From Anaerolineales bacterium (GTDB lineage Bacteria > Chloroflexota > Anaerolineae > Anaerolineales > UBA4823), in NCBI GenBank assembly GCA_025057645.1, contig JANXBJ010000015.1, positions 1 to 64,000 on the forward strand: 64,000 nucleotides of DNA, read 5' to 3'. How positions within the stretch are numbered: position 1 is the stretch's first letter; every line of letters begins with the position of its first letter. Below are positions 1-64,000 of this stretch, piece by piece. The position numbers and the translations under genes were made by a program. The notes beneath the pieces were generated by a model. It saw only the letters and a list, made by a program, of their open reading frames with translations, was not told the origin of the DNA and searched no databases.

Positions 1-573
1 TTGAACTGTGACCTGCGGATCATGCTGCCAATGGTCTCCTCGGTGGCCGAGGTGGAACGAGCACAGGAGATCTATGAGGAAGCTCGGACAGCTCTGCAAA
101 GACAAGGCAAACCCCTGCCCCAAAATGTTCAATTCGGCATCATGGTGGAAGTGCCCTCTGCAGCCATCTTAGCCGATCACTTTGCTCCGCTGGTGGACTT
201 TTTCAGCATCGGCACTAATGACCTTACTCAATATACCCTCGCTGTCGATCGCACCAACGAGCGAGTCTCGGTGTTAGCAAGCCCCTATCACCCGGCAGTG
301 TTGAGGTTGATCAAGCTGAGCATCGATGCCGCCCATGCCCAGGGCAAATGGGTCGGGCTTTGCGGCGAGCTGGCAGGAGACCCGTTAGCCGTCCCACTGC
401 TACTCGGACTCCACTTGGACGAATTCAGCATGGCGCCTTCTTCGATCCCTACAATCAAGGAGCTGATCCGTCAATGGAGCCTCCCGGTGTGTGAAGAGAT
501 CGCCCAAAAGTGCCTGACATTTTCAATCGCCGCGCAGGTGATCGATTACCTGAAAGAGCTTGCGCCCCAATAG
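1..573 (+). CDS. ptsI: PtsI C-terminal part (PEP-protein phosphotransferase, enzyme I), partial
   Basis: 3' end of a gene that begins before the window; only the C-terminal 190 residues are visible. They form the PEP-binding TIM-barrel end of enzyme I of the sugar phosphotransferase system, a cytoplasmic enzyme that passes phosphate from PEP to HPr. The IGTNDLTQY motif (residues 70-78 here) and GLCGELAGD with the catalytic Cys (Cys121 here) are intact. The N-terminal phospho-His domain lies outside the window. The TTG at position 1 is not a real start. No HPr or EII gene is visible nearby, so the role (sugar uptake or regulation) cannot be read from context. The 197 bases after the stop hold no recognisable gene. 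Confidence 0.95.
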   Translation: MNCDLRIMLPMVSSVAEVERAQEIYEEARTALQRQGKPLPQNVQFGIMVEVPSAAILADHFAPLVDFFSIGTNDLTQYTLAVDRTNERVSVLASPYHPAVLRLIKLSIDAAHAQGKWVGLCGELAGDPLAVPLLLGLHLDEFSMAPSSIPTIKELIRQWSLPVCEEIAQKCLTFSIAAQVIDYLKELAPQ

Positions 574-770
574 AGGCCTTATGGACTCCGCTCGCTTGAG
601 ACCCATTTCTAGAGATTCCCGACCAAGCCAGAATCACCAAGACCGACATCTCACCCAGAAGGGAAACTTAGCTCCTTCGTTGATGTTCAATCGATAGCTG
701 AGCTTAGACAGCCACAGAACGAGGATGCACAACCTGCGAAGATCGTGAGAGGGATTGAGTGTCGCAGCCT

Positions 771-3320
771 TTAGCCCCGTAGCCTCGCTCCCAACTCCTG
801 CTCCAACCGCCGCACGATGCGGTTGCGAATTTGGGCAGCTTCTTCGTCAGTCAGGGTGCGGTCTTCAGCTTGGTAGGTCAGGCTATAGGCTAGGCTCTTT
901 TTGCCCACTCCAATTTGCTCACTGCGATAGACATCGAACAGGCGCACCGAACGCAGGACTTTACCACCCGCTGCCCAAATGCACTGCTCCACTCTCTCGG
1001 CCGGCACCTCTTCGTCCACAATCACCGCAATATCTTCCAACACCGGCGGGTAGGCCGGCACCGCCTCGATGGTATACCGATCGGGCATAGCACTTAGGAT
1101 GGAATGGAGGTCCAGCTCGGCTGCCAGAACAGGCGCCTCAGGTAGTTCAAAGCGCTCTTTGATCAGCGGATGCAGTTCCCCGAAGCAACCCACGCGCCGA
1201 TCGCCAAGATACACTTCGGCACATTTGCCGGGATGGAAAGCGGGATGCCCGGCGGCAATAAAGCGCACTCCCTCAAGGTGTATGCCCCTAAACAAACTTT
1301 CCAAAATCCCCTTTAGGTCGTAAAAATCCATTGCGGCTATGTCGGCAGTTTGCCACCCCGCAGGCGCACGCTGCCCGCACAAGACGATCCCGAGGCGCAA
1401 GAGCTCCTCCGGCAACATTTCTGTTACTGACCGCCAGTAAACGCTGCCGATCTCGAACAGCGCTAAGCGGGGCTGCAGCCGAGCATTGCGCTCAGCGGCC
1501 TCCAATAAGCTGACCAGCAAGCCCTGACGCAGGATCGAACGCTCTGGCGCAATCGGATTCTTGAGACGGATAGGCTCGGCTCGCTCAACCGGCGGTTCAA
1601 AGACTAACGGCAAGCGCGCTTCCCGTGCTGTCGAGGTCATGCGGTAGGTGATCACCTCCTGTAAGCCCAAATTGACCAGCAGATCGCGCACCATCTCCTC
1701 CCGTTCCCGCAAGGGATCTGAGCGCTGGGGCGGGAGCTCATCAGCAAGACGAGTAGCCGGAATGCGCTCATAGCCATAAATGCGGGCGATCTCCTCCATC
1801 AGGTCAGCCACCCCAATGACCCCTTCACCGATATCAAGCCGGTGGTCGGGCGGTCGAACGATCAGGGTTTCTCCTTCTTGCCTCACTTGGAACTCGAGGC
1901 GTTCCAAAATTTCCCTGATTTCCGAAATACCCAAAGCAATGCCCAATTGTCTTTTGACTTCAGCAGCGGTAATAGAGAGCGTAGGGGCCTGATAGGGTTT
2001 GGGGTAAGCGTCAACGATCCCCTGGGCAACCACGCCGCCGCTCCACTGGCGCATCAACTCTAAGCCGCGCAATAAGCCGCACTCGGCCATAGCTGGATGG
2101 ACGCCGCGCGAGAAGCGATAGGCGGCCTCTGAGGGGAGATTCTGAGCCACCACAGTCCGCCGGATGTTGATCAGATTCCACGTAGCCGCTTCGAGCAGCA
2201 CATTGCGCGTCGATTCATCCACCTCGCTCTCTGCGCCGCCCATCACCCCGGCAATGGAGAGTGGACCAGCACCATCGCAAACCAAAATTGTAAAGTCGTC
2301 CAATATTCTCTCCACGTGATCCAGAGTGAGCAACCGCTCTCCAGGCTTGGCGGGGCGGGTAGTAATCACCGGCGGCTTGCCGCCTGCGCGCCGCACCAGC
2401 TTATCGTAATCGAAAGCGTGCAATGGTTCGCCCAATTCCAGCATGGCGTAGTTGGTGGCATCGACAATATTGTTGATTGGCCTCATCCCGGCAAGGCGCA
2501 GACGGCGTTGGACCCAATACGGGCTAGGGCGGATTTCCACTCCCTCGATCAAGCCCAGCATGAAGCGTGGATTTAGCTCGGGGTCTTGGATTTGGATGCT
2601 CACCCGCCCCTCAATCGGCGCCCCACTCATCATCACAGAAAGCGCCGGCGGACGTAAAGGTTGGCGGGTGATCGCTGCCACTTCGCGCGCCACGCCGTAG
2701 ATACTAGCCGCACGGGCAATATTCGGGGTAATAGCGATGTCCAACACGGCGTCCCCCATATACTCCACCAAAGGCATACCCACTGGAGCATCGTCGTCTA
2801 AAAAGATAATCCCCTCGTGCTCATCCGAGATTCCCAGCTCCTTCTCCGAACACGCCATCGAGTAGGACTCCACGCCCCGAATTTTGGCCCGCTTGAGCGT
2901 GGTCAAAACCTGACCGGGTTGGTGTCCGTCGTATATCCGGGCGCCTTCTTTGGCGTAGGCGACTTTAATCGGCTTGGGAAGAGGCCCCTTGCCTTTGTAG
3001 GGGAACAGATTGGGTGCGCCGGTTAGCACAGTATGAATCCTCTGCCCATCGTCCAATTGGCACAACACAAGGCGATCGGCATTAGGGTGAGGATTGACTT
3101 CGTAGATGGCACCAACCACAATTTTTTCCGCATCCCACTCCAACCCGCTGATCTTAATCTCCTGGCGCTTGCCACCCTCGGAAGCCGTCTTGGGCATCGG
3201 CAAGCCAACGTAGCGGATTTCCTCCACCTCCAGACCAGCCATAGTCAACGCATGCGCTAACTCCTCTAGGGGCATCGGAAGATCGACAAATTCCTTAAGC
3301 CAAGAAACAGGTACTTTCAT
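771..3320 (-). CDS. pheT: Phenylalanine--tRNA ligase beta subunit
   Basis: Beta chain (849 aa, slightly longer than the usual 790-810) of the heterotetrameric PheRS that charges tRNA-Phe in the cytoplasm. Domains in order: N-terminal peptide, OB-fold EMAP/tRNA-binding domain with HPNADRL near residue 80, B3/B4 editing domain (about 215-390), B5 domain, catalytic-like core, and a C-terminal FDX-ACB anticodon-binding domain (about 755-849). The ATG overlaps the pheS stop by 4 nt (ATGA), so the two subunits are translationally coupled and share the T-box leader upstream of pheS. No oddity was seen. Confidence 0.98.
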   Translation of the reverse strand: MKVPVSWLKEFVDLPMPLEELAHALTMAGLEVEEIRYVGLPMPKTASEGGKRQEIKISGLEWDAEKIVVGAIYEVNPHPNADRLVLCQLDDGQRIHTVLTGAPNLFPYKGKGPLPKPIKVAYAKEGARIYDGHQPGQVLTTLKRAKIRGVESYSMACSEKELGISDEHEGIIFLDDDAPVGMPLVEYMGDAVLDIAITPNIARAASIYGVAREVAAITRQPLRPPALSVMMSGAPIEGRVSIQIQDPELNPRFMLGLIEGVEIRPSPYWVQRRLRLAGMRPINNIVDATNYAMLELGEPLHAFDYDKLVRRAGGKPPVITTRPAKPGERLLTLDHVERILDDFTILVCDGAGPLSIAGVMGGAESEVDESTRNVLLEAATWNLINIRRTVVAQNLPSEAAYRFSRGVHPAMAECGLLRGLELMRQWSGGVVAQGIVDAYPKPYQAPTLSITAAEVKRQLGIALGISEIREILERLEFQVRQEGETLIVRPPDHRLDIGEGVIGVADLMEEIARIYGYERIPATRLADELPPQRSDPLREREEMVRDLLVNLGLQEVITYRMTSTAREARLPLVFEPPVERAEPIRLKNPIAPERSILRQGLLVSLLEAAERNARLQPRLALFEIGSVYWRSVTEMLPEELLRLGIVLCGQRAPAGWQTADIAAMDFYDLKGILESLFRGIHLEGVRFIAAGHPAFHPGKCAEVYLGDRRVGCFGELHPLIKERFELPEAPVLAAELDLHSILSAMPDRYTIEAVPAYPPVLEDIAVIVDEEVPAERVEQCIWAAGGKVLRSVRLFDVYRSEQIGVGKKSLAYSLTYQAEDRTLTDEEAAQIRNRIVRRLEQELGARLRG

Positions 3321-4378
3321 GCGAACTGCTCCAGAAAGCGAAGATCGTTACCGTAAAAGTAGCGAATGTCTTCAATGCCATAACGCAGCATGGTAATACG
3401 CTCTACCCCCATCCCGAAAGCAAACCCGGTATAGCGGGCCGGGTCATAACCACCGTTTTCCAGCACCACCGGGTGCACCATACCGCAACCGAGAATCTCC
3501 AGCCAGCCGCTGCGTTTACACACTGCACAGCCTGCTCCCTCGCAGACAAAGCACTCGATATCCATCTCGGCGCTTGGTTCGGTAAAGGGAAAATGCGAGG
3601 CGCGAAACCGGCTGCGCACCCCTTTGCCGAACATACGTTGGGCAAAGTCCTCTAATGTGCCCTTCAGGTCGCTAAAGGTAACTGCTCTGCCCACTGCTAA
3701 GCCTTCCACCTGCTGGAATTGGATCTCGGAACGAGCGGTGATTTGCTCATAGCGAGCGCACATACCCGGTAAAACAATGCGCACCGGTGGCGGATCGGCC
3801 GGATTCAACGCAGCAAACTCTCGCATAGCCCGGATTTGTCCTGGCGAAGTATGGGTTCGAAATAAGATTGGGTTATCCGGTGGATGCGGCAAATCGAGGT
3901 AAAAGGAGTCTTGCATCTCGCGCGCCGGATGGTGAGGTGGAAAGTTCAGAAGCTGAAAGTTATATTCGTCGCTCTCGATGTCGCGCGAACGGTAAACCTG
4001 AAAGCCCATTTCGGCAAAGATGGCAAAAATGCGACGTAAGGTCTGGTTCAAGGGGTGCAAGCGCCCACGCACAAGCGGCCTGCCCGGCAGGGTAACATCT
4101 AACCGCTCACTTTGCAGAGCGCGTTGCAAAGCCGCCTGACGCAGTGCTTCCGCTTTCCGCTGGTAGGCTTCTTCCAGAGCGCGCTTTACCTCGTTGGCAC
4201 GTCGCCCAACCTGCGGCCGCTCTTCGCCGGGCAGATTTCTCAAGCCGTCGAAGACGCGCATCAGGGGAGAGTTGCGTCCCAAGTGGCTTACCCGCCAAGC
4301 CTCCAACGCCGGCTCCTCCTCAATTTCTTGCAGGGCGCTCAGTGCACTTTGTTCAATTTCATGGAGTTGCTCAAGCAT
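3317..4378 (-). CDS. pheS: Phenylalanine--tRNA ligase alpha subunit
   Basis: Catalytic alpha chain of PheRS, 353 aa. It has an N-terminal coiled coil (about 1-85) that contacts tRNA and a class II aminoacyl-tRNA synthetase domain with FRTHTSPGQIRAM and the C-terminal GMGVERITMLRYGI motif 3. The frame stays open upstream to 4474. However, those 32 extra codons lie inside the T-box terminator and antiterminator, so the start was placed at the ATG at 4378, preceded by CTGGAGGTCAAG as ribosome-binding site. It is followed by pheT with a 4-nt overlap. Expression should depend on uncharged tRNA-Phe through the leader. Confidence 0.97.
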   Translation of the reverse strand: MLEQLHEIEQSALSALQEIEEEPALEAWRVSHLGRNSPLMRVFDGLRNLPGEERPQVGRRANEVKRALEEAYQRKAEALRQAALQRALQSERLDVTLPGRPLVRGRLHPLNQTLRRIFAIFAEMGFQVYRSRDIESDEYNFQLLNFPPHHPAREMQDSFYLDLPHPPDNPILFRTHTSPGQIRAMREFAALNPADPPPVRIVLPGMCARYEQITARSEIQFQQVEGLAVGRAVTFSDLKGTLEDFAQRMFGKGVRSRFRASHFPFTEPSAEMDIECFVCEGAGCAVCKRSGWLEILGCGMVHPVVLENGGYDPARYTGFAFGMGVERITMLRYGIEDIRYFYGNDLRFLEQFA

Positions 4379-4700
4379 CTCTTGACCTCCAGGAACAAAA
4401 CATCTCGTCCGCCCAGGGGACGAGATGAAATCTCCCGCGGTACCACCCCGCCTTGCTTGCTTCTCGCAAGCCACTCTGCCATACCCAGCACTCGGCTCTC
4501 ACCGCTCACTGAATATGCCTCAAGATAACGCCGAGGAGGCGTTGCGGGCTACTCGCCCGTCAAGCGTTCACCCGCGAAGCTCGAGAGGGAACTTCGGCTA
4601 AATTGCCACCAGCCAAGGGTCTCAGTCCACGCCCTCGGCGCCCTGTTGGCTTCCTTTAGCCTACTTTCCTCTGTCTTCGCTTGTCCTCATTACCCGAATG
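4379..4700 (-). promoter_or_regulatory. T-box leader (tRNA-Phe sensing) of pheST
   Basis: Untranslated leader of about 320 nt on the minus strand. It carries the T-box consensus GGGTGGTACCGCGGGAGA (plus-strand positions 4431-4448) followed by a terminator hairpin. Stem I can be closed by GCGAAG/CTTCGC. Its internal loop opposes AGTA to GAAGTTC, which puts a UUC (Phe) triplet (4589-4591) at the specifier position. The specifier codon agrees with the downstream gene. The family mechanism is that uncharged tRNA pairs with specifier and T-box and stabilises the antiterminator, allowing pheS read-through. The specifier assignment is hand folding and less certain than the T-box call itself. Confidence 0.93.
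4394..4427 (-). terminator. T-box terminator hairpin of pheST
   Basis: Perfect 10-bp inverted repeat CATCTCGTCC (4401-4410) and GGACGAGATG (4418-4427) with a 7-nt loop, followed on the minus strand by TTTTGTT (4394-4400). It sits between the T-box sequence and the pheS start, as expected for the attenuator. Confidence 0.92.
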
Positions 4701-4706
4701 CCCTCT

Positions 4707-4734
4707 ATTATCCCCAAAAACCTTTGCCTGTCAA
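4707..4734 (-). promoter_or_regulatory. Promoter of pheST
   Basis: On the minus strand, TTGACA (4729-4734) and GATAAT (4707-4712) are separated by 16 nt, placing the start near 4700 at the beginning of the T-box leader. The -35 box begins 5 nt after the kamA stop codon. Transcripts reading through kamA would therefore also enter the T-box. Confidence 0.8.
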
Positions 4735-4739
4735 GAGAT

Positions 4740-6074
4740 TTACCCCTTCTCGGTTGTTCCACTCCCGATGCCTAATGGTTGCCACTTTCTTTCGTCCTTC
4801 AAGCGGTGCTGTATCCCCTGGCGGTCGTGCACTTCATCAAAGTTTTCGGGCTTGATGAACATTGCCTCGCCCTGCAATAAGCCATGCACTCCGCTCTGAC
4901 CGGGTTCAGGGCGTTTTTCGCCTTTAAACTTTGCCGCCTTCTCCGGCAAATAATCCACCGGCTCCTCGTAAGTGGTGATAAAGCCTTCATAGTTACGCAA
5001 GACAACCTTGTGGTCGGAGTAGCTGATCAGGTAGTTCGGCATAACCGGAATCTTTCCCCCACCACCGGGGGCATCGATAATATACTGATGAACCGCGTAG
5101 CCCGAGGTATGGCCGCGCAATCCTTCCATGATTTCGATCCCCTTGCCGACCGGTGTCCGGAAATGACCCGCCCCTTCCACAAGATCGCACTGATAGAGAT
5201 AATATGGCCGCACACGAATGCGCACAAGGTCGTGGACGAGCTGGCGCTGAATTTCCACGTTGTCATTGATCCCCGCCAACAAGACCGCTTGATTGCCCAG
5301 CGGAATGCCGGCACGAGTGAGTTTGTCGCACGCCTCCTCAAGTTCTTTGGTAATCTCGTTAGGAGTATTGACGTGGATGTTCATCCACAGGGGATGATAC
5401 TTCTGGAGCATCTCGCACAGCTCGTCGGTGATGCGCATGGGTAGAAAGACCGGCACACGCGTGCCAATGCGCAGAATCTCGACATGTTCAATCTCTCGCA
5501 GGCGACTCAAGATTTCTTCCAAGATCTTCGGCGCCAGCACGAGAGGGTCTCCACCTGAGAGCAGAACATCACGAATTTGCGGCGTGCGCCGAATATACTC
5601 TAACTGCAGCTCAAATTCTTGGCGCGAAAACGTGGCCGAAGGGTCGCCCACAATCCGAGATCGAGTGCAATATCGACAATAACTGGCACACTGGGTGGTG
5701 ACCAGCATTAGCACTCGGTCGGGATAACGATGCACCAGACCTGGCACCGGCGAGTGACGATCTTCTGCCAGAGAGTCCTCCATCATCGCTGTAAAAGGCA
5801 CCATCTCGGCTTCAGTGGGGATCACCTGCTTGCGAATCGGGTCGTCTGGGTCCTCCGGGTCGATTAGGGAAATGAAGTAAGGAGTGATATCAACTCGAAA
5901 AAGGTTCGGGGCGTTGAGTGCCTTGCGCTCACTCTCTGTCAGCGGAATGACCCGACCGATCTCTTCCGCTGTGTTCAAACGGTGACTCAACTGCCAGCGC
6001 CAGTTATACCATTGCTCATCCGGCACATCCTGATAAATCGGGGCACGCTTGGACAAAAAAGGGCGTTTTGACAT
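4740..6074 (-). CDS. kamA: Lysine 2,3-aminomutase (radical SAM, PLP)
   Basis: 444-aa cytoplasmic enzyme that interconverts L-alpha-lysine and L-beta-lysine using SAM, a [4Fe-4S] cluster and PLP. Cluster ligands C129, C133 and C136 lie in CASYCRYC; the PLP lysine is K341 in PGGGGK. Acidic residues in YQCDLVEG (D297) and IDAPGGGG (D334) match the two Asp residues that bind the lysine side-chain amine in the clostridial enzyme. This favours lysine over glutamate or EF-P as substrate. The start ATG has GGAG upstream. No kamDE, kdd or kce neighbour is present, so beta-lysine may serve as an osmolyte precursor or in fermentation elsewhere; context does not decide. Confidence 0.93.
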   Translation of the reverse strand: MSKRPFLSKRAPIYQDVPDEQWYNWRWQLSHRLNTAEEIGRVIPLTESERKALNAPNLFRVDITPYFISLIDPEDPDDPIRKQVIPTEAEMVPFTAMMEDSLAEDRHSPVPGLVHRYPDRVLMLVTTQCASYCRYCTRSRIVGDPSATFSRQEFELQLEYIRRTPQIRDVLLSGGDPLVLAPKILEEILSRLREIEHVEILRIGTRVPVFLPMRITDELCEMLQKYHPLWMNIHVNTPNEITKELEEACDKLTRAGIPLGNQAVLLAGINDNVEIQRQLVHDLVRIRVRPYYLYQCDLVEGAGHFRTPVGKGIEIMEGLRGHTSGYAVHQYIIDAPGGGGKIPVMPNYLISYSDHKVVLRNYEGFITTYEEPVDYLPEKAAKFKGEKRPEPGQSGVHGLLQGEAMFIKPENFDEVHDRQGIQHRLKDERKWQPLGIGSGTTEKG

Positions 6075-6414
6075 CGATCAGCTCCTTATCCTCTTGGAAC
6101 ACGAAAACCTCAACGAGACTATGAGAGCCACGTTGAGACCATGGTTCGATTCTAAGTGAAGATGAAGAGCTCGTCAACAAGGCAGTTGTCCGAGCCAAAA
6201 CCGCCTTCAACCGCAAACTGAGAGGAGGACACTGCGATTCCCCTCCAGTGAAGCAGCCTCGACCCGAGCTGGATCAATCTCCCGCCCGAAGCGCAGAGCT
6301 CTTGAGGGTAGAGGCGTAAAACAGCCCCTCTCCTTCGAAAAGCGAGCCATTGCCGTGAGAGAAATTCCCATACAGAGTACAATAAAGAGGCGAACACTCT
6401 CCGGAGGAACTACG
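6075..6414. other. Divergent intergenic region kamA / acyl-CoA dehydrogenase
   Basis: 340 nt between two divergent genes. It contains the kamA promoter and, on the plus strand, a good ribosome-binding site (GGAGGAAC, just before 6415). No convincing plus-strand -35/-10 pair, RNA gene or repeat was found. Confidence 0.5.
6149..6177 (-). promoter_or_regulatory. Promoter of kamA
   Basis: On the minus strand TTGACG (6172-6177), a 17-nt spacer and TAGAAT (6149-6154); predicted transcription start about 70 nt upstream of the kamA ATG. Confidence 0.65.
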
Positions 6415-7659
6415 ATGGATTTTGCCTTATCCACAGAACATCAAATGGTTCAAAAGATGGTGCGCGAGTTTGCCCAGCGCGAAGTTGCCCCCGTAATTCG
6501 AGAAGCCGATCGCGCTCAGGAAATGGCGCCATTTGTCTTGGAGCGAATGGCAGAACTGGGTATCTTGGGCATTTGTTTTCCCTTGAGGTATGGCGGTCAA
6601 GGTATGGATTACATCTCGCTCGGGCTAGCTTGCGAGGAACTGGAAGCCGTAGACACCTCCTTACGCGTAGTGATGTCGGTGCACGTGGGCTTGAACAGTC
6701 TCGGCATCCTGCAATGGGGAACAGAAGAGCAAAAGCAGCGGTTTCTCATTCCCCAAGCAGAGGGCAGAAAAATCGCCTGCTTCGGCCTGAGCGAACCCGG
6801 AGTTGGATCGGACGTGGCCAATTTGAGATGTACGGCCCGCAGGGATGGCAACACATATATCCTTAACGGCGAAAAAATGTGGATTTCGCTGGCCACCAAG
6901 GCCGATCACGCCTTGGTGGTAGCGCGTACGAATCCCGATGCTGCCGACCCGCACGATGGCCTCTCTGCCTTTCTGGTCGAACTGGACTCTCCGGGCATTC
7001 AGAGAGGGGAAATCCATGGCAAGTTAGGCGTGCGCGCAGGTTCTACGGGCTGGATTGCCTTTCAAGAGGTACGCGTGCCGGCAGAAAACCGCTTAGGTGA
7101 GGAAGGTGAGGGGTTCAAGATCGCCATGAGTTGTCTGGACAATGGACGCTACACGGTGGCAGCCGGGGCAACAGGGCTGATCCGCGCTTGCCTAGAAGCC
7201 AGCGTCAGATACGCTACCGAACGCAAGGCCTTTGGTAGAGAGATCGGCAAATTCCAGTTGATCCAGCAGAAGATCGCCTACATGGTCCAATCTTACGAGG
7301 TGGCCCGCTTGCTCTATTTACGGGTTGGTTGGATGAAGAATCGTGGCTTGCGCAACACTAAAGAGACTTCTCTGGCCAAGTGGTTTGCCACAGAGGCTTC
7401 TTTCCAAGCCGCTGCGGAAGCCGTTCAAATTCACGGCGCGTATGGCTACTCGGATGAGTACCCGGTGGAGCGCTACCTGCGCAACGCCAAGGGAGCCACA
7501 ATTTACGAGGGCACCAGCGAAATCCATCAGTTGATCCAAGCCGGTTATGCCCTCGGCTACCGCAAAGACGGTGAACTGCGCTGTGAACTGCCGCCCTATG
7601 ACCCTCAAGTTTGGCAAGCCGAAGCGACAAGCGAGGAGAGATCGCCGAAAATCGGTTAG
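6415..7659 (+). CDS. Acyl-CoA dehydrogenase
   Basis: 414-aa FAD enzyme of the acyl-CoA dehydrogenase family, which oxidises the alpha-beta bond of acyl-CoA with electron-transfer flavoprotein as acceptor. The three family domains are present: helical N-domain (1-120), beta domain with FGLSEPGVGSD (123-133), and C-terminal helical domain with RKAFGREIGKFQ. The catalytic base is Glu365 in IYEGTSEIHQ, the position used by short-chain and glutaryl/butyryl-type enzymes. The start was set at the ATG at 6415 behind GGAGGAAC rather than the upstream in-frame GTG (6355). No etfAB, thiolase or CoA-transferase lies nearby, so chain length cannot be given. Confidence 0.93.
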   Translation: MDFALSTEHQMVQKMVREFAQREVAPVIREADRAQEMAPFVLERMAELGILGICFPLRYGGQGMDYISLGLACEELEAVDTSLRVVMSVHVGLNSLGILQWGTEEQKQRFLIPQAEGRKIACFGLSEPGVGSDVANLRCTARRDGNTYILNGEKMWISLATKADHALVVARTNPDAADPHDGLSAFLVELDSPGIQRGEIHGKLGVRAGSTGWIAFQEVRVPAENRLGEEGEGFKIAMSCLDNGRYTVAAGATGLIRACLEASVRYATERKAFGREIGKFQLIQQKIAYMVQSYEVARLLYLRVGWMKNRGLRNTKETSLAKWFATEASFQAAAEAVQIHGAYGYSDEYPVERYLRNAKGATIYEGTSEIHQLIQAGYALGYRKDGELRCELPPYDPQVWQAEATSEERSPKIG

Positions 7660-7706
7660 AATCAAGAAAACTCCACATGGAGAGAGGAGTTAGAGACCAA
7701 TTTATT

Positions 7707-8459
7707 ATGACCGAGAAAGAAAAAGAAAAGGAATCAGCTCAGAACGTTATCTCTGCCTACCGCAAGCGACAACAAGCAGCAAAACAAGCCCCCCTTCTTT
7801 TGGGGTTGTCGGCCCTACTGTTGGTCGTAGGCGCTGCGGTGTTGATCTTTTGGCTGGTCAACCCAAGGAGCTTTCAGTTTTCGCTCTTTCCGACAGCGAC
7901 CCCCACACCGACCGAAACGCCCACTCCCACCAATACACCTACTGTCACCCCCCTTCCCACGGACACTCCCACCGCAACACTCACCCCAACCGAAACTGCG
8001 ACCCCCACAGCTTCCGGGCCCTTCCCCTACACCGTTCAGGAAGGGGACACGCTGATCGGCATCGCAGAAAAGTTCAACGTAGACTTCTTTGTACTCGTTG
8101 CGATCAACAATCTCGATCCCTCTAACCCGTTGATCCGCGTCGGAGACCAACTAACAATCCCCGGCCCGAACACACAGCTTCCAACTCCCACCCCCCTGCC
8201 CCCCAATTTGCCGCGAGGCACGCGAATCGAATACATTGTCCAGCCCAACGACACTCTTGCGCTCATTGCCGCAAAGTTCAACAGCACGGTTGAGGACATC
8301 CTCCAAGAAAACAAGCTGGATGACCCAAACAAGATTTTCTTCGGCCAGAGGCTGATTATCCGCGTCAATCTGGTCACACCGGTGCCACCCACGCCAACCC
8401 CAATCGCTACTGTGACCGGGACCCTGCCTGCCATCGCCACGGCAACGCCTACACCGTAA
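7707..8459 (+). CDS. Membrane-anchored protein with two LysM domains
   Basis: 250-aa protein. It has a short charged cytoplasmic N-terminus, a membrane segment (about 29-51), a long Thr/Pro linker (about 62-103), LysM domain 1 (108-152, YTVQEGDTL...), a second Pro/Thr spacer, LysM domain 2 (176-220, YIVQPNDTL...) and a Thr/Pro tail. LysM domains bind peptidoglycan or other GlcNAc polymers, so it probably tethers something at the cell wall; no enzymatic domain is present. The ATG at 7707 was chosen because it gives a standard N-in membrane protein; in-frame ATGs at 7611 and 7677 overlap or adjoin the preceding gene. It starts 47 nt after the acyl-CoA dehydrogenase. Confidence 0.85.
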   Translation: MTEKEKEKESAQNVISAYRKRQQAAKQAPLLLGLSALLLVVGAAVLIFWLVNPRSFQFSLFPTATPTPTETPTPTNTPTVTPLPTDTPTATLTPTETATPTASGPFPYTVQEGDTLIGIAEKFNVDFFVLVAINNLDPSNPLIRVGDQLTIPGPNTQLPTPTPLPPNLPRGTRIEYIVQPNDTLALIAAKFNSTVEDILQENKLDDPNKIFFGQRLIIRVNLVTPVPPTPTPIATVTGTLPAIATATPTP

Positions 8460-8526
8460 CTCGGGTATTGCAGAGTTCACAGATCTGTAAGGTGAATCTC
8501 GCCTCCTGAAGAGTAAAATGGTGGGC

Positions 8527-9150
8527 ATGATGATCCCACACGGCCCTCTACTCGTAGTGGAAGATGTGCCCCATATCTTAGAACTGCTGCAACTCACCTT
8601 GCGCTTCAAGGGCTATCCCGTGATAGCGGTTTCAAACGGTGAAGAGGCCTTGGCTGCCATTGAGAAAGAATTGCCTGCAATGGTTATCACAGACATTCTG
8701 ATGCCCAAGCTAGACGGGTTTGCTCTGGCGCACAAGTTGCGCTCTAACCCGAAAACTAGTCGGATTCCGATTGTCTTCCTCTCCGCCACCTACGTCACTC
8801 CAGAGGACAAGCGCTTTGCCATGAGTCTCGGAGCAGTACGTTTTTTGGAAAAACCGGTCGATACCGAAGAATTTCTGCTCACCGTTGCCGAAGTGCTCAC
8901 AGCCGATCTCTCCAACCTGCCCGAGCCGCTGGGTGATCGGGAGTTCTACTCGGGCTACCGCGAGCGGTTAGAAAACAAACTGCGTCATAAGCTCAGTCAA
9001 ATCAGCCGCACCGAAAGGCTTCTACGCACTTTACCGGAAACCCATCGCTCGGCTTACCAAGCTCTGCTCGAGGAGGCTATCCGCCATCGTGATGAAATCC
9101 AGAAGGAACTGCAGGAGCTTGAACGCATCCTTAGCCAGAATCAAGAGTAA
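8527..9150 (+). CDS. Response regulator receiver protein with coiled-coil tail
   Basis: 207 aa. A CheY-like receiver domain occupies residues 1-120, with acidic pocket E12/D13, phospho-acceptor D56 (VITDILMPKLDG), conserved S/T after FLSAT and K109 (EKP). The C-terminal 85 residues are charged and predicted helical or coiled coil, with no DNA-binding or output-enzyme motif. It therefore probably acts by protein-protein contact. The partner histidine kinase is not in the window. A TAAAAT box at 8514-8519 overlaps the upstream ATG at 8518, so the start was placed at 8527 (8530 is also possible); the message may be leaderless. Confidence 0.87.
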   Translation: MMIPHGPLLVVEDVPHILELLQLTLRFKGYPVIAVSNGEEALAAIEKELPAMVITDILMPKLDGFALAHKLRSNPKTSRIPIVFLSATYVTPEDKRFAMSLGAVRFLEKPVDTEEFLLTVAEVLTADLSNLPEPLGDREFYSGYRERLENKLRHKLSQISRTERLLRTLPETHRSAYQALLEEAIRHRDEIQKELQELERILSQNQE

Positions 9151-9186
9151 AATTAAGACCGATATTCAGATAAGACCGCTTAGCCT

Positions 9187-9217
9187 AGGACAACTCCTAC
9201 CGAGTTGTCCTGCTTTG
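9187..9217 (+). terminator. Hairpin after the response regulator gene
   Basis: Perfect 10-bp inverted repeat AGGACAACTC (9187-9196) and GAGTTGTCCT (9202-9211), 5-nt loop, followed by a weak T-rich GCTTTGT. It is probably a rho-independent terminator, though the U tract is poor. Confidence 0.6.
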
Positions 9218-9245
9218 TGAGTCTCCCGGGGAGTGGTTAACCAAA

Positions 9246-10055
9246 GTGCCAACACCAACCCTAGACGAATTGGAAGAGCTTGCCCGCCAAGCCGGAGCTA
9301 TTCTGCGGGCATCCTACGAACCCCTGCCGGGCACAGTTAGTCATCTCCAAATTGCCTACAAAGGGCCGATCGATCTCGTGACCGACGTCGATCGCCGCTC
9401 GGAAAACTTTCTCCTGCGTCAAATTCGGGACTCCTACCCTAGCCACCGCATCATCGCCGAGGAAAGCGGTGCTCTCAAGGGGGATGCTGATTACGTCTGG
9501 TATATCGATCCCTTAGATGGAACAGTGAACTACGCTCACGGCATTCCCTTCTTCTGTGTTTCCATCGCCTATGAAGAAAAAGGCGAACTGGCTTTTGGAG
9601 TGGTTTACGATCCAATGCGCGAGGAATGCTTTAGCGCAGAAAGCGGGAAAGGATCTTGGCTAAACGGCCAACCAATTCGTCCCTCTTCGGCAACCGATTT
9701 GGAGCATTGTCTCCTCGCCACCGGTTTTCCTTATAACATTCGCACCAACCCGAACAATAATCTCGATCACTATGCGCGGCTCAGCTTGCTCACGCAAGGA
9801 GTTCGTCGTCTGGGCTCTGCAGCGCTGGACTGCTGTTACGTTGCGTGTGGACGTTTCGATGGCTACTGGGAGAATGAAGTTATGCCTTATGACGTAGCCG
9901 CCGGGGGGCTTATTGCCCGCCAAGCCGGTGCGATCGTCACCAATCTCTACGGAGAGGCAGACTTTCTCACCCCACCCTTAACCATCCTCATTGCACCGCC
10001 TGCGATTCACGCCCAGTTGAGAGACTATTTTCGCCAGTGGCTTCCCCCGCGTTAG
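9246..10055 (+). CDS. Inositol monophosphatase family protein
   Basis: 269-aa Mg2+-dependent, Li+-sensitive-type sugar/inositol phosphatase. Metal ligands are visible: E72/E73 in AEESG, D88 and D91 in IDPLDGT (88-93) and the C-terminal YDVAAGG Asp. Family members hydrolyse inositol-1-phosphate, fructose-1,6-bisphosphate, NADP or PAP, and sequence alone does not choose between them. The start is GTG at 9246, the only start that keeps the N-terminal helix. The 3' end overlaps the convergent surE gene by 68 nt. Confidence 0.9.
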   Translation: MPTPTLDELEELARQAGAILRASYEPLPGTVSHLQIAYKGPIDLVTDVDRRSENFLLRQIRDSYPSHRIIAEESGALKGDADYVWYIDPLDGTVNYAHGIPFFCVSIAYEEKGELAFGVVYDPMREECFSAESGKGSWLNGQPIRPSSATDLEHCLLATGFPYNIRTNPNNNLDHYARLSLLTQGVRRLGSAALDCCYVACGRFDGYWENEVMPYDVAAGGLIARQAGAIVTNLYGEADFLTPPLTILIAPPAIHAQLRDYFRQWLPPR

Positions 10056-10878
10056 AGGCTTGCGCCGCAGGAACAGCCGCTCGCAAGCGCTGCTCAACTT
10101 CAGCCAGATCCACCCTTGAAGTCAAATCCAAACTGAGGGGAGTTACAGCAACCCACCGTTTGACGCGCATCACATAGGCATCGGTGCCCTCTACAGCTTC
10201 ATCGGCCTCGCGCGCCAAGCGGTACTCCAAACGCCCCGGCTGGCTCCACGAACGGCGCTTGGGACGCATCGGCTCGTAATACTTTTTGCGTGAAAGGCGG
10301 CAAACTTCCCAAGGGGTTTCCGCAGTAGCATCCGAGGGCACATCCACTTTCAGCACATCGACATCAAACGGCAGACTACAGGAGAGCAAAATGCGGCTAA
10401 AGTATTGAGCAAAGTATGCAGCTACGCTAAAATCGATATGGGTAGCATAGGATAGATGATATTGGGGCTCCGTTTCCAAAGAAATCGCTAAGGCCGGAAT
10501 CCCTAAGGCTGCGCCCTCTAAAGCAGCTCCGACCGTGCCGGAAATCGTCACCCCAGTACCGAGGTTTTCGCCGTAATTGATCCCCGAAACGACCAAATCG
10601 GGGCAACGGGGTAGAATCTCTAAAACGGCATGTAAGACAGTCTGGGCGGGAGTGCCCCCCACGGAATACACCTTCCAATGTTGTCCATTGACCCGAATGA
10701 TGTGTTCGCGAATAATGCCATCCGAGGTGGAGGGCATCGACCGCCCCGCCCCAGAATATTGCTCGCGCGGAGCAGCCACATGCACGAAGCCAATTTGGCT
10801 TAAGGCGCTTGCCGCTGCCCACAATCCCGGCGAGCGAATCCCATCGTCATTGGTTAGCAAGATCTGAACGTCCTTCAT
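9988..10878 (-). CDS. surE: 5'/3'-nucleotidase SurE
   Basis: 296-aa metal-dependent nucleoside monophosphate phosphatase of the SurE family. The N-terminal LLTNDDGI (N10, D11, D12), the serine loop in QYSGAG and the metal-binding Asn in SGINYGENLGTGV are all present. The C-terminal 40 residues are Ala/Glu-rich, extend past the usual 250-aa length and cover the overlap with the convergent phosphatase gene. The ATG at 10878 was taken as start; an in-frame TTG lies 9 nt upstream. A housekeeping or stress function is inferred from the family. Confidence 0.93.
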   Translation of the reverse strand: MKDVQILLTNDDGIRSPGLWAAASALSQIGFVHVAAPREQYSGAGRSMPSTSDGIIREHIIRVNGQHWKVYSVGGTPAQTVLHAVLEILPRCPDLVVSGINYGENLGTGVTISGTVGAALEGAALGIPALAISLETEPQYHLSYATHIDFSVAAYFAQYFSRILLSCSLPFDVDVLKVDVPSDATAETPWEVCRLSRKKYYEPMRPKRRSWSQPGRLEYRLAREADEAVEGTDAYVMRVKRWVAVTPLSLDLTSRVDLAEVEQRLRAAVPAAQASNAGEATGENSLSTGRESQAVQ

Positions 10879-11040
10879 AGAACCCAACCTATCTTACCTT
10901 CAAGGCATCTCCTCCAAGAACCGATTTTATCAAGGGATCGCCACAGTAGGGCTGTTTCACCAAATTAGGGTTCGTTAACATGCTCCACCTTCCTTGAGGT
11001 CCCCGCTGGCAGGAAAAACCCAAATTTCGCACAGGCCCGC

Positions 11041-12267
11041 CTAGCTAATCACCCGCAGGAAGCGTCTTTTGCCCACTTGCAAAATCCCGCTGCGCGGAAA
11101 AGGCTGATTGGCATCGTGCAACGTTTCGCCGTCCAAGCGCACCCCTTGCTGTTCAATCAACCGCCGTCCCTCGCTTTTGCTTCCCACCAGCTTGGCTGCT
11201 ACTAGCACCTCAAGTACTGTTTGTCCCGGCTGCAATCGGTATACCGGCATCTCTTCGGGTGCTTCCCTTTGTCGGAAGACGCGCACAAAGTGCTGCTCCG
11301 CTTCAAGCGCCGCTTGCTCTCCATAGAAAATCTCGGTAATCTCCCTGGCGAGCTTCATCTTGACATCACGAGGATGATATTTACCGCTTGCCATCCCTTC
11401 TTCCAGATCTCGGATCGTTTCACTCGACCAGCGCGTCACCAAGCGGAAATAGCTCCCCATGGCAAAATCGGGGATGCTCATCACCTTGCCGTACATATCC
11501 TCAGCCGTAGTGTTTAGGGGGATGTGGTTGCCCAGCGACTTGCTCATCCGCACAACCCCATCTGTGCCGGGCAAGATCCCCATAATAATCGGGATGTTGG
11601 GCTTCTCTCCCAAGAAGCTCATAATCTTTCGCGCTGCCGTGGCAATGTTGAAGAGCTGATCAGTACCTCCAACCTGACAGTCGGCTTTCAACACGTAAGC
11701 ATCATAACCCTGCATGAGGGAGTAAAAGGTCTCGTGAAGATAGATGGGGTCATTGCGCTCCCAGCGCAGGCGGAAATTCTCGCGGGTAAGGAATTGTTGT
11801 AAAGTGAAGTTCGAAGCGAGGTGGATTAAGTCGGCTAAAGTCAGTTTCGAGAGCCACTCTGCGTTGTAGCGGATGATGGTCTTTTGGGGATCCAAGACTT
11901 TATATGCTTGCTCGGCATAGGTCTGAGCATTGCGCTCTACCTCTTCAGGCGAAAGCCGAGGTCGCAGCACGTCCTTATCCGAGGGATCACCAATCAGCGA
12001 AGTATATGTGCCGATCAAAAAGGTGACCTCATGCCCCAACTCTTGAAACTGGCGCAATTTGCGCATGGTAATCGTATGGCCGAGGTGCAAGTCGGCAGTG
12101 CGCGGGTCGTATCCACAGTAAACCCGCAAGGGTCGTCCTTCTTGCTGCGCCTCGATCAGCCGTTGACGTAACTCTTCGGTGAAGGTTCTTTTCAGCTCTT
12201 CATCACCGTACTCCGTACCACGCATCAGATATTCGACCTGTTGATCAACGGTCATCGCCAGGGTCAT
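11041..12267 (-). CDS. tyrS: Tyrosine--tRNA ligase
   Basis: 408-aa class I synthetase. The HIGH-type motif is HLGH (61-64) following YCGYDPRTADL, and the KMSKS loop is RMSKS (240-244). QVGGTDQLFNI and the C-terminal S4 RNA-binding domain (about 345-408) are also present. Length and motif spacing match the TyrZ-like bacterial subgroup. A single gene with 273 nt of upstream sequence; no T-box consensus was found there, unlike pheS. Confidence 0.96.
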   Translation of the reverse strand: MTLAMTVDQQVEYLMRGTEYGDEELKRTFTEELRQRLIEAQQEGRPLRVYCGYDPRTADLHLGHTITMRKLRQFQELGHEVTFLIGTYTSLIGDPSDKDVLRPRLSPEEVERNAQTYAEQAYKVLDPQKTIIRYNAEWLSKLTLADLIHLASNFTLQQFLTRENFRLRWERNDPIYLHETFYSLMQGYDAYVLKADCQVGGTDQLFNIATAARKIMSFLGEKPNIPIIMGILPGTDGVVRMSKSLGNHIPLNTTAEDMYGKVMSIPDFAMGSYFRLVTRWSSETIRDLEEGMASGKYHPRDVKMKLAREITEIFYGEQAALEAEQHFVRVFRQREAPEEMPVYRLQPGQTVLEVLVAAKLVGSKSEGRRLIEQQGVRLDGETLHDANQPFPRSGILQVGKRRFLRVIS

Positions 12268-12540
12268 AGTCCACTCCCAAACTCACGAGTCCTTTGCGCC
12301 CGAACGAACGTCTCCTCGCTTCTGAGACAAAAAATCTGCCACCATGGAGCACACAGTAAGCAAAGCGAAAGACTTCAAAATTGCACAAAACAAGGCTCGC
12401 CTTATTTTACCTCACCTTGAGTCACTCCCGGTCACCCAGGATTGCAGGATAAAAAAACCGTTCACGTCCCATATGCGCTCTTTGATCCGTTTTGATCACC
12501 CCCAGTGTCCATGAAAAGCTCGACCAGTGCTCCGCAGCCT

Positions 12541-13071
12541 TCATCGAGAGATGGGTTTGGGCTGGCGAATGTAGACCACCTCCTCTCCCAACTGCTCGGC
12601 TATCTGCAGGCTACTCTTCAGCACAGTTTGGCGGAGGATTTCCTCCCCCTGCGCAAAGCCGGTCTTTGCCCGAACCATTCCCCGGTATTTCAACTCTCCC
12701 AAGGTATAAAAGGCAAACTGGGTTGCTTTCCCTCGCACTTGCACCCGCCTGCCCCATAGCGTAGGACGGACACGCACTTGCTCAATTTCATCCCACGCAA
12801 GGTATACTCTACGCAGCCCGTTCTCAAAGCGGATGCCCTCGCTCCCGATAGCCAGAAGGGTTTTTCGCTCCACCCAATTTGCCAAGCTGATCAAAATTGC
12901 CACACCTAGGGTCAGGGCCACGAGCACCGCGAGTGCAGGCGGCGTTTGCCAATGCGCAACTTTGAAAATGAGCCACAAAGCCACCATAAGAAAGGCCACG
13001 AGCCAGGCGTTGCGTTCCCCATTGCGCGTTGGCGGTTCAGGAGTGAAGACCTCTTCATCCAATTTGCTCAA
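12541..13071 (-). CDS. Small membrane protein with PH-like domain
   Basis: 176 aa. Two membrane segments (about 23-40 and 45-65) are followed by a soluble domain of about 100 residues. Its pattern (LLAIGSEGIRFENG, LAWDEIEQVRV, VRGKATQFAFYTL) resembles bacterial PH-like domains. Function unknown. The ATG overlaps the stop of the ECF T-component gene by 4 nt, making it the last gene of the methyltransferase/transporter operon. The link to transport is inferred from this coupling only. Confidence 0.75.
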   Translation of the reverse strand: MSKLDEEVFTPEPPTRNGERNAWLVAFLMVALWLIFKVAHWQTPPALAVLVALTLGVAILISLANWVERKTLLAIGSEGIRFENGLRRVYLAWDEIEQVRVRPTLWGRRVQVRGKATQFAFYTLGELKYRGMVRAKTGFAQGEEILRQTVLKSSLQIAEQLGEEVVYIRQPKPISR

Positions 13072-13844
13072 AACAAAAACCTTTCCCAGACAATCAAAGC
13101 GAGAGAAAAGAAGACGAAGATCAAAACAAGGAGAATCCCGCTACGTGTCCAACGAAATTCTTTCCAGTAAGTCCTCTGAGGATACGCACCAAAGCCACGC
13201 GATTCGATAGCAATTGCGGTGTTCTCTGCCTTTCGGAGGCCGTTTACAATCACGGTAAAAAGATATCTCTGCCAAAGTCGAAACCGATGTTTCAAAGGAG
13301 ACTGCACAGCTCTGCCTCGAATAGCATGGGCAGCTTGCACCGCCTCGACCTCTCTTTGAATAAGCGGAATATAGCGCAACGCCATGAAGATCGCAAACGC
13401 ATAGCGATAGGGCAAACCCAAATAAGCTAGCCCTACCATAAGCTGATAGGTGTCTGTCGTCCAAATTAGGAGAAACGAGGCCAAAACCATAATCGCTAGG
13501 CGGAAGAAGTAAGCTCCACCTGCTTCCAGAGGCTCGCGAAAAATTACGTAACTCCCCATCGAAAAGAGCGGGGTAAACCTTGGAGTGACGGCATAGTGAA
13601 AAGCCCCCAGGAGAACGGCCACACCAAAGATCAACGGGGACACACGCCAAAAGGAACGCCATGGCACTCTAGCCACGACCAAAGCTGTAAACAATAAAGC
13701 CAAAAACATCATGGCACGCGAAAGCGTAGTCTGAAACTGAAAAGTAGCAAGAACCACGAGAATCACCCAAAGGAGTTTGCTCAATGCATCGGCGCGGTGG
13801 AAGGGAGATTCTTTTTCGACGTAGGCTAAAAGCTGCTCACTCAT
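13068..13844 (-). CDS. ECF transporter T component (YkoC/CbiQ type)
   Basis: 258-aa polytopic protein, transmembrane scaffold of an energy-coupling-factor transporter. It has five or six hydrophobic segments and the T-component signature region with AAHAIRGRA and AIESRGFGAYP, the Ala-Arg-Gly motifs that grip the ATPases. It overlaps the upstream ATPase gene by 4 nt and the downstream gene by 4 nt. With the duplicated ATPase and the YkoE-type S component it makes a complete dedicated (group I) ECF system. Confidence 0.9.
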   Translation of the reverse strand: MSEQLLAYVEKESPFHRADALSKLLWVILVVLATFQFQTTLSRAMMFLALLFTALVVARVPWRSFWRVSPLIFGVAVLLGAFHYAVTPRFTPLFSMGSYVIFREPLEAGGAYFFRLAIMVLASFLLIWTTDTYQLMVGLAYLGLPYRYAFAIFMALRYIPLIQREVEAVQAAHAIRGRAVQSPLKHRFRLWQRYLFTVIVNGLRKAENTAIAIESRGFGAYPQRTYWKEFRWTRSGILLVLIFVFFSLALIVWERFLF

Positions 13845-15565
13845 TGGACTGCCTGGATAAATTTTTCCACAGTGTTGATTCCGGCTGGGATCGTTATCCC
13901 CTGTTGACGCAGTTCTGTGATTAAGCTATTGAGCGCCGTTGGTCGCAAATTCGCTTGATGGATCACCTCTTCCAAGGTAAATAGAGTCTGGGTATCACCA
14001 TCGTATAGGATGCGCCCCTCAGCCATAACAATTGCGCGTTCAATGTGCGCTTCCACGAGGCGCATGTCGTGGGTGATCATAAGCACCGTGATCCCCTCCT
14101 GACGCAACTGACGGATGTATTCCATCAGCCGCTCGGTCATCCGCCGATCTTGACCATAGGTCGGTTCATCAACAATCAAGACCTGAACCCCCCCGCCGAC
14201 TAGCATTGTCGCGACACCCAATCTTCGCTTTGCGCCCTCAGAGAGGGCAAAGGGGTGAGTTTGGGCATCGGCCTGCAGATCTAATTGATGCAAGGTTTCC
14301 ACTACGCGTTCTTGAACCCGGGCGGGATCAGTAATGCCTTTGGCAAGCAAGCTATAAGAAAGCTCTTCAAAAACCGTGTCGCACAAGAATTGGTGTTCAG
14401 GGTTTTGAAAGACCAGCGCAATCCGGTTTGCCAAATCTGCTACCTTCCAGTGAACGGCATTCTTGCCGAACAAACGCAACGTTCCTGAAGAGGGCTTAAG
14501 GAGGCCAACCAGCATCTTCGCCAGAGTGCTTTTCCCGGCTCCATTCTGGCCAATGATAGCCACGAGCTCGCCCTCTCGCACTCCAAAAGAAATTCCACGT
14601 AGGGCATGGACCTTTCGATCGTAGGTATAGTGTATGCTCTCGGCTTCGATCAGCGGCGGACCTAACACCGAGGACTGAGGCGAAGAATTCACATCCGGAG
14701 CAAAGGAAAGGGTAGAAAAAGCCTGTTTAGCTTCGGCAATCGTGAGGGGCAAGGCTTCTGAGGCGAGCTTTCCCTTCTCTCGCAAGCGCAAGCCGATTTC
14801 TGTGGGCTCGGGCAGCCAAACTCCCGCCCGGAGCATATGCAAGCCAGCCTGAAGGACCACTTCTCGCGGCGGCCCTTGAGCAACAAGTTTCCCGTCTGCT
14901 AAATAAAGCACGTTATCCGCCTCAGCGATGAATTCATCGAGCTCCTTGCTTACCAGCACAATCGTCTTCCCTTGTTCTCGTAGGCGGAGGATCAACTCGT
15001 GCACTGCGTGCGTGGTAGCGGGATCGAGATTGGCAGTCGGCTCATCAAGGATCATCAACGAGGGTTGCATAGCCAGAACCGAAGCCAACCCAAGTTTTTG
15101 GATTTGCCCACCGGATAGAGCCCAAACCAGATGATGGCGAAAACGAGACAAACTTACCGTCTCCAAAGCATATTCGACCCGCTGGTAGACCTCTGCCCTA
15201 GGCAGCTTAAGATTTTCTGGCCCAAAAGCGACCTCATCTTCCACGCGCAGAGTGGCGAACATCCACTCTGGGTCTTGGAAGAGCATTCCCACCGAGAGAG
15301 CAAGGTCTTTGACTGCAGTTTGGGCAACATCCTTGCCATCGACAATGACCCGCCCTTTCAACACTCCCCCCAACAAGTGGGGAATAATGCCGGTCATCAG
15401 CATACATAAGGTAGATTTGCCGCATCCGGAAGGACCTACCAAAAGGGTGAGCGAACCCTGCGGCAGCACGAAGCTGACTTCGTTCAAGGCCGGCGTGGTT
15501 CGCTCGAAATGATAAAAGGTCACCCGGTCAAAAACGACCAGCGGTGAAGCAGGCGGAGAAGTCAT
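13841..15565 (-). CDS. ECF transporter, fused double ATPase (YkoD type)
   Basis: 574 aa with two complete ABC ATPase halves in one chain. Half one has Walker A GPSGCGKST (44-52) and signature LSGGQIQKLG. Half two has Walker A GQNGAGKST, signature LSEGAKRRLG and Walker B VLIVDEPT. B. subtilis YkoD has the same fused organisation. It energises uptake with the T component, whose gene overlaps by 4 nt, and the S component 13 nt upstream. The linker between halves (about 275-310) is longer and less conserved. Confidence 0.93.
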   Translation of the reverse strand: MTSPPASPLVVFDRVTFYHFERTTPALNEVSFVLPQGSLTLLVGPSGCGKSTLCMLMTGIIPHLLGGVLKGRVIVDGKDVAQTAVKDLALSVGMLFQDPEWMFATLRVEDEVAFGPENLKLPRAEVYQRVEYALETVSLSRFRHHLVWALSGGQIQKLGLASVLAMQPSLMILDEPTANLDPATTHAVHELILRLREQGKTIVLVSKELDEFIAEADNVLYLADGKLVAQGPPREVVLQAGLHMLRAGVWLPEPTEIGLRLREKGKLASEALPLTIAEAKQAFSTLSFAPDVNSSPQSSVLGPPLIEAESIHYTYDRKVHALRGISFGVREGELVAIIGQNGAGKSTLAKMLVGLLKPSSGTLRLFGKNAVHWKVADLANRIALVFQNPEHQFLCDTVFEELSYSLLAKGITDPARVQERVVETLHQLDLQADAQTHPFALSEGAKRRLGVATMLVGGGVQVLIVDEPTYGQDRRMTERLMEYIRQLRQEGITVLMITHDMRLVEAHIERAIVMAEGRILYDGDTQTLFTLEEVIHQANLRPTALNSLITELRQQGITIPAGINTVEKFIQAVQ

Positions 15566-15578
15566 GATTTCGGTTTGA

Positions 15579-16241
15579 TTAGGACGAGCGAGTGGCTCTC
15601 ACTAACCCGGTGCGGGCGATCATCTTGCCCAAGGCCAATCCCAGCAAGCCGGAAAGGACAAAGCCAGAAACCAGGTTAATCGGCGAAGCCAACCAATATT
15701 GGCTGACCACCTCGGGTGTCGTATCCCAACCAAAGAGATAGGCTGTCCATACTGTGCCAAACTGAGAAGCGGCTGCACCGGCCAAGCCCAAGCTAAACCA
15801 ACTGAACGAACTGTAACTGCAGATTGCTAAGACCACTTCGGCGGCGATCCCTTGGGTTACACCCCAGCCAATGGTAGCGATGCCCGAAGGATTTCCTAAC
15901 AAAGCTTCAACAGCGGTATCCAAAACGCCAACGATGACCATCGCTCCCGGTTTGCGGACCAGGAAGAAAGCCAGAATGTAAGCCCACATAAAGGCTCCTT
16001 GGAGAGCGGCTCCGGCCAAAGGACCGCCAGCGGCATTGGCAGCACTCCAGAGAATCCCTGTGCCCGTGTTGACCACCCCGGAAATAGCCGCAATCACCGC
16101 CATAAGGATCAGGTCTCGGTTGGTAAAGGCTAAATTCCACCCCTCAGCACTCTCTTGCTTGCCGAGTTTGACAAAACGAGCAATAACCCCCAACAGGACG
16201 ACAATAAGGACATTGAGAAGAAGCATCACAGGTAGAGTCAT
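15579..16241 (-). CDS. ECF transporter substrate-binding S component, YkoE family
   Basis: 220-aa membrane protein with about six segments. It carries the YkoE signature: RKPGA, then LLGNPSG and a VTQGIAAEVV segment, in the order seen in B. subtilis YkoE. YkoE in Bacillus takes up thiamine precursors (HMP/thiamine) under TPP-riboswitch control. Here no TPP riboswitch is seen and the gene follows the MtmB-like gene by 60 nt in the same direction. A different ligand, perhaps the methylated substrate of that enzyme, is therefore possible. The start has a strong AAGGAGG site. Confidence 0.88.
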   Translation of the reverse strand: MTLPVMLLLNVLIVVLLGVIARFVKLGKQESAEGWNLAFTNRDLILMAVIAAISGVVNTGTGILWSAANAAGGPLAGAALQGAFMWAYILAFFLVRKPGAMVIVGVLDTAVEALLGNPSGIATIGWGVTQGIAAEVVLAICSYSSFSWFSLGLAGAAASQFGTVWTAYLFGWDTTPEVVSQYWLASPINLVSGFVLSGLLGLALGKMIARTGLVRATRSS

Positions 16242-16270
16242 GGCCTAACCTCCTTAGATCAATTCCTTTC

Positions 16271-16288
16271 GGCAATAGCCCTTGCCGA
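16271..16288. other. Short hairpin between MtmB-like and YkoE-like genes
   Basis: Inverted repeat CGGCAA/TTGCCG with a 6-nt loop in the only sizeable gap (60 nt) inside the operon. No T tract follows on the minus strand, so it may be a processing or stability element rather than a terminator. Confidence 0.35.
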
Positions 16289-16301
16289 TTATCGACACTT
16301 G

Positions 16302-17669
16302 TTATATTAAACCCTCAACTTTCAACTCCGTTTTCACTTGGTCATACATCGCTTGCCACTCCGGGGTCGGCCGCAGTGTCTTCAGGTTGTAGACTTGGTC
16401 AAAAGGTTTCCCCGGATTACCTCCTTCCTGAGCAAATACTTTTTCGTATCTTTCCAAAAGGCGTAACACCCACTGATTGGCTTCCTCCCGCGTCATTTTC
16501 TTCCGGTAAGCCGCCAAGGCTACCTCTGCCATCCAACGCGCTTCCAGGCCGGAACAGTTAGGCAGCTTGCCATCTGCCGAACCACAGCCTTCTAAGTGGC
16601 ATGCAGAGACAGAGTTAACAATCGCATTGGCCGCAGTCTCATAGAGGAGCTCGATTGTTCCTGCTCCCGATTTCGGGTAGATATCGGCCACGATGATCGC
16701 AGGCGCATTCCGGGCAAAAGCCTGGCCGACAGCGCTGATCACCCATAGGACTTCCCGCGTTGTGGTTGCCACGTGGCGAATGTGGATCGGGTGCAAAATG
16801 TGATAGTCCGCCAGACAAACTACGTTAGAAACGATAAACGAAGCCACATTGATGACCGCCGAACCCGGCGGGCCACCGCCTAAGCCACCCACAATAACAC
16901 ATGGCAGGGAAGCGTTGATCATTCCGTATTCCCACGAATTCACCGCGCGAGCCATATTGCGAAAGTCCAGTTTCAGCTCATTGAGCAGCGGCACGAGATG
17001 CGAGTCGCAGCGCCGCAACAGGTTAGGCTGTGCAACAGCCAAGTCGCCCAGTTCAGAAACGCTCGATTGGGCAGCGAGCATTCCCATGCCGGGGCGACCC
17101 ACTCGGGCTAGTGCAGTATGGAGAAGCTGCAATTCCCTGCGGGTAGCCACGATTTCCAACGGCTGCCCGGTGCGCACTTCTCGCCCCGCAATCGCTGTCA
17201 ATGTGCCGCAGGTCGCTAAATCGATCAATGGCTCTTGAACGTAGGAGATCACGTTTTCCAAAAAATATTCTTCCGGAATGGGAGAGCCCGGGCTTCCTCC
17301 GAAGAAGAGCGGCGCCCGTTCATCTCCGATCCGCCGTGCATACAATGTGCGTGCGTCTTTCCCTTCGCCCATCACCAGGGTTTGGGGCATAGCACGAAGG
17401 CTTTCTTCAATTTCGTCAAGGGTAAGACGAATGATGCGCTCGGTGGAACGACAATAGACCCCCAATTCAATCGCCATTTCTAGCCCAGCTTGGAAAACTG
17501 CATCGATCAGAGCATCATCTGTCGGAATGATCTGATTACGATCCCACTCCAGACGATATTTCCTCACCAAGCGCCGAGCACTTGCGGCGACTTTCTCCAG
17601 GTCCCAATTTTCTTCGGAGATATACTCCCCGTCATAAGCCCGGTCGAGGATGCCCAGGTAATCGCGCAT
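16302..17669 (-). CDS. MtmB-type methylamine:corrinoid methyltransferase homologue lacking pyrrolysine
   Basis: 455 aa, collinear over its full length with archaeal monomethylamine methyltransferase MtmB (about 458 aa): N-terminal WDLEK, IIPTDDALIDAVFQAGLEM, GGSPGSPI, GRPGMG, SHLVPLLNELKLD, HIRHVATTTRE, and the C-terminal YNLKTLRPTPEW...YD. In MtmB the GRPGMG segment is followed by V-Pyl-G, with pyrrolysine 202 encoded by an amber codon. Here it reads GRPGMGMLAAQ, and the aligned residue is Leu198 (codon CTC, 17076-17078). The catalytic pyrrolysine is therefore absent. An acidic stretch after a Gly-rich loop in MtmB also appears replaced (GGGPPGSA). It probably transfers a methyl group from an unknown substrate to the adjacent corrinoid protein, 6 nt upstream. 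The substrate is unknown. Confidence 0.85.
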   Translation of the reverse strand: MRDYLGILDRAYDGEYISEENWDLEKVAASARRLVRKYRLEWDRNQIIPTDDALIDAVFQAGLEMAIELGVYCRSTERIIRLTLDEIEESLRAMPQTLVMGEGKDARTLYARRIGDERAPLFFGGSPGSPIPEEYFLENVISYVQEPLIDLATCGTLTAIAGREVRTGQPLEIVATRRELQLLHTALARVGRPGMGMLAAQSSVSELGDLAVAQPNLLRRCDSHLVPLLNELKLDFRNMARAVNSWEYGMINASLPCVIVGGLGGGPPGSAVINVASFIVSNVVCLADYHILHPIHIRHVATTTREVLWVISAVGQAFARNAPAIIVADIYPKSGAGTIELLYETAANAIVNSVSACHLEGCGSADGKLPNCSGLEARWMAEVALAAYRKKMTREEANQWVLRLLERYEKVFAQEGGNPGKPFDQVYNLKTLRPTPEWQAMYDQVKTELKVEGLI

Positions 17670-17675
17670 GGTACT

Positions 17676-18329
17676 TCATCCTTCACCGAGCAAGCGGCGT
17701 GCCAACCGAACTGCTTCCACGGCGTCCCGTCCGGTGCCATCAGCACCAATGCTTTCTGCCCACTCAGGGGTTACCGAGGCACCCCCAACCATCACCCGAT
17801 ATTTTTGACGCAGCCCGCGCGCTTTCAACAATTCGATCAGATCCTTCATGTAGGGCATCGAGGTCGTGAGCAGGGCAGAGAGGGCAATAATGTCGGCCTT
17901 TGTCTCCTCAGCCTTCTCGATGATCGCATTCAACGGCACGTCCACACCCATATCGATGACTTCGTAACCGGCTGCCGCTAACATGGAAGCGACTATGTTC
18001 TTGCCGATATCGTGAATGTCGGTTTGGACAGTAGCAATGACGATTCTGGCTTTCTTTAGCGTCGGGTCGGTCGCTGCAGCTGCGGCGAGCAGGGGTTTGA
18101 GGATCTCCATAGCTGCCTTCAGAGCCCGCCCAGCCAGCATTAGATCGGGCAGGAAATATTCTCCCTCTTCAAACCGCTTGCCGACAATATCTGCACCGGG
18201 CATCAAGCCCTCGTTCAAAATGCGCAACGGACTTTCCCCCGCTTGGAGTGCTTCTCGTACGTATTCAACGACCGAGACATCGTCCCCTTCAACGACAGCT
18301 CGGCAAATCTTGCTAAGGGCATCCTCCAT
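17676..18329 (-). CDS. Corrinoid (methyl-carrier) protein, MtmC/MtbC type
   Basis: 217-aa cobalamin-binding protein of the methylamine/methionine-synthase-like family. It has a helical cap domain (1-88) and a Rossmann B12 domain with the base-off motif DIHDIG (104-109; lower axial ligand H106), SALLTTS (151-157) and VGGASV (181-186). It accepts the methyl group from a methyltransferase and passes it to a second one. It lies 6 nt upstream of the MtmB-like gene in the same operon, as mtmC and mtmB commonly are. No RamA-type corrinoid activator or methyl-acceptor transferase is in the window. Confidence 0.93.
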   Translation of the reverse strand: MEDALSKICRAVVEGDDVSVVEYVREALQAGESPLRILNEGLMPGADIVGKRFEEGEYFLPDLMLAGRALKAAMEILKPLLAAAAATDPTLKKARIVIATVQTDIHDIGKNIVASMLAAAGYEVIDMGVDVPLNAIIEKAEETKADIIALSALLTTSMPYMKDLIELLKARGLRQKYRVMVGGASVTPEWAESIGADGTGRDAVEAVRLARRLLGEG

Positions 18330-18367
18330 GACGCTTTCCTGAGTGCGGGATGGCTGGGTTAATCTCT

Positions 18368-18397
18368 ATTTTATCATAGAAGCACGCTCGGGGACAA
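18368..18397 (-). promoter_or_regulatory. Possible promoter of the corrinoid/MtmB-like operon
   Basis: On the minus strand TTGTCC (18392-18397), 18-nt spacer, TAAAAT (18368-18373); a TATGAT (18373-18378) overlaps. The start would lie about 30 nt upstream of the corrinoid protein ATG. The -35 match is weak. Confidence 0.4.
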
Positions 18398-18620
18398 AGC
18401 CGAAGACGGTTTTTTCGGAGAGTTAGAGGCAAGTCTTTCTATGGATAGGAAGCTTGCCCTTCAAGAGAACATTTTCTCGAGGGAACTTAACCTTAACCGC
18501 CCCCGTCAGAAAACACAGGGGAAGCTTCCTCATCGAGTTGCACCGCTCTAGAGTCCACCCCGGAGAGCAAGCGCAATCGCAAGCACGAAGGATAGCGTTT
18601 TCTGGCAGATGTGAAGCTCG

Positions 18621-18650
18621 GGAACTTTTGCTTTTCCCTCACACTATAGT
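18621..18650 (+). promoter_or_regulatory. Possible promoter of sigma/anti-sigma operon
   Basis: GGAACTT (18621-18627), similar to the -35 element of many ECF-sigma promoters, stands 18 nt before TATAGT (18645-18650) and about 35-60 nt upstream of the sigma start. This would fit autoregulation. It rests on the family consensus and is not certain. Confidence 0.4.
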
Positions 18651-18682
18651 ATGTGTAGAGCAAGTTGTGAGGAGAAAATATT

Positions 18683-19234
18683 TTGAGCCGTTCATCTCAA
18701 TTCAACCTACCAGACGCTGAAGCTTTCGAGGCTCTCTTTCATAGGTATAAAAATCTGGTGTACCGACTCGCTTTTCTAATCTTAGAGGATCGGGAGGAGG
18801 CCGAGGATGCACTACAAGAAGTATTTCTCCAAGTTTACCGCGCATTGAATACCTACGATCCTTCTAAGGGCGCTTTCACCACTTGGCTGCATCAGATCAC
18901 GGTCAACCATTGTCTCAATCGAAAGCGCAAACGGAGATTTCTGTCAGTCTCCTTAGATCGGCTGGTCGAGCTTTTCTCTCCTCCTCAGGACTCTGCATTC
19001 CACAAAGCTGAAGAGGAAGAGGAGCTACAGCAAGCGCTAGCTCAGTTGAATGAAAGGTTACGGATGGTGTTGATCTTACGCTACTTCTCAGAATTGTCCT
19101 ACGAGGAAATCAGCCAGATCTTGCAAATCCCCGTTGGAACGGTCAAATCGAGACTGGCGCGAGCGCTCAAGGCGCTGCAGCACAAAATTCGCCAAGAAAG
19201 CTCTCGAGCAATCGAAAAGGGAGTCACAGAATGA
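18683..19234 (+). CDS. ECF-type RNA polymerase sigma factor
   Basis: 183-aa sigma-70 family group IV factor. Region 2 spans about 10-80 (FHRYKNLVYRLAFLIL, EEAEDALQEVFLQVY) and region 4 about 118-168 (LRYFSELSYEEISQILQIPVGTVKSRL). It directs RNA polymerase to a specific regulon. The start is TTG at 18683, supported by GAGGAGAAAA 6 nt upstream; the next ATG would delete most of region 2. Its stop overlaps the anti-sigma start by 4 nt (ATGA), so both are coexpressed. Confidence 0.94.
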   Translation: MSRSSQFNLPDAEAFEALFHRYKNLVYRLAFLILEDREEAEDALQEVFLQVYRALNTYDPSKGAFTTWLHQITVNHCLNRKRKRRFLSVSLDRLVELFSPPQDSAFHKAEEEEELQQALAQLNERLRMVLILRYFSELSYEEISQILQIPVGTVKSRLARALKALQHKIRQESSRAIEKGVTE

Positions 19235-20238
19235 ATTGTCAACAAGCTCAATCGGCATTTCTAGACTACCTCGAAAAAACGCTTCTGCCGCAGGAGGAGA
19301 ACGATCTCCGGGCGCATTTGACGCACTGTCCCCAATGCGCAAGCGAACTTAAGGCCTTGGTTGAAACGCAACTGCGGCTGCGAAGGTTCCTAAAAGCAAG
19401 GGTAGCCGATCAAGTCGTCACCGCACAAGTCTGGCATGCCCTCCAAAGAAAAATCAACACTCTTCCGCCTCAAGGTGTATCTGAAGCAAGCGAACATTCG
19501 GCCAACCCATGTGCCACACGTGCTAAAAGAAGAACGATCCCACATTTTTCATTAGAAAGGAGAATAAGCATGAAAGCAAAATTGCTACTCACCTTCCTTG
19601 CAATTGCGCTGGTTGCATTCAGTATTGTGCTTTTGGTACCCAGCGCACGCGCTCAGATGCAACCTCTCCTACGATGGTTCAAGTTTGAAGGCCCCGTTGG
19701 CGGCGAGGAAGTTAGCATCTCGATGGCCACGGAATTCACCCCACTGCGACCCACCTACTTGCCATCAGGGTTTGAGGAAATGGTGGTCGGGCTGAATCCG
19801 GAGTCCGCTGTACTAAGATACTGGAACCAAAGCACAGGGCAAATCCTATTGATCGATGAAACGCCGATGTTCGAGGCAAAACCGCCACTGCCGGCAGGGA
19901 AGCAACTCACCATTAATGGTCAACCGGCCGTGTTGATTGAGGGACTCAGCGGAAATTTGACCTTCGTTCTGTTACCTCCGACGCCTGCGCCTCCTTTGTC
20001 CACCCCTCAGACACCTGAAGCACAGCCCTCAGCGGCGCAGAGTGCTCAGGAAGGAGAAGTAAAAGTGGTCTCTTATCACGATGCCAAGCAGCTCATTTGG
20101 GATATTGACAACCTGCGCATCCAGATCACCTCGAACTTGCCTCTGGAGGAGATCTTGAAGGTTGCAGAGTCCTTCGTCTCGGCCGAGGAACCAAATCCGC
20201 CTCTAAAACCGGGGGCCCAAGAACCCAATCTGCCGTGA
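19231..20238 (+). CDS. Transmembrane zinc-finger anti-sigma factor
   Basis: 335 aa. The N-terminal anti-sigma zinc finger has H29-x3-C33-x2-C36 (HLTHCPQC), followed by a helical stretch, one membrane segment (about 114-140, ending in a signal-like PSARA) and an extracytoplasmic domain. The outer part (about 150-235) with FTPLRPTYLPSGF resembles DUF4367-type sensor domains and is followed by a Pro-rich linker. It likely sequesters the co-encoded sigma factor at the membrane until an envelope signal is sensed. An in-frame ATG just before the membrane segment (19570, preceded by GAAAGGAG) could start a shorter product lacking the zinc finger. Confidence 0.88.
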   Translation: MNCQQAQSAFLDYLEKTLLPQEENDLRAHLTHCPQCASELKALVETQLRLRRFLKARVADQVVTAQVWHALQRKINTLPPQGVSEASEHSANPCATRAKRRTIPHFSLERRISMKAKLLLTFLAIALVAFSIVLLVPSARAQMQPLLRWFKFEGPVGGEEVSISMATEFTPLRPTYLPSGFEEMVVGLNPESAVLRYWNQSTGQILLIDETPMFEAKPPLPAGKQLTINGQPAVLIEGLSGNLTFVLLPPTPAPPLSTPQTPEAQPSAAQSAQEGEVKVVSYHDAKQLIWDIDNLRIQITSNLPLEEILKVAESFVSAEEPNPPLKPGAQEPNLP

Positions 20239-20577
20239 GTTCCGACCTAACCGACCGAAAAGAAAGCTCGATTGCGCCGCTCCCTCCAGCTTTCTGTGGT
20301 GGAAGCGGTTCTGTTTTGTGAGTATAGTTTGGAAGCACAAAGCCTTCCCCACCAATGGCCTCCTCCAAGAGCAGATAACTCGCCGAAGGGTTACTCGCCG
20401 CAAAAAGTTCCAACCGATCGCCGCCTTTTCCTGCTCTCAATAGCCAACCTAACCGGAGAGAAGGTTGGCTATCTTTTTCCGTTCCGTAGAGAACTGGTCA
20501 CCCTTGCCGGGATCGAGAGCACATCCGCCCAACCGCCGAGGGTCGGTGTGGTATACTCGACTCCAAGAGATCTAGGT
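20239..20577. other. Intergenic region with terminator and weak promoter
   Basis: 339 nt. It contains the terminator of the sigma/anti-sigma operon (20442-20478) and an extended -10 (TGG-TATACT, 20549-20557) 20 nt before the next ATG. The reading frame of the next gene is open upstream to 20272 but looks non-coding across the terminator. No RNA gene was recognised. Confidence 0.5.
20442..20478 (+). terminator. Rho-independent terminator of sigma/anti-sigma operon
   Basis: AGCCAACC (20442-20449) pairs with GGTTGGCT (20463-20470) across a 13-nt loop, followed by ATCTTTTT. Confidence 0.8.
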
Positions 20578-21339
20578 ATGAACGAAGATATCCGCGAGAT
20601 TATCCGCAGAGAACTTCCCGTCTTACTGACCCAGGATCGGCAAATCCGTGACTGGGTGTGGCATCTGGTTCACGACTACGCTCCCAGCCGAATTGAAACC
20701 GAAAGCCGCTTCGAGCAAATCCTGGCAGAAATCCGGGCTATGCGCGAGGAAAGCGAACGCCGCTGGCAAGAAAATCAGCGCAAATGGGAAGAAAACCAAC
20801 GTAAATGGGAAGAAAATCAACGTCAACTCCAAGCCATGCAAGAAGAAGGTCAGCGTCGCTGGGAGGAAAATCAAAGCCAGATTCGAGCCCTCCTAGAAGA
20901 GATCAAGCGATTGGACCACCGCATTGACCGTACTCTTGGAGCCATCGGGGCGCGCTGGGGCGTATCAACTGAAAACTCCTTCTGCGATGCGCTGCGGGCG
21001 ATCCTCGAAGAGTCCTTTGGGGTTATGGTGGAGCAAGTTAGGTACTGGGATGAAAGCGGTGAGGTATTGAGTCACCCAGATCAAGTGGAGTTAGATGTAA
21101 TCATCCGAAACGGAGAGCTACTAGCTTGCGAAATCAAATCGGCTGCAAGCCGGGCAGATATCCACGCTTTCGAGCGCAAGGTGCGTTCGTACGAAAACCG
21201 AACTAACCGCAAAATCCATCGAATGCTCTTAATTTCGCCCATGGTGAGGAAAAAGGATCGAGAGCTTGCCGACAAGCTAGGCATAGAAGTATATAGCGAT
21301 GCAGAGGACGTAACCCTAGGGGAAGAACCGATGGCTTAA
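20578..21339 (+). CDS. Heptad-repeat protein with PD-(D/E)XK-like domain (DUF3782-like), short paralogue
   Basis: 253 aa. N-terminal helical region (1-58); a short Trp-rich coiled coil of about five heptads of the type RRWEENQ (59-99); C-terminal nuclease-like domain (115-250). The last carries a PD-(D/E)XK pattern, D173 (VELDVII) then E185-x-K187 (CEIKS). The architecture matches proteins annotated DUF3782, a family common in Cyanobacteria and Chloroflexota and of unknown function. A longer paralogue lies at 37714-38778. It is monocistronic: a terminator lies before it and a strong one after it. Start ATG 20578 follows an extended -10. Confidence 0.8.
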   Translation: MNEDIREIIRRELPVLLTQDRQIRDWVWHLVHDYAPSRIETESRFEQILAEIRAMREESERRWQENQRKWEENQRKWEENQRQLQAMQEEGQRRWEENQSQIRALLEEIKRLDHRIDRTLGAIGARWGVSTENSFCDALRAILEESFGVMVEQVRYWDESGEVLSHPDQVELDVIIRNGELLACEIKSAASRADIHAFERKVRSYENRTNRKIHRMLLISPMVRKKDRELADKLGIEVYSDAEDVTLGEEPMA

Positions 21340-21365
21340 TCCCCCCTAAACAAAACCCCCTAAAC

Positions 21366-21406
21366 AAAACTTCTCCTACGCAGGGCTCTACGTAGGAGAA
21401 GTTTTT
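21366..21406. terminator. Strong bidirectional terminator
   Basis: A 15-bp perfect inverted repeat AAAACTTCTCCTACG (21366-21380) / CGTAGGAGAAGTTTT (21391-21405) with a 10-nt loop, ending in Ts on the plus strand and, read from the other side, in a T-containing run. It serves the convergent heptad-repeat gene and DHOD-like gene. A tandem CCCCCTAAACAAAA direct repeat precedes it (about 21343-21370). Confidence 0.9.
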
Positions 21407-21431
21407 GAACCGGTTTTTTTTCCCGCTGGCA

Positions 21432-22421
21432 CTAATATGAGGAAAGTACCCTAATGTAGTTCGCCCTCTCAAACATCGCAGGGTCAGCAACGGCTTGCTG
21501 GCTCATGCTGCCAATCATTTGCGTAACCGACTCATACTCCCTCTCAATCATCCAGGCTTCAAGGTCGCTTAGGATTTGGGCCGCGCGCTCTACACCGTGG
21601 AGCAAGAAAGCCGAGGTAGCCATCCCAACCTTAGCCCCTGCCATGAGAGCTTTCAAGAGGTCCTCAGCAGTATGGATGCCACTGGTGAGGGCAAAGTCAA
21701 CAGGGATTTTATTGTATAAGATTGCAATCCAGCGCAGAGGCAGGCGCATCTCATTGGAGTTGCTTAGCACCAAGTGCGGCACGACTTCGAGTGCCTCTAA
21801 GTCAAAATCCGGCTGGTAGAAGCGGTTGAACAAAACAATCCCATCAACCCCGCATTCTGCTAAACGTTTAGCGAAATTAGGCAGAGCGGTGAAAAAGGGA
21901 CTCAGCTTGACCGCAAGAGGGATAGAAATGGCCTTCCGCACGTGAGAGACGAGGCGCAAATACTCAGCTTCTAAATCGGCGCAAGTCACCTCCGGATCTG
22001 TAGCTACATTGTACAGGTTCAGCTCTAACGCATCTGCGCCGGCATCTTGAATCTTCTGAGCATACTTGACCCATCCCCCGTCTGTAACACCGTTTAGGCT
22101 GCCTATTACCGGGATTGCAAGAGCGTCCTTCAAGTTCCGCAAATTGCGCAAATAGGTTTCAGGGCCGATGCTATACTGCCCATAATCCGGCAAGTAGGTC
22201 AAGGCTTCCGGGAATGACTCAATTCCCCGCGAAAGATCCGTATCGAGCTTATAACTATCGCGCAAGATTTGCTCTTCAAATAAGGAATACATCACCAACG
22301 CCGAAACCCCTGCTCTCTCCAATGCCAAGGCGCTCTCCACTTTTTGAGAAAGAGGAGAAGAGGAAGCTACCAGCGGATTCTTAAGCCTAAGTCCAAGGTA
22401 AGACGTTGAAAGATCAACCAT
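21432..22421 (-). CDS. Dihydroorotate dehydrogenase-like flavoprotein
   Basis: 329-aa TIM-barrel protein of the class 1 DHOD fold: N-terminal LGLRLKNPLVASSSPLS, VIGSLNGVTDGGW, DALELNLYN, AVKLSPFF, and the C-terminal FMN-phosphate site region FALTSGIHTAEDLLKALMAGA. The usual catalytic Cys/Ser loop is not clear, and this subfamily is distinct from PyrD. Relatives commonly sit next to nifJ, as here (82 nt downstream of it, same strand), so a role with pyruvate:ferredoxin oxidoreductase or ferredoxin-linked redox is more likely than pyrimidine synthesis. A hairpin separates it from nifJ. Confidence 0.85.
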   Translation of the reverse strand: MVDLSTSYLGLRLKNPLVASSSPLSQKVESALALERAGVSALVMYSLFEEQILRDSYKLDTDLSRGIESFPEALTYLPDYGQYSIGPETYLRNLRNLKDALAIPVIGSLNGVTDGGWVKYAQKIQDAGADALELNLYNVATDPEVTCADLEAEYLRLVSHVRKAISIPLAVKLSPFFTALPNFAKRLAECGVDGIVLFNRFYQPDFDLEALEVVPHLVLSNSNEMRLPLRWIAILYNKIPVDFALTSGIHTAEDLLKALMAGAKVGMATSAFLLHGVERAAQILSDLEAWMIEREYESVTQMIGSMSQQAVADPAMFERANYIRVLSSY

Positions 22422-22459
22422 AAGATGCTCCTTGTCCCAAATCTCGATGGAGTTGAGAA

Positions 22460-22494
22460 AAGAAGGGCTAGCCGTTTTTCGGCTAACCCTTCTT
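22460..22494 (-). terminator. Terminator or attenuator between nifJ and the DHOD-like gene
   Basis: A 15-bp inverted repeat (22460-22474 / 22480-22494, one mismatch, 5-nt loop) begins 9 nt after the nifJ stop and is followed on the minus strand by TTTTCTC. It should reduce read-through into the DHOD-like gene. Confidence 0.8.
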
Positions 22495-22502
22495 AGCTCT
22501 TG

Positions 22503-25500
22503 CTAATCTGAGCTGCCCTTCCCATTCGAGGGCACCAGGCCAAAATTCATTTCCGCCATCTGACGGTAGATTGCCCAGCGACGCTCAGCATCGGCTTGAG
22601 CTTGCTTGATTAGCAGTTCAGCACGCTGTTCATCACCGTGGACGAGCATCTTGTAACGGGTTTCGTTATAGGCATATCGTTCGACCGGAATAGTTGGGTC
22701 CTTTGAATCAAGGATCAAGGGGTTTTTGCCTTCTAAAGCCAACATAGGATTGTAACGCATCAGCGGCCAGACACCAGATTGCACGGCCAGTTTTTGCTGC
22801 TCAAGCCCATAACGCATGTCGTAACCATGGTTGATGCAATGGGAGTATGCAATAACGAGGGAAGGCCCCTCGTATGCATCGGCCTCAAGAAAGGCGGTGA
22901 GAGTCTGCTGATCGTTTGCACCCATTGCCACGCGAGCAACGTAAACGTACCCATACGACATAGCCATCATCGCCAGGTCTTTCTTGGCAAGCCCCTTGCC
23001 AGCCGCAGCAAACTTGGCTACCGCTGCGCGGGGGGTAGCTTTGGAGGCCTGCCCCCCAGTGTTGGAGTACACCTCGGTATCCAAAACCAGTAAATTGACG
23101 TTCTTTCCCGAGGCAATCACATGATCTAGCCCGCCAAAGCCAATATCATATGCCCAACCATCCCCCCCGATAATCCAAACGCTCTTGCGCACTAAGGAGT
23201 CAGCAACGGATAACAGTTGCTGGGCCTGAGGTGTTTTGAGCGCAGCAAGTTTTTGCTTGAGGATTTCCACGCGCTGGCGCTGTTCGCGAATCCCTACTTC
23301 CGTGGACTGATCGGCGTTGAGGATAGCCTCTACCAGAGCATCCCCAAGCACTCCGGCAAACTGGGGCAACAGCTCGCGGGCAAACTCATTTTGTTTATCC
23401 AGTGTGAGGCGAAAACCGAGGCCGAATTCAGCGTTATCTTCGAACAAAGAATTACACCAGCTCGGTCCACGTCCCTCCCGATTCACTGTATAGGGAGTGG
23501 TGGGTAAATTCCCGCCATAAATCGAAGAGCAACCGGTGGCATTGGCAATCATCAGGCGATCGCCAAAAAGTTGGGTGAGGAGCTTGATGTAGGGCGTCTC
23601 ACCACACCCCGCGCAGGCACCAGAAAACTCAAAGAGCGGCTCGAGCAACTGAGAATTCTTCACCGTCCGCACGCTGATCGCCGTGCGATCAATTTCCGGA
23701 ATGGTCAAGAAGTAATCCCACTTGATTCGTTCACGTTCGCGAATGGGAGGTTGGGGCACCATGTTAATCGCCTTACGCCCGACTTGGCTCTTGTCTTTCG
23801 CCGGACAAGCCTCTACACACAAGGCGCAACCGGTGCAGTCTTCGGGTGCCACGGCAATGGTGAACTTCATACCGGGCAGCTCTTTGAATTTTGCGTCCAC
23901 CGCTTGCCAGCCTTCGGGAGCGTTCTTGAGGAAGCCGGGATCGTAAACCTTTTGGCGAATCACCGCATGGGGACACACAAAGGCGCATTTGCCGCATTGG
24001 ATACAGAGTTCGGGTTCCCACTGTGGAATCTCCAAAGCAATATTGCGCTTTTCCCACTTTGTCGTCCCCGAGGGATAAGTACCATCAACCGGAAAAGCGC
24101 TCACCGGCAAACTATCCCCTTCCAGGGCAATCATCTTGCCCAAGACATTGCGCACAAACTCGGGCGCTTCAGAGGGCACTGGCGGCTTTCGATGAATGGT
24201 GCTGGTCACCCGGTCGGGCACCTTGACTTCGTGGAGATTCTCAAGAGTCATATCGACCGCTTCAAAGTTCTTTTGGACAACTGCTTCGCCGCGTCTGCCG
24301 TAAGTCTTGCGAATAGATTTCTTGATCTCTTCAATAGCCTGTTCGCGGGGCAGCACGCCCGAAATGGCAAAGAAACAGGTTTGCATGATGGTGTTGATCC
24401 GACCCCCCATACCGGTCTTCTTGGCAACGTCATAGGCATCAATAACGTAGAATTTAAGCTTTTTCTCGATAATATCCCTTTGGATCTCTTGCGGTAAATG
24501 ATCCCAGACCTCCTCAGGACCGTAAATGCTGTTCAACAGAAACACCGCCCCCGGCGCCGCCATCTTGGTAATGTCAAATCGCTCCAGGAAAGAGAACTGG
24601 TGACAAGCAACAAAGTTCGCTTTGGTGATCAAATAGGGGGCTCGAATAGGCTTAGGACCGAAGCGGAGGTGAGAAATCGTAACTCCTCCAGACTTCTTCG
24701 AGTCATAGACAAAATACCCCTGAGCATAGTTCTCGGTTTCTTCTCCGATAATCTTGATCGAATTCTTGTTTGCGCCCACCGTGCCATCTGCACCCAAGCC
24801 CCAGAATACGCAGCGCACTGTTTGTGGGTCTTCGATGTCAAAGGAAGGATCGTACTCTAGGCTTGTCCTAGTGACATCGTCCTCAATGCCGACAGTGAAG
24901 TGGTTTTTAGGCTCAGCCCTGGTAAGCTCATCAAAAACTGCCTTGACCATCGCAGGAGTAAATTCTTTCGAAGAGAGTCCATAGCGCCCTCCAATCACGC
25001 GCGGATAAGGGCGATTGGCAAACTGAGCATAGGGTACACTCCCCTCAGCAAGACCCTCATTGATCGCTGTAACCACATCCTGGTAGAGGGGCTCGCCGGC
25101 CGCTCCCGGTTCCTTGGTACGGTCGAGGACAGCGATTGCCTTCACCGTCGGCGGAAGCGCCTGGAGGAAATGCAACACAGAAAACGGACGATACAAGTGC
25201 ACCTTGATAACTCCCACCTTTTCACCCTGGGCAACCAAGTATTTAGCGGTTTCCGCAGCAGTTTCACTCCCCGAACCCATAAGCACGATCACCCGCTCGG
25301 CATCTGGCGCACCTACGTAGTCGAAAAGATGGTAGGTCCGACCGGTCAATTCAGCGAATCGAGCCATCACTTTCTCGACCACTTGTGGGCAAGCGGCATA
25401 GAAGGGATTAACCGTCTCGCGCTCTTGGAAGTAAGTATCCGGGTTCTGAGCCGTGCCACGGATAAAGGGATGGTCAGGCGAAAGTGCTCGCGCACGGTGC

Positions 25501-26105
25501 GCGTAAACATAGGCATCGTCAATCATCGCCCGCAAATCGGCTTCGCTCAACTGTTCGATCTTGTTGACCTCATGGGAGGTGCGGAAGCCGTCAAAGAAGT
25601 GTAGGAAAGGCACTCGCGCCTCTAGAGTAGAGGCGTGGGCAATTAGCGCCATATCGTGCGCCTCTTGAACCGAACCGGAAGCCAAAAGCGCAAAGCCCGT
25701 GCTACGACATGCCATAACGTCCGAATGATCGCCAAAGATTGAAAGAGCATGGGTGGCTACCGTGCGTGCGGAGACGTGGAAGACTGTCGGGGTCAGCTCG
25801 CCTGCTATTTTGAACATGTTCGGGATCATCAACAGCAAGCCCTGAGAGGCCGTAAAGGTGGTGGTTAGAGCACCGGCTTGAATGGCTCCATGAACCGCAC
25901 CAGCGGCCCCGCCTTCGGACTGCATCTCGATCACATGGGGGACTGTTCCCCAGATGTTGGGTTTCTTTTGAGTCGCCCATTCATCGGCAAATTCCCCCAT
26001 CGGCGAGGACGGAGTAATCGGGTAGATCGCAATCACTTCGCTAAGACGATAGGCAACATATGCAGTGGCTTCATTTCCATCGATCGTTACAAAAGTCCGT
26101 TCCAT
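22503..26105 (-). CDS. nifJ: Pyruvate:ferredoxin (flavodoxin) oxidoreductase
   Basis: 1200-aa single-chain PFOR, cytoplasmic. It oxidatively decarboxylates pyruvate to acetyl-CoA and CO2 using TPP and passes electrons to ferredoxin or flavodoxin (reversible). Domain order is standard: domain I (YPITPSSPMGE), domain II, the gamma domain, a 2x[4Fe-4S] ferredoxin domain with CIQCGKCAFVCP (about 700-711) and CTGCALCVEACP (about 755-766), then the TPP domain with GCGETPY and GDGWAYDIGFGGLDH. Proximal cluster cysteines are in FSGACAGCGE and NATGCSSIYGG. Full length for the family. It marks ferredoxin-based, probably anaerobic carbon metabolism. Confidence 0.97.
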   Translation of the reverse strand: MERTFVTIDGNEATAYVAYRLSEVIAIYPITPSSPMGEFADEWATQKKPNIWGTVPHVIEMQSEGGAAGAVHGAIQAGALTTTFTASQGLLLMIPNMFKIAGELTPTVFHVSARTVATHALSIFGDHSDVMACRSTGFALLASGSVQEAHDMALIAHASTLEARVPFLHFFDGFRTSHEVNKIEQLSEADLRAMIDDAYVYAHRARALSPDHPFIRGTAQNPDTYFQERETVNPFYAACPQVVEKVMARFAELTGRTYHLFDYVGAPDAERVIVLMGSGSETAAETAKYLVAQGEKVGVIKVHLYRPFSVLHFLQALPPTVKAIAVLDRTKEPGAAGEPLYQDVVTAINEGLAEGSVPYAQFANRPYPRVIGGRYGLSSKEFTPAMVKAVFDELTRAEPKNHFTVGIEDDVTRTSLEYDPSFDIEDPQTVRCVFWGLGADGTVGANKNSIKIIGEETENYAQGYFVYDSKKSGGVTISHLRFGPKPIRAPYLITKANFVACHQFSFLERFDITKMAAPGAVFLLNSIYGPEEVWDHLPQEIQRDIIEKKLKFYVIDAYDVAKKTGMGGRINTIMQTCFFAISGVLPREQAIEEIKKSIRKTYGRRGEAVVQKNFEAVDMTLENLHEVKVPDRVTSTIHRKPPVPSEAPEFVRNVLGKMIALEGDSLPVSAFPVDGTYPSGTTKWEKRNIALEIPQWEPELCIQCGKCAFVCPHAVIRQKVYDPGFLKNAPEGWQAVDAKFKELPGMKFTIAVAPEDCTGCALCVEACPAKDKSQVGRKAINMVPQPPIRERERIKWDYFLTIPEIDRTAISVRTVKNSQLLEPLFEFSGACAGCGETPYIKLLTQLFGDRLMIANATGCSSIYGGNLPTTPYTVNREGRGPSWCNSLFEDNAEFGLGFRLTLDKQNEFARELLPQFAGVLGDALVEAILNADQSTEVGIREQRQRVEILKQKLAALKTPQAQQLLSVADSLVRKSVWIIGGDGWAYDIGFGGLDHVIASGKNVNLLVLDTEVYSNTGGQASKATPRAAVAKFAAAGKGLAKKDLAMMAMSYGYVYVARVAMGANDQQTLTAFLEADAYEGPSLVIAYSHCINHGYDMRYGLEQQKLAVQSGVWPLMRYNPMLALEGKNPLILDSKDPTIPVERYAYNETRYKMLVHGDEQRAELLIKQAQADAERRWAIYRQMAEMNFGLVPSNGKGSSD

Positions 26106-26210
26106 AGCCTATTCTCCGTAGTTATACAAATCTCTGGAATCATCCAGTGCGGATGGAGTCTACAAACGCATACCAGCTAAAAGTGTAACCACCCCTTATG
26201 ATTTACCATA

Positions 26211-26239
26211 GTTATAGAAAGCATAATTTTGTTTGTCAC
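26211..26239 (-). promoter_or_regulatory. Promoter of nifJ
   Basis: Minus strand GTGACA (26234-26239), 17-nt spacer, TATAAC (26211-26216). It gives an untranslated leader of about 100 nt before the nifJ ATG. The surrounding region is distinctly AT-rich. Confidence 0.65.
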
Positions 26240-26362
26240 CTGTCATATTCGGAGTTGAGTTGGCAAAATAATTGCACCGTTATTCGGACAAGCTCAGCAA
26301 GAATTTTTGATGCTTTCCATCTCAAAAAGATTGATTGAAAGCCTATCCTTTTCTCAAATCTG

Positions 26363-26371
26363 TGCTATACT
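26363..26371 (+). promoter_or_regulatory. Extended -10 promoter of the eight-gene membrane cluster
   Basis: TGC directly followed by TATACT (26366-26371). Only 7 nt separate the -10 box from the ATG at 26379, so transcription would start at or within 1-2 nt of the start codon (leaderless mRNA). No good -35 was seen. Confidence 0.55.
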
Positions 26372-26378
26372 CTAACCG

Positions 26379-26639
26379 ATGGATGATTACCACCATATTT
26401 GGCTCAAATGGGCAAAAACGCTCCACCGCTGGGGGGTCGCTCACTTGGGCTATCACTTACTGTCCGAACTTGGCGGTATGAACCTTGTCCTTGCGCAATT
26501 CATTTACTTGTTAGAGCCTCTCTTTTACTCACAACCTGCCGGCCAAGCCTTGTCTGCCCTATGTGCCTTGCTAGAAGAGGAGGTTCATCGAGAGCAATTT
26601 CTCACTCTTCTCAAGGAACAAGGGAGCGTTGTCTCATGA
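26379..26639 (+). CDS. Small protein of unknown function, first gene of membrane cluster
   Basis: 86-aa protein without recognisable family. It looks helical (WLKWAKTLHRWGVAHLGYHLLSELGG, then LLEPLFYS and LLEEEVHREQFLTLLKEQG). It has amphipathic or weakly hydrophobic helices but no clear membrane span. The start has no Shine-Dalgarno sequence and lies 7 nt after a -10 box. Its stop overlaps the next gene's start (ATGA), so it belongs to the same operon. Confidence that it is coding comes from this coupling. Confidence 0.6.
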   Translation: MDDYHHIWLKWAKTLHRWGVAHLGYHLLSELGGMNLVLAQFIYLLEPLFYSQPAGQALSALCALLEEEVHREQFLTLLKEQGSVVS

Positions 26640-27373
26640 TCGATGGATACAGTCTCCTCATATTTCTTGGCTTGAGCCTCTTGCTAGTGGTCTCCACTCT
26701 CGTGCAGAGAAAGGTCCCGTATACATTGAGGGAAATCCCCGGGTTTCAGCGTTTACGTCGTGCGATTGGACTTGCCGTCGAGGATGGCAAGCGCATTCAC
26801 ATCAGTTTAGGACGCGGCGTTCTTCTGAGCGAAAACTTCGGCGTTACTCTCAGCGGTCTGGGAGTGCTCAAACTCCTCAGCCGCTTTGCTCTTATTAGCG
26901 ATCATCCGCCGATTGCCACCACCGGAGAAGGAAGCCTAATGCTCCTTGCCCAAGATGGTCTTAGATCAACCTACAATCGCTTGGGTCTTGCACCACGAAA
27001 CCTGCCCCAACAAGCCGTCCTTGCCGGAACCACTCCTCTTGCCTATGGAGTGGGAGCGTATTTGGAGACTCGGGAGGGGCGCATTGCAGTCGATCTCTTG
27101 ATCGGCCACTTGGGAAACGAAGCAGCGTGGCTCGGTGAAGCCTCCCATCGCCAGGGTAACCTGAGCATTGCAGGCAGCGATCACCTAACCGCTCAAGCGG
27201 TTTTCACAGCCGTTGCCACTTATGCTTTGATAGGGGAGGAAGTTTTCGCCGCAGGGGCTTACCTGGACAGCAATACTGCTCAGCGGGCTTCTCTTCAAAC
27301 CCAAGACATTGCCCGTTGGGCAATCGTTGTCTTTCTAATTCTGGCCAGTGGTGCAAAGCTGCTCGGGATATGA
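26636..27373 (+). CDS. Membrane protein of unknown function (DUF6754-like)
   Basis: 245 aa, with an N-terminal membrane segment (about 5-22) and a C-terminal one (about 225-243). Between them is a soluble domain with a Gly-rich conserved-looking core: RIHISLGRGVLLSEN, TTGEGSLMLLAQDGLR, TPLAYGVGAY and AGSDHLTAQAVFTAVATYALIGEEVFAAGAYL. From memory it resembles Chloroflexota proteins annotated DUF6754; this was not verified. The start is the ATG at 26636 overlapping the previous stop; in-frame codons upstream are antecedent out-of-gene sequence. It overlaps the next gene by 4 nt. Confidence 0.8.
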   Translation: MIDGYSLLIFLGLSLLLVVSTLVQRKVPYTLREIPGFQRLRRAIGLAVEDGKRIHISLGRGVLLSENFGVTLSGLGVLKLLSRFALISDHPPIATTGEGSLMLLAQDGLRSTYNRLGLAPRNLPQQAVLAGTTPLAYGVGAYLETREGRIAVDLLIGHLGNEAAWLGEASHRQGNLSIAGSDHLTAQAVFTAVATYALIGEEVFAAGAYLDSNTAQRASLQTQDIARWAIVVFLILASGAKLLGI

Positions 27374-28008
27374 GACAACCATTCTTGAGTTTGTCCTTCT
27401 CCACGCTGATCACATTCTTGACAGGAACAGTCGTTTTACTGGGATACTTCACAGACCTTCCCCCTCTTGACGGCTTGCGCCTTCGTTTCCTTCAGTGGGC
27501 AGTGTTGTTATCGGCCGTAGCCTTGCTTGTCGGAGTGCTCAATTTAGCCAGAGTTCATTGGAGCCGCTTTGGAGAAGGTATTTCTAAGGCCCTAATGAGT
27601 TTGGCCTTTTTTCTCGGATTCTTTGTTGCCTTGCTCGCAGGGGGCTTATTGGGAATTCAGAACACGGTTACTCGGGCCCTGGTCGACTTCGTGATTGTCC
27701 CCATTGAAGCCAGCTTGTTTGTGGTGATCCTGGTTGTGCTGATCTATGCCCTCACCCGCATGGTCCGGAAACAGCTCTCCGCATTCAACTTTGCTTTCTT
27801 GGCTACTGTTGTGTTAGCTTTGCTGGGCTCCGTTCCTCTCCCCGCAACCCAAATTCCCTTCTTCCAAGGAGAGGATAGTCCGATATCCTATGCACTACGA
27901 GTATTAGGGACTGCCGGAGTGCGAGGACTGTTGATCGGCATTGCCCTCGGCAGTGCAGTCACGGGACTACGGGTTTTGTTTGGATTGGATCGTCCTTCGG
28001 GAGAGTAG
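27370..28008 (+). CDS. Polytopic membrane protein of unknown function
   Basis: 212 aa with about six hydrophobic segments (roughly 8-28, 38-57, 73-95, 105-130, 142-157, 178-200) joined by short loops, and no catalytic motif. The start ATG overlaps the preceding stop by 4 nt; the next gene begins 3 nt after this stop. The position between two membrane proteins suggests a subunit of one complex; this is inference. Confidence 0.8.
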   Translation: MRQPFLSLSFSTLITFLTGTVVLLGYFTDLPPLDGLRLRFLQWAVLLSAVALLVGVLNLARVHWSRFGEGISKALMSLAFFLGFFVALLAGGLLGIQNTVTRALVDFVIVPIEASLFVVILVVLIYALTRMVRKQLSAFNFAFLATVVLALLGSVPLPATQIPFFQGEDSPISYALRVLGTAGVRGLLIGIALGSAVTGLRVLFGLDRPSGE

Positions 28009-28011
28009 GGG

Positions 28012-30057
28012 ATGGAAACTCAGCGTTGCCCCTTGTGCGGACAACCTAACCCGCCTCAGGCTGAGGTGTGCCAATACTGTCAGGCACGGTTGAGGCCTTT
28101 ATGGGCAGACTCTAGCTCAGCGCCAAGCTCACCACCGGACAACCAAGTTGCGAAGCGCTCACTCCCCCCCGAATCCGGCGAACCTTTACCTCCGGGACGG
28201 CTGAGTGGCATGCGCTCCCAAATCGGCACCGAAGAGTCAGCTCAAGCAGAGCACCCCCCACAAGGAGTCCCCCCTTCTAAAGGAACTCTCGAGTCGGAGG
28301 ACTGGCTAGAGGGGTTGTTCTCGGGCAGCAGCGAGGGGCAAGCAGAGGACATTCCGGCGTGGCTGCGTTCGTTGAGAGGTGACTCGGCGGATAAAGCAGA
28401 GAGAGTCGAAGAACCCCCAATGCATCCGCTCTTTTCAGCGAGTCAGCCCTCTGTCTTTTCCCAGGCTCCGCAAAGTAAGCTCGAGCTTGAGGGCGTGAGT
28501 CCCCCCGGTGAAGGTGAGATAGGGAGCGGAATTGCGCAGGAAGAGCGCCCTGTTCCCCCCTTCGAGGGACTCGACACCTTTGCGCTTGAAGGCCACTCCT
28601 TCCCTGGGGAGGACAAACTCGACACTTCCACCCCCCTCACCGCAAAAGAGGCTTCACCTAAAAGCTCGCCCGCTGCTCCGAGCGCAGAGGAAGACTGGAT
28701 GAGCGAAATCCCTCCCTGGCTAGAAACCCTTCCCGGGCAGGAATGGGTCGAAGAAGAATCCCCCGAAAAAGCCGCCCCGCCGGAACTGTTGCACGCAGCC
28801 GTGCCACCTTTCATAGAAACTGAAGAGGAGTTAAGCGAGGTCGAGTTTCCGTCCTGGTTAGATGAGGCCGAACGCTCAATTGAGCCTCAGCTTGATACGC
28901 TGATCGAAAGCCTGTCCCCCCAAACGACTGAGCCCTCCATGGGGGAGAAAACACCTGAGGGAGGCTTGCCCCAGGCAACGGCGCCTTTTCAAGAGGAAGC
29001 TTTGATCGAAATCGCCGGACCCTTACATGGTCTGCGAGGCGTCCTGCCAGCAGAACCTCTGGTGGCGGCGCAGACAAGGCCACCTCGACCCATCGCAGAA
29101 CTGTTGGTAACCGAAAAGCAGCGCGCTCAGGCCGAGCTGTTCCTGAAACTTATTGAAGCAGAGGGTAAGCCAATACCCCCTCCGCCCCTCAAGCGAGCGA
29201 AGCCGCACTCATTTTGGCGAATTCTTATTTTTCTAGTTTTGTTGACCACTGCCGCTGTTGGATTGGTTATTCCTCCGTTTGCCGCAACTCCACAAGAGCT
29301 GAGTGTGGCGGTCTTTGACGCAATGCAGGCCGTTGGTCAGCTTCCTGGCGATGCCACTGTCTTGCTCGTGGTAGACATGGAAGGGGGCAACTTTGCCGAA
29401 ATCCAGGCGACTACCAACGCACTTTTGGATCAGATGATGATTAAAGGGGCTTTCTTTGTCCTTGTCTCAACCCATCAAGAGGGCGTTCTCCAAGCTGACC
29501 GTCTGCTGCGGGAGGTGAGTCGCCTCAATGGGCATCGATATCAACCCTCCTCTGGGTGGGTTAACTTAGGCTATCTGCCCGGCGGAGCAACAGGAATACA
29601 AGCTCTCTCCGAATCTTTAGTTGAACTCCTGCCTTACACCGTTGAGGGGAAGGCAGCTTGGCAACAAGATCGTCTCAAAAACATCCGCTCAATCTCGGAC
29701 TTTGACTTAATTTTGGTAATCACCGAAGATTCGACACGGGCTCGCCAATGGGTCGAACAACTCAACGGGAAGTATACAGCCTCGAAGTTGCTCTTCGCCG
29801 TCAGCGCTCAAGTTGAACCGGTCCTTCGACCTTATTACGAGGCCAACCCGCGACAAGTTCAAAGCATGCTCGCCGGTATTCGCGATGGAGCAATTTACGA
29901 AACACAAGCCGCTCGACCCGGTTGGGCAACGCGTTTTTGGAGCGCCTACCTCATAGTAGTCCTCACCGGCATCGCACTCATTACGCTTGGATCCCTAGTG
30001 TACTCGATTAGTGGCCTCGGCCTCCAAAAAAGTTCCCCTAGGGAAGGAAACCTATGA
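28012..30057 (+). CDS. Zinc-ribbon protein with long acidic/Pro linker and membrane-flanked C-terminal domain
   Basis: 681 aa. An N-terminal zinc ribbon (CPLCGQPNPPQAEVCQYC, 6-23) is followed by about 370 low-complexity residues rich in Pro, Glu and Ser. That stretch includes repeated short motifs such as DWLEGLF, IPAWLRSL, IPPWLETLP and FPSWLDEAE at intervals. A membrane segment (about 401-423), an outer domain of about 215 residues and a second membrane segment (about 643-665) follow. The outer domain has a VLLVVDMEGGNFAEI start and several buried-strand patterns. The W-L motifs in the disordered part look like docking sites. Function unknown. Overlaps the next gene by 4 nt. Confidence 0.82.
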   Translation: METQRCPLCGQPNPPQAEVCQYCQARLRPLWADSSSAPSSPPDNQVAKRSLPPESGEPLPPGRLSGMRSQIGTEESAQAEHPPQGVPPSKGTLESEDWLEGLFSGSSEGQAEDIPAWLRSLRGDSADKAERVEEPPMHPLFSASQPSVFSQAPQSKLELEGVSPPGEGEIGSGIAQEERPVPPFEGLDTFALEGHSFPGEDKLDTSTPLTAKEASPKSSPAAPSAEEDWMSEIPPWLETLPGQEWVEEESPEKAAPPELLHAAVPPFIETEEELSEVEFPSWLDEAERSIEPQLDTLIESLSPQTTEPSMGEKTPEGGLPQATAPFQEEALIEIAGPLHGLRGVLPAEPLVAAQTRPPRPIAELLVTEKQRAQAELFLKLIEAEGKPIPPPPLKRAKPHSFWRILIFLVLLTTAAVGLVIPPFAATPQELSVAVFDAMQAVGQLPGDATVLLVVDMEGGNFAEIQATTNALLDQMMIKGAFFVLVSTHQEGVLQADRLLREVSRLNGHRYQPSSGWVNLGYLPGGATGIQALSESLVELLPYTVEGKAAWQQDRLKNIRSISDFDLILVITEDSTRARQWVEQLNGKYTASKLLFAVSAQVEPVLRPYYEANPRQVQSMLAGIRDGAIYETQAARPGWATRFWSAYLIVVLTGIALITLGSLVYSISGLGLQKSSPREGNL

Positions 30058-30752
30058 GCCTAGACTTTCTAACCCTAGACTTCTTCGGCAGTGTACTAGG
30101 CGTTGCTCTAACCTTGCTGGTCTTGAGCTACCTTATCAGGGATCACTTTTTACTGCGCTTCCTTCTCTATGGATATGTGGGTTTGATGGCAGGATTTGCA
30201 GTAGTGCTAGCTTTCAATATTCTCTATCCTTCGCTCATCCTGCCTATTCTGGCAGATCCGATTGGGGGGATAACCCAACTTGCTATCCCTTTAGCGCTCT
30301 GCAGCTTGTTGTTCCTAAAAGCCTTCCCCCGTCTTTCACCGCTTGGGAATCTAAGCTTAGCTTTTTTAGTCGGGGTTGGGTTGGCTGCCTTGATCGGCGG
30401 GGCGATTCAAGGCACCCTTATCCCTCAGATTAGGGCCACTATCCAGCCTTTTGATATCCACCGCCAAGCGACAGCAACCGAAGAGCGGCTTTCCGGTCTG
30501 GTCCAAGGTCTCCTCATCCTCCTTGGCACTATCACGACTCTCGCCTACTTTCATTTTGGGGCCCGCCCGCAAGTCCGTGGCGGTGTCCGGCGCGCTGAGT
30601 GGATCGAATCCCTCAGTCGGATCGGACAATTGCTCATTGCGATTGCCTTAGGATTGATCTTTGCAGGTTTGCTGAAGGCTGGCTTCGTAGCCCTTATCGA
30701 GCGCACCCAAGCACTTCTTCAGTTCGTCATCACGCTCCAGCGAGGCTTATAG
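30054..30752 (+). CDS. Polytopic membrane protein of unknown function
   Basis: 232 aa with about six hydrophobic segments: near the N-terminus, 38-62, 76-96, 102-122, 144-165, 186-212. No known motif. The start overlaps the previous stop by 4 nt and the next start lies 2 nt after its stop. The topology is similar to the 212-aa protein two genes upstream, but no clear sequence identity was seen by eye. Confidence 0.8.
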   Translation: MSLDFLTLDFFGSVLGVALTLLVLSYLIRDHFLLRFLLYGYVGLMAGFAVVLAFNILYPSLILPILADPIGGITQLAIPLALCSLLFLKAFPRLSPLGNLSLAFLVGVGLAALIGGAIQGTLIPQIRATIQPFDIHRQATATEERLSGLVQGLLILLGTITTLAYFHFGARPQVRGGVRRAEWIESLSRIGQLLIAIALGLIFAGLLKAGFVALIERTQALLQFVITLQRGL

Positions 30753-30754
30753 TC

Positions 30755-32512
30755 ATGCCGGTCTCCTTTGTCAAGGCGGATTCACTCCTCGCCCTAGACA
30801 TCGGCAACGTCACAACTCGGGCTACCTTGTTCGACGTTGTCGACGGGCGGTATCGCCTGATCGGAAGCGGAGAGGCTTCGTCCACCGTCAACGCTCCCTA
30901 TCACGATCTGAGCGAAGGAGTCCATCGAGCCGTTGAGCGGCTGCAGCAGATCACGGGGAGAACTCTGCTAGACGAAGAAGCCAAGCTAATCTGTCCTTCC
31001 AGACCGGATGGTAGCGGTGTGGACTTGATCGCTACGGTCATTTCGGCCGGCCCTCCGCTTAAGGCAGTGGCGGTTGGCTTACTTGCAGAGGTTTCCCTCG
31101 AAAGTGCTAAGAGTCTCTTGGCGACAACCTATGCTCAAGTCGTGGAACATCTTTATCTTGGCGATCAAAGGAGCTTGCAGGACCGCCTCAACCTACTTCT
31201 GCGAGCACAGCCCGAGTTAATCGTAGTTGCAGGCGGCACGGAAGGAGGGGCGGAACGAGCAGTGCTGCGGATGCTAGAAGCGGTTGGATTGGCGTCTTTG
31301 CTGAGCGGTGCGGAAAGCCGCCCGTACATCCTCTATGTCGGCAACTCCGCTCTGCGCAACCAAGTGGAGAGCGCTTTAGGTTCGCTGGGCACGCTCACCC
31401 TCTCTTCGAACGTTCGCCCCACGCTCGAAGTAGAACACCTTGACAGCGCCAAATTAGACCTGATGAACGTGTGTCGCCAAATTCGCAGCGCCAAGATGCC
31501 CGGTTTCCATGAGATTGACCAGCTCTCCAGCGGGGGCGCACTTCCCCCCTCGTTCGGTTGGGAACGGATAGTCCGGATGCTGAGCAAGGCATACGATCAC
31601 CGCAAGGGTGTGATGGGAGTCGACATCGGGGCCTCCGCAACGACCTTGGTCATCGGACTGGAGGGTAAGACCACAGTGGGGGTCTTTCCCCAGTATGGGC
31701 TGGCCAATCCCTACTTGCGGAATTTAGAGCAAGTGTCCCTCAAGGATCTCTCGTATTGGTTGACCTTTGATGTGTCACCTGAGGCACTCCGCAACACGCT
31801 CTTAACCAAGCAGATCTATCCCGCAAGCCTGCCCATGAGCGAGGAAGAGCTAGAAATCGAGTTAGCCTTGGCACGAATCATGCTCCAAAATAGCCTACGA
31901 GAATTGCGCAAGCGGTTTAGGCACTTTGGGATCGGCGAACCGCCGATCCTGCCGCCCATAGAACCCATTCTTGTCGCCGGGAGCGTGCTTACTCGCATCC
32001 CGCGCTGGTCTCAAGCTGCGATGGTCTTGTTAGACGGCTTACAGCCGAGTTATATTACTACTCTTGTCCTCGATCAGCATCACATCCTCGCAGGGCTTGG
32101 TGTTGCAGCGGCCGCTAACCCCGTCCTCGCAGTTCAGGCAATGGACTTCGGCACGTTATTGAATTTGGCATCCGTCATCGCACCGGTGGGCAAAGCCCGC
32201 CCAGGGACTGTGGTGCTAAAGGCCAAGCTCTCTTACGAGAACGGTCGCGAGGAGAAGCTGGATTTCCGCTACGGAGCTCTTTATCGCATCCCCTTATCCT
32301 TCGGTCAAACCCTCCAAATGCATTTGCAACCTCTGCATGGATTCGACCTCGGTATGGGAAGGGCGGGCATCGGCGGGAGAGTGCGCCTCGCCGGCAGTGC
32401 ACTAGGCATTCTTATCGACCTACGCGGTCGTCCCCTCCCCTTAATTCGGGAACCAAAGCGAAGACAAGAATGGATAAGCAGGAATGTAGCCGCTTTGGAA
32501 GACCATTCATAG
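30755..32512 (+). CDS. ASKHA-fold ATPase-like protein (glutamate mutase L / MutL family)
   Basis: 585 aa. An actin/Hsp70-like nucleotide-binding fold is suggested by phosphate-1 LDIGNVTTRATLFD (about 12-25) and phosphate-2 MGVDIGASATTLVIG (about 288-302), with VVAGGTEGGAERAV between them and a C-terminal region of about 80 residues rich in beta strands. This is the pattern of the family called glutamate mutase L. No glutamate mutase, adenosylcobalamin mutase or B12 protein is in this cluster. A chaperone or switch role for the neighbouring membrane proteins is more plausible than mutase reactivation (inference). The start ATG is 2 nt after the preceding stop; an upstream in-frame ATG (30599) lies inside the previous gene. 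Confidence 0.83.
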   Translation: MPVSFVKADSLLALDIGNVTTRATLFDVVDGRYRLIGSGEASSTVNAPYHDLSEGVHRAVERLQQITGRTLLDEEAKLICPSRPDGSGVDLIATVISAGPPLKAVAVGLLAEVSLESAKSLLATTYAQVVEHLYLGDQRSLQDRLNLLLRAQPELIVVAGGTEGGAERAVLRMLEAVGLASLLSGAESRPYILYVGNSALRNQVESALGSLGTLTLSSNVRPTLEVEHLDSAKLDLMNVCRQIRSAKMPGFHEIDQLSSGGALPPSFGWERIVRMLSKAYDHRKGVMGVDIGASATTLVIGLEGKTTVGVFPQYGLANPYLRNLEQVSLKDLSYWLTFDVSPEALRNTLLTKQIYPASLPMSEEELEIELALARIMLQNSLRELRKRFRHFGIGEPPILPPIEPILVAGSVLTRIPRWSQAAMVLLDGLQPSYITTLVLDQHHILAGLGVAAAANPVLAVQAMDFGTLLNLASVIAPVGKARPGTVVLKAKLSYENGREEKLDFRYGALYRIPLSFGQTLQMHLQPLHGFDLGMGRAGIGGRVRLAGSALGILIDLRGRPLPLIREPKRRQEWISRNVAALEDHS

Positions 32513-32534
32513 CATTGCTCCTGTAGTTTATAAG

Positions 32535-33611
32535 GTGCTAAAGCCGATTTCTATGATAGTCTCCGTCACTCACTTCCAACCTCTAACTGTGATTCAGCGG
32601 GAAAGGCTCCTACCCTTTCCGGGAAGGGTCCTGGTGCGCAAAGGACAACGGGTTAGCTCCTCTGAAACTCTGGCGGAATGTGACCTGATTCCGGGATTCG
32701 TGCTTGTGGACTATGGGCGTGGATTGGGAGTCTCCCCTCAGCAAGCGGACGAGTACTTACAGGTTAAGCCGGGGATGGAACTTGAGAAAAACGATCTCAT
32801 CGCAGGACCTGTAGGGCTTATGCGGCGTGTGGTTCGCTCGCCCTACGCCGGTCGGGTCGAGCTGACCGGAGAGGGACAGCTTCTTCTCCGTCTCAGGGCA
32901 AAATCCTTCGCCCTTTCGGCGGGCTTTAGTGGCACTGTTATCGAGCTAATTGAGAATCGGGGGGCAATCCTGCAGACCGTAGGTGTGTTGGTGCAAGGAA
33001 TTTGGGGGAATGGCCAGGCGGCCAGCGGCTCCATTGTCGTAGCTTCGGAGCACCCCGAGGCCGAGTTAACCGAAACTCACCTTGATCAGCGTGCCCAAAA
33101 TGCAATCCTTCTCGGCAGTTATGTGACTCGCAGGGCAACCCTAGAAAAGGCTGCTGTTCTACCTATCCGAGGGCTGGTCTTAGGAGGAATAGAAGGGGCG
33201 CTTATTTCCGTAGCCGAAAAAATGCCCTACCCGATTCTTGTTGTAGATGGCTTCGGAGCCCACCCTATGAACGCTATAGCTTATCCGCTCTTGGCCTCCA
33301 ATGAGGGAAGAGAGGCCTTTCTCAATGCCCAGAGCTGGGATGCTTTTCGAGGAAAGCGCCCGGAAGTGATCATTCCCTTGCCCCTAGAAGAGTACCCAAG
33401 TCCAAGCTCCGACACCGCGGAGTTAGCAGTAGGCAAGAGAGTAAGAATTTGCCGCTCACCCTATTGCGGTCGCATTGGTACGATTGAACAATTACTCACA
33501 GGGACAACAATCCTTCCAAACGGCCTCTCGGTTCAAGCCGCTCAGGTGCGTCTGGCGGAGGACGAATGGGTTGTCTCCCCCATCGTTAACCTGGAGGTTA
33601 TCGAAGCCTAA
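32535..33611 (+). CDS. Conserved-looking protein of unknown function with barrel/KOW-like ends
   Basis: 358 aa, soluble. The first half has repeated short beta motifs reminiscent of lipoyl or barrel-sandwich domains (FPGRVLVRKGQRVSSSETLAE, then VRSPYAGRVELTGEG and FSGTVIELIENRGAIL). The middle segment (about 155-260) contains GIWGNGQAASG and ILVVDGFGAHPMN. The end (about 300-345) has GKRVRICRSPYCGRIGTIEQL, like a KOW/SH3 strand pair. No catalytic motif was recognised. The start is GTG 32535; ATG 32553 is an alternative. It follows the ASKHA gene by 22 nt. Confidence 0.75.
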   Translation: MLKPISMIVSVTHFQPLTVIQRERLLPFPGRVLVRKGQRVSSSETLAECDLIPGFVLVDYGRGLGVSPQQADEYLQVKPGMELEKNDLIAGPVGLMRRVVRSPYAGRVELTGEGQLLLRLRAKSFALSAGFSGTVIELIENRGAILQTVGVLVQGIWGNGQAASGSIVVASEHPEAELTETHLDQRAQNAILLGSYVTRRATLEKAAVLPIRGLVLGGIEGALISVAEKMPYPILVVDGFGAHPMNAIAYPLLASNEGREAFLNAQSWDAFRGKRPEVIIPLPLEEYPSPSSDTAELAVGKRVRICRSPYCGRIGTIEQLLTGTTILPNGLSVQAAQVRLAEDEWVVSPIVNLEVIEA

Positions 33612-33657
33612 ACAGGCGGTCGTACCTTACACTACAAACTACAAGAGGAGAAAGACT

Positions 33658-34224
33658 ATGGCCTTTGAAGAAATAAATTTCGATACAGGGAGGTTGGAGT
33701 CACCTCCGCCGGAAGAACGGTCAAATCGGACTTTTATTTTCATTGCTATTGGCCTCATCGTCCTAGCCTTAGTTGCGGTTGCCTGCCTGGCTGCCTATGC
33801 GCTCGTGGTGGTGCCTCGCCAGAGGCAGGCACAGGCGAATCAGATCGCTACAGTTAATGCGCAGAACACCGAAGTGGCCAAGAGCATCCTAGCAACCACT
33901 CTTGCCGAGGCCTTCACTCCTACTCCGGCTGTCAAGGCGACTAACACTCCTATACCTGCAACGCCAACCAATACGCCTGTAGTCGTTATCCCGACCAACA
34001 CGCCCATTCCGACTGGCGATCCACGCACGGCAACGGTTGCTGCGTTGCTCACCCAGGCAGCTCAGGCAACTCTGCCCGCTGTGCGTACGCCAACCCCGAC
34101 AGCCACTGCCCTGCCGGCGACCGGGTTCGCAGACGAGGTCGGAGCACCTATGCTTTTGGGCATGGCTCTCTTCTTCCTCGCAGTTATCCTCATCACGCGG
34201 CGATTGCGAAGCGCAACCGGATAA
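33658..34224 (+). CDS. Membrane protein with Thr/Pro linker and C-terminal LPATG sorting-like signal
   Basis: 188 aa. An N-terminal membrane segment (26-49), a helical stretch, a Thr/Pro-rich linker (87-150) and then LPATG (152-156), a second hydrophobic segment (164-180) and RRLR. The last three elements form a classic sortase cell-wall sorting signal layout. No sortase gene is in the window, and the motif also occurs as a non-sorted C-terminal anchor in Chloroflexota. The start ATG 33658 has AGAGGAG upstream; an earlier in-frame GTG overlaps the previous gene. Last gene of the cluster, 46 nt after the previous one. Confidence 0.82.
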   Translation: MAFEEINFDTGRLESPPPEERSNRTFIFIAIGLIVLALVAVACLAAYALVVVPRQRQAQANQIATVNAQNTEVAKSILATTLAEAFTPTPAVKATNTPIPATPTNTPVVVIPTNTPIPTGDPRTATVAALLTQAAQATLPAVRTPTPTATALPATGFADEVGAPMLLGMALFFLAVILITRRLRSATG

Positions 34225-34267
34225 CCAGAAGGAGGATCGGAGAGAGGCCTTTCAGCTTTTCTTGGGT

Positions 34268-35728
34268 TTAGCCCATCTTTGCGGCAATCTCCTTGCCGAA
34301 ACCAATGAGCGCCTCTACAATCTCGCTCGAGCGTCCTTCGGCATAAACGCGCAGGACGGGTTCGGTGCCAGAAGGCCGGATCAGCAACCAAGAGTCGTCC
34401 TCCAGAACGTACTTAATTCCATCTACAGAACGAACATCCACTACCGCTACCCCCCCAATTTGAGCCGGAGCGCTTCCGAGCAGGGCTTGCTTCATTCTTT
34501 CCTTTGAAAGCGGTCGATTTAAGGCCAAGTCGAGACGGTCGTAATAGGAAGGTCCCACTTCTTTCAGCAGTTGATCAACCAGCTCGGCCAGGGAACGGCG
34601 CGACTTGGCGACAATCTCGATGAGCAACAATCCCATGAGGATGCCATCGCCTTCAGGGATATGACCGCGGATTGACATGCCTCCCGACTCTTCCCCGCCG
34701 ATCAGAATATCTTCCTTGAGCATATATTCGGCGATGTGGTTAAAACCCACCGGTGTCTCGTAAACCTTCAGACCATAATTACGCGCCAGTCGATCGATCA
34801 TGCTTGTGGTCGAGACGGTGCGCACAACCGCACCCCGCCAACCCCGCTCTTCGACCAGATACTTCAGGGCAAGAGCCATAATCTTGTGGGGATCAACAAA
34901 ACGCCCTTCTTCGTCCATCGCCCCAATCCGATCGGCATCTCCATCAGTCGCCAAGCCAAAATTCCCCATATGGGTGCTAATTGCGCCGGCTAAAGCCCCA
35001 AGGTGTTTCCGAATAGGTTCGGGGTGAATTCCCCCAAAACCGGGGTTCATTTCACCACGGATCTCCTGCACCTCGCAGCCACTTCCCTGTAGAAACCCCT
35101 TGATCACTCCCCGGCCGCTGCCGTACATCGAATCCACCACCACCCGCTGCGGATTCTCCCCAATGGCATCAAAATCGATCAGGGTGCGCAAATGTTCCCC
35201 ATAAGCAGGGATCGGGTTAAAGCGCTGAATTAGACCACTTTGACGAGCAAGCTCGAAATCCATCAGGTTAGGCCCTCGAGCACGCTCTTCATTATGGTTG
35301 AGAAAAACTTCCACTCTGCGACACTGTTCGGCTGTAGCCGAGCCTCCGTAGTAGGCCTTGAGCTTAACCCCGTTATAGCGCGGCGCGTTATGCGAAGCGG
35401 TAATCATCACTCCAGCGATGGCGCCGAGATGCCTAACCGCATAGGAGATCGCCGGCGTTGGAGCATCGGACTGGGCTAAGTACACCGTGAAGCCATTGGC
35501 CGCTAAGACACGCGCTACGTCTGCAGCGTAGCGGTCGGAGAGGAACCGGGTGTCAAAACCGACAACAACCGTGTTCTTGTTTGGAATGGAAAAACCTTCT
35601 AACCCATTTTCCCAAGAGCCTGAGGCGATGGCATCTGCGATAGCCTGAGCTACGTTGCGCAAATTGTGGAAGGTAAACGTATCCGAAATCACCGCTCGCC
35701 ATCCATCGGTGCCAAAGTGGATCGGCAT
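34268..35728 (-). CDS. Phosphoglucomutase/phosphomannomutase
   Basis: 486-aa alpha-D-phosphohexomutase that moves phosphate between C1 and C6 of hexose phosphates. Motifs: FGTDGWRA (5-12), phosphoserine loop TASHN with Ser112, metal site DGDADR (about 254), sugar-binding GGEESGG (about 348) and phosphate-binding RPSGTEPVLRVYAE near the C-terminus. It supplies hexose-1-phosphate for nucleotide sugars. Monocistronic, convergent with the LPATG gene 43 nt away. AAGGAG precedes the ATG. Confidence 0.94.
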   Translation of the reverse strand: MPIHFGTDGWRAVISDTFTFHNLRNVAQAIADAIASGSWENGLEGFSIPNKNTVVVGFDTRFLSDRYAADVARVLAANGFTVYLAQSDAPTPAISYAVRHLGAIAGVMITASHNAPRYNGVKLKAYYGGSATAEQCRRVEVFLNHNEERARGPNLMDFELARQSGLIQRFNPIPAYGEHLRTLIDFDAIGENPQRVVVDSMYGSGRGVIKGFLQGSGCEVQEIRGEMNPGFGGIHPEPIRKHLGALAGAISTHMGNFGLATDGDADRIGAMDEEGRFVDPHKIMALALKYLVEERGWRGAVVRTVSTTSMIDRLARNYGLKVYETPVGFNHIAEYMLKEDILIGGEESGGMSIRGHIPEGDGILMGLLLIEIVAKSRRSLAELVDQLLKEVGPSYYDRLDLALNRPLSKERMKQALLGSAPAQIGGVAVVDVRSVDGIKYVLEDDSWLLIRPSGTEPVLRVYAEGRSSEIVEALIGFGKEIAAKMG

Positions 35729-35967
35729 AGGTATGCTCCTTATGCAGAATATTTCGCAATTTGATCTTCCCCAGCGTCATCCAGCCTGTAGGCCGGCAAA
35801 GCGAAAACGACGGGTGGAATTGTATCATCAAATTGGCGTCTTTCTTGCACCTTTCTAAAGAGACCCGCGGTGTTCAATGAGGCGTAACTTCGAGAATACA
35901 ACTTCCCAGACCCGTTGGTCAAAAAGCGCCTCTCCTCAAAACGAAGACTGGAGATCCCAGAAGTTCA

Positions 35968-35976
35968 TGCTAGAAT
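35968..35976 (+). promoter_or_regulatory. Extended -10 promoter of the CNB/PH protein gene
   Basis: TGC-TAGAAT (TAGAAT 35971-35976) ends 9 nt before the ATG at 35986. Transcription would start about 3 nt upstream of the start codon, near-leaderless. Confidence 0.5.
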
Positions 35977-35985
35977 GGAAGAACG

Positions 35986-37677
35986 ATGGAAGGGCATGTC
36001 TCTGAAGTCCTGGCTTTATTCCACCAAATGGCGCTCTTTCAGGGCTTAGACGATGCCGAATTGGCGGAGATTGCGGCCTTCTTTCAGTACGCAAAAGTGC
36101 GTCAGGGTGACTTAATCGTCCGGGAGGGTTCGTCAGGGGATTATTTTTACATCGTATTCTCCGGACGGTTCCTCGTCTGGCACGAGACCCTCCAGGGCAA
36201 GCGAGAAGTCGCTGTCTTGATCCGCGGTGATTACTTTGGCGAGGAAGCATTGCTTTTCGGACAGGCGCGTCTGGCCAACGTTTCCGCCCTAGAAGCGGGC
36301 GAACTCCTGATGCTGGACCGGGAAAAATTCCAACAACTGCTCAATCATTATCCTAATCTGCGAGCGAGTTTCATAGCCACTGCGGAGAGCCGCCATTTAG
36401 CGGAAAAAGCCCGCTTCGATTGGCTCGGCAAGGACGAAGCGATTTACCTTATCACCCGAAAACACGAACTTTTTCTTTGGCGTTCGCTTGTCCTGCCGCT
36501 CTTTGTGTTTGTTCTAGGCATCCCCCTCACAGTCTGGGGCATGATGATGTCCAGTGTGTTTCTTCGAGACATACTCCTTGTCCTTGGGGGTCTGTTTATC
36601 GGAGGGGGAGTTCTATGGGGGATTTGGAACTGGATCGACTGGGGAAATGACTATTACATCATCACAAGTCAGCGGGTTATCTGGCTGGAGAATGTCATCG
36701 GCTTGTATTCAAGCCGCCGCGAGGCCCCTCTAACGACCATTTTGGCGGTCAACAAGTTGACCACGCAACTCGGGCGTATTCTTAACTACGGTACGATCGA
36801 CGTTCGCACCTACACGGGTTCGATTGTAATGCGTAACATGGCCAATCCCGATCTATTCGAGGCTTTCCTGCGTGGCCACCGTGAACGGGCACAAAAACGC
36901 TCGCTAGAACAAGAACGACAAGCCATGCGCGAAGCCCTGCGAATGAGGTTGCTCGGGCAGGAGGGCGCAAAGATGCCGACTCCTCCCCAACCCTCTAGTC
37001 CATCAAAAGCCCCTGCTCCACTGGCCAAGGGCAAAGGGAAGGCTATCAGAGAACTGCTCCACACTCTTTTCATGATGCGTTATGAAAGCCAAGGGGTGAT
37101 CACCTATCGAAAGCATTGGCTGGTTCTGGTCTGGAAAACTTTGTCCCCTACCCTAGCCCTTTTAGCCCTAGCTAGCTTTGCAGCATATTTGATTTACCGC
37201 TTGGGATTCCAGCGTGAGGGCTTTCTTCTCTCAGGGCTGTCCTGGGCAATCCTTCTGGCGTTGGCATTTATAGGAGTGGGTTTATGGTGGCTCTACCACT
37301 ATCTGGACTGGAGCAATGATATTTACCAGCTGACTCCGGACCAAATCCTCGATATCGAAAGGAAACCCCTAGGGAAGGAAGACAAGAAAACCGCCTCTCT
37401 GGATTCCATTCTCAGCATCGAGCATGACCGCAAGGGTATCTTGCCTTTGCTATTCAACTATGGGGACGTTATCGTCAACGTGGGCCAGACGCAATTCACC
37501 TTCGATGGGGTTGCTAATCCAGATCAAGTCCATCACGATATTCGCGCCTATATGGAAGCCCGAGCGAGGAAAAAGCGGGAGCGGGAACTGCTCCAAGAGC
37601 GCGAGCGGATGATGGAATGGCTTTCGATCTACCACGAGGAAGAAAAAAGTCTACGACAGCAGAGTGGAGGCAAGTAG
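35986..37677 (+). CDS. Cyclic-nucleotide-binding domain protein with two membrane/PH modules
   Basis: 563 aa. A CRP-like cyclic-nucleotide-binding domain (about 10-125; GDLIVREGSSGDYFYIV, GDYFGEEALLF) is followed by two copies of the same module. Each module has a pair of membrane segments (about 163-205 and 385-430) and a bacterial PH-like domain (WGNDYYIITSQRVIWLE; WSNDIYQLTPDQILDIE). The C-terminus is a charged coiled coil (530-563). There is no HTH or enzyme domain. It is probably a membrane-localised effector of cyclic nucleotide or related ligand binding; the ligand is unknown. The internal duplication is clear from the repeated W-x-N-D start and the LL-NYG (GRILNYGTIDV / LPLLFNYGDVIV) end. 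Confidence 0.87.
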   Translation: MEGHVSEVLALFHQMALFQGLDDAELAEIAAFFQYAKVRQGDLIVREGSSGDYFYIVFSGRFLVWHETLQGKREVAVLIRGDYFGEEALLFGQARLANVSALEAGELLMLDREKFQQLLNHYPNLRASFIATAESRHLAEKARFDWLGKDEAIYLITRKHELFLWRSLVLPLFVFVLGIPLTVWGMMMSSVFLRDILLVLGGLFIGGGVLWGIWNWIDWGNDYYIITSQRVIWLENVIGLYSSRREAPLTTILAVNKLTTQLGRILNYGTIDVRTYTGSIVMRNMANPDLFEAFLRGHRERAQKRSLEQERQAMREALRMRLLGQEGAKMPTPPQPSSPSKAPAPLAKGKGKAIRELLHTLFMMRYESQGVITYRKHWLVLVWKTLSPTLALLALASFAAYLIYRLGFQREGFLLSGLSWAILLALAFIGVGLWWLYHYLDWSNDIYQLTPDQILDIERKPLGKEDKKTASLDSILSIEHDRKGILPLLFNYGDVIVNVGQTQFTFDGVANPDQVHHDIRAYMEARARKKRERELLQERERMMEWLSIYHEEEKSLRQQSGGK

Positions 37678-37713
37678 GTTCCTCACTATACTCACCGGGA
37701 TACTCACGGGGCT

Positions 37714-38778
37714 CTATAGGGTCGAGAGCGCTTCGCCGGCTTCATCGGCATGAGTATAAACCTCGATACCTAACCTCTGAGCCACCTCAAGAGCTTTCGG
37801 TTCGACCATGGGAGAAATGATGATCAGGCGATCAGCTTTGCAATTGTGCAGCCTCTCGTAAAGACGAACCTTTCGCTCAAAAAGATACACCTCTCCTCTG
37901 CTCACTGAAGACTTAATTTCCCCTAAAATGAGCAACCCATCCTTGATAATCAAGTCCAATTCAACTTGCTCAGGATAGCCGAAGACCTCACCTGTTTCGT
38001 CCCATTCGGTGACGTTGATCACTTCAAGGCCTGCAAACTCTTTTAGCATCGCTTGCAGAGCATTGCGAAAAGCCTGCTCGGTATAAAGACCCCAGCGTGC
38101 GCCAAGCGCTCCTAAGGTCGTGTCAATTTTCCGACCCAATCTCTGGACCCCGGCGATCAATTGTCGAATTACCTGTTGGTTTTCTTCCCATTTTCGCTCA
38201 TTCTCTTCCCAGCGACGTTGGTCTTCTTGCCACTTTCGCTCATTCTCTTCCCAACGACGGTGATTCTCTTGCAGCTCCCGCCGGAAATCTTCCCATTTTC
38301 TTTCATTTTCTTCCCAGCGGCGCTGGTCTTCTTGCCACTTTCGCTCGTTCTCTTCCCAACGACGTTGGCTCTCCTCCCATCTCCTATCGCTCTCTTCCCA
38401 TCGGCGGCGGTACTCTCGCAGCTCGTTGCGAAATTCCTCCCACTTTCTCTCGTTCTCTTCCCAACGCCGTTGACCCTCCTCCCATCTCCTGTCGTATTCT
38501 TCCAGGCGCCGTTGACCCTCCTCCCACCTTCTGTCGTTTTCCTCCCATCGGCGGCGGTACTCTTGCAGCTCGTTGCGAAATTCCTCCCACTTGCGCTCAC
38601 TTTCGGCGCGCATCTGGCGGATTTCCTCGAGAAGTTGCTCGAAACGATCGCGAGTCTCCGCCCTCGAAGCGAAGTGCTCCCGGGAAAGGCGCAACACTGC
38701 CTCGCGCACCTCGGGATCTTTTTCGATGAGACGAGGCAACTCTTGCAAGATGATTTGCTTGATATGCTCACTTTCCAT
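37714..38778 (-). CDS. Heptad-repeat protein with PD-(D/E)XK-like domain (DUF3782-like), expanded paralogue
   Basis: 354 aa. An N-terminal helical region (1-58) is followed by about 20 heptads of Trp-rich coiled coil (60-200; units such as RRWEENE, RKWQEDQ, RRWEEGQ). The C-terminal nuclease-like domain (215-350) has D275 (VELDLII) and E287-x-K289 (GEIKS). It is paralogous to 20578-21339, matching at both ends but with a coiled coil about three times longer, so the repeat region has expanded. ATG 38778 was chosen because it aligns with the paralogue's start. Function unknown; DNA binding or cleavage is suggested only by the fold motif. Confidence 0.82.
   Translation of the reverse strand: MESEHIKQIILQELPRLIEKDPEVREAVLRLSREHFASRAETRDRFEQLLEEIRQMRAESERKWEEFRNELQEYRRRWEENDRRWEEGQRRLEEYDRRWEEGQRRWEENERKWEEFRNELREYRRRWEESDRRWEESQRRWEENERKWQEDQRRWEENERKWEDFRRELQENHRRWEENERKWQEDQRRWEENERKWEENQQVIRQLIAGVQRLGRKIDTTLGALGARWGLYTEQAFRNALQAMLKEFAGLEVINVTEWDETGEVFGYPEQVELDLIIKDGLLILGEIKSSVSRGEVYLFERKVRLYERLHNCKADRLIIISPMVEPKALEVAQRLGIEVYTHADEAGEALSTL
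38179..38601 (-). repeat. Tandem 21-bp coding repeats (Trp-rich heptads)
   Basis: About 20 degenerate 21-bp units encoding 7-residue repeats R-R/K-W-E-E-x-x, with larger higher-order duplications. The block RKWEEF-RNEL-EYRRRWEE occurs twice, and ENERKWQEDQRRWEENERKW occurs twice with near-identical DNA. This produces long spurious open frames on the other strand. Confidence 0.85.
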
Positions 38779-38809
38779 CTGAGGAAACACTCCGCAACTC
38801 ACTGAGAGG

Positions 38810-38818
38810 ATTATACCA
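38810..38818 (-). promoter_or_regulatory. Extended -10 promoter of the expanded heptad-repeat gene
   Basis: Minus strand TGG-TATAAT (TATAAT at 38810-38815), 31 nt upstream of the ATG; no -35 match. Confidence 0.5.
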
Positions 38819-38875
38819 TCCCCCTGAGCTAACGCGAGGGATGGCATCTGACAAGGTTTTCTCTGCGTAGATTCG

Positions 38876-38884
38876 TGCTAAAAT
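38876..38884 (+). promoter_or_regulatory. Extended -10 promoter of def
   Basis: TGC-TAAAAT (TAAAAT 38879-38884), about 75 nt before the def ATG; no clear -35. Confidence 0.4.
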
Positions 38885-38959
38885 AGAAAGACCAATCCCT
38901 ACGAACCCTCTTGGTGCTTTCAGAAGCAAGAAGGGGAACTTGTGCTTACAGGTGAACTT

Positions 38960-39478
38960 ATGGCAATCCGAGAAATTGTTACGCATCCCAACCCAATCCT
39001 CAGGCGCAAGGCCCACCGGGTAGAAAAGTTTGATCAGGGATTGCAAAGCCTAATTGAGGACATGATCGAAACCATGCGTGCCGCGCCGGGCGTGGGATTG
39101 GCTGCGCCTCAAGTGGGTGTCCCTTTGCGCCTGATTGTTATAGAATATGGAGAAGACGAAAATTCAGACGCTCCTCCAAAGCTATATGTCATGGCAAACC
39201 CGGAGATTCTTCGCGCCTCAAGCGAAACCGAGCTGGGTGTGGAGGGATGTCTCTCGATTCCCGGTTTTGTCGGCGAGGTAGAGCGCGCTGCCGAAATCCT
39301 AGTGCGCGGACAGAACCGTTTCGGGAAGCCGACGAAGGTAAAAGCAAAAGGTTGGTTGGCCCGAATTTTCCAACACGAAATCGATCACCTCAACGGCATT
39401 CTGTTCATCGACCGAACAGACAAAGTATGGAAAGCGGCGGAGGAAAAGGAACCGGCCCAAGCGAACGTTTCCAACTGA
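38960..39478 (+). CDS. def: Peptide deformylase
   Basis: 172-aa metalloenzyme that removes the formyl group from nascent N-terminal fMet. All three motifs are intact: GVGLAAPQ (44-51), EGCLS (95-99; Cys97 metal ligand) and QHEIDH (138-143; H139, E140, H143). The start was placed at the ATG opening MAIREIVTHP, which fits the family N-terminus; an in-frame GTG 18 nt upstream (38942) would add six residues. The short Ala/Glu-rich tail is unremarkable. Followed about 100 nt later by recF. Confidence 0.96.
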   Translation: MAIREIVTHPNPILRRKAHRVEKFDQGLQSLIEDMIETMRAAPGVGLAAPQVGVPLRLIVIEYGEDENSDAPPKLYVMANPEILRASSETELGVEGCLSIPGFVGEVERAAEILVRGQNRFGKPTKVKAKGWLARIFQHEIDHLNGILFIDRTDKVWKAAEEKEPAQANVSN

Positions 39479-39579
39479 GGTTATGAAAACTCTAGGGCGA
39501 CAAAAGTCTCTCTGCCTTACCGATCGCGGGCAGCAATGTATAGGGGCGAATCAAAAGAACCGATCCTGAGACTGGGTTC

Positions 39580-40797
39580 ATGTTGAAACATCTTTCCCTA
39601 ACCAACTTCCGCAATTATGTGCGTCTAGAAGTGGACTTTCCTAAGGGGTTGCTGATTTGCGTCGGCGAAAACGCCCAGGGCAAGACCAATTTACTAGAGG
39701 CCATTTACTACTTAGCGACCTTTTTATCCTTTCAAGCCGAAAGCGATCGCCAATTGATTCATTTCCTAGCCCTTCACCAGCCCCTCGCCGTAGCCCGAAT
39801 CGTCGCCGAGTACCAGCGTGGAAGTTTCAACCATCGCCTCGAGGTGCGTTTGATTCTCGAGAAGGAGAATTCCAACGGTATAGCTCGGATTCGCAAAGAA
39901 GTTTTGCTCGATGGCGTCAAGCAAAAGCTCACTGCGGCCATTGGACATTTTAGCGCAGTCATCTTCCTTCCCGACTCCATTCAGATTATCGAAGGACCGC
40001 CGGAGGAAAGACGTCGCTTCCTGAATCTGGCGATCGGTCAAGTCAATCCTGCTTATACGGAAGCGCTAGTGGACTTCAATCGTGCGCTCCAACAGCGAAA
40101 CGCGCTTCTCAAACTTCTGTCCGAGCGAGGCGGAGACGAATCCCAACTGGATTTCTGGGATGGAGAGGTCAGCCGCTGGGGTGGGTTCCTGATTCACGCC
40201 CGAATTCAGGCTCTAGAGGAACTGGAAGCAATGGCTGCACCGAGACACCGTCAACTTACGCGCGGGAAGGAAGGTCTGGTCGTCCTATATTTGCCCTCTT
40301 ACGACCCATACGCCCCGGCAGGTTTACAAGGCCGTTTTCCCATAGAGGTGGCCGTTAACCGAAGACGGATTCCGCTCCAGCAAATCCAAGAGGGCTACCT
40401 ACAAGCTCTACGTCAGCACCGCCATACAGATATCCAGAAGGGAGTGACCTCGATCGGCCCACACAGGGATGAAATTCGTTTCCTTTCCAACGGTCTAGAT
40501 CTAGGCAGCTATGGCTCGCGCGGACAAACGCGCACGGCCGCAATCGCCCTTAAGCTGGCCGAGTTGGACTGGATTCACACCAAGACGAATCACCCGCCTA
40601 TTTTCCTATTGGATGAGGTGTTAGCCGAACTTGACCCTTTTCGTCGCCTCGATCTGTTGAACCGACTGCTAGAATGTGAACAGGCAATCTTGACCACCAC
40701 TGAACTAGGGTTGATCGACTCGAATTTTCTCCAAAGAGCCTCGATCTGGAAAATCCAAGACGGACGAGTCCACGCGCCAGCCCCCCAAAGGAATTAA
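39580..40797 (+). CDS. recF: DNA replication and repair protein RecF
   Basis: 405-aa SMC-like ATPase that loads RecA at gaps in single-stranded DNA with RecO and RecR. N-terminal LKHLSLTNFRNY, Walker A GENAQGKT (29-36), and a C-terminal ABC signature region (SYGSRGQTRTAAIALKLAE) with Walker B FLLDEVLAELD. Slightly longer than the usual 360-380 aa. It is not in the usual dnaA-dnaN-recF-gyrB setting; def lies upstream and a DsrE protein is convergent downstream. Confidence 0.95.
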   Translation: MLKHLSLTNFRNYVRLEVDFPKGLLICVGENAQGKTNLLEAIYYLATFLSFQAESDRQLIHFLALHQPLAVARIVAEYQRGSFNHRLEVRLILEKENSNGIARIRKEVLLDGVKQKLTAAIGHFSAVIFLPDSIQIIEGPPEERRRFLNLAIGQVNPAYTEALVDFNRALQQRNALLKLLSERGGDESQLDFWDGEVSRWGGFLIHARIQALEELEAMAAPRHRQLTRGKEGLVVLYLPSYDPYAPAGLQGRFPIEVAVNRRRIPLQQIQEGYLQALRQHRHTDIQKGVTSIGPHRDEIRFLSNGLDLGSYGSRGQTRTAAIALKLAELDWIHTKTNHPPIFLLDEVLAELDPFRRLDLLNRLLECEQAILTTTELGLIDSNFLQRASIWKIQDGRVHAPAPQRN

Positions 40798-40815
40798 GGG
40801 CAAATGTCTTTGCCC
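40798..40815. terminator. Hairpin after recF
   Basis: Perfect 7-bp inverted repeat GGGCAAA-tgtc-TTTGCCC starting one base after the recF stop. No T tract, so termination efficiency is doubtful. Confidence 0.45.
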
Positions 40816-40883
40816 ACCGGAATTCACCGAAGGCCACCCTAAAGCCATCCCTCTGTTCCCCTGTGCTTCAGCGGCGGAGGGGA

Positions 40884-41234
40884 CTATATCGAGATCACTT
40901 TACTGGCGCGACGTTGAGCCTCGATGATATCGGTCATCCCACCCTTGATTCCAACCTGCACCTTATCTGTCAGTTGGAAAAAGTCTAAGCAGGTGCTACA
41001 GGTTATCAAGCGAACGCCTTTCTTTTCCAATGAGCGAAGTACGTCCAACACCGGGGATCCCTCAACCACTAACTTGACTCCATCAGTATAGAAACAAATA
41101 ACGCCGGGTAAAAGATTGTTCTGGTCAAGCAGGTTGAGATAAGTACTGAGCAGCTTTTGTTGCAAGGTGGGATCGGCGTCGCCCATGCCGTTGCGAGTAA
41201 TAAGGATAACGGTGTTGGAATCAAAATCGGTCAT
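40884..41234 (-). CDS. DsrE-fold protein similar to the C-terminal half of YedF
   Basis: 116 aa, single DsrE/DsrF-like domain. The pattern VILITRNGMG...LLSTYLNLL...FYTDGVKLVVEGSPVLDVLRSLEKKGVRLITCSTCLDFFQL resembles the C-terminal domain of selenium-metabolism-associated YedF, including the CSTC cysteine pair. The usual N-terminal TusA domain is absent and no separate tusA lies next to it. A role in sulfur or selenium transfer is inferred from the fold. GAGAGGAG precedes the ATG. Confidence 0.82.
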   Translation of the reverse strand: MTDFDSNTVILITRNGMGDADPTLQQKLLSTYLNLLDQNNLLPGVICFYTDGVKLVVEGSPVLDVLRSLEKKGVRLITCSTCLDFFQLTDKVQVGIKGGMTDIIEAQRRASKVISI

Positions 41235-41469
41235 CGTTGCGCTCCTCTCTGTTCCGTAAAGTGTTACACAGTTACGTAGAGGCTCACTAAACCTCCCTTA
41301 CGACAACTCCCAAAAGCACAACCCTAAAAACGCTACGCCTTTTCCGCTAAGAGGAGAAACCTGCGATTTGCGGCTCGGGCGGGCATCTTACGACACAAGC
41401 CTGCGTTAGAGGGTTGCGCTCGACATAGTACGAGGTTGACTGGACTGAGCATCGTTATGAACTCGTTGG

Positions 41470-42093
41470 TTACGCAAAGATTTCCCGCTTACGAGCGGTC
41501 ATCAGAAAGATCGGATAATGGCGTTGACAACCATCCACAAGCTTGACCATCCGATAGACCGTCTCAAACCCCAGAACCTCAAAACCCACCGCCGTGGCAA
41601 GCTCCGCCAGCTCTTGGCGCTCAAAGCCCAGATGCCCCTCGAAGGGTTCTTGGTGAAAGCTGCCGTCCTCCTTATCCAGGTCAGCAATGCATAAATAGCC
41701 GCCCGGCAGCAGGAGGCGGTGGAACAAGCTCAAAATGCGCTGCGTGTCGAGGATATGATGCAAGGTCATTAAGCTGTAAATCAGATCAAATCGTTGCGCA
41801 GGAAGCGGATCGACCAGCAAGTCAAGCCTAATTGGAAAAAGATTCTTTGCCTGAGCTGCGGTAATTTTTTCTTGTAGCACTTCCAGCATCCCCGTTGAGT
41901 TATCGGCAAGAACGATCCTGCCCAACTCATGGCGCAGTTCAAAGCTGAGCAAGCCCGTTCCACAACCGTATTCCAGCGCAGTCATAGTCGGGCGGAGGGG
42001 AACCTGACGACGCATCGCCTCCGCTACGGCACACGCTCGTTCCCGTCGAGCGGGGTTATTATCCCATTCACGCGCTTTCTCGTCAAAGTTCAC
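41470..42093 (-). CDS. Class I SAM-dependent methyltransferase
   Basis: 207 aa with a Rossmann methyltransferase core: motif I ALEYGCGTGLLSF, LADNSTGMLEVL (post-I acidic residue), DLIYSLMTLHHI (motif IV-like) and LLPGGYLCIADLDKEDG. It belongs to the UbiE/arsenite-type methyltransferase superfamily; no substrate-specific motif was identified. The start overlaps the stop of the upstream MFS gene by 4 nt, so transporter and methyltransferase are coupled. They could jointly modify and export a small molecule. Confidence 0.87.
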   Translation of the reverse strand: MNFDEKAREWDNNPARRERACAVAEAMRRQVPLRPTMTALEYGCGTGLLSFELRHELGRIVLADNSTGMLEVLQEKITAAQAKNLFPIRLDLLVDPLPAQRFDLIYSLMTLHHILDTQRILSLFHRLLLPGGYLCIADLDKEDGSFHQEPFEGHLGFERQELAELATAVGFEVLGFETVYRMVKLVDGCQRHYPIFLMTARKREIFA

Positions 42094-43241
42094 AGCGCCT
42101 CCTTCGGCAGAGCTAGAATCAATCCGGCAGCAAAAAGAGGCAAGACCGCCACCCCAGGAAAGGCAGTCGCCAGACCGATCCGATCGGCGACAAAGCCGAA
42201 GAGGGGTGCGCCGAGACCACCTACACCTACCGCAAATCCAACCGTCAATCCCGAAACCAACCCCAAGTTCCCCTTCCCATAGCCTTGACCCAGCACCATC
42301 GAAATCGTGAAGGAAGCCGAGAGAGCCGCACTAGCCAAGCCCAGGACTGGGAAAGAGAAAATGTTGCTGCCCAGGAGAAAGGCTAGGATCGATAGACTAA
42401 TGAGCAAGGCCAGCCAAAACAGCACCCGCCGTCTCCCGAAGCGATCGGCGATCGGCCCGCCGATCAGCCCCCCGACAATTCCCCCGACAGACATAACTGT
42501 GAGTGCGCTGTTTGCCACAGGTGTTGGGAAGCTGCGCGTTTTGATCAGATACAGCGGCACAAAAGTCGAGAGGCAGTAATAAGTCATCGAGCGCAGCACG
42601 ATCACCGAAAGCAGGAGAGAAAGTGCCCGCCAGTTGGTTCTGCCACTCTGCTGAAGAGAATGCTGTTGGGCTGTGCGGGTAGAACGCAGACGGGATTGCT
42701 GAAAAAGATAATAGAGAGCAATCGAAGTGGCCGGCATCCCTACCCATAGTGTAGCGGGCAGTCCGCCTTGCACCACGAGGAAGGTGAGCACCAGTGGCCC
42801 CATAGAATACCCCAGCGTCCCGCCCACCGAGAAAACGCCCATCCCGGTAGCAGTCTGAGAGCCGGAACAGTAGTTTGCGTAACGATAAGCTTCGGGATGG
42901 AAGATCGCCGCACCGATTGCACTGGTCAGGACGGCCAGCAAGACCAGCCCATAAGTGGGGAGATTGCCACTCAGGCCTAAACCTACCCCAGCCAGCAAGG
43001 GGCCGAGTACCAACAGCCAGGATAGGGAATGACGATCGGAGAGAAAGCCGACTAAAGGTTGTAGAATAGAAGAAATCAGCGTGTTGGCAAGTGTGATCCC
43101 CGAAGCGCCCAAGTAACTCAGCCCTTGCTGCGCCACTAAGAAGGGGATCAGCGCAGGCACCGCCCCCTGGTTGAGATCGGTCACCATGTGAGCCAAGGTC
43201 AACATGGAAAGGCTGCGGCGATCCAATACCCGCTCTTCCAT
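42090..43241 (-). CDS. MFS transporter, fosmidomycin-resistance (FSR) like
   Basis: 383 aa with about 12 membrane segments. An N-terminal LTLAHMVTDLNQGAVPALIP motif and GAAIFHPEAYR, plus the loop 8/9 motif GPIADRFGRRR, match the FSR branch of the major facilitator superfamily (proton-linked drug or small-molecule export). The substrate is unknown. A TAAAAT box lies 15 nt upstream of the ATG. Followed by a coupled methyltransferase gene. Confidence 0.85.
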   Translation of the reverse strand: MEERVLDRRSLSMLTLAHMVTDLNQGAVPALIPFLVAQQGLSYLGASGITLANTLISSILQPLVGFLSDRHSLSWLLVLGPLLAGVGLGLSGNLPTYGLVLLAVLTSAIGAAIFHPEAYRYANYCSGSQTATGMGVFSVGGTLGYSMGPLVLTFLVVQGGLPATLWVGMPATSIALYYLFQQSRLRSTRTAQQHSLQQSGRTNWRALSLLLSVIVLRSMTYYCLSTFVPLYLIKTRSFPTPVANSALTVMSVGGIVGGLIGGPIADRFGRRRVLFWLALLISLSILAFLLGSNIFSFPVLGLASAALSASFTISMVLGQGYGKGNLGLVSGLTVGFAVGVGGLGAPLFGFVADRIGLATAFPGVAVLPLFAAGLILALPKEAL

Positions 43242-43453
43242 AAACTTGCTGTTCCAATTTTACCTAAATCAAACCAGATCGTGCGCGCATTTGAGCAAGG
43301 TACGGAAGAGAAACTGGTGTCGAGTTCGCTTGACATTTGCGCAGCAGAGCTTTGCAGCGCAATAGCGTGAGCTGGTCGGCACCAGAAGCAGGCAAAGCGA
43401 CGCTCAAGAAGCCCTATTGCCCGAATGGGTTTCCTATGGCAGAATAAGGCTAT

Positions 43454-43813
43454 ATGCTGGGACGCTGGGTTCGCTTTGTCATTGCCATCGCTTTGGGCGC
43501 AGCAGCCGGTATAGGGTACGGTTGGGTACTGGCACCTGCGCCAGCGGCCGAACATGCCGCTTCAGATTTGCGCATTGACTACCGAAGCGATGTCGTCCTC
43601 ATGGTCGCCGAAGCTTATGCGTCCGATCAAAATCTTGCGGCCGCTCTCGCTCGGCTTTCGTTCCTAAACCACCCTCAACCGGCGGAAGTTATCCAAGAAG
43701 CGATCCACTTCGGCGAGCGTTACGGATATAGTGATACAGATTTACAGAAGATGCGCTCCCTGCTCGCAGCCATCGAAACCTTAACTCCCTTGGTCGGGAC
43801 AAGCGCGCCGTGA
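43454..43813 (+). CDS. Small membrane-anchored protein of unknown function
   Basis: 119 aa. One N-terminal membrane segment (about 5-27, FVIAIALGAAAGIGYGWVLA) is followed by a helical domain: VVLMVAEAYASDQNLAAALARLSFL and AIHFGERYGYSDTDLQKMRSLLAAIE. The helical part resembles that of the next protein (LIAVAYLANRDLLRARARLALL), so the pair look like distant paralogues. A CAGAAT box ends 9 nt upstream of the ATG. The next gene overlaps by 4 nt (GTGA). Confidence 0.72.
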   Translation: MLGRWVRFVIAIALGAAAGIGYGWVLAPAPAAEHAASDLRIDYRSDVVLMVAEAYASDQNLAAALARLSFLNHPQPAEVIQEAIHFGERYGYSDTDLQKMRSLLAAIETLTPLVGTSAP

Positions 43814-44646
43814 GCGAACGCCGTGGTTCCCTATATTTGCTCACTGGCCTGATTCTAGGGCTGGGGATCGGTTTGATCTATTCTCTGCGCATTTATCCGG
43901 TGGAATACACGGATATATCGCCTGCTCTCCTGAGTCCGAGGGATAAAGATCAATACCGCGCCCTGATTGCCGTGGCCTACCTAGCCAATCGAGATTTGTT
44001 GCGCGCCCGTGCACGCCTCGCTCTGTTAAAGGACGAGGACACCTATAGCGCTCTGGCCGCTCAGGCACAGCGTTGGCTCGCCGAAGGCAAACCGGCCGAT
44101 GAAGCGCGCGCCCTTGGCTTGCTGGCGGCCGATTTGCTCCGATCTCAAGCTACCCTACTCGCTCCTACGGTGACCATGACCACAACCCCTACTCCTCTTG
44201 CCGGTGCTCCGCCCAGCCCTTCGTCCCCCAATCCAATACCACCCTCGCCTTCTCCAACCTCCTCTGTAGCGAGCACCCCCTTCGCCTCGCCCCAGCCCAA
44301 CTCAACCTTTCAAACTTCCTTCATTTTGCGCAAGCGAGAATCGGTTTGTGACCCCGCGTTGGGCAAAGGATTAATCATCGTATACGTATGGGACGCGCAG
44401 GGCAACGAACTACCCGGGGTGGAACTAATGGTTAGCTGGGAAGGGGGCGAAGATCGCTTCTTTACCGGACTGAAACCCGAACTCGGGCTTGGCTACGCCG
44501 ATTTTTCCGTTCGAGAGGGGGTCGTTTATTCGGTCCGGGTTGCCAGCGGTGGCGAGCCAGCTCTTAATTTAAGTGCGCCAACTTGCACCGCTGCCAACGG
44601 GGAAACCTTCCCCGGAGTATGGATTTTGGAGTTTATGCAGGAATAA
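43810..44646 (+). CDS. Membrane-anchored protein with helical domain, Thr/Pro linker and beta domain
   Basis: 278 aa. N-terminal membrane segment (about 8-24), a helical domain related to the preceding protein (35-120), a Pro/Thr/Ser linker (about 125-170), then a C-terminal beta-sandwich-like domain (175-278). The last has LIIVYVWDAQGNELPGVELMVSWEGGEDRFFTG, similar to carboxypeptidase-regulatory/CNA-B-type surface domains. Probably displayed outside the membrane. Start GTG 43810. Function unknown. Confidence 0.75.
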   Translation: MSERRGSLYLLTGLILGLGIGLIYSLRIYPVEYTDISPALLSPRDKDQYRALIAVAYLANRDLLRARARLALLKDEDTYSALAAQAQRWLAEGKPADEARALGLLAADLLRSQATLLAPTVTMTTTPTPLAGAPPSPSSPNPIPPSPSPTSSVASTPFASPQPNSTFQTSFILRKRESVCDPALGKGLIIVYVWDAQGNELPGVELMVSWEGGEDRFFTGLKPELGLGYADFSVREGVVYSVRVASGGEPALNLSAPTCTAANGETFPGVWILEFMQE

Positions 44647-44702
44647 TCCCGCAACCTAGGACAACCCCCTAAGATTCTGTTCCGATCTGAGGATAGCTCC
44701 TG

Positions 44703-44716
44703 CCTTACCGGTAAGG
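44703..44716. repeat. Perfect 14-bp palindrome
   Basis: CCTTACCGGTAAGG between two convergent genes. It could be a transcription-factor site or part of a weak terminator. Confidence 0.35.
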
Positions 44717-44781
44717 AGACTAACCAGAATGGCATTCGATCCCTCTTCTCGGAGGAAAAGTTCACAGCATTTCCCCAAGGG

Positions 44782-45819
44782 CTAAGCGTGTTCTTTCCCG
44801 TTTGCACCCAATCGGGTGCCAGCTTCACCGGTAAAAGCATCGTTTTGCCACCCTAAGCCGAACAGTGCACCCGGAATAAACACCATCGCTTGAGGAACGA
44901 GGAAAAGCCTGGTCTCCGCCACGACCGCACCAAGGGCATGAACGATAACCCAGACTGGCACCACCGTCCAGAAAAACACCCGCAAGGAACGAGGCCACCG
45001 ATGATAGGCAAGCATCGCTACGATCGGCACGACGTTCAACGTCGCAAGGAGCTGCCTCCAAGTGATCAGACGCCATAGGTTAAACCTCAGCAAATCGGCT
45101 CCGGGGTGATGTCCGTAGGGCACAATGAGTGCCTGCCTTCCAAAGAGGAGGCGCAAGCCTACAAAGACTGAGATGTAGGTGGCAAAAGAAGCGAAGAAAA
45201 CGAACAGCCCCTCACGCCACGCTCCCCTCTTGTTTCCTGCAAACACGGAGTGAAAGAGAACCAGAAACGGGATCAACCCGCTCGTCTCCCGGTTCAATCC
45301 TGCCAAAAAAGTAACTAGGATCACTCCCCAAAGTCGCCGAGAGAGAAGACACAAACCGGCAATTAGAAAGAAGATCAGATCGAAAAAGGTACTGAATTGC
45401 AGGTCGCTCCCATAATGGGAATAACTTATGGACCAGGCCAGCAAACCCATTCCGACCAGAGCGTGGAAAAAGGATAGCCCTAGCCTTCTGTAGTAGTAAA
45501 AGGCAAGGAACAACACCGCAGTGTCCTGGAGCACTCTAAAGGAGATAAAAGCAACAGCAACCGGGCGAGGAACACGGAGCAATGCCAACAAGCGCATGAC
45601 TTGCTCAATGAGATACGGTGCGAGCACTCGATATTGCCAAGGGTTTCCCGCACGACCCTCCAAAACAGCCCGATGCCTTCGGAGTTGTTCCCCTTGTTCA
45701 AAGTAGGCTATTCCGCGTGCCCTGACGTATTCGGATGTAGTAAATAGCCCGAGCGAGAGGCTAAGCGCAAGCAAGAAAACCACTGATAACAGGGCGTTCT
45801 TTGAGAGACTCCTCTCCAT
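44782..45819 (-). CDS. Polytopic membrane protein, GT-C-like
   Basis: 345 aa with about eight to ten hydrophobic segments. Features such as YRVLAPYLIEQVMRLL in the first loop, SYSHYGSDLQFSTFFDLIFF and AGLNRETSGLIPFLVL resemble GT-C membrane glycosyltransferases and related proteins that use polyprenyl-linked sugars. The typical DD/DE motif of loop 1 is not evident, so enzymatic activity is uncertain. Monocistronic; ATG preceded by CCTGGA. Confidence 0.65.
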   Translation of the reverse strand: MERSLSKNALLSVVFLLALSLSLGLFTTSEYVRARGIAYFEQGEQLRRHRAVLEGRAGNPWQYRVLAPYLIEQVMRLLALLRVPRPVAVAFISFRVLQDTAVLFLAFYYYRRLGLSFFHALVGMGLLAWSISYSHYGSDLQFSTFFDLIFFLIAGLCLLSRRLWGVILVTFLAGLNRETSGLIPFLVLFHSVFAGNKRGAWREGLFVFFASFATYISVFVGLRLLFGRQALIVPYGHHPGADLLRFNLWRLITWRQLLATLNVVPIVAMLAYHRWPRSLRVFFWTVVPVWVIVHALGAVVAETRLFLVPQAMVFIPGALFGLGWQNDAFTGEAGTRLGANGKEHA

Positions 45820-45926
45820 TCCAGGTTTAGTGGCTATTAAGGACGGTTTTCAGACTCCAAGTATGCGCACTTGCACGGCAACAAGGTGCGCAATAAGGGC
45901 TCGAGCAAGCAAAAAGTGCTCCGCTT

Positions 45927-46874
45927 CTATCCATTTGGGTTGTCTTGTCGCCGAAGAGAAGCGACCATCAGGCCGATCAAAATTAGCCCTCCGCCAAGCA
46001 GTTCGAGACTGCGGGGAACTTCGTCAAGAAACAAGTAGGCTAGCACTGTGGACCCGATGGGTTCTCCCAGAAGCGCAACGGAGACTAACGCCGCAGGAAC
46101 ATGACGCAGCGCCCAGTTAAAGGTTGAATGCCCCAGCAACTGAGGAATCAAGGCCAGGGCCACAAACCAGCCAAATGCGCGCACCGGGTAGGAGACCAGT
46201 GAGAGCCTGGCCATCCCTACCCAAATCAGCAGCACCAATGCAGCGATACCATATACTACAAAAATATAGCTCAACAGGGAAAGCCGAGAGCGCAAGAAAC
46301 GCCCCGCTAAAAGGTAAAGGGCAGCCATAACGCCCCCCAGCAGGGCTAGAAGGTCTCCCCAAAGGGCTTGAGCCCCAAAGAACCCTTTCCACGGGGGACA
46401 GCTCAGCCTTCCTTGAACCCAATTGCAACTCTCGCCGATTCCAACGAAGGTGCTCCCCGCCAGCGCCAGAACCATCCCGGCCAGAGTGCACCCGCGCACA
46501 TTCTCTCGCAGAAGCAATGGGGCCAACAGCGCCACCCACAGGGGAGCAGTCGAGACCAAGATGACAGAACTGGCAACAGTCGTGAACCTAAGCGAAGAAA
46601 TCCACGTTACAAAATGCAATGCAAGGAAAATTCCCGATAACGCCGCCAAGATCCAATCCTTGCGTTGAAGCGAGCTGAGCTCATGCCGAGCGCTGCCCAG
46701 CGCCACCGGGGCTAAAATCAGAGCGGCAATGCCCAAGCGATAGGCCGAAACAACCGGGGGCGAGGCGAACTGCAATGCCTGACGCGCCAGAATAGAACCA
46801 CTAGAAATGGCCAATATTCCCCATGCAAACGCTAAGAGGGGAGGAACAAAGGGGCGGGGAGGCAATTGGGCCAA
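45927..46874 (-). CDS. EamA/DMT-family transporter
   Basis: 315 aa with ten predicted membrane helices in two EamA repeats (about 10-150 and 165-305). Typical family elements: an N-terminal WGILAISSGSILAR, VSTAPLWVALLAPLLL at the end of repeat one, and VALLGEPIGSTVLAYLFLDE in repeat two. It probably exports or imports metabolites or amino acids; the substrate is unknown. The start is TTG at 46874 with AGAGAGG 5 nt upstream; the next ATG would remove most of the first helix and more. Confidence 0.87.
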   Translation of the reverse strand: MAQLPPRPFVPPLLAFAWGILAISSGSILARQALQFASPPVVSAYRLGIAALILAPVALGSARHELSSLQRKDWILAALSGIFLALHFVTWISSLRFTTVASSVILVSTAPLWVALLAPLLLRENVRGCTLAGMVLALAGSTFVGIGESCNWVQGRLSCPPWKGFFGAQALWGDLLALLGGVMAALYLLAGRFLRSRLSLLSYIFVVYGIAALVLLIWVGMARLSLVSYPVRAFGWFVALALIPQLLGHSTFNWALRHVPAALVSVALLGEPIGSTVLAYLFLDEVPRSLELLGGGLILIGLMVASLRRQDNPNG

Positions 46875-46948
46875 GAAAACCTCTCTTATCGTCTGTCGAT
46901 TAGGTCGAGGCCCATCGAAACCTCTCCTCTATCAGGCGTTACCCGTAT

Positions 46949-49900
46949 TTAGAAGCCTTCCAGACGAGAAAAGTCTGCCACCCCTTCGGCAAGGGCGACG
47001 ATACGCTGGAGTAATCCCAGGCGATTTCGGCGAATCGCTTGATCCTCGCACATTACCAGCACTTCGTCAAAGAAGCGATTAATGGGTGGAATAAGGGGTA
47101 GGAAGGCCTGTAAGAAATCCTCTGCCGAACCGGGACGACGCGGCACACTCTGTGCCCGAGCCAGAGCTTCAAAAAGGGATTGCTCTGCCTCTTCTTTCAG
47201 CAGAGCCTGTTCTACTGAAAAGCGTTGCTCGAACTCGCGAGTGATACGCACACAGCGGGCATACGCAGGCAAGATAAGATGCCAATCCTTGCGAGCAACC
47301 CACTCGCTTAACTCTTGAACGGCGCGCTCTGCAGCGGTCGGATTGTCGCCTTGCACTGCAATGACTGCGTCTACGACATCATAGCGATATCCTTGCTCGA
47401 GGAAGAGATTCCGCAAGCGCTCAAGGATAAAGGCATGACAGGTCTCTAAGCTCTGGCCTGAAGCTTCGATCGGCAACAGACGAGCGGCCTCCTGCAGAGC
47501 TTTTTGGATTGAGAAATCGAGTTTCCAGGCTAGCAGGTTCTGCACCAGCCCCAGAGCCGCCCGACGTTGAGCGAAGGGGTCCTTGTTCCCTGAAGGGGCT
47601 AAACCGGCAGAAAACAGCCCGATCAGGCTATCGAAGCGATCGGCCAAGCCAACCACCAGCCCGGGCTTGGTCTTGGGCGAGGCATCCCCGGCAAATCTCG
47701 GAAGGTAGTGCTCAAAGATAGCCTCCGCAACGGCGGGGTCTTCGCCGCTCTTCAAGGCGTAATAACGCCCCATGACTCCCTGCAGCGAGGTCATTTCGAC
47801 CACCATCTGAGTAGCTAAGTCGGCCTTGCATAGATGAGCGGCGCGCCGGGCAACCCCCATCTCAGTGGTATCCAGCGCACACATCTCTCCCACTACCTCA
47901 ACCAACTGCTCAATGCGCTGGGTCTTATCCCACATTGAACCAAGCTTGTGTTGGAAAGTGAGCGTGCGCAGGCGAGGCAAAAAGCTTTCCAGAGGCTGCT
48001 TAAGGTCCTCGCGCACAAAGTAAGCCGCATCGGCAAAGCGGGCACGAAGGACATGTTCATTGCCGGCGATAATCACTTCCGCCCCTTCGCAGCTTCCGTT
48101 GCTTGCCGGTTTGTTGGCAACGGTGATGAAGTAAGGCAGAAGAGAACCATCCTCTCTTTGGACAGGGAAATAGCGCTGATGTTTTTTCATGACCGAGGTC
48201 AGTACCTCGCGCGGCAATTCAAGATGGGCTAGGTCAAAAGCGCCGCGCAGCACCGCTGGGGCCTCCACCAAGTGGGTTACTTCCTCCAGAAGTTCTTCAT
48301 CCAAATCAGCAACCCCACCGACTTCTCGAGCAAGCTCTTGCACCCTCTGGAGGATCCAAGTTCGGCGTTCCTGAGGATCGAGCAGGATGCCTTGATCGCT
48401 TAAGAACCGGAAATACTCCTCAACGGAATGGATTTCCCTTTCGGCGGGTTGCAGGAAACGCAGCCCGCGCGTACGGGATTGCGCCGTCAAGCCACCGTAT
48501 TCGAAGGGAACCGGGGTGCTGCCAAACAACGCCATCAGCCACCGGATCGGTCGGGAAAAAGAGATATTACTCTGATTCCACCGCATGGACTTTTCAAAGC
48601 GCAGCGAGGCCACCAGCTCGGGTAAGGCTCGGGCGAGAACTTCGAGGGTCGGCCGTCCGATTTCTCGCAGCACAGCGACCACATACTGCCCTCCCTCGAT
48701 TTCCTGAATTCGCAGGTCGCGCACATCGACGCCCTTGCTGCGCGCAAAGCCCTCCGCCGCCGCTGTCGGGCTGCCGTCGGGCTTGAAAGCGCTCGCAGCG
48801 GGAGGTCCCTTAATCACCCGCTCGGAATCGTCTTGTCGCTCGGCAAGCCCGTCAACGTATACAACCAAGCGACGCGGCGTGCCCATCACTTGGATGGAAC
48901 GGTACTCTAAGCGGAGTTCCGCCAACCAGGCGGGAACTTGGGAACGCAGTTGCTCGAGGGCATCGCTCAGATCATGGGCAGGCAACTCTTCGGTGCCGAT
49001 TTCTAAGAGAAAAGGCAACGCCCCATTTTCTCCGGGAATCCCGGCTGTTGAAAGCGACAGCTCGCCCTGTTCGGCAACTGCAGTGGAGGGGGAGCTGAGT
49101 GCAGAGGCCAAGCAAACCTTGCGCTCCAGCCAAGGAAACCCCAGCGATTGCCGCTGAGCAAGGTAGGCTTCGGCAACGCGGCGGGAGAGATCGCGCATGC
49201 GCCCGAAGAAGGTTTGCCGCTCGGTAACCCCAATGGCGCCGCGCGCATCCAACACATTGAAGGTGTGAGAGCATTTCAAGACATAATCATGCGCCGGCAA
49301 GACCAATCCCTGCTCCAGACAAGCGTTGGCTTCGGCTTCGAAAAGGTCATACATCTGGCGCAGGCGTTCGACATCGGCGACTTCAAAGTAATATTTGCTG
49401 TGCTCCTGCTCGGCCTGCAAATTAACATCCCCATCGGTGAAGACCTGATTCCATTGGATTTCTCGAAACCCGTTCACCCGTTGCAAAGCAATGGCGATGC
49501 GTTCGAGCCCATAGGTGATCTCGACCGAGACCGGGTCTAACACCTGCCCGCCGGACTGCTGGAAATAGGTAAACTGGGTGATCTCTTGACCATCCAACCA
49601 GACTTCCCAGCCCAATCCCCAGGCGCCTAGGGCAGGGGACTCCCAGTTATCCTCAACAAAGCGGATATCATGTTGACGAGGATCGATCCCCAAAGCCTCT
49701 AGCGAACGCAGGTAAATCTCCTGTGGGTTGCCGGGGTCCGGCTTTAGGATCACTTGAAACTGATAATGCATTTGCAAGCGATTCGGGTTTTCCCCATACC
49801 GACCGTCATCGGGGCGGACCGAGGGTTCTACATAAGCGACATTCCAAGGTTCGGGTCCTAAGACGCGCAACGCTGTAGCAGGGTTCATCGTCCCGGCGCC

Positions 49901-49999
49901 GACTTGGGTATAGTATGGCTGCCAGATCAGGCAACCCTCGTTAGCCCAGAAGTCTTGCAAGGTCATGATAATCGCTTGAAAGAAATGTTCTTTCTTCAT
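46949..49999 (-). CDS. glyQS: Glycine--tRNA ligase, fused alpha and beta subunits
   Basis: 1016-aa single chain. The alpha subunit (about 1-295; [26 protein letters not shown], class II catalytic core) is joined by a linker of about 40 residues to the beta subunit (about 335-1016). The latter begins [12 protein letters not shown] and ends with a DALR/HD-type tRNA-binding region. Many bacteria encode separate glyQ and glyS; a fusion is known in some lineages (for example Chlamydia). Catalytic motifs appear intact. The gene is preceded by a 257-nt leader with strong predicted structure but without a T-box consensus. Confidence 0.96.
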
Positions 50000-50256
50000 A
50001 GGCCTAAGCTTTTAATCTCCTAGACTTTCGAGATAGCCTTTTTTGCTCTTGTAGGTCTGAAGTGGTGACAGAGAGCCGGAGCCGAGGGCCGGAGATCGGC
50101 AGGGTTTCATCTCGGCGGCTTTGCGCAGCGAACGGCGTGCTTCGGTCGATCCACTGCCTTTGATAGCAGCAACCCCTGCGTTCAAAGGATGCCGATAAGG
50201 CTCTCTGCCGAAAGTGCGACGCAAGGGGAGATCTCGAGACACTAGAGACTTCACTC
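50000..50256 (-). ncRNA. Structured untranslated leader or small RNA upstream of glyQS
   Basis: 257 nt without a gene. On the minus strand an outer 9-bp perfect stem (CAGAGAGCC / GGCTCTCTG, plus-strand 50199-50207 with 50069-50077) encloses a perfect 7-bp stem (CCTTTGA / TCAAAGG, 50182-50188 with 50157-50163) and a smaller GAGAT/ATCTC hairpin (50109-50113 with 50092-50096). This is a multibranched arrangement. It does not contain the T-box consensus and matches no riboswitch I recognise. It could regulate glyQS or be an independent small RNA. Confidence 0.45.
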
Positions 50257-51420
50257 CTAAGCTCGGTAGACGACTTTTCCTCCCACAATAGTCATCCCGA
50301 GATTGCCTTGGGGATCCAACAGAGTCAGGTCGGCATCAGCGCCAACCTCCAGCCTGCCCTTATTCGCCAGCCCGAGTACCCGCGCCGGAGTGCTAGTAAG
50401 GCAGGGCAAAACGGACTCGAGAGATGCATGGCAATATTCCATCATGTTGCGCAGGGCATCAACGGGCTTCAGGATACTTCCCGCCAAGGTCCCGTCTTTG
50501 AGGCGCGCGCTGCGCTCATCGACAAAGACTTCTTGGCCTCCGCCCAAGGGATACCGACCCGGCGGCATCCCAAGGGCACTCATAGCATCCGTGACCAAGA
50601 CAACCTGATCGGGCGTGCGGGTTTGGTAAGCTAGCTTGAGCATTGCAGGATGCACGTGCACCCCGTCTGCGATCAAGCTGACGGTGATTTCAGGATGGGT
50701 CAGAATGGCGCCGACCAAGCCGGGGGCACGATATTCCAAGGGCGTCATCCCGTTATAAAGATGAGTAACATAACTAAAGCCCTGCTCAAAAGCAGCCAAG
50801 GCCTCTTCGAAAGTTGCATGGGAATGGCCAATCGCAAGGGTAATACCGCGCCTATGCAGGCTTTGAGCAAGCTCGAAGGCGCCGGGCAGTTCCGGAGCTA
50901 ATGTGACTAAACGCACGCCGTTGGCTGAGTCCCAATCTGCGACAAGATCGGGATTCGGCTGTAAGAGAAATTTGGGATTATGAGCGCCTTTCTTCTTTGG
51001 GTTCAGAAAAGGCCCTTCGAAATGTAATCCTAGGGGAATAGCCCCCTGCCAACCCGGCGGTGGGCCAGCTTTCCAAACTTTCATAGCTTGTCGAAAAGCC
51101 TCGAGAGGCGAAGTGACAAGGGTGGGCAAAAACGCAGTCAAGCCAAATTCAGGTAAGCGAGCAGCAATTTCCCACATTCGCTGGGGCTCTTCGGCAAAGT
51201 CGACTCCGAATGCTCCATTGATCTGCAATTCAATCCAGCCCGGAGAGGCAACCCAGCCCGGCAGAGTGAGGACCTCCCCCTCCAAGGGAGGCAACGCCTC
51301 GCAAGGTGAAACGATCTTTTGGATGCGGCCCTCCGCAATGGCGATCCAAGCATCCTTAGCCCATCCGCGAGGGGTGAGAGCATCTACATGAAGAAGGTGG
51401 AGAAGGGGATTGTTACTCAT
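50257..51420 (-). CDS. nagA: N-acetylglucosamine-6-phosphate deacetylase
   Basis: 387-aa amidohydrolase that deacetylates GlcNAc-6-P to glucosamine-6-P in amino-sugar catabolism or wall recycling. Motifs: GWIELQINGAFGVDF (metal region), LHFEGPFLNPKKKGAH with the metal-binding Glu, AIGHSHATFEEAL and THLYNGMTPLEYRAPG with metal His residues, LIADGVHVHP, and VTDAMSALG with the catalytic Asp. AAGGAAAC precedes the ATG. No nagB or nagE is nearby. Confidence 0.95.
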   Translation of the reverse strand: MSNNPLLHLLHVDALTPRGWAKDAWIAIAEGRIQKIVSPCEALPPLEGEVLTLPGWVASPGWIELQINGAFGVDFAEEPQRMWEIAARLPEFGLTAFLPTLVTSPLEAFRQAMKVWKAGPPPGWQGAIPLGLHFEGPFLNPKKKGAHNPKFLLQPNPDLVADWDSANGVRLVTLAPELPGAFELAQSLHRRGITLAIGHSHATFEEALAAFEQGFSYVTHLYNGMTPLEYRAPGLVGAILTHPEITVSLIADGVHVHPAMLKLAYQTRTPDQVVLVTDAMSALGMPPGRYPLGGGQEVFVDERSARLKDGTLAGSILKPVDALRNMMEYCHASLESVLPCLTSTPARVLGLANKGRLEVGADADLTLLDPQGNLGMTIVGGKVVYRA

Positions 51421-51507
51421 GTTTCCTTACTTGGTGAGCGTGGTAACCAATTATAGCTCCATTTAGAGATCTCAGTATCCCCAGAGCAAGTGCTATAACA
51501 GGCTAAA

Positions 51508-51536
51508 TTGACAGCAAAGGAGTTCTGTGCTATGAT
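51508..51536 (+). promoter_or_regulatory. Promoter of the M24 peptidase operon
   Basis: Near-consensus TTGACA (51508-51513), 17-nt spacer, TATGAT (51531-51536). It gives a leader of about 60 nt before the ATG at 51605. Confidence 0.85.
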
Positions 51537-51604
51537 CCATTGTGTAATCGTTTACAGATGTCCATGACGTTTCGGCTTCTTTTCCCTACTAGGAGAGTAT
51601 CCCC

Positions 51605-52729
51605 ATGAACGAAACCTCCCTTGCCCGCTTGCGAGAATTCCTTAAGGAAAAAGACTGCTCTATGGCACTGCTGACCAACCCAGCCACAATTACTTGGCTG
51701 ACAGGTTATGCTCCCCCCATTCAAACCGGACCGAGTCCGTTCGAAGGCGGACCGGCTATCGGTTTCATCCAGGAAGGGGAATTCACCCTCTTGATCTCGG
51801 ATATGGAGTCCCCCGCAGCGCAGGCTTTAGGCATTTCCACTCGCGACTACGTTTCCTACACCATCGAGGGACCCGCACACGGCTTCGAGCACCAGTCCCA
51901 AGCTTTTCAGGAGTTGATCGCACCGCTCAAGGGTTTCTCCGGGAAGCTAGCCGTTGAACTGAACTTCTTGTCCGCTCGGCTATACCCGCTCCTATCAGAG
52001 GTCGTTCCCCCGGACCGATGGTTGCTTGTGGATAATCAGCTCCCTCTTTTGCGGGCAGTGAAGTCTGTTGATGAAGTCGAGAAGATTCGCGCTGCCCTGG
52101 CGGTAGCCGACTCAGCCCAAACGATCGTCAAGCGTTTACTCCAAGTAGGGTTAAGTGAGATTGAGATCTGGGGACAGGTCAAAGCCGGCTTGGAACACCA
52201 AGTGGGGGGACGGTTGCCATTGCTGGCGGACTTTGCCGGCGGTGCCCGCACGGCTGAGATCGGCGGTTTGCCGGGAGAGTACCGTCTCTGCGCTGGCGAT
52301 GCCTTCATCGCTGATATCGTCCCTCGGCTGAACGGCTACTGGGGGGATAACGCTGCAACCCACTTTGTTGGTGAGCCTTCACCTGGTCATCGCAAGGTTT
52401 ACGATGTAGTTCTAGAAGCCCTAGAGAAAGGATTAGAAGCAGTCAAGCCCGGAGTCAAGGCCCGAGAGTTAGACGCCCTGTTGCGTCAATACATCGAAGC
52501 AAAAGGATACCCGGTCTACCCCCATCACAGCGGACATGGGATAGGGGTCACCTATCATGAGGAGCCGCGCATTGTCCCCTATAACGAGCTAACACTTCAA
52601 CCGGGTATGGTGCTGGCCTTAGAGCCGGGGGTCTATTTGCCCGAGGAAGGGCTAGGAGTGCGCTTGGAAGACGTAGTCTTGGTCACCCAAGATGGGTGTG
52701 AAGTGTTGACCCACCATTTGGGTCACTAG
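51605..52729 (+). CDS. M24-family aminopeptidase (Xaa-Pro type)
   Basis: 374 aa. N-terminal creatinase/prolidase domain (1-140) and C-terminal pita-bread metallopeptidase domain. The five metal ligands are in place: Asp in FIADIVPRL, Asp in WGDNAATHF, His in HHSGHGIGVTYHEEP, Glu in LALEPGVYLPEEG and Glu in VRLEDVVLV. It is predicted to cleave Xaa-Pro or related dipeptides in the cytoplasm; creatinase-like activity cannot be excluded. AGGAG lies upstream of the ATG. First gene of an operon with an SDR (39 nt gap) and a mutarotase-like gene. Confidence 0.9.
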   Translation: MNETSLARLREFLKEKDCSMALLTNPATITWLTGYAPPIQTGPSPFEGGPAIGFIQEGEFTLLISDMESPAAQALGISTRDYVSYTIEGPAHGFEHQSQAFQELIAPLKGFSGKLAVELNFLSARLYPLLSEVVPPDRWLLVDNQLPLLRAVKSVDEVEKIRAALAVADSAQTIVKRLLQVGLSEIEIWGQVKAGLEHQVGGRLPLLADFAGGARTAEIGGLPGEYRLCAGDAFIADIVPRLNGYWGDNAATHFVGEPSPGHRKVYDVVLEALEKGLEAVKPGVKARELDALLRQYIEAKGYPVYPHHSGHGIGVTYHEEPRIVPYNELTLQPGMVLALEPGVYLPEEGLGVRLEDVVLVTQDGCEVLTHHLGH

Positions 52730-52768
52730 GTCGAAATTCCCAAAAGGGCTTGGAATACGGAGGAAAAC

Positions 52769-53524
52769 ATGACGGATCGGAAAAAGGTTGTTGTGACGGG
52801 TGCCTCGTCGGGCATCGGATTGGCCACTGCACAACGCTTTGCCAAAGAGGGGTGGGACGTGTGCGTCAATGCCCGCCGCGAGCAGCTTTTGCGCGACCTG
52901 GTCGCCACCTTTCCCCCCGGAGACCACCTCGTTGTGGCAGGGGACTACAGTGATCCCACTACAGCAGAAGCGATCGGCAAGGCAATTGGCGAAAACTGGG
53001 GAAGGCTAGACGTTCTGTGCAACATCGCCGGAGTATACTTTCCGGCCAAGGCGATTGAATCGCCCCTCGAGGAGTGGCGCAAGGCTTTCGACATCATGAT
53101 CAACGGCGCCGTCTATATGACTCGGATGGCCGTGCCATGGATGAAAGACGGCGGGCGAATTATCCATTGCACTTCGATCCACGGCGAACGGGCAGAGGTG
53201 GGCTCCAGTTCTTATGCCATGGCCAAGGCGGCGATCAACCAGTACTGCCGCGGTTTGGCCTTGGAATTGGCAGATCGGAACATCCTCGTCAACGCCATCG
53301 CTCCCGGTTTTGTGCGCACGGCGATGAGTGTAGTCGATGGCGTCAATGAGCTGGACTCTGAGTGGTTCAAGAAAAACTACGTTGAGGGACATCATCTCCC
53401 CCTGCGACGCGCAGGTATGCCCGAAGAAATTGCCGGGGTCTTTTTCTTTCTGGCCGGGCCGGACGCCACCTATATCACCGGACAGGTGATCACCGTTGAC
53501 GGCGGCCTGACGATCACTTTCTAG
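52769..53524 (+). CDS. Short-chain dehydrogenase/reductase
   Basis: 251-aa classical SDR. Cofactor motif TGASSGIG (10-17), CNIAG (84-88), catalytic Ser136, Tyr149 and Lys153 (SYAMAK), and PGFVRTAMS. The VCVNARRE segment after beta-2 (N34-R36) allows NADP. The substrate is unknown; the adjacent mutarotase-like gene, 7 nt downstream, suggests a sugar or polyol. GGAGGAAAAC precedes the ATG. Confidence 0.92.
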   Translation: MTDRKKVVVTGASSGIGLATAQRFAKEGWDVCVNARREQLLRDLVATFPPGDHLVVAGDYSDPTTAEAIGKAIGENWGRLDVLCNIAGVYFPAKAIESPLEEWRKAFDIMINGAVYMTRMAVPWMKDGGRIIHCTSIHGERAEVGSSSYAMAKAAINQYCRGLALELADRNILVNAIAPGFVRTAMSVVDGVNELDSEWFKKNYVEGHHLPLRRAGMPEEIAGVFFFLAGPDATYITGQVITVDGGLTITF

Positions 53525-53531
53525 TGCTGAG

Positions 53532-54506
53532 ATGCTTGAAATCACAGAGCTAAACGGCCACCGCGCTCTCAAGTTGGATAACGGCTATCTAAGCATGGTG
53601 ATCCTGCCTCGGAAAGGCGCAGATATCTACGAGCTCAGCCACCGCTCCAGCGGTGTCCAGTTCCTGATGCATACGCCCTGGGGGTTGAAGCCCCCTTCGC
53701 TCCACCCCCCAAAGGATTTCCTAGAGAATTACGAGGGGGGTTGGCAGGTGTTGTTTCCCAATATCAATGATCCCTGCGAATACCGCGGGCGACAGATTCC
53801 GTTCCACGGAGAGGCTGCCCTGCTCCCTTGGAAGGACGAGGTTCTAACCGCCAGCGAGGCTGAAATATGCCTGCGCCTCTGGGTAGATTGTCAACTGCTT
53901 CCCTTTCGCCTCGAGCGAGAAATCACTATGCAGCGAGGAGCCAGTGCGTTTGAGATCGTCGAACGAGTAACTAACCTCGACTTTCAGCCTTGGGAGTTCG
54001 TGTGGTGCCAGCATATCGTCCTAGGGGGAAATTTCATTGAAGAAGGCTGCCGCATCGAGCTCTCTGCCAAGCGGATTACAACCCCGCCGGTTCTCTACGA
54101 GCCGCAGACGGCACGTTTGGCAGAAGGCCAGGATTCTGCCTGGCCTTCTGCCCTCGGGCGGGATGGCTCGACCATCGACCTAAGACAAATCCCGGGGCCT
54201 GCTGCATACAGCCACGATGATGCCATGGTATGGGAGTTAGAGCAGGGGGAGTACTGCGTGCACAACCCGCGTTTGAAATTGTCCTTTGCCCTCCAGTGGG
54301 ATAAAGAAGTTTTCCCGTATGTAATGTTCTGGATGCCATATGGTGGTGCAGAACTCCCGCCTTTGACCGGCGTGTATGGCGTCGGCCTTGAGCCCACCAG
54401 TGCCCCCTACCCATTGGCACAAGCAGTAGAAGCAGGGTTGGCCCGTTCTTTAGGCGGAGGAGAAACCCTCCAAACCAAACTAACCGTGGGGATAAAAGAA
54501 GGGTAA
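53532..54506 (+). CDS. Galactose mutarotase-like protein (aldose-1-epimerase fold)
   Basis: 324 aa, mostly beta, with the supersandwich pattern of aldose 1-epimerase/DUF4432-type proteins: LDNGYLSMVILPRKGADIYEL at the start, GGWQVLFPNINDP and IPFHGEAALLPW with a catalytic-type His, EFVWCQHIVLG, and YGVGLEPTSAP near the end. It likely interconverts anomers or binds a sugar processed by the coupled SDR. A perfect 14-bp inverted repeat within the gene encodes AEGQDSAWPSAL, which may be an in-frame insertion. Last gene of the operon, convergent with the MttB-family gene. Confidence 0.83.
   Translation: MLEITELNGHRALKLDNGYLSMVILPRKGADIYELSHRSSGVQFLMHTPWGLKPPSLHPPKDFLENYEGGWQVLFPNINDPCEYRGRQIPFHGEAALLPWKDEVLTASEAEICLRLWVDCQLLPFRLEREITMQRGASAFEIVERVTNLDFQPWEFVWCQHIVLGGNFIEEGCRIELSAKRITTPPVLYEPQTARLAEGQDSAWPSALGRDGSTIDLRQIPGPAAYSHDDAMVWELEQGEYCVHNPRLKLSFALQWDKEVFPYVMFWMPYGGAELPPLTGVYGVGLEPTSAPYPLAQAVEAGLARSLGGGETLQTKLTVGIKEG
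54119..54152. repeat. Perfect 14-bp inverted repeat inside the mutarotase-like gene
   Basis: GGCAGAAGGCCAGG (54119-54132) and CCTGGCCTTCTGCC (54139-54152) with a 6-nt spacer, in coding sequence and frame-neutral. Confidence 0.85.
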
Positions 54507-54569
54507 AGCTTCCTTGGCCTATTGAATTGTAAACCTAATTCCTAGGCTCCAACGCCGACACCACTCTGC

Positions 54570-54590
54570 TCGCCCCCTGCAGTCGGGCGA
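54570..54590. terminator. Possible terminator between convergent genes
   Basis: TCGCCC (54570-54575) and GGGCGA (54585-54590) can pair around a 9-nt loop between the mutarotase-like and MttB-family genes; no U tract. Weak. Confidence 0.3.
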
Positions 54591-54601
54591 ACAGAACGGA
54601 A

Positions 54602-56053
54602 TTACCGAAATTCCATCGCCGCCTTTTGAAAGGCTCGGGCCATGCGCCATAATTCCTGCGCTTGCTTCTCCTCGAGCGGCAGTGGTTGATGAGAAGCGAG
54701 AATGTGACGAGCAAGTTGGTTGGCGCGCTGGCGCATGTCTGCTCCGCCCAGTTGACGCTGAAATTGCGTCCACTCTAAACGGCTGGTCAGGCGGGGCTGC
54801 CATTGGTGCTCTTTGAAGCGGCGCAGGGTGTAAGGGTGGGTTAGGAATTGTCCACCGGGCCCGGCTTGTCGAATCTGGTCAAACGCCAGCGTCTCTTCGT
54901 TAACTTCAAAGCCTTCCGCTAGACGGTAGGCTGCGGCCAAAATTTCGTGATCGATGATGGCTTGTTCATAGCTGGAAGTGAGCAACTGGTTCATCATCCC
55001 GAAAGCCAGATGGATGAAATTCATGCCCGCCAGAGCGTAGGGAATATCCTGCAAGGCGCGTTCATACGCAGCTTGGGCATCGGGTAAGCAAGCATCCAAC
55101 CCCGAACTGCCCTCGAAGGGCAAGCCATAATAGCGCGCCATTTGCACACTGGCGACATGGAGGAGGGTTGCTTCGGGAGAGGCGCCGACATAGGTTCCCG
55201 TGCGCATATTCAATCCGCCAGAAGCAACCCCGATGATACAGGGATGTCCGGGACGGAGCAGTTGGACGAAGGTCAGGGAGGCTAAGACGTTGGCAGTGTG
55301 TTCGACCAAGGCGCCGGCGATCGTGACCGGCGCAGTGGCGCCCATCATATTGGTCGCCTCTAACCATAGGGGAATGCCATATTCGGCACAAGCGATCATC
55401 TCCTGCACGCGTTCGGCGGGGTGAATCAGCGGCGAGGTCAGACAGGTGACCAAGCTGAAAACCGGCGCTTGGCGCACCGCCTCTGTGCTGCCTTGGATGA
55501 CGCTCGCCATTTGCACCTGATCGTGCACGCTTTGCCCGCCTTCCCCTTGGGAGTAGTAGTGCTTGCTGCTGTTTTCGAGAATGGCGGCGAATAGGATGCG
55601 GTCGAAGCCTGGCTGCGGGATGTCCTGCGGGATGACCATGGCGTGCATGATGTCGGCCAGTTCCAGGGCGTCAATCAGGCGGGTGAAGTCGCGCAGGTCT
55701 TGCAAGGTGGCTGGGCGATGATTCCCGTCTAAATCCAAAACATTGAGCGCCGAGGAACCTGCGATGGTGTAAACATCCTCGAGTGTCACAGCGATGGATT
55801 GGGCAGGGTTACGAGCGTGAAGCTGAAGCTCGGAGGGAGCAGTCTCTAGCGCCCGGTTGAGAACATCTTCTGGGATAAAAACCAATCGCTGCTTAAAATC
55901 CACTTTGCAACCGTTGGCAGCCAGGATTTCGAGGGCGGGAGGCCAATCCACGCGCACACCCACTTCAGCCAGCACGCGCAGAACCGTTTGGTGAACCTGT
56001 TGCACTTGGTCAGGGGTGAGAAATTCGAGGCGGTGAGGGAGGTTGGGTCTCAA
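54602..56053 (-). CDS. MttB-family (trimethylamine methyltransferase-like) protein, without in-frame amber
   Basis: 483 aa, full length for the MttB/COG5598 family of TIM-barrel methyltransferases that move a methyl group from a quaternary amine to a corrinoid protein. Recognisable stretches: LTPDQVQQVHQTVLRVLAEVGV, SALNVLDLDG, HYYSQGEGG, EATNMMGATAPVTIAGALVEHTAN, and YYGLPFEGSSGLDACLPDAQAAYE. The reading frame is uninterrupted, so it is a non-pyrrolysine member like MtgB (glycine betaine). The substrate is unknown. The start is TTG 56053, preceded by CGGGAG and by TGC-TATAAT; a GTG at 56110 lies upstream of that promoter and is less likely. No corrinoid-protein gene is adjacent; the nearest is at 17676-18329. 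Confidence 0.88.
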   Translation of the reverse strand: MRPNLPHRLEFLTPDQVQQVHQTVLRVLAEVGVRVDWPPALEILAANGCKVDFKQRLVFIPEDVLNRALETAPSELQLHARNPAQSIAVTLEDVYTIAGSSALNVLDLDGNHRPATLQDLRDFTRLIDALELADIMHAMVIPQDIPQPGFDRILFAAILENSSKHYYSQGEGGQSVHDQVQMASVIQGSTEAVRQAPVFSLVTCLTSPLIHPAERVQEMIACAEYGIPLWLEATNMMGATAPVTIAGALVEHTANVLASLTFVQLLRPGHPCIIGVASGGLNMRTGTYVGASPEATLLHVASVQMARYYGLPFEGSSGLDACLPDAQAAYERALQDIPYALAGMNFIHLAFGMMNQLLTSSYEQAIIDHEILAAAYRLAEGFEVNEETLAFDQIRQAGPGGQFLTHPYTLRRFKEHQWQPRLTSRLEWTQFQRQLGGADMRQRANQLARHILASHQPLPLEEKQAQELWRMARAFQKAAMEFR

Positions 56054-56071
56054 AGTATTCTCCCGAGTCGG

Positions 56072-56080
56072 ATTATAGCA
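56072..56080 (-). promoter_or_regulatory. Extended -10 promoter of the MttB-family gene
   Basis: Minus strand TGC-TATAAT (TATAAT at 56072-56077), 18 nt before the TTG start; leader of about 12 nt containing CGGGAG. Confidence 0.6.
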
Positions 56081-56179
56081 CGAACAGGCATAAGAGAGTT
56101 TCCTCGGCACTTGCCCCGTTCCGGTCTAGTTCCCCTGTCTCAGCAACCCGAAAGGAGTTCTTCCGAAGACAGTGTCTGC

Positions 56180-56208
56180 TTGACTTACGAAGCAAAACCG
56201 AGTATGAT
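56180..56208 (+). promoter_or_regulatory. Promoter of rnpB
   Basis: TTGACT (56180-56185), 17-nt spacer, TATGAT (56203-56208); predicted start near 56215, where the RNase P RNA P1 stem begins. Confidence 0.85.
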
Positions 56209-56214
56209 CAATGT

Positions 56215-56640
56215 ACCCCAGGTCGGTCGGGTGATCGCGGCTCTGCCTCGTCAGGGCTGAGGAAAGTCCGCACTCCGGAGAGCACGACGCCGGGTAATGC
56301 CCGGGGCGGGGTAACCCGCCGGATAGGGCCACAGAAACAAACCGCCCTGTCATCGCCGACAGGGCAAGGGTGAAAAGGTGGTGTAAGAGACCACCGGCAG
56401 CCGCAGCAATGCGGTTGGCCAGGCAACCCCCGTCGGGAGCAAGGCCAAGCAGGGACAAGCGCGCAGGCGGGGAAGCTGCTCGCTTCCTGGGGTCTCCCCC
56501 GAGTCCCGGGTAGGCCGCATGAGGTGCGCGGCCACGCGCGCCCTTAGAGAGATGATCACCCAGGCGGCTGCCGGGTTGCGCTGCGGCGCAATAGGGCAGG
56601 ACCGCTGGACAGAATGCGGCTTACAGACCGGCCTGGGTAT
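56215..56640 (+). ncRNA. rnpB: RNase P RNA (class A)
   Basis: Catalytic RNA that trims the 5' leader from tRNA precursors. P1 pairs CCCAGGTCGGTC (56217-56228) with GACCGGCCTGGG (56626-56637). Conserved region I GAGGAAAGTCC lies at 56259-56269. The GGTAGGCCGCATGAG element and the 3' universal core GGACAGAATGCGGCTTACAG (about 56607-56626) are both present. Length of about 425 nt and the internal P7-P11 hairpins fit bacterial class A. The 3' end overlaps by about 20 nt the stop region of the convergent glycosyltransferase gene. Short ORFs over this region are spurious. Confidence 0.97.
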
Positions 56641-58013
56641 CGCTCGCTTGTGACAAGATCAAGGCAGCCCGATTTTCCCAGCAATACCTCTCTGCGGTTT
56701 GCCGTGCTCCCTTGGCCAACTCCTGTGCTAGGCGTGAATTTTCCATTATTCCCCGCAAAGCCCTCTCCCACACTCTCTCTTCCCCAACCGGCAGCAGGAT
56801 TGCATTGGTATCGTTCAGAACCTCTCTCAAAACGGCAAGGTCGCTGGCTAAAATCGGACGCCCACTGGCCAGATATTCAAAGAGTTTCATCGGGCTGAGG
56901 TAACGAGCGATGTCTCCGCCAGAAGAAGCCGCCACTCGAGCTTGATAGGGCATCAGCAGCACATCGCTTGCCATCTGAAAGAGCGACACTTGTTGCGGTG
57001 CTACTAGGCCGGTCAAGGTGTAGTTCGACAGTCCTTGCGCTTTGAACTGCTGCTCCAGTTTTTGGCGTTGCTCGGCCTCCCCTCCGACAATCAAGAAGTG
57101 AACTCGCGGCACCGCAGCCGCCAAAGACAGAATCAATTCTGCCCCCCGCCCCGGGTAGAGATGACCGGTGTAACCAGCAACAAACCCGCTCGGTATCTCC
57201 CACCCCTCGGCGCACAGCCTTTGCCGTGCCTCGATCGGGCTAAGCAGAGGGGTGTACCGCCTCAGATCCACCCCATCGGGAGCCACGACCAGGAAAGCCT
57301 CAGGAAAACGGCGCAGGCTTGGAAACGCCATAACCAAGTCCTCCGCTAAGGCTTTGGAGATGGCGACCACCCGCTTTGCCCCCTTGCCAAGCAGGAAAAG
57401 GCGGAAGAACTGTGCTGCTGCCCCACGTGGCAAATCATGCACCTCGAAGATGGTGGGAATGCCAATGAAGCTCGCCCCTGCGGCAGCCTGCGGCAAGCGG
57501 GTAAAGAGGTAGTCTGCTCCCCAACGCCGCACTGCCCAAATTGCTTGCAGGGCAAAATCATAGCGCCGCGCCCAACTCCGCGCCTTGAGCCACTGCACCT
57601 CAAAGCGCGCCTCCAACCCATACTCCTCCGCCAACGCTTCCCAATCAACGCCCTTCGCCCTTTGGGAGAGGGGTTGGGTGTGAGGGCTGCTCCCCTCACC
57701 CTGTGGGAGAGGGGTCGGCGGTGATGGCGGCTCCCTTCGCCCTGTGGGCGAAGGGCCGGGGTTGAGGGCAGCCTCCCCTTGTCCTATGGGAGAGGGGCCG
57801 GGGGTGAGGGCTCCCCCCCCTCGCCCTGTGGGAGAGGGGTCGGGGGTGAGGGCAATTCCCCCCCCCCCCGGGGGGTGGGGGCGGGGGTGTGGCATAAGCC
57901 ACCAACAGCACCTCATGCCCTAAGCGCGCAAAAGCCTGCGCCATTTGCACCGTCTGAATGGCATTCGCCCGTCTTGAAGGCAGCGCAGAAGGAGCTACAA
58001 CCGCAATTCTCAT
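56621..58013 (-). pseudogene. Glycosyltransferase family 4, reading frame broken at a G12 tract (possibly phase variable)
   Basis: The N-terminal part starts at ATG 58013, overlapping the previous gene's stop by 4 nt. It encodes MRIAVVAPSALPSRRANAIQ...LLVAYA (first Rossmann strand of GT4) and then runs into Pro codons and a run of 12 G on the coding strand (57858-57869). As written, this frame continues out of phase and stops at 57696. The rest of the enzyme (about 57660 to 56621) is in another frame: FEVHDLPRGAA, VVAISKALAEDL, APDGVDLRRY, FLIVGGEAEQ and SPMKLFEYLASGRPILASD. It includes the GT4 donor-site E-x7-E-like region. Deleting one G restores one 464-codon frame. Between the halves sits a GC-rich repeat array. 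It may be a contingency locus, a decaying gene or a sequencing error in the homopolymer. Confidence 0.8.
57670..57857. repeat. GC-rich repeat array (about five 41-45-nt units) inside a glycosyltransferase gene
   Basis: About five degenerate units of the form GCCCTCACCCCCGGCCCC-TCTCCCA-yAGGGCGAGGGG (coding strand), each with an internal CCCCTCTCCC...GGGCGAGGGG dyad. In one frame they encode the ALTPGPSPTGRG-type peptide repeat. They lie between the first strand and the rest of the GT4 N-domain. This type of repeat is familiar in many GC-rich genomes as an intergenic element; its presence inside a gene is unusual. Confidence 0.85.
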
Positions 58014-59173
58014 CTCTCTCCCACCACCCTCCGGTAAATCGCCAGAATCTGTTCTGCGGTTCGCGTCCAAGTCAGCGTCTCTGCCCAACGGCGGTTTGCC
58101 CTGCCTAGGCTCAGATTGAGCTCCTCGTCGGTCAGCAAGCGGTAAGCCGCCGCTGCTATCCCTTCAATATCGGATTGTGGGAGGACGAAGCCCGTCTCCC
58201 CATCCCGCACCGCCTCCGCCACCCCACCACAATCCGTGGCGATCACCGGCAAGCCATACGCCCCGGCCTCCAAATAGACCAAGCCAAAGCCCTCAAAAGC
58301 AAACCGATTTGACCCGCTGCCGTCTTGCGGAGTCAGGATAAACAAGCTGGCTTGCTGATATAGGCGGCCCAACTTCGCCCGGGAGACTTCGCCGTGAAAG
58401 GTAACCCCCGTCAAGCCATGGCGCTCGATCATCTCTCGCAGGGTTCGAGTGTATGGGTTATCGGCGCAGAATCCGACAATCTCATAGCGCGCTGCCGGGA
58501 TTTCTTTTTGCAATTGGGCGAAGACCTGAAGGGAAATATGATACCCTTTGCGCGGTTTGACCTCGCCCACACTGATTAAAGTGGGAATCTCAGGCAGACG
58601 GCGCTCCAAGGCTATCTCAGGCGCAACCCGTTGGTAGAAATCGTTGCCATTCAAAACGGGAGTGAGCGGAACACCTCTCAGAACATCTCCGACAACCTGT
58701 CTCATGCGCTGTGCGGTTGCCTGTGAAACCGGGCAGAGATGGGCAGCCGCGCGCAACACCTGGCGATACAAGATGCGATCAAAAAACGAGGCAGCCCAAA
58801 TAACCCCATACGTCCCATGCACAGTAATCACATGCGGACAACCACACTGTCTGGCAAGCCAATGCCCCACCAAGCCGCTGGGATAAGCCTCCAGAGAATG
58901 CACCACATCCAATGCCAGCTTGAGCGCCCGCACGGAGCGCAGGGTTTGCCACAAGCGCAACGCGCCGCGCACACTTTGCAGGCTGGCACTTTGGGTCGCC
59001 GGCAGGGGGAAGAGGGGCAATTGGGGGAAGGCCTCTTGGGCTGCTCTTGCCTCTTCAGCCGGCACGATTAAGACCGGCTCGATTTGCTGAGCCAACGCTC
59101 GGATCAACCCCAGTGCGTAGGTGCGCCAGCCACTGGGTTTGTGAATTGCGGGAAGGACAAAACCCACTCTCAC
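58010..59173 (-). CDS. Glycosyltransferase family 4
   Basis: 387 aa, GT-B fold retaining glycosyltransferase acting on nucleotide-sugar donors, probably in surface polysaccharide assembly at the inner membrane face. N-terminal VRVGFVLPAIHKPSG with RTYALGLIRAL; HVITVHGTYG; the C-domain has ISVGEVKPRKGYHISLQVF, VTFHGEVSRAKLGRLYQQA and the E-x7-E region FEGFGLVYLEAGAYGLPVIATDCGG. The start was set at GTG 59173, which overlaps the upstream flippase stop (GTGA); the open frame extends to 59221 inside that gene. Followed by the frame-broken glycosyltransferase with a 4-nt overlap. Confidence 0.9.
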   Translation of the reverse strand: MRVGFVLPAIHKPSGWRTYALGLIRALAQQIEPVLIVPAEEARAAQEAFPQLPLFPLPATQSASLQSVRGALRLWQTLRSVRALKLALDVVHSLEAYPSGLVGHWLARQCGCPHVITVHGTYGVIWAASFFDRILYRQVLRAAAHLCPVSQATAQRMRQVVGDVLRGVPLTPVLNGNDFYQRVAPEIALERRLPEIPTLISVGEVKPRKGYHISLQVFAQLQKEIPAARYEIVGFCADNPYTRTLREMIERHGLTGVTFHGEVSRAKLGRLYQQASLFILTPQDGSGSNRFAFEGFGLVYLEAGAYGLPVIATDCGGVAEAVRDGETGFVLPQSDIEGIAAAAYRLLTDEELNLSLGRANRRWAETLTWTRTAEQILAIYRRVVGER

Positions 59174-60543
59174 GGCGCACCTTGTGCCACAACCTGGTTC
59201 GCCCGCCGGCGCAGTGTCCAAACAAACACCACCACCGAGAGACTGACACCGAGGATATAGGATGCGGAGAGCAAGGCTGCGTTGGCCAGATAGCCAAATC
59301 TTGGTACTAGCAAAAAGATGCCGATGATTTTCAAGATCGCCAAGCCAAAGTTGACCTGGGCGGGGAACTCGGCTCTGCCAATGGCGAGCAAGGCGGGGCG
59401 GTGCCAGTAAAAGGTATTGGCAACCAGAAAGCCAAGCAGTAAGATCAATAAAGCCGGATAGGCCGGTAGATAGGGTTCGGTGTAAAGAATGCGGATCAGG
59501 GGCTTACCGAATAACCCCAAGCCCACAGCGGCGGTAAGCGTATAGCCCCCGGCGAGGAGGCTTGCCTGGCGCAACAAGGCGCGCACCCCGTTCCAATCGC
59601 CGCGCACCATTTGGCGGGAGAGTTCAGGATAGGTTGTTTGAGGCAAAGGGCTGACCGGCATTTGCACGATGTTGACCAAGGAGAGCGCCAGTTTGTAATA
59701 GCCGGTTTCCAGCGGGTTGCGCAGGAAGGAAATCCACAATAGCTCACTGTCTTTGTTGATCAGGCTCAGCGAGGAGCTGATGTTGGTGCTGACCGCAAAG
59801 CGGGCAAGCTCTCCGAATTTTGGGCGCAGCAGGTGGAGGGGCGTTTGCCACCAGTCCTTTCCCCAGCGCAGGCTCGCCTCGCGCAACGCAGCCCAGGTGA
59901 AACCCAACGCACCAACCGATTTGCCCAAGATATATGCCCAGAGAACGCTCTCTAAACCCCTCTGAGTAACGTAGGCGAGGAGGATAAAGAACAAGGTCAC
60001 CAGGCTGCCGGCGACCTGCAGCCATGCCAAGCGCCGAAAGCGATCGAAGATTTGCAGCAAGCCCGTTGAAGATTCGGCGATCAGGTTGGCGATCACGATC
60101 CAACCGTAGAGCACAAACCAGTTGACGGTTGAGGCGTCTTTTGCCAGCCAGCGGGCACCCAGTGGCGCCAACGCCCAAATCAGGGAAAAAGCGACTAGCG
60201 AAGCTCCCATCTCAACCAATGCCGCTGCCTTGAACAGCGCCGCCGAGCGGTTGCGGTCGCCTTGCTCCTCAAATTCGCCCACATAGCGCACCACCAACTC
60301 GCTCATGCGGAAGGAGGCAAAGCGATTGATCACGCTGGTAAAGACAATAATGGCCCCTAAAATACCGAAGTTTGCCACCCCCAACAGGCGCGCGATGAGA
60401 ATGCCCTGCACCATGCCGATGGCTGCCACAAGCCCGGTGGCGCTAAAGAGATACGCCGAATTTTTCACCACCCGCCGCAAGAGGGAATTGGCGAAAAACT
60501 TCTCCAGCAAGCGGCGAACCCGATCGCTTAACGCAAGATTCAT
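59170..60543 (-). CDS. Polysaccharide flippase (Wzx/MATE-like oligosaccharide exporter)
   Basis: 457 aa with 12-14 membrane segments. N-terminal VVKNSAYLFSATGLVAAIGMVQGILIARLLGVANFG is typical of the polysaccharide biosynthesis/MVF superfamily that flips lipid-linked oligosaccharides. ATG 60543 overlaps the upstream epimerase stop by 4 nt. The whole block of epimerase, flippase and two glycosyltransferases is translationally chained, so it is one polysaccharide operon. Confidence 0.9.
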   Translation of the reverse strand: MNLALSDRVRRLLEKFFANSLLRRVVKNSAYLFSATGLVAAIGMVQGILIARLLGVANFGILGAIIVFTSVINRFASFRMSELVVRYVGEFEEQGDRNRSAALFKAAALVEMGASLVAFSLIWALAPLGARWLAKDASTVNWFVLYGWIVIANLIAESSTGLLQIFDRFRRLAWLQVAGSLVTLFFILLAYVTQRGLESVLWAYILGKSVGALGFTWAALREASLRWGKDWWQTPLHLLRPKFGELARFAVSTNISSSLSLINKDSELLWISFLRNPLETGYYKLALSLVNIVQMPVSPLPQTTYPELSRQMVRGDWNGVRALLRQASLLAGGYTLTAAVGLGLFGKPLIRILYTEPYLPAYPALLILLLGFLVANTFYWHRPALLAIGRAEFPAQVNFGLAILKIIGIFLLVPRFGYLANAALLSASYILGVSLSVVVFVWTLRRRANQVVAQGAP

Positions 60544-61520
60544 GTCACCACTTGGCTCGCCCAAGCACGCTCCCTGAGATACCATTCCACCAGAGATTTC
60601 ACACCCTCTTGTAAACCAACCTTGGGCTGCCAGCCAAGGCGGGCTTGGGCTTTGCGCGTATCGGCCCAGTTAGCGTACATATCTGCAGGATGGGCTGGGG
60701 CATAAATCACTTGAGCGCGTTTGCCGGTCAACTGCTCGAAGAGGGTCAGCAGTTCAACAATTCGGATCGTTTCATGCCCGCCTAAATTTAAGATTTCGTA
60801 GCCCAGCGGTTGCAAGGCTAAGATCGTGCCTTCGGCAATATCATCCACGTAGGTGAAGCCGCGCGACTGCGTGCCATCGCCGTAAATGGTGACCGGCTTT
60901 CCCTCCATGATCCCCTGCACAAAGCGGAACATGACCATATCCGGGCGTCCGGCGGGTCCATAAACCGTGAAATAGCGCACCACGGTAATGTCCAAGCCAT
61001 AGAGGTAATGGTAGGTATGACACAGAACCTCGGCAGCCTTTTTGCTGGCGGCATAAGGCTGCAGGGGATGGTCACTGCTGGCGTCCTCGGGGGTGGGCAG
61101 GGGAGCATCGGCGCCATAGACGCTAGAGGTCGAGGCGAGAAGGAATTTCTTGATCCCGTGCTGACGGCAGGCTTCCAGCAGATTGAGCGTGCCGGTCAGG
61201 TTGGTCTGGTAATACACCCATGGGTCGAGCAAGGATTGGCGCACACCAGCGCGAGCCGCCAAATTGATCACCGCCTGCCAGCCATTGGCGGGCATCTTAG
61301 CAAACAACGCCCGCACTGCCTCGGGTTCGCCGATATCCATGCGCTCAAAGGTGAAATTGGGGTAGGCCAAGAGTTTTCTTAAGCGATAGTCCTTTAAGCG
61401 CACATCGTAGGCGTCGTTGAGATTATCCACCCCGTAGACCGTATGCCCATCGTTGAGCAACCGTTCGGCAACCATAGCGCCGATGAAGCCAGCTACGCCG
61501 GTAATCAAGTAGTCACTCAT
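60540..61520 (-). CDS. NAD-dependent sugar epimerase (UDP-glucuronate 4-epimerase type)
   Basis: 326-aa extended SDR. NAD motif TGVAGFIG (7-14), VDNLNDAYDVRLKDYRL (the Asn-Asp-Tyr-Asp stretch usual in UDP-GlcA epimerases), STSSVYG (130-136), catalytic Tyr156 and Lys160 (YAASK), and PAGRPDMVMFRF. It is expected to interconvert UDP-GlcA and UDP-GalA, or a related UDP-sugar, as precursor for the polysaccharide. First gene of the chained operon, 42 nt downstream of the DNA methyltransferase gene. Confidence 0.88.
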   Translation of the reverse strand: MSDYLITGVAGFIGAMVAERLLNDGHTVYGVDNLNDAYDVRLKDYRLRKLLAYPNFTFERMDIGEPEAVRALFAKMPANGWQAVINLAARAGVRQSLLDPWVYYQTNLTGTLNLLEACRQHGIKKFLLASTSSVYGADAPLPTPEDASSDHPLQPYAASKKAAEVLCHTYHYLYGLDITVVRYFTVYGPAGRPDMVMFRFVQGIMEGKPVTIYGDGTQSRGFTYVDDIAEGTILALQPLGYEILNLGGHETIRIVELLTLFEQLTGKRAQVIYAPAHPADMYANWADTRKAQARLGWQPKVGLQEGVKSLVEWYLRERAWASQVVT

Positions 61521-61562
61521 CCTTTTGAAGCCTCGCTTTTAGCTTTTCTCCGGTCACCTGGT

Positions 61563-62957
61563 CTACCTAAGGAGGGTGAGAATGGTTTCTCTCAAACCAT
61601 AACTGCGGATTTGCCCCGACCGCCGCTCCCGCGCTTTCTCCAATCTTTCGACCGTTAGCCCCAATTCTTCTCCAATGCGGGCTAAAATCAAATCGGTTGG
61701 GACATAAACATCGGCGATCAGGCTGTCTCCCACCACAAGGACGAATCGCCCGCCTTTGTTCAAGTATCGGACAACGTTCCGCATCACTTGGTATAGATCG
61801 TCAAAATACTTGTGTACGATTTCGGGCATGTCCTGACGGCGGTAAGTGCCCCGTTGTTCAATGCTGGCCCGGATGTCGGCTTTGATCTGCTCGATCCAAG
61901 GATGGGTGTACCTCTGGGTCTGAGAGAACTGACGAACCAAGCCTTTGGAGACGTTATCGCAAACCACCATTTGATCTTTCAAACCCTTCAGCTCGCGGTG
62001 GCTTTGCCCAAAGCCCAACCACCCCATCTCGATTTTATAGTTCATCACGTAATCCAACCCGTTCATGTAGGGTGGAGAGGTGATGATCAAGTCCACTTTT
62101 TCAGGGATTTGGACGCTCATCGAGTTGCCTAAGACAACGATGCTCGGCGTATTCAGAGCAGAGGCATACTGGCTTTGGCATCGCTGCAGATCGGCTGCGA
62201 TTTGTTGGCACTTTTGGGCAAAGAGTTGAAAAGGCGCTTCATCTGCGACACGTTTCTCGCGACAGTAGCCCAAACATGGCGAGCGTTTTAGATTGCTACA
62301 GTCAATCAAGATCGAAGCAAAGGCTAAAAGAGCTAAGTTCTTAAGGGCTAGACTCTCTGCAGTTGCTGCTTCGAGGGCATCGATCGCTCCCTTTAATTTT
62401 TCGAGATTTCTCAACACAGGAATCCTAAAATGGGTTTCAGATTTCAAGAAAGAAGGGGCTGCAAAACGGGGCGGGGAGGGTTGGGCACAAGTCTTGAGGA
62501 TTAGCTCGGTGGTTCTCAGCCACTTTTCGGGGGAGAGATGCCAAGAATTCACCTTCACCGAAGCAATGAAATGGAGCAGAGGATTGAGCTCAATCCCGAC
62601 CGATGGGCAGCGGTTTAGCTTTGCTTGTACCAGAACCGTGCCGCTGCCCGCAAAGGGGTCGAGCACTACGGGATGGGGACAGTCCTTGCGATAACGGTCT
62701 AAGGTGCGCTGCACAAAGCCCGCAGAGAACCCCTGCACATAGGGCGACCAGCGATGGATCGGCTCATCGGTGTTCGGTTGGAATTGAATCTCTTGGGGAA
62801 CGTGAATTAATTGCCAACCGCCTTCCTGCAAGTAGGGCAAAGCATCCTCATCCGAATTCCCGTATTGTTTTGGGGAGCGAATGACGTTTTTTCGCCTTGC
62901 CGTCAGCAGGGTAAAATCTTCCAGCCCGAAGAGAGTCTCTTGCGAAAGCGGAACCAT
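61563..62957 (-). CDS. DNA methyltransferase (amino-methylating, DPFAGSG/SPPY type), orphan
   Basis: 464 aa. Motif I DPFAGSGTV (100-108), followed by GIELNPL, a long central region with a CxxC-like pair (CSNLKRSPC), and motif IV TSPPY (about 290-294). The order I then IV and the SPPY tetrad indicate N4-cytosine or N6-adenine methylation. No restriction endonuclease is adjacent, so it is an orphan enzyme or part of a system elsewhere. A TATAAT box (minus strand, 62965-62970) ends 7 nt before the ATG, giving a probable leaderless transcript. Confidence 0.87.
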   Translation of the reverse strand: MVPLSQETLFGLEDFTLLTARRKNVIRSPKQYGNSDEDALPYLQEGGWQLIHVPQEIQFQPNTDEPIHRWSPYVQGFSAGFVQRTLDRYRKDCPHPVVLDPFAGSGTVLVQAKLNRCPSVGIELNPLLHFIASVKVNSWHLSPEKWLRTTELILKTCAQPSPPRFAAPSFLKSETHFRIPVLRNLEKLKGAIDALEAATAESLALKNLALLAFASILIDCSNLKRSPCLGYCREKRVADEAPFQLFAQKCQQIAADLQRCQSQYASALNTPSIVVLGNSMSVQIPEKVDLIITSPPYMNGLDYVMNYKIEMGWLGFGQSHRELKGLKDQMVVCDNVSKGLVRQFSQTQRYTHPWIEQIKADIRASIEQRGTYRRQDMPEIVHKYFDDLYQVMRNVVRYLNKGGRFVLVVGDSLIADVYVPTDLILARIGEELGLTVERLEKARERRSGQIRSYGLRETILTLLR

Positions 62958-62964
62958 CGCCCGT

Positions 62965-62970
62965 ATTATA
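62965..62970 (-). promoter_or_regulatory. -10 element of the DNA methyltransferase gene
   Basis: TATAAT on the minus strand with only 7 nt (ACGGGCG) to the ATG at 62957; transcription would begin at the start codon or one base before. No -35 consensus was seen. Confidence 0.5.
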
Positions 62971-63161
62971 AATCACTAGCCCACACCATCCCTCAGGAAT
63001 ACTCACCGACCTGAAAGAGATTTTAGTTCTCATTTTTTCTCTGTAACCCTAAGCAATGCTCGGCTAAGTCTGCCTAAGCTCGACAACACATTTTTGGACT
63101 GTCATTCGGAGATAGAGCTGTCAAATACCGTTCAAGAATCGACGATAAAGATTCCTATAAC

Positions 63162-64000
63162 TTAGAGCCGAACGACTTTGGGATTGTCTTTGCCGAGTTT
63201 GCCTAGGGCGTTGCGCGTATCAACAATCAACCGGGCGTTTTCGAGGATGGCGACATAGTTATAGCTGCTGTGATTGGTGACGATGACCACACAATCCGCT
63301 TGGCGCACGGCTTCCCACAGGTCGGGGACACTGTGATAATCCATTCCATCGTGGTTCAAGGAGGGAATGTAGGGGTCGTGATAGCTCACAAGGGCACCCT
63401 TTTGGTGAAGCAAGCCGATGACATCCAGAGCGGGTGATTCGCGCAGGTCGTCAATATCGGGTTTGTAGGCAGCACCTAACACCAACACCCGGCTATCTTT
63501 GAGCGGTTTGCCCTGCATGTTCAGCGCATCTTGCACCTTGCCGACCACATAGCGTGGCATATTGGTGTTGATCTCGGAGGCCAACTCGATAAAGCGGGCG
63601 GTGTATTTTAGGGCGCGCAGCTTCCACGAGAGATACAACGGGTCGATGGGGATGCAGTGACCGCCTAAACCAGGACCAGGAGTGAACTTCATAAAACCAA
63701 ACGGTTTGGTCGCTGCAGCATCGATGACCTCCCAGACATCGATTCCCAGCCGGTCGCACATGATCGCCATCTCGTTGACCATGCCGATATTGATCATGCG
63801 GAAGGTGTTTTCGAGCAGCTTCGCCATTTCCGCCACTTCCGCCGAGGAAACCGGCACCACGGTCTGCAGCGCTTGCTGATACCAAAAACAAGCGACTTCT
63901 GTGCAGGCCGGAGTGATTCCTCCGACCACCTTAGGGGTGTTGTAGGTCGTCCAATCAGTGCGACCGGGGTCGACGCGCTCGGGCGAGAAGGCAAGGAAGA
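63162..64000 (-). CDS. Nucleotide-sugar dehydrogenase (UDP-GlcNAc/ManNAc 6-dehydrogenase type), 5' part outside window
   Basis: C-terminal about 280 residues of a UDP-sugar dehydrogenase. The frame is open to the window edge (FLAFSPERVDPGRTDW reads through 64000-63945), so the start lies beyond. Visible motifs: SPERVDPG, AEMAKLLENTFRMINIGMVNEMA, GPGLGGHCIPIDP with the catalytic Cys, and the C-terminal domain VLGAAYKPDIDDLRESPALDVI. The family oxidises UDP-GlcNAc or UDP-ManNAc to the uronic acid with NAD. It would supply acidic sugars to the polysaccharide operon downstream. 204 nt without a gene separate it from the DNA methyltransferase. Confidence 0.92.
   Translation of the reverse strand, partial: FLAFSPERVDPGRTDWTTYNTPKVVGGITPACTEVACFWYQQALQTVVPVSSAEVAEMAKLLENTFRMINIGMVNEMAIMCDRLGIDVWEVIDAAATKPFGFMKFTPGPGLGGHCIPIDPLYLSWKLRALKYTARFIELASEINTNMPRYVVGKVQDALNMQGKPLKDSRVLVLGAAYKPDIDDLRESPALDVIGLLHQKGALVSYHDPYIPSLNHDGMDYHSVPDLWEAVRQADCVVIVTNHSSYNYVAILENARLIVDTRNALGKLGKDNPKVVRL

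Follow-up and report, generated by a model that had tools for sequence, protein, structure and literature searches.

The window (the whole stretch of DNA analysed, 64,000 nucleotides) encodes a real, functional-looking, pyrrolysine-free member of the MtmB methyltransferase family, MtxB, which has both a corrinoid partner, MtxC, and an importer of its own. Evidence from this importer and from the gene neighborhoods of orthologues suggests an operon for the uptake and demethylation of a methylated adenine-type nucleobase, with the methyl group passing via MtxC to the Wood-Ljungdahl pathway, a reading to which we give just short of an even chance.

Table 1. Genes and sites of the mtxB operon in the window.
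Feature	Position	Strand	Evidence
EcfT transmembrane coupling protein, 258 aa	13068..13844	-	PF02361 CbiQ, 115.8 bits
Fused ECF ATPase with two ABC domains (EcfA-EcfA'), 574 aa	13841..15565	-	TIGR04520 and TIGR04521 over cut-off
YkoE-like ECF substrate-binding (S) component, 220 aa	15579..16241	-	PF09819, 92.7 bits (cut-off 25.2); YkoE 5EDL, E 8.8e-16
mtxB, pyrrolysine-free MtmB-family methyltransferase, 455 aa, ATG start	16302..17669	-	PF05369 and MtmB 1l2q/1tv2, by sequence and fold
Leu198 codon CTC, at the position of M. barkeri MtmB Pyl202	17076..17078	-	phmmer alignment and sequence
mtxC, corrinoid (B12-binding) methyltransferase partner, 217 aa	17676..18329	-	PF02310 and PF02607 over cut-off
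DIHDIG cobalt-ligand motif of MtxC, residues 104-109	18003..18020	-	sequence reading

An earlier note on this DNA had aligned the product of mtxB with MtmB along its whole length and had proposed a profile search as a check. That search gave a full-length match, with MtxB residues 7-454 covering positions 6-450 of the 450-position PF05369 profile (347.7 bits against a cut-off of 25, E 1.3e-103), and phmmer aligned residues 6-454 with residues 11-456 of M. barkeri MtmB (E 4e-72), a protein to which MtxB is 33% identical. An AlphaFold model of MtxB built with 32 homologues had a pLDDT of 94.9, and its top Foldseek match was the M. barkeri MtmB crystal structure 1l2q (TM 0.95, rmsd 1.5 Å), the MttB/MtgB structures coming next in the list at a TM of about 0.5. 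Profile, alignment and fold all bear out the whole-length match, and the relationship between MtxB and MtmB is far beyond chance.

The pyrrolysine residue of M. barkeri MtmB (X202) lies opposite MtxB Leu198 in the phmmer alignment, and where MtmB has an amber codon MtxB has a leucine codon. Comparison by phmmer and in a 97-row alignment showed that MtmB Pyl202, E205, E229, E259 and Q333 correspond to L, Q, L, L and D in MtxB, Tyr335 being the only one of the compared active-site positions that is retained. We take E205, E229, E259, Q333 and Tyr335 to be the residues around Pyl in the MtmB structures and, as the first four of these are also replaced, the Pyl site is altered at several residues, not one. 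The phmmer alignment further showed MtmB D258-E259-Q and GGIEE replaced by SLP and GGPPG. Leucine occupies the Pyl position in 48/97 alignment rows, and the remaining rows have Gly, Met, Asn, Glu, Thr, Val or another residue; the Lys in this count is the M. barkeri MtmB Pyl as entered. No in-frame stop codon was found in 72 PF05369 rows from two Chloroflexota searches (the window gene is in both lists). The best PylS match in the own genome scored 19 bits against a cut-off of 178, and none was above cut-off in this and eight other genomes. The leucine at the Pyl202 position, the acidic stretch exchanged for GGGPPG and the independence from pyrrolysine, all put forward in the earlier note, thus stand.

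Only 6 nt (17670-17675) separate the end of mtxC from mtxB, and the DIHDIG motif, an instance of DxHxxG, is kept in 20/20 clustered MtxC homologues; coordinates and motif agree with the previous report of an intact corrinoid protein at this distance upstream. MtxC scored 214.1 bits against TIGR02370 (methyltransferase cognate corrinoid protein), just below the cut-off of 215.3. A corrinoid methyltransferase role for MtxB is very likely. Elsewhere in the window, a 502-aa MttB-family protein (54602-56110, minus strand; PF06253, 338 bits) without an in-frame stop is a second candidate corrinoid-type methyltransferase. Two related proteins (20272-21339, plus strand, and 37714-38847, minus strand) carry long RRWEEN/RKWEEN repeats followed by DUF3782 and a PD-(D/E)XK nuclease domain.

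The genes of the operon lie on one strand in the order mtxC-mtxB-ykoE-ecfAA'-ecfT, with the ECF genes downstream of mtxB, and the identical order was found again in two genomes of the same genus. With variations, linkage of mtxB to YkoE and ECF genes extended to 18 Chloroflexota and Spirochaetota genomes (19 locus rows); genes for a reactivase and an MtaA-like protein are added in some of these loci, and mtxC is missing beside mtxB in the Spirochaetota loci. Within the window's taxonomic family, strong PF09819 matches were seen only in four same-genus genomes, each of which also had an mtxB match, and two same-genus genomes had neither. A small PF13769 protein is encoded beyond the ECF genes in some mtxB operons (L067, 14749-15096, with equivalents in L063, L064, L068 and L069), directly before a reactivase gene in four of these five loci.

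In the YkoE structure 5EDL, the thiamine aminopyrimidine is held by Trp49, Glu77 and Gln95, the latter two as hydrogen-bonding ligands, while Tyr46 and Asp131 hold the thiazole (PMC5037267). Glu77 and Gln95 were invariant in 19/19 mtxB-linked YkoE-like S components. Trp49 was Phe in all 19, thus keeping the stacking aromatic, and both thiazole ligands were lost in every case (Tyr46 to Gln, Asp131 to Thr or Ser). Because the aminopyrimidine ligands are kept and the thiazole ligands replaced, the S component seems suited to an aminopyrimidine-type ring that carries no thiazole, a pattern that adenine and HMP fit equally as candidate ligands.

Orthologues 56-75% identical to MtxB adjoin adenine deaminase or xanthine dehydrogenase-type molybdenum hydroxylases, not ECF genes. 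The 75% orthologue (genome G007) is the last gene of a same-strand, mostly overlapping run of an mtxB paralogue, an amidohydrolase, a 5'-deoxyadenosine deaminase (527.3 bits, cut-off 522), three molybdenum-hydroxylase subunits, a cytosine-deaminase-like protein, mtxC and mtxB. A 67% orthologue (L071) lies in the order mtxC-mtxB-adenine deaminase-molybdenum-hydroxylase subunits and a 56% homologue, also in G007, in the order mtxB-adenine deaminase-mtxC (adenine deaminases of 613.6 and 503.0 bits, cut-off 472.5), whilst a 61% orthologue (G030) is near adenosine deaminase (312.9 bits, cut-off 216.6), molybdenum hydroxylase and Bmp ABC transporter genes. Distant mtxB paralogue clusters have the same kinds of gene alongside. 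Five Chloroflexota orthologues (L072, L073, L075, L077 and L080) had no informative neighbor genes, and no purine-catabolism gene was found beside the mtxB operon within the window; an adenine-deaminase-like gene (375.7 bits, below the 472.5 cut-off) does occur in the own genome, but away from the operon. A carbamoyltransferase (L056) in the cluster of the Chloroflexota genome G029 was rejected as YgeW and not counted as a purine gene, as the aspartate carbamoyltransferase model scored best (234 bits, cut-off 237). G029 has 21 PF05369 matches, a few of them contig-end fragments, and many of these genes lie together on a single contig of 42 kb that also carries several mtxC genes and genes for molybdenum hydroxylases and deaminase-like proteins.

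Bmp-type ABC transporter genes occur within 10 kb of mtxB in 14 Bacillota loci and form the gene block neighboring mtxB in the nine fully drawn maps. The cargo of Bmp transporters includes vitamins as well as nucleosides, and the nearest NCBIfam model here, matched below its cut-off, is a putative B6 transporter. In four Bacillota genomes (L087, 6659-8224; L084, L091 and L101) mtxB is followed by a gene for a 521-aa predicted membrane protein (permease), to which we gave no weight, as it matched nothing in Pfam or, by sequence, in the PDB, and its model was too poor (single-sequence AlphaFold pLDDT 40.5). Across 11 Chloroflexota genomes, a PF05369 gene lay no further than 10 kb from 11/49 Bmp genes (0.71 expected, Poisson 3e-10) and from 14/69 MoCoBD_2 genes (1.12 expected, Poisson 2e-11), placing Bmp and molybdenum-hydroxylase genes near PF05369 genes about 12-15 times as often as expected; because some of these genomes are closely related, the independent events are fewer than the p-values imply.

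Phylogenetic analysis placed M. barkeri MtmB outside an MtxB clade of 49 rows (SH-aLRT 99). ECF-type loci interleaved with loci of other types on the tree, with at least six changes, and ECF linkage as the mark of a separate clade was rejected by an AU test whose groups were defined after the first tree had been inspected (p-AU 4e-47). As close MtxBs occur with either ECF or purine-type genes, this suggests one kind of substrate for the two types of locus, and whether it is a purine we regard as an even call. A new substrate had been predicted in the earlier note and is indeed probable, but the real lead to its nature, namely the ECF transporter in the operon and the purine-type neighborhoods of orthologues, had been overlooked there.

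The same importer could instead serve thiamine-precursor scavenging, with import of HMP itself, or of an HMP analogue bearing a methyl or methoxy group, from which MtxBC would take the methyl group to give usable HMP. An S component of the YkoE-like HMP/thiamine family with just this pattern of ligands would suit such a role, and the absence of ThiC from 12/12 ECF-type genomes searched makes HMP import a live rival. No TPP riboswitch, however, was found in the 11-21 kb region of the window or in six related loci; searches for thiamine, purine and cobalamin riboswitches gave nothing relevant at the gathering threshold in the loci searched, nor any relevant riboswitch at E up to 1 in the 11-21 kb region. 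Close orthologues of MtxB are moreover found with adenine deaminase and molybdenum hydroxylases, and ECF and non-ECF loci are interleaved on the tree, so we consider HMP scavenging unlikely and prefer a methylated adenine-type base.

Another N-heterocycle or an N-methyl amide (creatinine, N-methylhydantoin, N-methylnicotinate) might also be demethylated by MtxB, the linked amidohydrolases and molybdenum hydroxylases then working on its ring. The cytosine-deaminase-like character of linked amidohydrolases would fit, as would the scores of the linked molybdenum hydroxylases, which fall under the xanthine-dehydrogenase equivalog cut-offs; the linked adenine, adenosine and 5'-deoxyadenosine deaminases nevertheless exceed curated cut-offs, and we think such a substrate quite unlikely. 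It is improbable that MtxB demethylates a quaternary amine or methylamine in the manner of MtqB (tetramethylammonium, choline), since no betaine/choline-type transporter was among the labelled neighbors, where transporter genes were of the YkoE-ECF and Bmp types, and MtxB has only 33% identity to M. barkeri MtmB, even though MtqB is the sole non-Pyl MtmB whose function has been demonstrated (PMC13044021). Activity without a corrinoid protein, or in reverse by methylating the imported compound, is very improbable: Bacillota mtxB orthologues (loci L082-L103) have no adjacent mtxC, but elsewhere in their genomes are reactivases and corrinoid proteins that share 41-48% identity with MtxC, and in most Chloroflexota orthologues having an intact upstream region mtxC is directly upstream of mtxB.

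On the methylated adenine-type reading, the ECF transporter would bring in a methylated, adenine-like (aminopyrimidine-ring) nucleobase, which MtxB, a TIM barrel without pyrrolysine, would bind directly. MtxB would then move the N-methyl group, probably by direct transfer, onto the Co(I) corrinoid of MtxC, from which it would pass to tetrahydrofolate as the likely acceptor and so into the genome's Wood-Ljungdahl pathway. The demethylated base would enter purine salvage or be taken on by deaminases and molybdenum hydroxylases. The own genome has a CODH/ACS operon with scores over cut-offs (CODH 595/478, ACS 972/800, delta 399/280, gamma 503/306), an AcsV-like reactivase, a second reactivase adjoining a corrinoid protein, and a methyltetrahydrofolate methyltransferase-like protein (224 bits, under the cut-off of 259). 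In an Acidimicrobiia bin (L074), a 63% mtxB orthologue adjoins a second mtxC-mtxB pair, and the locus also holds a methyltetrahydrofolate methyltransferase-like protein (279.5 bits, cut-off 259), a reactivase, an MtaA-like protein and a deaminase.

More tentatively, much of the MtmB family that lacks pyrrolysine could be anaerobic B12-dependent N-demethylases of the various methylated purine bases and nucleosides that RNA and DNA release, with the window clade as an adenine-type member that has its own ECF importer; this wider claim we find possible but doubtful. If these proteins do demethylate methylpurines, anaerobes would have a way to recycle methylated nucleobases without oxygen. The turnover of necromass would then be connected with the Wood-Ljungdahl pathway in Chloroflexota and with gut Lachnospiraceae, and a family that owes its name mostly to pyrrolysine would gain a substrate rule. 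To our knowledge, no known MtmB-family enzyme has been reported to demethylate adenine-like bases, and no report of a corrinoid route for methylated nucleobase recycling was found in the literature searched.

Novelty in kind of the pyrrolysine-free MtmB branch, as implied by the earlier note, is not supported: a non-Pyl MtmB protein was already noted in 2022 (PMC9768040), and 1,061 Pyl and non-Pyl MtmBs were described in March 2026 (PMC13044021). Among the latter, MtqB of Methanococcoides methylutens Q3c is a non-Pyl MtmB assigned to tetramethylammonium and choline (PMC13044021), the one assignment in a family most of which is without an assigned function. What is new here is the genomic context of mtxB, that is the ECF operon and the purine-type neighborhoods of orthologues.

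Compared with the YkoE-type ECF transporter for HMP/thiamine (5EDL), the S component of the window belongs to the same Pfam family and shares the aminopyrimidine ligands, but its thiazole ligands are replaced, Trp49 is Phe, and it shares a gene run with a methyltransferase. MtxB has in common with M. barkeri MtmB (1L2Q, 1NTH, 1TV2) the fold over its whole length, PF05369, the GRPGMG turn and a corrinoid partner; unlike that enzyme it is bacterial, has Leu for Pyl202 and is linked to a predicted transporter for an aminopyrimidine-like compound. MtqB, compared here by its published description, likewise belongs to the MtmB family, lacks pyrrolysine and has a cognate corrinoid protein, but it is archaeal and acts on tetramethylammonium and choline. 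The pyrrolysine-free enzymes of the MttB superfamily (MtgB and others) are, like MtxB, corrinoid methyltransferases with a related TIM barrel, but they form a different family (PF06253) with about 11% identity to MtxB and a TM of about 0.5.
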